From a virus, in IMG/VR virus record IMGVR_UViG_3300002231_000712, positions 77,495 through 97,975 of that record: a stretch of 20,481 nucleotides of DNA; one strand, 5' to 3'. The notes beneath the pieces were generated by a model that saw nothing but the letters and a program-made list of their open reading frames with translations, was not told the DNA's origin and did no database searches. A program made the position numbers and the translations under genes. This document shows positions 1 through 20,481 of this stretch, piece after piece. Positions within the stretch are counted from its first letter, which is position 1, and each line of letters starts with the position of its first letter.

Positions 1-305
1 TTTTTATCTACTTCATTAACATTAACTGTTGTATCTGAAGTGGCAAGATATTTTATAGGATCTAGATTAGAATTCAAATTACCTAATACAGCATGTATAC
101 CGTACATCCCAGGAGGATATGCTGCCTGACAGTTAGAAACTGGTATAACACATACTGCTCGCTCATAAGTTTGACTTACAGCAAGATGTTCCATCCCTCT
201 TACTGCAAATTCCATAACTATATCTTCAGACACAGTGTGTTCGTTATTAAATAAAAGATAAATATCTTTTAGTACACTTTCTAAGGCAATTAATTTTGAT
301 TTAAT
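1..305 (-). CDS. Tail tubular protein (P22 gp4-like head-tail connector), 5' part only
   Basis: About 100 N-terminal residues are visible; the gene leaves the window at its left edge. The reading is continuous and contains the pattern EFAVRGMEHL...TYERAVCVIPV followed by a Pro/Gly-rich stretch (AAYPPGMYGI). This resembles the start of crAss-like tail tubular proteins, where a helix is followed by Glu-Lys/Arg-hydrophobic-Val-Pro and a short Pro turn. The protein would sit in the neck below the portal. The position directly after an IHF-like gene is the usual crAss-like order. The start is odd: the reading frame is in phase with the TAG that ends the upstream gene, and no ATG occurs before position 215, which would cut off the conserved helix. 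ATT at 303-305 directly after the TAG is the likeliest start as written, or a base there is wrong. Family call by eye. Confidence 0.6.
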   Translation of the reverse strand, partial: MKSKLIALESVLKDIYLLFNNEHTVSEDIVMEFAVRGMEHLAVSQTYERAVCVIPVSNCQAAYPPGMYGIHAVLGNLNSNLDPIKYLATSDTTVNVNEVDK

Positions 306-844
306 CTATTTTTTTAATATTTTTTTACTAATTTCAGCATACATTTCCCAACCTTTATCTTTGAAATAAGGAACAACAGATAGTTTAGGTATTGTTTTTA
401 TTATATGAATTAGGTCTAATGTTAGGTCTTGTAAATTTTACAGAGTTAAAGTCTTTTTGTTCTAAACCTTGAGTTATTAAACTTATGCCAGTGTAATCTC
501 CACCAATAACCTCCTGTAGATTTATTAGTATGAGTTACTGTTTTATCAACACCTTTTTCTTTAAGTTTTTTAGTTTGATAAAAGTCTACGTATTTTCTAG
601 CAGTAGAATTTTTATTTTTACACTGAGCTGAATAGTTATATCTTACTATCTGAAGACTTCCTAGTCCATGAGGTAAAATAAATCTATCTCCATCTTTAAT
701 CATGTAATAAATTACTTTTTTAAAAAAAGAATTCATTATTTTAACATATAGTTTTTTACTTATATGCTTACTGTGAGTAATTTCATATAAGTAAGGTAAT
801 GTTTCTTTACTGAGATTTATACTAGAAGCTCTTCTGTCAATCAT
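306..844 (-). CDS. IHF/HU-like DNA-binding protein of the crAss-like virion block, with two frame breaks
   Basis: The uninterrupted part (446-844) encodes 132 residues. Residues 35-70 match the HU/IHF core: an amphipathic helix, then KDGDRFILPHGLGSLQIVRY, equivalent to the family's Gly-(Phe/Leu)-Gly-x-(Phe/Leu) strand. A GGYWWRLHW segment follows at about residues 111-119. The frame then breaks near an A run at 479-481 (plus strand) and again near a T run at 395-399. After removing one base at each, the protein continues with LEQKDFNSVKF, RPNIRPNSYNKTIPKLSV and WEMYAEISKKILKK and ends at TAG 306-308, giving about 179 residues. IHF-like genes placed just before the tail tubular gene are a known crAss-like feature; whether they bend packaged DNA or are structural is not settled here. 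The gap to the upstream gene is 1 nt. Confidence 0.65.
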
Positions 845-845
845 A

Positions 846-1544
846 TTATATTATTAACTGGTCAGGTGTTGAATTAGCATTGTTAGAAAGATCTTCAGGT
901 AACCTTTTAGAGTTAAGAAGTCTCTGTACAGTTTTTTGAATTAACGCACCTTCTTTAGTTAGTGTAAAAGGAAACCCTGTTCCGCTTAATTTAGGGCATT
1001 TACCGTCGTTACACGCAAAGTTCAATGCTTCAGAAGGGTCTTCAAATATACCCTCTAATTTGATGTATTTTGGCGGAATAAGGAGGTCATCCTCACTAAG
1101 TATGAATAAATACTTTTCGCCATTAAAATCACCTATATAATAATAGTATTTGTTTTTATATTTTCTATACTTAGATATTCTAAATGTTTTTTCAGAAACC
1201 TGATTTATATTATCTCCCCAGAGCTCACTGACGTTTAAAAGCAGTCCATTTTCACTCCAAATAGCTTGAGGTACAGGATTTACACTTCTGTACACTTTAT
1301 CTGCAAAATTAAAAGCATTACAGCCACATTCTATAAAGTCAGAAGGACATAATTTTAAGCAAAATCTTTGATACAACCATGGACTAAATGATTTATTATT
1401 AGAATCCATTTGCATTATTAATTCTGCCCTGTTTTCTAAGATTAATCTAAATATATATTTATCACTAAATACACTATCATCAGAAATTTCTCTTATTTCT
1501 TGCCTTACTAAATCAACTATTCCTCTTATGCTTAAATTAGACAT
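846..1544 (-). CDS. Conserved crAss-like neck/ring structural protein
   Basis: The 232-residue protein starts MSNLSIRGIVDLVRQEI with an N-terminal helical region ending in ISDDS...RLILENRAELIMQMDS. This N-terminal pattern (paired acidic-Ser, then a long helix carrying KAEFLI/RAELIM-like residues) recurs in Bacteroidota phage virion proteins encoded beside the IHF-like and tail tubular genes. Further on come a cysteine pair (IECGCNAF, about residues 72-79) and a KLEGIFEDP motif near residue 164, also typical of the group. A cysteine-containing loop (ACNDGKCP) and a helical C terminus follow. It probably forms one of the neck rings between portal and tail; the exact ring is inferred from neighbours only. 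The reading frame is intact, ends in TAA, and lies 3 nt after the nuclease gene. Confidence 0.6.
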   Translation of the reverse strand: MSNLSIRGIVDLVRQEIREISDDSVFSDKYIFRLILENRAELIMQMDSNNKSFSPWLYQRFCLKLCPSDFIECGCNAFNFADKVYRSVNPVPQAIWSENGLLLNVSELWGDNINQVSEKTFRISKYRKYKNKYYYYIGDFNGEKYLFILSEDDLLIPPKYIKLEGIFEDPSEALNFACNDGKCPKLSGTGFPFTLTKEGALIQKTVQRLLNSKRLPEDLSNNANSTPDQLII

Positions 1545-1547
1545 TTT

Positions 1548-2489
1548 TTATTTTTTTGAAAAAAGACCTCCTTTCTTCTTAGAATTACCTCTACTGTCTT
1601 TTTTGGCAAATAAACCTTGTTTAGGTTTGGCATTAGTAGAACTTTTCTTAAGATCTTTTTTGTATTTATTATAACTGTTTTTTATTTCTTTAGATAAATC
1701 ATCTGTTTTATAAAGTTTAAAGTTCTTTTCATTCAAGAAAGGTGTCACCCTTTTAATTTTATAATCAGAATTTCTATCAGAATCTTTTTTATTAACAGGC
1801 GCGTCTCTTAACCAAATCACCCATCTTTCTTCAACGTCAAAGTTACTATTTTTACTCAAAACATAAGAGTAGTCTGATAGTTGTAATGAATACTTATTGT
1901 AAGAAGTTGAAGCCAGATGTTTAAATTCTCCTTTTAAAGATTTATTTTTATAAACTTCATTTATATTTCTTTTATTAGTTTTCCAATCAACTATTACTAA
2001 GTTATTTGTATTTTTATTATACAATACTAAATCTATAGTACCAGCGTGACATGTTTCTTCATCATATATTCTAAGTTCTGAGAATAACACAATGTAGTTG
2101 TCGGGCAGCCACTCGAAAAAATCTAAAATTCCTTGTTCTCTCCAACAGTAAGGAAGGTCGAAATCAGGAAAACATTCCGCGTACAAATGAACTCTATTAC
2201 CCATGTTCAAAGACTCATCTCTTACAAATTTCCAACGATCTCTATAAAACTTTCCATCTCTCCTATCTGTTGCGTTTTTAGATAGTTTTGACTTACCCTT
2301 TGCTTCTGAAGCAAAATAAGAATTAAATTTATCTGAGAATCTACTTAAATAAGATGTTGTACTCGTTAGAGTTTTTCCGTTTAAAGTGTAAGTGTGAGTT
2401 TCTTCATCAAAGTTAAGACCTTTAAAATTATTAGATATTTGTTCTTTTATTTGTAATAACGAATGATCATTATTTACTTGATTTTTCAT
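1548..2489 (-). CDS. PD-(D/E)XK nuclease, RecB/Cas4-like
   Basis: The 313-residue protein carries the full set of RecB-like nuclease motifs: G97-NRV-H101, E138 in FSELRIYDEE, D153 in AGTIDLVLY, D168-W-K170 in VIVDWKTNK, and Q203-LSD-Y207 (the QxxxY motif). The active site therefore looks complete. The N terminus, FDEETHTYTLNG, is a small beta module often found ahead of this fold in phage nucleases. The last 27 residues are Lys-rich and disordered-looking, with two copies of a Gly-Leu-Phe-(Ala/Ser)-Lys-Lys motif. Expected activity is metal-dependent DNA cleavage; the role (recombination, end processing, host DNA degradation) cannot be told from sequence. The gene follows an intrinsic terminator and a palindrome, so it may have its own transcript that continues into the neck genes. 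Confidence 0.85.
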   Translation of the reverse strand: MKNQVNNDHSLLQIKEQISNNFKGLNFDEETHTYTLNGKTLTSTTSYLSRFSDKFNSYFASEAKGKSKLSKNATDRRDGKFYRDRWKFVRDESLNMGNRVHLYAECFPDFDLPYCWREQGILDFFEWLPDNYIVLFSELRIYDEETCHAGTIDLVLYNKNTNNLVIVDWKTNKRNINEVYKNKSLKGEFKHLASTSYNKYSLQLSDYSYVLSKNSNFDVEERWVIWLRDAPVNKKDSDRNSDYKIKRVTPFLNEKNFKLYKTDDLSKEIKNSYNKYKKDLKKSSTNAKPKQGLFAKKDSRGNSKKKGGLFSKK

Positions 2490-2511
2490 ATTTTTTTATA
2501 TTTTTAGTTCA

Positions 2512-2523
2512 CGTAATATTACG
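2512..2523. promoter_or_regulatory. 12-bp perfect palindrome upstream of the nuclease gene
   Basis: CGTAATATTACG reads the same on both strands and ends 22 bp before the nuclease ATG (2489), downstream of the terminator. A perfect palindrome in the leader of a gene just after a terminator suggests an operator for a dimeric regulator. In AT-rich DNA a 12-mer palindrome can occur by chance, so the assignment is tentative. Confidence 0.35.
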
Positions 2524-2553
2524 AAATTTTTTTTAATAAGTGTACCAAAATAT

Positions 2554-2587
2554 GAAAAAAGTCTCTAATTAATTAAAACTAGAGACT
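2554..2587 (-). terminator. Intrinsic terminator after the small-gene cassette
   Basis: On the minus strand AGTCTCTA (2587-2580) pairs perfectly with TAGAGACT (2567-2560) across an AT-rich 12-nt loop. It is followed at once by a run of Ts (2560-2555). This is a standard 8-bp hairpin plus U-tract in the direction of transcription. It would end transcripts coming from the phospholipase/holin cassette before the nuclease gene. It is the only hairpin of this quality I noticed in the window. Confidence 0.8.
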
Positions 2588-2682
2588 ATAAACTAAACTA
2601 AAAACTAAAATATGAGAAAAATAACTGTTTAATTCTTACAAGTACTATAAATACTGTGTAAAAATTATTTATTTTTTTTAAT
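2588..2682. other. AT-rich leader between cassette and terminator; no gene seen
   Basis: The stretch between the end of the small cysteine-containing gene and the terminator hairpin is almost pure A/T with repeated AACTA-like words (2589-2609). I see no open reading frame, tRNA fold or clear promoter box. It most likely serves as the 3' untranslated region of the cassette. Confidence 0.4.
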
Positions 2683-2946
2683 TTATGTACATTCAGGACA
2701 TAAATATTTTTTTAATATTTTTGCTACAAACTTAAATACTTTAGTAGGATTAATGTTAAATTCTTCTCCTATTTTAAATTCAGTTTCAAAATTTAAGTTT
2801 TCTGTATTAATTCCTGATGCCGAATAAAGATTTTCTTCTAATAAGACTATAGTTACACTACCTGTGTTTCCATTACAATCTTGATATGTTGCACTAAAGG
2901 ATTCTAAGTTTCCATCTATTTCTAAAAGTTCTATGTTACATGTCAT
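2683..2946 (-). CDS. Small cysteine-containing protein of unknown function
   Basis: Starting at ATG 2946 gives 87 residues (MTCNIELLEIDG...). This start overlaps the end of the preceding gene by 11 nt (ATGACATGTAA), a typical translational-coupling arrangement, and is preferred over an ATG 48 nt further upstream, which would lie deeper inside the previous gene. The protein has a short beta module with YQDCNGNTGSVTI, a pattern I associate with small Bacteroidota phage proteins, and ends CPECT. No signal peptide or membrane segment is evident. It is the last gene before the terminator. I cannot assign a function; being in the putative lysis cassette is only positional evidence. Confidence 0.6.
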   Translation of the reverse strand: MTCNIELLEIDGNLESFSATYQDCNGNTGSVTIVLLEENLYSASGINTENLNFETEFKIGEEFNINPTKVFKFVAKILKKYLCPECT

Positions 2947-3205
2947 TTGTTGCAAAGTTTTCTGGAGATAAAGGACTCCCGTTACTAAAATCAATAAGTA
3001 AATTTGTATCTATTAGCTTATAAAAATTTAAAACCATTGTATTACATGAAGTAAACCCGCTTGCTAGTAAAGGGGCAGAAAAATTTAAAATAGATATTAA
3101 GGCTATAATTTGAAAAAAATAACACTTCTTTTCAATTTTTCTATATTCATTTAAGAGTCTGGAGTTTTCTTTTATCGAGTTACTGATTTCTTTTATGGTT
3201 TCCAT
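2936..3205 (-). CDS. Small single-span membrane protein, candidate lysis accessory
   Basis: The 89 residues comprise a charged amphipathic N-terminal helix (METIKEISNSIKENSRLLNE), one hydrophobic segment at about residues 28-51 (CYFFQIIALISILNFSAPLL) and a polar tail. There is no lipobox. The start lies inside the 3' end of the holin-like gene (26-nt overlap, different frame), and its own end overlaps the next gene by 11 nt, so the three are probably translated together. Topology and setting would suit a spanin-like or antiholin-like protein, but nothing in the sequence is diagnostic. The short overlap with two other genes makes a spurious frame less likely, yet the gene should be treated as hypothetical. 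Confidence 0.5.
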   Translation of the reverse strand: METIKEISNSIKENSRLLNEYRKIEKKCYFFQIIALISILNFSAPLLASGFTSCNTMVLNFYKLIDTNLLIDFSNGSPLSPENFATNDM

Positions 3206-3407
3206 AGCTAATTATATTATCTAATTTATCACTTAATCTATCTAGAGCTTCTGCTGTTTTTAACTGAAGATTTACTAGATCTTGCATAAGATTGTCTTTT
3301 TGTGTTTCAATCTTTTCAACTTTCTTATGCATGTAGTAAACAGCTATACATAAAAGTATAATGTTAAAGCCTTGCTCTAAAATTTTTGTTAAAAATTCAT
3401 TTTCCAT
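3180..3407 (-). CDS. BhlA/UviB-like holin candidate
   Basis: The 75-residue protein has the layout of BhlA/UviB-type holins: a short acidic N terminus (MENEFLTKILEQG), one transmembrane segment right after it (about residues 14-26, FNIILLCIAVYYM), then a Lys/Glu-rich heptad-like coiled coil running to about residue 68 with LxDKLDNII near its end. Family members are small inner-membrane proteins linked to pore formation at phage lysis or bacteriocin release. Here it follows the phospholipase gene after a 35-nt AT-rich gap and overlaps a second membrane-protein gene. Other one-TM coiled-coil proteins (for instance Rz-like i-spanins) share this layout, so holin is the best rather than the only reading. 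Confidence 0.55.
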   Translation of the reverse strand: MENEFLTKILEQGFNIILLCIAVYYMHKKVEKIETQKDNLMQDLVNLQLKTAEALDRLSDKLDNIISYGNHKRNQ

Positions 3408-3442
3408 TTTAAGGTTTATTTTGTAATTTATTTGATAGTTTG

Positions 3443-4357
3443 TTATTTTGATAATATTTTTATTGCTTCTTTTCTACTTGCTATTCCAAATTCTTTTAAT
3501 TGATTGTCATCTGTTTCATAAATTTCATCTATAAAACCATTAGGACACTCTATTCTTATGTAAGGAATATTCTCTACCTTACATAAAATTTCTTCAATTA
3601 ACGCATCTTTATAACCTAAATAATAAGTACTTATGTTAAGAACCTGAGTAATGACGTTTATAATATTAGAATCCCATGTTTTATTTTCAATTATCCCTCC
3701 TACTTTAATTGGATGTGAATATATTGATAAGTATTCGCTAACATTCTGTAAGTCATCTTTAAGTACCCACATGCCAGGAGAAAATGAAATGAATCCTCCG
3801 TCAATATGGCCATCTTTATGTTGAACGATTGGTGTCATTCTAGAAGACCTTTCTATTAAGTCTATTAAATCATCTATACTTTTAGACTCATTTAATAAAT
3901 TAAAACAAGGAGTTCCATTTTTTCCTAATACTGAAAAAGATATACAGTTAATATCAGAATTCTTTAAAGCATCAAAGTGTTTTTGTTTAAATACTTTCTT
4001 ATACAAAGGTTTTATATCTTGCCATCCTAAATGATTATGACCTCCTATTACTCTGAAAATAGACCCTATTGATATTTTACCATTCTTTTTAAAAGGTTTA
4101 TTTCCTTTATAAGGAAACATGTCTAATACATTTAAGCTTTGCGCAAATTTAATAGCTTCATCTAATAATTCGGGATAAGTGTACGAAGCTGCTATAATTG
4201 GAGCAACCAAAGCACCTGACGATGTACCTATTATTATATCCGGTCTGTCTTTATACTCAGTGCAAACTTTAGCTATTTCAAATAAACCTACAGCTTTAGC
4301 AGCACCTCCAGATATGGACCATACTTTTTTCTTATGAGTGTTTTGTGTATTTTTCAA
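3443..4357 (-). CDS. Patatin-like phospholipase
   Basis: The 304-residue protein has all patatin family landmarks: the oxyanion-hole loop SGGAAKAVGLFE (residues 16-27), the nucleophile elbow G44-T-S46-S-G48, and the catalytic Asp in D186-G-G. The Ser46/Asp186 dyad therefore looks intact, predicting hydrolysis of phospholipid acyl esters. No signal peptide is visible, so it would act from the cytoplasm unless released through a membrane lesion or carried in the virion. It sits at the head of a cassette with two small membrane proteins and is followed downstream by a terminator, suggesting a role in lysis or membrane damage; entry or defence-related roles are alternatives. Length is normal for a minimal patatin domain. 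The frame is intact, 9 nt after the previous gene. Confidence 0.88.
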   Translation of the reverse strand: MKNTQNTHKKKVWSISGGAAKAVGLFEIAKVCTEYKDRPDIIIGTSSGALVAPIIAASYTYPELLDEAIKFAQSLNVLDMFPYKGNKPFKKNGKISIGSIFRVIGGHNHLGWQDIKPLYKKVFKQKHFDALKNSDINCISFSVLGKNGTPCFNLLNESKSIDDLIDLIERSSRMTPIVQHKDGHIDGGFISFSPGMWVLKDDLQNVSEYLSIYSHPIKVGGIIENKTWDSNIINVITQVLNISTYYLGYKDALIEEILCKVENIPYIRIECPNGFIDEIYETDDNQLKEFGIASRKEAIKILSK

Positions 4358-4366
4358 AGATTTTAT

Positions 4367-5017
4367 TTATGTAATTTGATATAATAGAATTTGTCTCATT
4401 GAAAGACCTGTTTCAGGATCTATATAATCTAATTCTGGTATTTGTTCTGTTGTTACTCTGTTTTGTAAATTAAGATTACCTATGCTTTCGTACTCAATTA
4501 TTTCATCTTTCCATAAAATCCATAGTGAATCTATTAAGTTTGAGAAGGCTATTGCTTCTGACTTATCAGGTTCAGGATAGTTTTCTGCTTTACTTCTTAA
4601 TGCTTTTCCTTGAGACTGTAACCATGTCACTTGATTCCTACGAATCATTTTGTTAAATTCCTCTAGTTTTTCTCCTGTAATTTCTTTCTCCAATCTTTTA
4701 GTAAGACCTATTATTCCTGAGTTATCAAAATATTCAATGTCAATAGTAAAAGAAGTAACTGTTTTATTATCACTTGAGTCTAATGTGTAATTGTATTTAA
4801 ATTTTACAGCAGGGTCTCCTATAGTTCCATCGTTATTTAAAAGATGGTAATCTCTAAATGTTCTTCTACCTCTATCAAACTGCCATTGTTTTTGAGATAA
4901 GCCTAATAAAGTTACATCTATAAATGGTAAATCCTTTAATGATGGTACTTGAGATTTATTAATCAAAACATTAAAAACTCTTAAGCTTTCTATATTTTCT
5001 ACGATTGTAGTTATCAT
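4367..5017 (-). CDS. Hypothetical protein, possible virion component
   Basis: The 216-residue protein is not recognised. It opens with a short segment (MITTIVENIESLRV), then beta-rich sequence around VKFKYNYTLDSSDN and TSFTIDIEYFDNSG (residues 75-110). A helical region follows (LTKRLEKEITGEKLEEFNKM, about 116-135) with Trp-containing patches (VTWLQSQGK; SLWILWKDEI), and the C terminus is DPETGLSMRQILLYQIT. No signal peptide, membrane segment or known catalytic motif is seen. It lies 2 nt after a tail protein gene and 9 nt before the phospholipase gene, so it belongs to the same transcript. A tail-tip or baseplate-like role is guessed from position only. Confidence 0.55.
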   Translation of the reverse strand: MITTIVENIESLRVFNVLINKSQVPSLKDLPFIDVTLLGLSQKQWQFDRGRRTFRDYHLLNNDGTIGDPAVKFKYNYTLDSSDNKTVTSFTIDIEYFDNSGIIGLTKRLEKEITGEKLEEFNKMIRRNQVTWLQSQGKALRSKAENYPEPDKSEAIAFSNLIDSLWILWKDEIIEYESIGNLNLQNRVTTEQIPELDYIDPETGLSMRQILLYQIT

Positions 5018-5019
5018 CT

Positions 5020-5913
5020 TTAGTTAAATATTTGTAAAGTAATGTCACTAGCCGCAAATGTTCGATAAGCCGTGAAAGTGACGTAAATATTATTAAGATT
5101 ATAAGTTTTAACATCATTATAAACAGATGTTCCATTTACAAAGACTTCTGCAGAACTATTGGTCAAACTTACCTTTACTGTGTCATTGACACTAACAGTT
5201 CCTAGACTACTTTGATTTCCTGAAGAATCATAAAAGGTCAATGTATTAGAGTTCTGAATATAGAGTCTAGGATTACCTGTTGTGCTAGGGTTGTTTGTAG
5301 TGTTGAATCTTATAAAGCAATATGCACTACTATTACCTGACAGTCTATCTAAAGTCATATTGAAATCTAATCTTGTAGCAGAGCTTACAGATCCAAAATA
5401 AGCATGTTCATTCCATCCATTTCCACTAGTATCTTCTGCTTCAAAAGTTCCTAGTCCTAGTACAGAATTATTACCTCCTCCACTTTTAACCCATAATTCA
5501 GGAGCTGTTCCTGAAACGTCAGGGGTTACTACAGTTATGCTCAGTACAGAAATTTCTGTTAGTTCAACTTCTCCACAGTTTCCTACTAAAGTTAAGATAT
5601 GGTTGTCTACAGTACTGTCCGTAGTTATATTTATTGTTAGTTGATCATAAGAATCAATACTAAAATTATTTACTGTTAAAGTTCCAGTTCCATTCTGAGA
5701 AGCAGATGTTATACTAGTAATTTGATCTAAAAATGATCCTTTTACTATAACGTCTGTTGTTGTATTGAAACCAAGAGCAGTTACACTGCTTGATGACACA
5801 CTAGGTTCCGGGCAATAAATTTCATCTACCTGTGGTACAAAGTAAGTAGGTTGATTATAAGTTTTTGCTCCTGTGTCCATTGGTTCACCAATATAATTAA
5901 GTTCTTTTGACAT
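5020..5913 (-). CDS. Beta-rich tail protein with Ig-like and lectin-like regions
   Basis: The 297-residue protein starts MSKELNYIGEP. Residues ~38-125 (VTALGFNTTTDVIVKGSFLD...LTINITTDST...ILTLVGNCGEVEL) have the rhythm of an IPT/TIG Ig-like domain. Residues ~145-297 look like a jelly-roll carbohydrate-binding domain: repeated aromatic/Asn strands, RLDFNMTLDRLSGNSSAYCF, and a closing DTVKVSLTNSSAEVFVNGTSVY segment typical of LamG/concanavalin-like folds. Such proteins decorate tail tips or fibres and bind cell-surface glycans. The gene begins 1 nt after the stop of the long tail fibre gene (TAA-G-ATG), so both likely belong to the adsorption apparatus. Domain calls are by pattern only. Confidence 0.6.
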   Translation of the reverse strand: MSKELNYIGEPMDTGAKTYNQPTYFVPQVDEIYCPEPSVSSSSVTALGFNTTTDVIVKGSFLDQITSITSASQNGTGTLTVNNFSIDSYDQLTINITTDSTVDNHILTLVGNCGEVELTEISVLSITVVTPDVSGTAPELWVKSGGGNNSVLGLGTFEAEDTSGNGWNEHAYFGSVSSATRLDFNMTLDRLSGNSSAYCFIRFNTTNNPSTTGNPRLYIQNSNTLTFYDSSGNQSSLGTVSVNDTVKVSLTNSSAEVFVNGTSVYNDVKTYNLNNIYVTFTAYRTFAASDITLQIFN

Positions 5914-5914
5914 C

Positions 5915-6210
5915 TTATTGTATGTTTATAAATAAATTAGATTCAGATAAAAGTACATCTACATCATCTACAGCATTTCCTATAGAACTTCTTAAATCTA
6001 AGAAATCTCCATTATTAAGTGTAACAAACCCTACAAATGAAACAGAGTTTGAACCATCTCCATTTATTCTATGGTAAGAATACTTTTTACTTTTAGTATA
6101 ATAGCTGTATTATTTATGTATATTTGATGGATGGCAGTAGATCTAGTTGCTGTTTCATTGTTTATTGCAGATATAGAAAATCCTATCTGAGCAATACAAG
6201 TGTTTCCGGT
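5915..6210 (-). CDS. Long tail fibre, C-terminal fragment (two frames)
   Basis: This is the last part of the fibre gene that starts at 8618. Reading resumes after a frame break near 6211-6217 with NTGNTCIAQIGFSISAINNE, TATRSTAIHQIYINNTA. It breaks again at a T run (6084-6088 on the plus strand) and ends with KKYSYHRINGDGSNSVSF, VGFVTLNNGDFLDLRSS and a final FINIQ before TAA 5915-5917. The second break needs one added base rather than one removed. The sequence has the strand pattern of a compact trimeric C-terminal knob (C1q/TNF-like: short strands, Gly-Asp-Gly, LNNGDFLDLR), which in phage fibres forms the receptor-binding tip. The knob assignment is an inference. Confidence 0.6.
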
Positions 6211-6211
6211 A

Positions 6212-6730
6212 TTATGTAACTACTCCATTAGTGTTAGAAAATACACCACCTGAAGAAACAGACGTGACATTCAAGTTTAAAACTTGAGCAGCACCTGCTA
6301 AAATGTCATAAGAACCTGTTCCATTACAGTCATATAATATCCTTGTAGTAGTAACAGAAACACCGCTCTCATTAACATAAGTAATTGTATTATTTAGATT
6401 ATCCGTAATACTAGTTGCTGTTTCATTAACAACAGGGTTTAGTGGATTTGTATTGTCAACTATTCCTCCTGTAACGCTTTGTACACCGGGTGCAATAGAA
6501 CTGCTTAAATTATTTAAAGCATCGGTAACAGTCCTTCCTGTAACCGTAGATTGATTTATTGTGTTATCAGTGTCAATACTTTCAGTCGCAGTTGTATCAA
6601 TAATGACTACACCATCTAGTACACCGCTTTTGACAACAAAGCCAACAGGGTTGAAAATACCAGTTGTTATATTACTTTTTTGATCAAAAGTTCCAAAATG
6701 TTGACAAATATATTGTTTCACCGACTGCAA
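6212..6730 (-). CDS. Long tail fibre, third fragment
   Basis: The coding frame is continuous from the break at the A run 6695-6698 (plus strand) to a stop at 6212. The ATG at 6730 lies upstream of that break, in a stretch still read in the other frame, and is not a real start. The join gives the smooth sequence VGETIYLST-FGTFDQKSNI once one base of the homopolymer is removed. It continues with VGFVVKSGVLDGVVIID, a phrase of a beta domain frequent in phage fibres (GxTIYLS...VGxVxxSGxLDGVIxxD), and then a Thr/Asn/Ser-rich shaft with two VQSVTGG/D-type phrases. The fragment continues directly into the C-terminal knob fragment after the break near 6211-6217. Confidence 0.65.
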   Translation of the reverse strand: MQSVKQYICQHFGTFDQKSNITTGIFNPVGFVVKSGVLDGVVIIDTTATESIDTDNTINQSTVTGRTVTDALNNLSSSIAPGVQSVTGGIVDNTNPLNPVVNETATSITDNLNNTITYVNESGVSVTTTRILYDCNGTGSYDILAGAAQVLNLNVTSVSSGGVFSNTNGVVT

Positions 6731-7446
6731 ATAAAGAAGTGTTTATATCTTCTATAACTCCTATTTTTACAACCTCTATTACAGAACCACTATTACCGCT
6801 TTGCAATGCCATCCCTACAGTCTTATCTGCAAAAGAAACAGTATTATCTGCAAGTCCTACTATTACATTTCCTGTAGTAGAATTTCTACCTATTCCATAT
6901 AATAAATTACCTTTAACTACATTCTGGTTTAATTGGGCTTTGTAAATGACGTTTTGAGCTTTATCAACTATACCATCATTATTAGAATCATAAACACTTT
7001 TAGACATAGAACCATTCTGTAAAGATTGTATATCAGTTGTATTCTGAGTAATGATTACTTCTGCATCAGCAATATCAGTAGTATTTTGCGTAATGTTTGT
7101 TGAATTAGCAGTAATAGTATTTTTTTCTGCTTGAGTTACAAACTTATTATTAGTTGAAGCATCATCTACTTCATCTGCATTAGGAAAAGCTAATACAGGG
7201 TTTTGTCGGATCCGTATTGTTTACACCGTCACCAGTAACACTCTGTACATCATTAGATGTAGGAAATGGTATATTTCCATTACCTTCTAAAGTAATTCCA
7301 CCTACAGTTTTTATAGGTCTTTTACTTTGTATCGTTGATGTAGTCTCGTCACCACTATTTGTATTAGTAGTATTTAAAAGTTTTGTTACTTCTACATTAG
7401 TAATAGTTCTTGTATTACCTTCTAATACGCTTCCAGCAATGATACC
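6684..7446 (-). CDS. Long tail fibre, second fragment (two frames)
   Basis: After the break at 7447-7457 the fibre continues as FGIIAGSVLEGNTRTITNVE, KLLNTTNTNSGDETTSTIQ and SKRPIKTVGGITLEGNGNIP. The break at the GGG run 7198-7200 interrupts a phrase that should read NTDPTKPVLAFPNADEVDD. The following frame carries heptad-like Asn/Thr repeats (ITANSTNITQNTTDIADAE, IITQNTTDIQSLQNG), probably a coiled-coil shaft, then SKSVYDSNNDGIVDKAQNV and GLADNTVSFADKTVGMALQS. It stops at 6684, just after the homopolymer break. The ATG at 7007 is an internal methionine: coding clearly extends upstream in frame. Confidence 0.65.
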
Positions 7447-8618
7447 AAAAGTCTTTTATTGAAAGCTGTATTTTTTGAAAAACTATCTTCTTTGCCATTT
7501 AAAGCTGTTTGTGTAAGTGTTGATATGGGTTTGTTTAAATCAGAAGTATTATCTACATTACTTAAACCTACATCAGACTTTGTTAAGTCTATGTTTCCCA
7601 CACCTTCCAATGACTGATTTTCAATTGTCTTCAAAGGTCTTTTAGACTGAATACTTGTTAAAGTTTCGTCTCCTGTATTTTGTCCTGTCTGTATAAATAA
7701 CTTAGACTTCTCAAAATCAGTAAAAACATTCGTGTCAGCATTACTTTCATACTTCGTTTTTATTGAAGCAGGAGTTTCTTGCGTGCTAGCTCCTAACTGA
7801 AGAACCCACTCGCTATCTGTACTATCCCAAATATAACTCTGAACATCTTGACCTGATCCTGTATCAACATATGCGTAGCTGCCTATTGGTGCTGATGAAA
7901 AAGCAGACTGAAGAGCTGATAAAGAAATAAACTCTCCTAAAAACTTAGAAGATTCTAAGCCTGACAATTTAGATTTTTCTAAATCAGTAAAAGCATTAGT
8001 ATTACTATTGTTTTCATATTTAGTTTTTATACTAAGATCCGTCTCATCTCCACTGTTTATCCCACTCTGATTACTGAGGTTATTTCGCTCAAGTAGTGTT
8101 ATTATTTCGCCACTTCCTGCTCCAGATATATCACTGTGAGTTGTTACAGAACCATCTGCACTAACTTTAGACAAGTTGGTTAATACATCATTATTACTTG
8201 AAACAGTTGACTGAAAGTCATTAATAGTAGAAGATGACTGAGTTCCGGTATGGTTTCCTCGATCTCTATTATTTACATCTCTATTGTCTAATTGAACAGG
8301 AGTTTCAAATCCAAGATTATTATTTAGCAAGCTAATGTCATCTCCTTGAACTAAAGAGTTTATAAGACTAGCTTGACTAGAAATTACAAATGTATTAACA
8401 TTAGAAATTATAGAACCTGTTCCGTCTATTAATATAATAGTTCCATTATCTACAGATGCTTGTAAATCTAAAGACACTCTAAGCTCTTCTAATTCAAACT
8501 CATTTTCTGCTATATTTGAGTCATACATTACAAAATTAGAAATAGGGTGTGTAAATTCAACATTACCTAAGTCCTCTATAGCAGTAGTACTTACTGTACT
8601 TAAAATTATTTTACTCAT
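7422..8618 (-). CDS. Long tail fibre, N-terminal fragment with internal repeats
   Basis: This is the first 398-codon stretch of a fibre that would total about 890 residues (8618-5915). It contains signatures common in phage fibres: GNHTGTQ (residues 121-127), a GSYAYVDTGSGQDVQSYIWD module (247-266), and SDVGLSNVDNTSDLNKPIS (348-366). A 21-residue unit, KTKYExNxxTNxFTDxEKSKL, occurs at 197-217 and 287-307, and a GDET...SIQSKRP-IKT unit at 316-331 recurs after the break. The last residues from AFNKRL to the stop at 7422 are out of frame. Removing one base from the A4 and T4 runs at 7447-7457 restores AFNKDFGIIAG, a familiar fibre motif. The role would be host recognition at the tail. The start ATG follows the previous stop by 3 nt. 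Confidence 0.75.
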   Translation of the reverse strand: MSKIILSTVSTTAIEDLGNVEFTHPISNFVMYDSNIAENEFELEELRVSLDLQASVDNGTIILIDGTGSIISNVNTFVISSQASLINSLVQGDDISLLNNNLGFETPVQLDNRDVNNRDRGNHTGTQSSSTINDFQSTVSSNNDVLTNLSKVSADGSVTTHSDISGAGSGEIITLLERNNLSNQSGINSGDETDLSIKTKYENNSNTNAFTDLEKSKLSGLESSKFLGEFISLSALQSAFSSAPIGSYAYVDTGSGQDVQSYIWDSTDSEWVLQLGASTQETPASIKTKYESNADTNVFTDFEKSKLFIQTGQNTGDETLTSIQSKRPLKTIENQSLEGVGNIDLTKSDVGLSNVDNTSDLNKPISTLTQTALNGKEDSFSKNTAFNKRLLVSLLEAY

Positions 8619-8621
8619 AAT

Positions 8622-8990
8622 TTAATTGGTTTTAAACCAAGCTGTAATTCTTGGTCTTCTGAGATTACCTACAGTGTTTTCTTGTCTTAATCTAATTTCA
8701 TCTAATTTAGACCAAGGTATGTTTAAAATAGGAGAAACTGATTTACTATCTGCAACTACACTTAAAAAATAAATAGAAGTTCCATTTTTATAAACATGAG
8801 CCTCCCATGTTTCAACTCCGTTAGTAGAACAAGTGAGTCCTATTAATGTGCAGTCATCTTTAATAATACCAGGAGTTTGGTTATAAAAAACATCTCCTAG
8901 TTTCATGTCTCTATTTAGACTACTATTTCCATTTAAAGCACCTGTAATAGAAAACACTCCTTTATTCGCATTTGAATTATTTACTATCAT
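8622..8990 (-). CDS. Small tail-associated protein
   Basis: The 122-residue beta-rich protein starts MIVNNSNANKGVFSITGAL. Its ATG overlaps the stop of the preceding gene as ATGA, so translation is likely coupled. Features seen: DMKLGDVFYNQTPGI (about 29-43), CTLIGLTCSTNGVETWEAHVY (about 47-67) and a basic C terminus RRPRITAWFKTN. The single-domain beta layout and the neighbours suggest an accessory fibre, a collar or a tip protein, perhaps the attachment partner of the long fibre encoded 3 nt downstream. I do not recognise a specific family. Confidence 0.6.
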   Translation of the reverse strand: MIVNNSNANKGVFSITGALNGNSSLNRDMKLGDVFYNQTPGIIKDDCTLIGLTCSTNGVETWEAHVYKNGTSIYFLSVVADSKSVSPILNIPWSKLDEIRLRQENTVGNLRRPRITAWFKTN

Positions 8991-10120
8991 ATTTTATATT
9001 TATAAAATTGAACAATAATGTCAGCAGTTCCACTATCAGTAGCTCCTTTCCATTGTAAGACTTCATTTTCGTCTTGTGACAAATATTCAGGAGTTTTACC
9101 AATGTGTACAGATGCTCCTGAAGACACAGGAACTCCTAATGTAACCGGATCATTGACAGTAGTACCTGGTTGTATTACACTATATAATGTTCCATTTTTT
9201 ACAGTTATAATAGCTCCAACAACATCATCTATATTACCGAATATAACTGTGTCTGAAAAATCAACCACAGTAGTTGTAACAGTAGTAGCTACGTTTCTTA
9301 ATATAGAACATTCCCTGCTTAATATTTGAATTTCATTTCTAGTATCTTGAAGATCTCTTCTTATTAAGTCTAAGTTATCAAAATCAGGACTAGCTAAACT
9401 AAACGTAGTATATGTACTACTAGAAGAACCATCATCATTTACAATAACTATTTGAGCAATACTAGAAGGACTAATTTTTGCTTCTTCTATTACTAAGGTA
9501 GTACCACTTGCAACATTACATGAAAATGCAGAAACGTGAGTATTAAAAATATCACAGAAGTCTTGAAGTGTTTGAACTCTTGTTGTAGAACCATCGGTAA
9601 AGAAACTAATTACTTTACCACTAGTTAATGTAAAAGTAATTCCTCCAAGAACAGCAGGTAGTGCTCCAAAAAACCCTCCTCCTAATGACACATCAGGAGA
9701 ATCTGAGTCAAAAGTAATTCCGCTATAACTAGGTATGGATCTTACATTTACTGCAGAACAAGAACCGTATTCAAAAACTGTGCCCGTAGGTCTTGTACTA
9801 GTTATTGGACCGTTATCACCCTGTTTATATACAGGTTCAGAATTATCTACGCTAGTTTGACCAAATTCATAGATTGCAGAATCAGCAAAATACCATTGCA
9901 CTCCATCTACACACATTGGCTGCCAGCTTATAGTCTCAGTATCAAACTCAGTATGATCTCTAATAGTTTGCAATTCATTTAAAATAGCAATATTCTGATT
10001 ACCCCCTGTTTGTGATAACTTTGCTACTTCTTCACTAATTCTATCAAATCCTGTAATGCAAGGTGTTACACTTGAGATATCAGATAATACATCTTCTCCG
10101 TCAATTGTAAACTCAGACAT
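8987..10120 (-). CDS. Tail protein of unknown family
   Basis: The 377-residue protein, read from ATG 10120, starts MSEFTIDGEDVLSDISSVTP. It has an N-terminal helix (SEEVAKLSQTGG...LNELQTIRDH), a TISWQPMCVDGVQWYFAD segment (about 63-80), a beta-rich middle with Gly-rich GGGFFGALPAVLGGI, a helix at about 248-270 (DLIRRDLQDTRNEIQILSRE) and a C-terminal beta domain ending IIVQFYKYKI. The gene ends TGA overlapping the next ATG. The start is uncertain: the frame stays open upstream for about 40 codons (to a stop near 10250) with coding-like sequence (VTFADPTPFELSQSLIFIEY), and no separate leader is visible. It may begin here or be the C-terminal part of the gene that starts at 11725. Confidence 0.6.
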   Translation of the reverse strand: MSEFTIDGEDVLSDISSVTPCITGFDRISEEVAKLSQTGGNQNIAILNELQTIRDHTEFDTETISWQPMCVDGVQWYFADSAIYEFGQTSVDNSEPVYKQGDNGPITSTRPTGTVFEYGSCSAVNVRSIPSYSGITFDSDSPDVSLGGGFFGALPAVLGGITFTLTSGKVISFFTDGSTTRVQTLQDFCDIFNTHVSAFSCNVASGTTLVIEEAKISPSSIAQIVIVNDDGSSSSTYTTFSLASPDFDNLDLIRRDLQDTRNEIQILSRECSILRNVATTVTTTVVDFSDTVIFGNIDDVVGAIITVKNGTLYSVIQPGTTVNDPVTLGVPVSSGASVHIGKTPEYLSQDENEVLQWKGATDSGTADIIVQFYKYKI

Positions 10121-10331
10121 TTCAATAACTTGACTGGCTGGTACAGTACCATCTTGTATTTCTATTGCATACTCAATAAAAATAAGAGATTGAGATAGTT
10201 CAAACGGTGTAGGATCGGCAAAAGTTACAAGGACATCCTGGTAATGCGTTTAATACGTTTATTAAGTCAGCTTTCGTTGGATAAGGATTAGTTCCTCCCG
10301 CAATAGCACCTCCGTCACTAAATGTTCTGTT
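10121..10331 (-). CDS. Tail protein, third fragment (broken reading frame)
   Basis: Two coding-like stretches link the frames on either side. After the stop at 10318 the protein resumes as NRTFSDGGAIAGGTNPYPTK and ADLINVLNALP, breaks near 10234-10241, then continues as DVLVTFADPTPFELSQSLIF and IEYAIEIQDGTVPASQVIE. It then runs in frame into the ATG at 10120. Removing one base at each break restores continuity. The fragment is the C-terminal end of the gene beginning at 11725, or a bridge joining it to the 10120 protein. Translated sequence quality is as good as in the neighbours, so this is not a true non-coding gap. Confidence 0.5.
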
Positions 10332-10899
10332 GCACACCACTATTGTCATAGTACTCTAGTTCAAAATCAGAAGTAACATCTAATGCGCCAGGAGTGTTGT
10401 TCCACACCATGTAATACTTAGATGGAGTTTTAAGAATGTAATCTTTAACCTCTAGTAAAGTAGATTCACTAGCTCTTGTAGACAATGGTACATCTAGATT
10501 AAACAAGTTAGCTAAAATAGAATTCACTAGCGACGTAGATTCTAAACTAGAGTCTTTCAGAAACGTTCCTATTAAGGTATAAGACACGTCTTGATAGTCA
10601 AAATACTCAGTACTTTGAAGCACGTTATCTTCATACTTATCTACTCTTCTTATAATTAATTCGGCAGGATCTGTAATCCCAGCAGCAGTTATATAGTTCC
10701 AATTATTAGAAGATATTGTATAAGATCCTGAAACAGCGTTAGGAGTAAGTCTAATTTTAAAAGTAGAAAAATTACTAACAGAATTATCATAAATTAAATT
10801 TATAGTTTCTGTTGTTCCTAAAGGAACTCCTACTAACCCTGTAGATGTCGCCACGACTGTATTTCCTGATGATTCTATTAGTTCTACTGTAATCGTCAT
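10318..10899 (-). CDS. Tail protein, second fragment
   Basis: This continues the gene that begins at 11725; the frame break lies near 10896-10902. The ATG at 10899 falls exactly in the overlap, so it is more likely an internal codon than a start. The 193 residues are beta-rich and Ser/Thr-rich (TVELIESSGNTVVATSTGL, YTISSNNWNYITAAGITDP). A segment RRVDKYEDNVLQSTEYFDYQ follows, then a helix-forming stretch LDVPLSTRASESTLLEVKD that echoes the STESTLQSVLAGI and STQAKQDDIIAELQ phrases of the first fragment. Such repeated Ser-Thr-(Glu/Gln)-x-x-Leu helices suggest a repeating shaft. It ends at TAG 10318 through another break. Confidence 0.6.
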   Translation of the reverse strand: MTITVELIESSGNTVVATSTGLVGVPLGTTETINLIYDNSVSNFSTFKIRLTPNAVSGSYTISSNNWNYITAAGITDPAELIIRRVDKYEDNVLQSTEYFDYQDVSYTLIGTFLKDSSLESTSLVNSILANLFNLDVPLSTRASESTLLEVKDYILKTPSKYYMVWNNTPGALDVTSDFELEYYDNSGVQQNI

Positions 10900-11725
10900 T
10901 AATAGATACTCCAGATGTATAAGTGAAGTCTGCTAATATGTTTACAGTATTTAATGTAGAAAAATCAACGTCAACATCTACTTCTAAATAAAACGCATTA
11001 TTAAAACCACTGTAGACAATAGAGTCCCAGGATGGGACTATTCCTAATAAAGGTGGTGTAAAAGATCCTGCTATTATTTGAGTAGTACTTTGACTACCTG
11101 GAACCATTGTCCAGGAAGAAAGAGCATCACTATCTCTACCAAAACATTGTAGTACTTCATAATCTGGCTCATTAAGAATGTTCTGTAACTCTGCTATAAT
11201 ATCATCCTGCTTTGCTTGAGTTGAAAAGTCAGTTAAATTTAAATTTTGTAACTCTGCTAACAGCTGTGTTAATACAGAAACAGGATTTAAAAAATTAACA
11301 GTCCCCACTGGAGTAGCGGCGTTACCTTGAGCATCAATATAACTTATAGTTGTAGCTCCTGTGGTTTCATCTTTTTCAAAAACTAATTTAAAAATATCTC
11401 CATTAGAATCTTCTACTGAAGCTAATTCAAAGTCTATTTTATTTTCATTTAAAAGACTTGTTAGTACACCACCATTAGCAGTAATGCCAGCAAGTACACT
11501 TTGAAGAGTAGATTCCGTGCTATAATCAACACCTAGTAAAGAAGTAAGTAAAGCGGATTGAACTTGTTGTTCACTTAGTGTAGCAGAACCTGGTGTAACA
11601 CTAGACGATCCGCTAATGACAGCTTTCAAAAGCTCATTTAACTTCCTAGATATTTCATTTAGTGATGATAACGGAGTATGTCTTTCCCCATCGTATCTCC
11701 CTGGTATTCTTCTATTAAAAGTCAT
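10787..11725 (-). CDS. Tail shaft-like protein, N-terminal fragment
   Basis: The protein starts MTFNRRIPGRYDGERHTPLS. It carries an N-terminal helix (SLNEISRKLNELLKAVISGS), two similar helix-plus-loop phrases (YSTESTLQSVLAGITANGG; FSTQAKQDDIIAELQNILNE) and a beta region with ATPVGTVNFLNPVSV. The N terminus probably docks to the tail and the rest forms an extended stalk. After VDVDVDFSTLNTVNILADF the frame breaks near 10896-10902; the residues after that point down to the stop at 10787 are spurious. Joined fragments give at least 530 residues, and over 900 if the gene continues to 8987. It starts 37 nt after the stop of the short paralogue upstream. Confidence 0.65.
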   Translation of the reverse strand: MTFNRRIPGRYDGERHTPLSSLNEISRKLNELLKAVISGSSSVTPGSATLSEQQVQSALLTSLLGVDYSTESTLQSVLAGITANGGVLTSLLNENKIDFELASVEDSNGDIFKLVFEKDETTGATTISYIDAQGNAATPVGTVNFLNPVSVLTQLLAELQNLNLTDFSTQAKQDDIIAELQNILNEPDYEVLQCFGRDSDALSSWTMVPGSQSTTQIIAGSFTPPLLGIVPSWDSIVYSGFNNAFYLEVDVDVDFSTLNTVNILADFTYTSGVSINDDYSRTNRIIRKYSRGDIYRVSRSSFRNNRNYKFNL

Positions 11726-11762
11726 ATATTGTATTGTTTTATAATTTATTTTAGTTCTCTTA

Positions 11763-11985
11763 CTAAACTACATAAGAAATTGTGTTACTGGTAGTATTGT
11801 TGTACAAATCTCCTAATTTTAAACCGCCAGCTTGAGCACTTGCAGTGTCAGCAAAATTCAGGAAGAGTCTTTAGCCAATTACTTACAAAAGTATGTAGTG
11901 CAACAGGGTTGTCAAAATAAATTTTAGATTTTCTTCCATTTACGGTACCTCTTCCGTCAATATACAACGTTGGTTGAGTTTTCAT
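11763..11985 (-). CDS. Small tail protein with a YID-VNG-KS module, one frame break
   Basis: From ATG 11985 the sequence reads MKTQPTLYIDGRGTVNGRKS then KIYFDNPVALHTFVSNWLKT. It hits a false stop after LPEFC, and with one base removed from the A run at 11853-11856 (plus strand) continues EFADTASAQAGGLKLGDLYN to NTISYVV and TAG 11763, followed at once by TAA. The restored length is 73 residues. The ASAQAGGLKLGDLY phrase is a C-terminal motif I know from phage fibre and appendage proteins (Ala-rich, then GGL-x-x-GDLY). Its N-terminal 35 residues are paralogous to the start of the gene at 12697. It probably attaches to, or is a minimal version of, the same appendage. Confidence 0.65.
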
Positions 11986-11997
11986 GTTATAATGTTT

Positions 11998-12441
11998 TTA
12001 TTGTATTATTAATTTTCCGTCAAAAGGAGTGTCACAAGTTATTGTAACATCTCCTACGGTGTTTATTTTTATACTTTCTAAAGTAGTATTAAGAAGTCCT
12101 AGTGAATTACCAGGTATCATAACTTCGTTTCCTGGACCTATTACTTGTACTATAGGGTTAGCTCCTTGATTATGAGTACTAGCAGTTACATCTATTTTTA
12201 CACCACTTACCCAATCTGCAGCTACAAAAGATACTACTGTTTTTTTATCTTTAAATTCTGATTCACCTGTATTACTATCTGTTAATGTTAGTATTTGATT
12301 ATCAGAAGCTATTGAGTTGACTACGTTAGGAGTTCTTATATTTAATAAAGTTTCTCCTGTTATGCTTGTATTATCACCTAGTAGGTCAAGAATTGCTATT
12401 CCTTCTAAAGAAGTAGTAGTAGCAGAATAAAAATAATTCAT
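11998..12441 (-). CDS. Appendage protein, C-terminal fragment
   Basis: This is the second part of the gene that begins at 12697; the break lies at the A run 12429-12433 (plus strand). The ATG at 12441 is inside the overlap and probably not a start. The true join reads LVDELFYSATTTSLEGIAIL after removing one base. The fragment is almost entirely beta: TNVVNSIASD-type strands, SEFKDKKTVVSFVAADWVSG, VIGPGNEVMIPGNSLGLL and a final DVTITCDTPFDGKLIIQ before TAA. The overall shape suits a surface-exposed appendage head domain. No catalytic motif is seen. Confidence 0.65.
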   Translation of the reverse strand: MNYFYSATTTSLEGIAILDLLGDNTSITGETLLNIRTPNVVNSIASDNQILTLTDSNTGESEFKDKKTVVSFVAADWVSGVKIDVTASTHNQGANPIVQVIGPGNEVMIPGNSLGLLNTTLESIKINTVGDVTITCDTPFDGKLIIQ

Positions 12442-12697
12442 CTACTAATTCTATCTTAAAGTCAAAACCTGAACCATTGATTTCAGTATGTTCTAATAAA
12501 GGTCCTCCCATTACTACGTAGTTGAATATATTTCCATTAACTAAATCAGTATCTATTTTAAGACCATTTCTTGCCCCAATTATCCCAGTTTGACCTGTTA
12601 AACTAACTATGTATTCAGTTAAGTTAAAAGGATCATCCATGAACATTCTGGACTTTTTCCCATTTACAAAAAATCTTTTATCTATATAATAATTCAT
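12386..12697 (-). CDS. Appendage protein, N-terminal fragment with a YID-VNG-KS module
   Basis: The sequence starts MNYYIDKRFFVNGKKSRMFM, closely matching the start of the 11985 gene (YID-x-R-x-x-VNG-x-KS...D-x-P), then DPFNLTEYIVSLTGQ. It goes on to a beta region, NGLKIDTDLVNGNIFNYVVM and GGPLLEHTEINGSGFDFKI, a phrase frequent in Bacteroidota phage fibres (NGL...LGG-x-L...T-x-I). Codons after VDEL down to the stop at 12386 are out of frame. The restored protein is about 233 residues (12697-11998). The start is 1 nt after the TAG of the upstream gene. Confidence 0.65.
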   Translation of the reverse strand: MNYYIDKRFFVNGKKSRMFMDDPFNLTEYIVSLTGQTGIIGARNGLKIDTDLVNGNIFNYVVMGGPLLEHTEINGSGFDFKIELVDELFLFCYYYFFRRNSNS

Positions 12698-12698
12698 A

Positions 12699-12944
12699 CT
12701 AACATCCTCTACATATTTCCAAAGTGTTAATACTTTGAAGTGTTAAATTACTTTTGTATTTATTTAATTCTGTTATAACCGGACCGCTTATCCCACATAT
12801 TGTAAGATGATCTTCTATAGTTATTAGCCGCTTAACATATCTTATATTGCTAAATGATGCTTCTAAATTTTTATTATAACCATTTAATACCTTTTGAGCA
12901 TATAATGCTACTTGTTTACTATAATGACATTTTAATTGATCCAT
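12699..12944 (-). CDS. Small cysteine-containing tail-region protein
   Basis: The start at ATG 12944, 1 nt after the preceding TAA, gives 81 residues (MDQLKCHYSKQVALYAQKVL). A longer reading from ATG 13049 would lie inside the neighbour and is not needed. The protein is mainly helical with a central RLITIEDHLTICGISGP loop, a second helix VITELNKYKSNL, and the end LEICRGC. Small helical proteins ending in Cys-x-x-Cys are common in Bacteroidota phage tail regions; the pair C-R-G-C may bind metal or form a disulphide. It is encoded directly after a protein that also ends in Cys-x-x-Cys (PCKSC), so the two may interact. Confidence 0.6.
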   Translation of the reverse strand: MDQLKCHYSKQVALYAQKVLNGYNKNLEASFSNIRYVKRLITIEDHLTICGISGPVITELNKYKSNLTLQSINTLEICRGC

Positions 12945-12945
12945 T

Positions 12946-14178
12946 TTAACAAGATTTACATGGGTTAGAACTTGTACCAATTCCCGAAGGATAATTAACA
13001 GGAACAGTATTGCTAGATATCGTGCTAATTTTTGTACAATTACAATCATCTAATCTTCCATAACATCCATCTGATGTTATTAATATACTTAACAATTCAT
13101 ACATTGCACACATTTCATCATATGAAAGTGTTTCTGTACAATCATTAGACCATAATAACGCCTGATAAATATCCATAATATTAGAATCAACACATTGTAC
13201 TAATTTATTAACAACCTGACATCTTACTGAATCATCTTGGTCAATAAATACATGATTCTGTATACAAGTGCTGGAAACCTCACTAAAGTGTTCACAAATA
13301 ATGACTTGATATACTCCATCTGGTATAATTGAAAAACCAAATAAGGATTGAAAGCTTAATGCGTCGGCTATTGTCGAAGCTGTTCCTCCTGTTAGGTTAA
13401 AAGGACCAGATGTAATTAAGGGTATATACGTGTTTTCAAAAATACTATCATTACTTGATAATGATACAGTGTTTAAAGGATTAGCTGTATTCCAATTAGA
13501 TACTAGTACAGACAATGTAGTTACCCCATCAGGAACAATACTTATTAAGTTTCCATCTAAACCTCCTTTGTCCGCAGTTAGTGTAAACTGAAATGTTAAG
13601 CTAGGACTAAATGTAATAGACGCAAAGTCTCCATCGTTATACTCTACTATATTATCAGGTAGAGTATAGTTTACATTAAAACCACTAAATACACCGTTAC
13701 AAGAAGTTCCATTTTGAGTAAAATTATATGTAAGAATGTACTCAAAGCCTTTAGTTGTTGTAATTGTTATTTCATAAAATGTTGCCCCAGCTAATGTAGA
13801 TATCAAATCTTCAAAAATAATCCTATCTGAACTTACAGTGTACCCTGCATTTACAGGAGTACTTCCGTTTACAGTAAATGTCATATTAGAAACCAAAGAT
13901 GCGCTTATACCATCTAATCTAAAATTATATAAATCAACTGATGGTTGATCTAATACGCAAGAAAAAGTACTAACTGACAAGTCGTATTGAGGTGCTATAA
14001 TAGTTGTTATACCAGGATTACAACAATTATACGAAGTTGTTACAGAATAATAAGAGATATCAGTATAATCCTTACTAGGATCTCCTAGTATGTACTGAAC
14101 ATACTGGAGATCTGTAGTAAGAGTTTGTATAGCAATATCATCTTTAGAATCTATATCTGAAAAAATAATATTAGACAT
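12946..14178 (-). CDS. Large beta-rich tail protein with cysteine-rich C terminus
   Basis: The 410-residue intact frame starts MSNIIFSDIDSKDDIAIQTL. Residues ~60-170 form beta-strand sequence. Residues ~196-268 (FQFTLTADKGGLDGNLISIV...SVLVSNWNTANPLNTVSLSS...FNLTGGT) resemble a module seen in tail-sheath and other phage tail proteins, in which a Gly-Asn turn leads to an LTGG(T) end. Residues ~318-370 are helical (CQVVNKLVQCV...MDIYQALLW...YDEMCAMYELLSIL). The tail is CYGRLDDCNCTK...NPCKSC. Cysteines are unusually many for this window (about 16). It likely is a major tail or appendage subunit. It lies 10 nt after the abundant virion protein gene. Confidence 0.6.
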   Translation of the reverse strand: MSNIIFSDIDSKDDIAIQTLTTDLQYVQYILGDPSKDYTDISYYSVTTSYNCCNPGITTIIAPQYDLSVSTFSCVLDQPSVDLYNFRLDGISASLVSNMTFTVNGSTPVNAGYTVSSDRIIFEDLISTLAGATFYEITITTTKGFEYILTYNFTQNGTSCNGVFSGFNVNYTLPDNIVEYNDGDFASITFSPSLTFQFTLTADKGGLDGNLISIVPDGVTTLSVLVSNWNTANPLNTVSLSSNDSIFENTYIPLITSGPFNLTGGTASTIADALSFQSLFGFSIIPDGVYQVIICEHFSEVSSTCIQNHVFIDQDDSVRCQVVNKLVQCVDSNIMDIYQALLWSNDCTETLSYDEMCAMYELLSILITSDGCYGRLDDCNCTKISTISSNTVPVNYPSGIGTSSNPCKSC

Positions 14179-14188
14179 TATAATAATA

Positions 14189-15567
14189 TTAAATTGCTAA
14201 AGTAGGAATGCTTAGGTTGTTATTTGTAACAAATAAATTCAAAGCATCTTGAATATATGTTTTTTGAGGATTAGCAGCTCCTGTGAAATAAGGAGTTGAT
14301 GGATCTTCAAAGCTTACAACTGCTACTATTGTAGTAAAGTTGTTAAAGGAAGGCATTCCTGAAGTTGCAGTTCTATCATCACAATGTTCAATAACAAAGT
14401 AATCATATGTCGCGTCTTTCAACAAGCCAGACTGATTGAATTCAAGGTAGTAACTTTGATAAGGGAATCTACTTCTATGAGTCTCTTCATATCTGTTATG
14501 TTTTCTAAATTGAATATCTAATTGATGAAATTGACCTTGACCTTCGTAAGCCTTAGTAATTTCAGCTTGAGCTGTAGTAGTAAAACCTTCTACCAAACCT
14601 ACTTCAATTCTACGTTTAGTATTAACTCTATAATCATAAGCAGCTTTTGCTTCATCTAGAGCAATAAAGAACAAGTGATCAGTTTCAGAAACAAGAGTAC
14701 CAGCAACAGAAGCAACAGCAGTAGCTGGTCCACTTACTGTACCAGGAACAACATAAGGTTTCATCAATGCACCAGCTGGAACTAGAGTTGCAAGTTCTGC
14801 AAAAGTAGCTTGAATTTCTTTAGTCATTACAAAAGTGTGCTGACGACCTTGTGAGTCATAGCCAATAACTATAGGAGTTCCTACAGGAGTAGTAACAGTG
14901 TTAGCCAAGTCACTAATTAAAATTGCACCTGTACCAGGAGCTGTTCCCGCAGCATCAATGCAAATTGCAAATGACATCTGACGAGATTTAGAGTTAAAAT
15001 CTAAAGCAAGCTCTTGTGTAATTAAATCACGAGATTGAGCATCAGTGTAACCCAGTGCTGTAAAGTCAGGAGCCTGATAGAAACCAAAAGTAGTAGGAGT
15101 GTTATAAGCTCCGTTAAACCAGTCTGTACGATCTCCATGACCAGATACTTGTACTTGATAGTTTAGGTTATCTTGTACTTCAATTTGACCACTGGCAGCT
15201 GCATTGGCAGCACCTACTAGATGAGAACTATTAGTTCCTGTATCAGCAGCAATAGCACTGATGTTAAATTGATTTCTGCAAAAAGCAATTAATCCAATCA
15301 GAATCTTCAAATAAACGAGTATACAAAGGAGAATTATCACCAGTAGTATCTCTACGCTTAATAATTTTAATAGCATTACCAGGAGATGCACTAACTTCTT
15401 GGTGATTACCAGAACCAGCTACAGGACCATAAATTGCCACGCCATTAACAGGAAGAGTCAATAGACCATTAGAGTTATTATACAGAGGATTACCTACTGC
15501 AGGAGCATTACTAACACCAGGTGCTAGTATTACTATTATTTTGTTTGCGTAATGTTTTTCGTACCAT
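14189..15567 (-). CDS. Probable abundant crAss-like virion protein, two frame breaks
   Basis: From ATG 15567 the protein reads MVRKTLRKQ, then IIVILAPGVSNAPAVGN after the break at 15539-15542. It continues LPVNGVAIYGPVAGSGN and SPLYTRLFEDSDWINCF; a second break at the A5 run 15280-15284 (plus strand) follows, then RNQFNISAIAADTG to the TAA at 14189. The restored length is about 459 residues. The Ala/Gly/Thr-rich composition and less AT-rich codons, plus a long AT-only leader (15568-15600), are what one expects of a highly expressed structural gene. A conserved-looking C-terminal part contains QLDIQFRKHNRYEETHRSRF and DYFVIEHCDDRTATSG. Position after the MCP block suggests an auxiliary capsid, tail or cargo protein; I cannot choose. 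Confidence 0.6.
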
Positions 15568-15595
15568 TTTAATTTAAATTTAAAATTTTTATTTA

Positions 15596-16455
15596 TTATT
15601 TTGTATTATATCTTTGTGAAGAGACTTGTTCAGGTAAACTGATTATATCTCTTTTTGTCTAATTCAACTGCTATTTTGACAATGTCTGGATGAAATGCTT
15701 CATCTATATCGCAGTGAATTTGAGCTGTTGTTGCTGTAGAATGCTTATCAATATGATCATATCCTCCTATAAATACTCTATTAGGATATTTTATATAACT
15801 AATACATGCATCTAGGATCTCATACTGAGATTCACCATTTGAATTATTAGTATCTAAATAAATAGATTGTAGTTGATCATTGTTTAAACGTTCTGTTATT
15901 AAATTAGGGTCGTCAATAATATTAGATGTAACGTCCATAGAATCCGCAACAATACCAGATTCTACAGGTAGTGTTATAAAATTAGATTTACCAAAGTTAC
16001 CGTGTACAATTCCCCATTCAAAATCAGGTTCTTCAAACGTGTTCTTATTATCATCAGTTTGATAAAGTTTAACTCTAACTTTTGAAGTACAATTGTTTTT
16101 ACTTATAGTAACTTCAGCTTTGGTTAAGAACAAATATCTAAAATACTGACCATTAATATTACTTCCTAATAAATTTAAAGGAACTTCATAAACACCATTG
16201 TTTAGATTTATTGGTGTTACAGAAGGTTGTAACTCTGGAGATTTAATATGTAAGTTAGATAATTCAGAAATTCTTAATTGATTTATTTCAAAACCACTTT
16301 TATTTGGGTTTATAATATATCTTTCTTTAAGAAATCTCCAAATTGCATTATTAAGATATTCATCTATCTCCCAAGGCATGAAGTCAGGTCTATCATTAGA
16401 GGCTACTCTATCTAAACCTAGTTCAAAACTGGTAATGCATTTGATCTATTCTCAT
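15596..16455 (-). CDS. Conserved crAss-like head-tail connector/neck protein, two frame breaks
   Basis: The true start is ATG 16455, 2 nt after the preceding stop, giving MRIDQMHYQFELGLDRVASN then DRPDFMPWEIDEYLNNAIWR. An extra T in the run at 16425-16428 breaks the frame, so the ATG at 16379 is internal. The long middle (16379 down to about 15657) is intact: FRYLFLTKAEVTISKN, YQTDDNKNTFEEPDFEWG, then ISYIKYPNRVFIGGYDHID and IHCDIDEAFHPDIVKIAVEL. That last pair is a recurrent signature of crAss-like virion proteins encoded two genes after the MCP. A second extra base (run at 15652-15656) hides the true end, DIISLPEQVSSQRYNTK, at TAA 15596. Total is about 285 residues. A neck/ring role is inferred from family and position. 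Confidence 0.65.
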
Positions 16456-16457
16456 TT

Positions 16458-17543
16458 TTATCTAATTTTGTTTTCATATTCTTCTTGTAACAGCTCTACA
16501 TGCTCTTGCATTGCAGGGTCTAGAAGAAACTCATTAATAAAGTTATTTTTACCGTTAAATGTAAAATTTTCTGTTGCTTGACCAGGAACTGCTTTATACC
16601 AGGTATATCTTCCGTTTTTATAAGAAACTACTCCTATACGAATATAATCATATACTTCTGAAGCAGCAACAAAACGATTTCTAGTACCCGGATCTTTCCA
16701 TATAGAATACCAATCCATGAAGTTATCAAACTCTTTACCGCCTTTATTATAATATGAGAAAATTGCGTTAAACGCTTTATTCTTAGTAATATTTTTATCG
16801 GAAGCTTCACTTAATTCTAAAGCCTTAGCCATTTTAATAATTGCGTCAGAATTACTGTCATTAAGTTCTTTAATAGCAGAACCTCCTTCAACAGTTCTCA
16901 TAGCTTTAGATTTCTCTCTAAGTTGTTTAGATTCTTCATCTACAATATACCATGATGCATCAGTATTACCTCCATCTTCAAGATCTTCCCAAGAGCTAGC
17001 AACATCTTTAGATGCTAGTAATGTATAATAATTAATACGATGAACCGGATTGTTCATGTTTAAAAACTTAACATTACCATCTAACATTGGTTTAGATTCA
17101 GGTAGTTGAAAGAATTTTTTATTAGGTTCATCAGAAGCTACTGCTCCCTCTGGAATTCTATGTGTCAAGTAATCAAATGCAAAATCAAATTCATATTCTA
17201 ATAAATGTTGCAAGAGAACCTTTTCTTTACCTCTTAGTATTCTATCTGCCCATTCTACCCTAAACACTTCTGTATCCTTATAAGGGTTTTTAACAAGAAC
17301 ATTTAATCCTGTTTTAACACCGTTATTAGTTCTAGCGACACATAAGCGAGTATGGGTACCGGGTACCCTGTATAATGACTCTGGTGTTTCATCGACATAT
17401 ACAGGATTCCCGTTTAAAGCAACTACAGGCACTCCATTTTTTATTTTCCTTACTCTCATTTTAAACTTCTGTTTGACAGGTTTAAAAGGATTAGGTTCAA
17501 TACGAATTTTTCTTTGCTCATTTCTCTCAAATAATGTAACCAT
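16458..17543 (-). CDS. Conserved crAss-like virion protein encoded after the MCP
   Basis: The intact 361-residue protein starts MVTLFERNEQRKIRIEPNPF. Its N-terminal third is basic and beta-rich: VPVVALNGNPVYVDETPESL and YRVPGTHTRLCVARTNNGVK resemble the protein that directly follows the MCP in crAss-like genomes. The middle and C-terminal thirds are helical, with KALELSEASDKNITKNKAFN, NFMDWYSIWKDPGTRNRFV and a Glu-rich end (MQEHVELLQEEYENKIR). No enzyme motif is seen. It is 50 nt downstream of the MCP stop and 2 nt ahead of the next gene, so it is almost certainly co-expressed with the capsid genes. A capsid-associated or internal virion role is likely but unproven. Confidence 0.6.
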   Translation of the reverse strand: MVTLFERNEQRKIRIEPNPFKPVKQKFKMRVRKIKNGVPVVALNGNPVYVDETPESLYRVPGTHTRLCVARTNNGVKTGLNVLVKNPYKDTEVFRVEWADRILRGKEKVLLQHLLEYEFDFAFDYLTHRIPEGAVASDEPNKKFFQLPESKPMLDGNVKFLNMNNPVHRINYYTLLASKDVASSWEDLEDGGNTDASWYIVDEESKQLREKSKAMRTVEGGSAIKELNDSNSDAIIKMAKALELSEASDKNITKNKAFNAIFSYYNKGGKEFDNFMDWYSIWKDPGTRNRFVAASEVYDYIRIGVVSYKNGRYTWYKAVPGQATENFTFNGKNNFINEFLLDPAMQEHVELLQEEYENKIR

Positions 17544-17593
17544 AATTTTTAATTTACTATTGTTATACGTTTTAGTTTATGTTTAGTTTAGTA

Positions 17594-18559
17594 TTAATCT
17601 TCAGTAGATAAGTAAATTGCACCACAACGTGTAATATCAGCAATCATCAATCCACAAGATTTTTCTCTGTGAATAGTATAACCTGATACACCACCTGCTT
17701 GACCTAGTCCTCCATCTGTAATAGGTAGACCAGATTTACCATCATGCTTACCATACCATTTACCATTATAACTAATGTTATAATCACAGTAAGATTCTTG
17801 AACCATACAGATATTGTCTGTTTCACCACCAGCTCCTTGTTGTTTACTTGAACCAAAGTCAAGAATATCAGCTCTCCAAGAGTCAATACATACATTTGTT
17901 CTTACAGGGTGCATTTGTGGACAGAAGTACTGATTATCATAAGCAGGATTTTCCATTACAGAAATGTCAACTGTAAAACCACGATAAGTAGCAAAGTAAG
18001 ATCCATAATCTAAATCACGGAAGTTCTTACCGTTACGAATGAATACAGAATCCACTGTAGTAAATGACTTAGCATCAGCTTTAATCATTCTGTCAAACAT
18101 TTTACGGAACTCACGACCAGCACTCAATACGATTTGTTGTTCACCTTCAGAAATCTTATCTTTCATGATAGAATCAAACCAATCTTCCATTTCTTCTAAA
18201 GAAAGAGACCCGTTATGACGTAAAGTATAACCAGATTCTAGTTGTTCACGAAGACCAGAAGAAGTAAGAATTTGATGTCCTTCAGGAGAAACCAAGTTAT
18301 TTGATTTCTTACCAAACATTAGTGTCCACTCACAGTTCTGATATAATTCGTTAAATGCTTCAGCATCCAAAACAGCCATGAAGCGAGCAAGAGGTTTACC
18401 TTCTACTTTATCACCATAGTCTACCCATAGCATTTTAAGATACTTACCAAATTGATCATCATTAAAGTCACCACGATCAGCAGCTTGTTTAGATCTACGA
18501 GCAGCTTTATCAGATACAGCTACTTTAACAGCATGTTGTTGAATTTGACCTTCGCTTTT
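17594..18559 (-). CDS. Major capsid protein, C-terminal part
   Basis: The MCP continues after the A4 run (18556-18559) with SEGQIQQHAVKVAVSDKAAR and KYLKMLWVDYGDKVEGKPLA, then RFMAVLDAEAFNELYQNC. HK97-fold MCPs of crAss-like phages have the same closing region: DYGSYFATYRGFTVDISVM, a C-P-Q-x-H-P loop, WRADILDFG, then YTIHREKSCGLMIADITRCG and IYLSTED at the TAA. The Lys/Ser-Cys-Gly pair near the end is characteristic in my experience of the family. The reading can be extended upstream to an ATG at 18619, but that lies inside the N-terminal part and is not a start. The whole protein would be about 534 residues, normal for the family. Confidence 0.75.
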   Translation of the reverse strand, partial: KSEGQIQQHAVKVAVSDKAARRSKQAADRGDFNDDQFGKYLKMLWVDYGDKVEGKPLARFMAVLDAEAFNELYQNCEWTLMFGKKSNNLVSPEGHQILTSSGLREQLESGYTLRHNGSLSLEEMEDWFDSIMKDKISEGEQQIVLSAGREFRKMFDRMIKADAKSFTTVDSVFIRNGKNFRDLDYGSYFATYRGFTVDISVMENPAYDNQYFCPQMHPVRTNVCIDSWRADILDFGSSKQQGAGGETDNICMVQESYCDYNISYNGKWYGKHDGKSGLPITDGGLGQAGGVSGYTIHREKSCGLMIADITRCGAIYLSTED

Positions 18560-19196
18560 CGAAGATAGAGTAGAAGTGGAATCCACCAGCATCAATGTTA
18601 TCTTCATCAGCAACTGCACTAGATACTTTACACCATTCTGAACCTACTTCAATAAATTTACGATCCAAATATTCATTAGGGTTAGAAGTGATATACTGTA
18701 TTGTATAACGGAACGCATTAGGTCCTACTTGGTGATGAGAACGAGATTGTCCTTGACCATACGTAGTTACACGACACTGCTTTCTGTTACTTTGAGGTAT
18801 GATAATATCAGATACACTAAACCAAGGCTTATCGACAACAATGTCAAAAGGTTGGTTGTGAAGACCTGGGCGATCATCAGGACATACTGTTTGAGTAATA
18901 CGTGCTTTTTGTGTATTACCTCCGGAAAGCTCCCATCGGAAACCTCTACGATCTATTGTTTTTACTTTACCTTTCGCTTCGGTCATACCTACTAAAGGTT
19001 TTCCGTAATAACGATTAGTTGCTGAGAAGATTTGAGCATAACCCATATTAATGTTAGCTAAACCTTCTGTACCAAATGCTTGTGACAAGTGAAGACCTGA
19101 GATGGTTCCATTAGCTAGGAGACCATCAGTTAGAACGGTAGGTCTCAACTGCCCATTGTGTATATGTTTTGCATTTTCAAATGTAATTGTTGCCAT
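18525..19196 (-). CDS. Major capsid protein, N-terminal part
   Basis: The start ATG 19196 follows an AT-rich leader. The sequence begins MATITFENAKHIHNGQLRPT, then GTEGLANINMGYAQIFSATN, KTIDRRGFRWELSGGNTQKA and WFSVSDIIIPQSNRKQCRVT, in the style of crAss-like MCP N-terminal arms. A conserved-looking SNPNEYLDRKFIEVGSEWCK and GGFHFYSIFE lead to the break. Residues beyond GGFHFYSIFE, down to the stop at 18525, are in the wrong frame; removing one A of the run at 18556-18559 joins E-SEGQIQQH cleanly. As assembled, no intact capsid protein is encoded, which argues for a sequence error because the flanking coding sequence is otherwise perfect. Confidence 0.75.
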   Translation of the reverse strand: MATITFENAKHIHNGQLRPTVLTDGLLANGTISGLHLSQAFGTEGLANINMGYAQIFSATNRYYGKPLVGMTEAKGKVKTIDRRGFRWELSGGNTQKARITQTVCPDDRPGLHNQPFDIVVDKPWFSVSDIIIPQSNRKQCRVTTYGQGQSRSHHQVGPNAFRYTIQYITSNPNEYLDRKFIEVGSEWCKVSSAVADEDNIDAGGFHFYSIFEKRRSNSTTCC

Positions 19197-19245
19197 TCTA
19201 TTTTAAATTTTTTGTTAAATAAAAGTGTAAATTAATTTTTTATAA

Positions 19246-20433
19246 TTATTTTCTTGGGTCAATAATAACAGGTTTTTCATCATTACCTCTTTTATTAGAA
19301 ATAAATCTACTGTTAGTAGTGCCTTTTTGTTGTTTACTATTTAGTAATTTTTGAATTCTAGTAGAAACTTGTTTGTTAATACTAGTATTTTTATTTTTAA
19401 ATTTCCATTGTATAAGGATCTATGTCAGACATAAAGTCCATTAAAACTTGAACCATTTCAGGTTTTTTCCATAAGTTGTTCCATTTGTATTTCCACATTT
19501 CAACTTGTTCTCCAGAATCTAATTCAACAATGTCAAATTGAGAAACTACACTGTCTTTCTTTTCTCTAGACCACTTTCTACTTTCAAGACTGTTTCTAAA
19601 GTTTTCCGCCCACATTGCTTCTTCTTGGAGCTTTAATTGTCTTTGCTCTTCTTGATAAATTCTATCCTGCTCTTGTTGTTGAGCAAGTATTTGCTGTTCT
19701 TGTTCAAACCTAGAAGCAAAGAATTCTTTCGCTTTACCAGCCATATCTTCAGCTTCTAGCCTGTCAAATATCGCATCTACATCCTGATCTATCTTAGATA
19801 GTCTTAGTTTATGAGCAGGATTATCAGGATTTAAACCATCAGATAAGAACTCTTCAATTAAATAACGTTGATGGTCTTCATTAGAAGTATCGAGATTGTT
19901 GACATTTATTTGATTGTCAATATTATCCTGCATTGCCTTAATGTCGTCCCATGTAGCTCCGTTATATGCATATTCTAATAAGTCAGCAACATAATTATCT
20001 CCTGCTTGAGACTTAATATCATTAAAGACATTTTCATACTGCATTCTTTTATTTTCAGAAAGAATATCTTCCCACATATCAGGAGTCATGCTTCCTTCTA
20101 AGTTTTCAGGAATGATTAAAAGATTATTTTCACGAGCTAGTTCTAATGCAGCAGCGTAAGCTTCATCACTATAACCATTGATTATATTGTTATCTTCACT
20201 ATTAGAAGGTTCTGTTTTATTTTCTTGTTGAGTAAGAACTTCTTTTTTAGGTTCAGAATTATCTTGTTGAGATGCCTGCTGACCAACCATGTTATTAGTG
20301 TTAGTTTCAGTAACACTCTCACTTTCGTCTACACTGTCCTCCATTAAAGATTTGTTTTGTTCAACAATATTTTTCAATTAGATAGTGGACTAAAGCTTAA
20401 TTCTTCTTCTGGTACGTTGTTATTAATATTCAT
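19246..20433 (-). CDS. Scaffold-like acidic protein upstream of the MCP, two frame breaks
   Basis: The probable start is ATG 20433: MNINNNVPEEELSFSPLSN, then a break at 20374-20379 (one base missing), then LKNIVEQNKSLMEDSV. Reading from the TTG at 20377 alone would be a poor start. The long middle is Asp/Glu/Gln-rich: disordered to about residue 75, then helical (SMTPDMWEDILSEN), with a Gln/Glu coiled coil (QEQQILAQQQEQDRIYQEEQ) and near its end QVEMWKYKWNNL...VLMDFMSDIDPYT, a C-terminal signature of the protein encoded just before crAss-like MCPs. A false stop at 19397 hides the real tail EFKNKNTSINKQVSTRIQKL to IIDPRK at TAA 19246. Total about 395 residues. Capsid scaffolding is inferred from acidity, coiled coil and position. 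Confidence 0.65.
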
Positions 20434-20435
20434 GT

Positions 20436-20443
20436 CAAATATA
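20436..20443 (-). promoter_or_regulatory. Possible Bacteroidota -7 promoter box
   Basis: TATATTTG on the minus strand fits the Bacteroidota sigma-ABfr -7 consensus TAnnTTTG. It lies only 2 nt before the scaffold-like ATG, so a transcript from it would start inside the gene or be leaderless, and no convincing TTTG -33 element is seen. In such AT-rich DNA the match may be chance. A scan of the other short intergenic gaps found no second match. Confidence 0.2.
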
Positions 20444-20481
20444 GAGTTTAATTTTATTTAAGTTTTATTTTTTTTATAAAA

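Follow-up and report, generated by a model that had tools for sequence, protein, structure and literature searches.

The window analysed here is a stretch of 20,481 nucleotides (G000:C1:77495-97975) from a 113,381-base virus record (IMG/VR IMGVR_UViG_3300002231_000712), with genes mainly on the minus strand. Read along that strand, a tail-fibre-type gene (7422–8618), matched by several tail fibre/minor tail families in PHROGs, is followed by four genes, the last of which encodes a 216-aa protein with no assigned function (4367–5017) and lies 9 bases upstream of the gene for a patatin-like phospholipase (3443–4357; 304 aa, TTG start). Three short genes come next on the same strand: that of a 75-aa holin-like protein (3180–3407), starting 35 bases past the patatin stop; that of an 89-aa protein (2936–3205), overlapping the 75-aa gene by 26 bases; and that of a 103-aa protein to which no function was assigned (2683–2994) and whose true start may be internal. 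A terminator-like minus-strand hairpin (2587–2560), with an 11-pair stem and a T run, closes this four-gene block, after which come the minus-strand genes for an exonuclease (1548–2489; phrog_298, E = 1.4e-25) and a crAss-type tail ring protein 2 (846–1544; PF25702, E = 3.1e-28). The original prediction of two small membrane proteins beside the patatin holds for the 75-aa and 89-aa products, both encoded downstream, which have one hydrophobic TM-like segment each. By hydropathy, the segment of the 75-aa protein is N-terminal and its C-terminal half is charged (phrog_2429, E = 6e-5); the 89-aa protein had no family match. A terminator had also been said to follow the patatin: the hairpin exists, but three further genes intervene, and the three terminator-like hairpins found in the region are only slightly above the 1.6 expected by chance. 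A search for Bacteroidota-type promoter motifs returned none near the patatin gene.

The carrier is a crAss-like phage, marked by its ring protein 2 and its capsid protein, the latter being similar to the major capsid protein of a second crAss-like contig (L010), which matches Crass_capsid (PF23898). We infer a Bacteroidota host for it from those known for Crassvirales. The major capsid gene is split into two frames in the window (17594–19196) and is a single open frame in the relatives L027 and L028. Just outside the window, the record encodes a phage GroEL/cpn60 (G000:C1:98005-100561; L007:3005-5561, minus strand) interrupted at an SSGDG|TTT site by an intein-like insert with LAGLIDADG homing-endonuclease domains. 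This gene, too, is split into two frames (G000:C1:100097-100140); L028 has a single open frame of 807 aa with the same GroEL start sequence, running into the insert, and L029 and L010 have GroEL frames of ∼500 aa that lack the insert. Both frame splits look like sequencing or assembly errors.

A profile search placed the product of the open frame at 3443–4357 in PF01734 (Patatin), with 41.5 bits against a curated cut-off of 27.7 (E = 2.2e-10), and chance is ruled out for this identification. It is the sole patatin found in the record, and PHROGs, NCBIfam and PADLOC offered no specific subfamily for it. The GxSxG nucleophile and the Asp-Gly-Gly/Ala dyad are both present: the predicted nucleophile is Ser46 in GTSSG (codon at 4220–4222, minus strand) and the predicted catalytic aspartate is Asp186 of D186-G187-G188 (codon at 3800–3802, minus strand). 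The oxyanion loop, read off the translation, comprises S16-G17-G18-A19-A20-K21 (GGAAK, codons 17–21, at 4295–4309, minus strand).

An AlphaFold2 model of moderate confidence (mean pLDDT 60.5, pTM 0.64) has a patatin fold; the model built for the L010 protein scored lower (pLDDT 49.8) and was left out. In the structural search that the original prediction had called for, the top matches were all patatins or cPLA2s, including CapE (Foldseek E = 1.6e-7), PlpD (Z 16.8 over 229 residues), CapV, plant patatin (Z 14.5), and cPLA2, and in a virus structure library the model matched patatins of a phage and of large DNA viruses. The protein is like PlpD, CapV, and CapE (PF01734) in fold, in GxSxG and Asp-Gly-Gly, and in spanning the full length of the catalytic domain, whereas its sequence identity to them is only ∼15%–17%. 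In PlpD, the patatin domain is joined to a secretion barrel. In the 304-aa patatin neither a signal peptide nor an attachment domain was apparent, and model residues from 5–9 to 304 align with catalytic domains; as modelled, the protein would be essentially a single patatin domain, with little room for a virion-attachment domain.

Scans of IMG/VR with the patatins of the group returned only the contigs L009 and L010, besides a near-identical contig (G001), and a phage collection added two huge-phage genomes, LR756500 (L031, 462 kb) and LR756504 (L032). Ser46 and D186GG are invariant between the patatin and its viral homologues in L009 and L010 (49%–50% identity), and GxSxG and DGG are also kept in the two distant homologues (from 462-kb and 636-kb phages), so the catalytic motifs are retained in five out of five phage types. 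The aligned oxyanion loop varies within the group: it reads SGGAAK here, SGAAAR in L009 and L010, the two closer relatives, where the second glycine has become alanine, and SGGSTK in the two huge-phage proteins. The dN/dS of the L009/L010 patatin pair was ∼0.33, and that of the other two pairs was 0.37–0.39, rough values at a dS above 1. The profile match, the invariance of Ser46 and DGG, and the fold confirm a patatin with intact catalytic motifs; as far as sequence can tell, it is an apparently intact, presumably active phospholipase encoded in a structural region, as originally predicted.

Two patatin matches in Acinetobacter "phage" records (MD-2021a), both of one kind, were set aside as probable chromosome; in the one inspected, CAKLQH020000002.1 (L030), the patatin is flanked by bacterial metabolic and transporter genes, which suggests a mislabelled chromosomal contig. 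Scans of genome contigs and a plasmid search yielded no relative, the contig scans using short exact patterns that can miss divergent homologues.

The patatin is considerably more similar between phages than are the genomes that carry it. It is 51% identical between the record and L010, against 25%–34% for nearly all other shared proteins, the exceptions being one capsid piece (22%) and two matches shorter than 40 aa (39%–43%). L010 and the unrelated contig L009, which has a PF04860-type portal, carry patatins that are 65% identical and otherwise match only in a 46-aa segment of fibre-region genes. These disparities show that the patatin gene has moved horizontally between unrelated phages.

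The gene lies at the downstream edge of the tail-fibre region in four of the five phage types, a count that rests on few loci, of which the horizontally linked ones are not independent. A tail-fibre family match is found one gene (<0.8 kb) upstream of the patatin in L009 and LR756500. In the window, the fibre-type gene is ∼3 kb upstream, with four genes between, and in L010 the assignment is indirect, the gene 0.35 kb upstream sharing a segment with an L009 fibre-region gene. The LR756500 fibre gene (L031:2873-4180) has an N-terminus in common with the window's 7422–8618 gene (38% over 87 aa) and shares a segment with the L009 fibre gene (74% over 47 aa). In the fifth type, LR756504, the patatin is found among other genes.

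The membrane-protein genes did not recur in the same way. Among the five phage types, a same-strand small TM gene stands beside the patatin only in the window: no TM gene adjoins it on either side in L010 or LR756500, none lies upstream in L009 (where the contig is cut off downstream), and in LR756504 the patatin is followed only by a convergent 125-aa TM gene on the opposite strand. The original prediction had proposed a survey of such co-occurrence and had held that relatives in which the gene is never next to membrane-protein genes would count against it; the adjacency is not conserved, and this result leans in that direction.

Position at the edge of a fibre region fits a role in lysis, since genes for lysis are frequently found downstream of those for fibres. 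It also fits entry or a role matched to host range, and the best-placed alternative to lysis is a lipase associated with the virion or tail, on or near the fibres, that cleaves outer-membrane lipids at DNA injection. The recurrent fibre-edge position and the fibre segments common to those phages speak for such an enzyme, but no attachment domain is apparent and the patatin-domain alignment covers the entire chain. The corresponding genome slot of Cellulophaga phage phi14:2 (Crassvirales) also argues against it: genes g075–g079 there have no virion-MS notes, whereas most flanking structural genes have them, an argument from position only, as that slot holds no patatin. On balance, we consider an entry function unlikely.

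In phi14:2, this slot, between the tail genes and ring protein 2, is the same one that the patatin occupies in our record, and it holds an endolysin (g077), a PAS-fold protein, and a phosphoesterase. A phosphoesterase is also encoded at this place in L010. Unlike the patatin record, phi14:2 has an endolysin in the slot, an annotation based on similarity to PF00182/COG3179, and its genome yielded no patatin. These observations support the view that the region between the tail genes and ring protein 2 can accommodate genes for non-structural enzymes, those for lysis among them; annotated lysis genes of crAss001 and cr126_1 map elsewhere in the genome.

A second alternative is host manipulation or counter-defence, in which an intracellular lipase alters host membranes or competes with patatin effectors of the CBASS type. 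The CBASS effectors CapE and CapV are among the closest folds, PADLOC gave weak effector matches (best E = 6.3e-5), and the distribution is scattered and horizontally moved. Against this, the catalytic residues are kept, unlike in an inert decoy; PlpD and plant patatin score about equally, so the resemblance is family-wide; and the gene is found among structural and fibre genes, not early genes. The gene does not sit beside a CD-NTase or other CBASS genes: its immediate neighbours had no PADLOC match, and the wider ones are fibre, exonuclease, and ring protein genes. We regard this function as less likely still than one in entry. The patatin family has broad acyl-hydrolase activity, which might also serve auxiliary lipid metabolism, with fatty acid release or lipid remodelling supporting particle production, an improbable role for a gene that sits among structural genes with no metabolic neighbours seen.

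The lysis role had been linked to the lack of a visible endolysin, which is true of the window, but the record encodes an Amidase_3 (N-acetylmuramoyl-L-alanine amidase) endolysin ∼25 kb from the patatin, outside the window (G000:C1:106902-107513; E = 5.3e-18). The near-identical contig G001 also carries the amidase, and L010 encodes an endolysin-like protein (phrog_33083, E = 3.4e-16); the patatin thus occurs in genomes that also encode wall-cutting enzymes or candidate ones. A 310-aa lipoprotein ∼28 kb from the patatin (109648–110580), with an N-terminal lipobox-like LVFTSC and a strong second TM segment, may be built like a one-piece spanin; family searches gave no support for a spanin assignment. 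We rejected the patatin as sole lysis enzyme on account of the Amidase_3 in the same record. Because the record has both this enzyme and the spanin-like lipoprotein, the patatin fills no missing lytic function, and it is an accessory to the ordinary cell-wall lysis enzyme, not a replacement for it. A gene for a ClpP-like protein (phrog_32912) lies close to the endolysin gene in both crAss-like genomes (L023:14686-15180; G000:C1:106439-106891).

Mycobacteriophage LysB is a lipolytic enzyme that aids the breach of the outer envelope at lysis, with mycolyl arabinogalactan as its substrate. The patatin would be like LysB in being a phage lipolytic enzyme for lysis and unlike it in substrate. A patatin and a holin-like protein have been proposed as a lytic cassette near the tail module of phage WO (PMC9203015; KX522565), a phage without the usual endolysin whose host has no detected peptidoglycan (PMC9203015). 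As in phage WO, a patatin of ∼305 aa is found near a small holin-like protein, here its immediate downstream neighbour, in a tail-proximal position, and the holin-like proteins (71 aa in WO and 75 aa here) both have one N-terminal TM segment and a charged C-terminal half. BLASTP gave no significant similarity to phage WO for either the patatins (E = 0.71) or the holin-like proteins (E = 0.11). Unlike phage WO, the carrier has an amidase, so the key premise of that proposal, the absence of a canonical endolysin, is missing here, and the arrangement is not kept among related phages. The arrangement resembles the WO proposal, with no evidence of common origin as a cassette. In the literature searched, no paper linked a patatin to crAss-like phages.

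We tentatively favour a soluble, late, accessory lysis phospholipase, a reading to which we give somewhat less than an even chance and which is nonetheless the single most likely one, ranked above a virion lipase, manipulation of the host or its defences, and lipid metabolism. The role at lysis originally predicted for the phospholipase survives as the most likely one, but three of its supports no longer stand: a missing endolysin, conserved membrane-protein neighbours, and a neighbourhood peculiar to lysis, since the recurring fibre region fits entry or a host-range role as well. In favour of the lysis role are the kept catalytic motifs, the dN/dS values, the patatin fold, and the little room for an attachment domain, together with the closely spaced holin-like and second TM genes, the endolysin in the phi14:2 slot, and the WO precedent. 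Weighing against it are the amidase and spanin-like lipoprotein already in the record, the non-conserved membrane neighbours, and a fibre linkage that fits entry equally well.

If the patatin acts in lysis, it would be a free, soluble phospholipase A/lysophospholipase of the patatin family, made late with the structural genes. Lacking a signal peptide, it would remain cytoplasmic up to the holin step, perhaps with the 75-aa holin-like protein as its partner. It would then cleave host phospholipids, of the inner membrane first and, after the wall has been breached, of the outer one, and in this way accelerate or finish lysis together with the phage amidase and the spanin-like lipoprotein. The gene itself would be an exchangeable accessory at the edge of tail-fibre regions.

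The usual account of how phages attack the Gram-negative envelope comprises a holin, an endolysin, and a spanin (or disruptin). A wider and more doubtful possibility is that a mobile, fibre-linked phospholipase is exchanged among crAss-like, siphovirus-like, and huge phages, is matched to the fibres by which they recognise their hosts, and works together with the usual lysis or entry machinery, adding a fourth function to those that attack the envelope. If this is true, an apparently intact lipid-cleaving enzyme that unrelated phages exchange and keep close to their fibre genes would constitute a further membrane-directed function. The lead worth following is this mobile fibre-region phospholipase and not a missing endolysin. 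It would open the little-studied lysis of crAss-like phages to a concrete test, and would set beside the phage WO proposal a phage in which the wall-cutting enzyme is retained.
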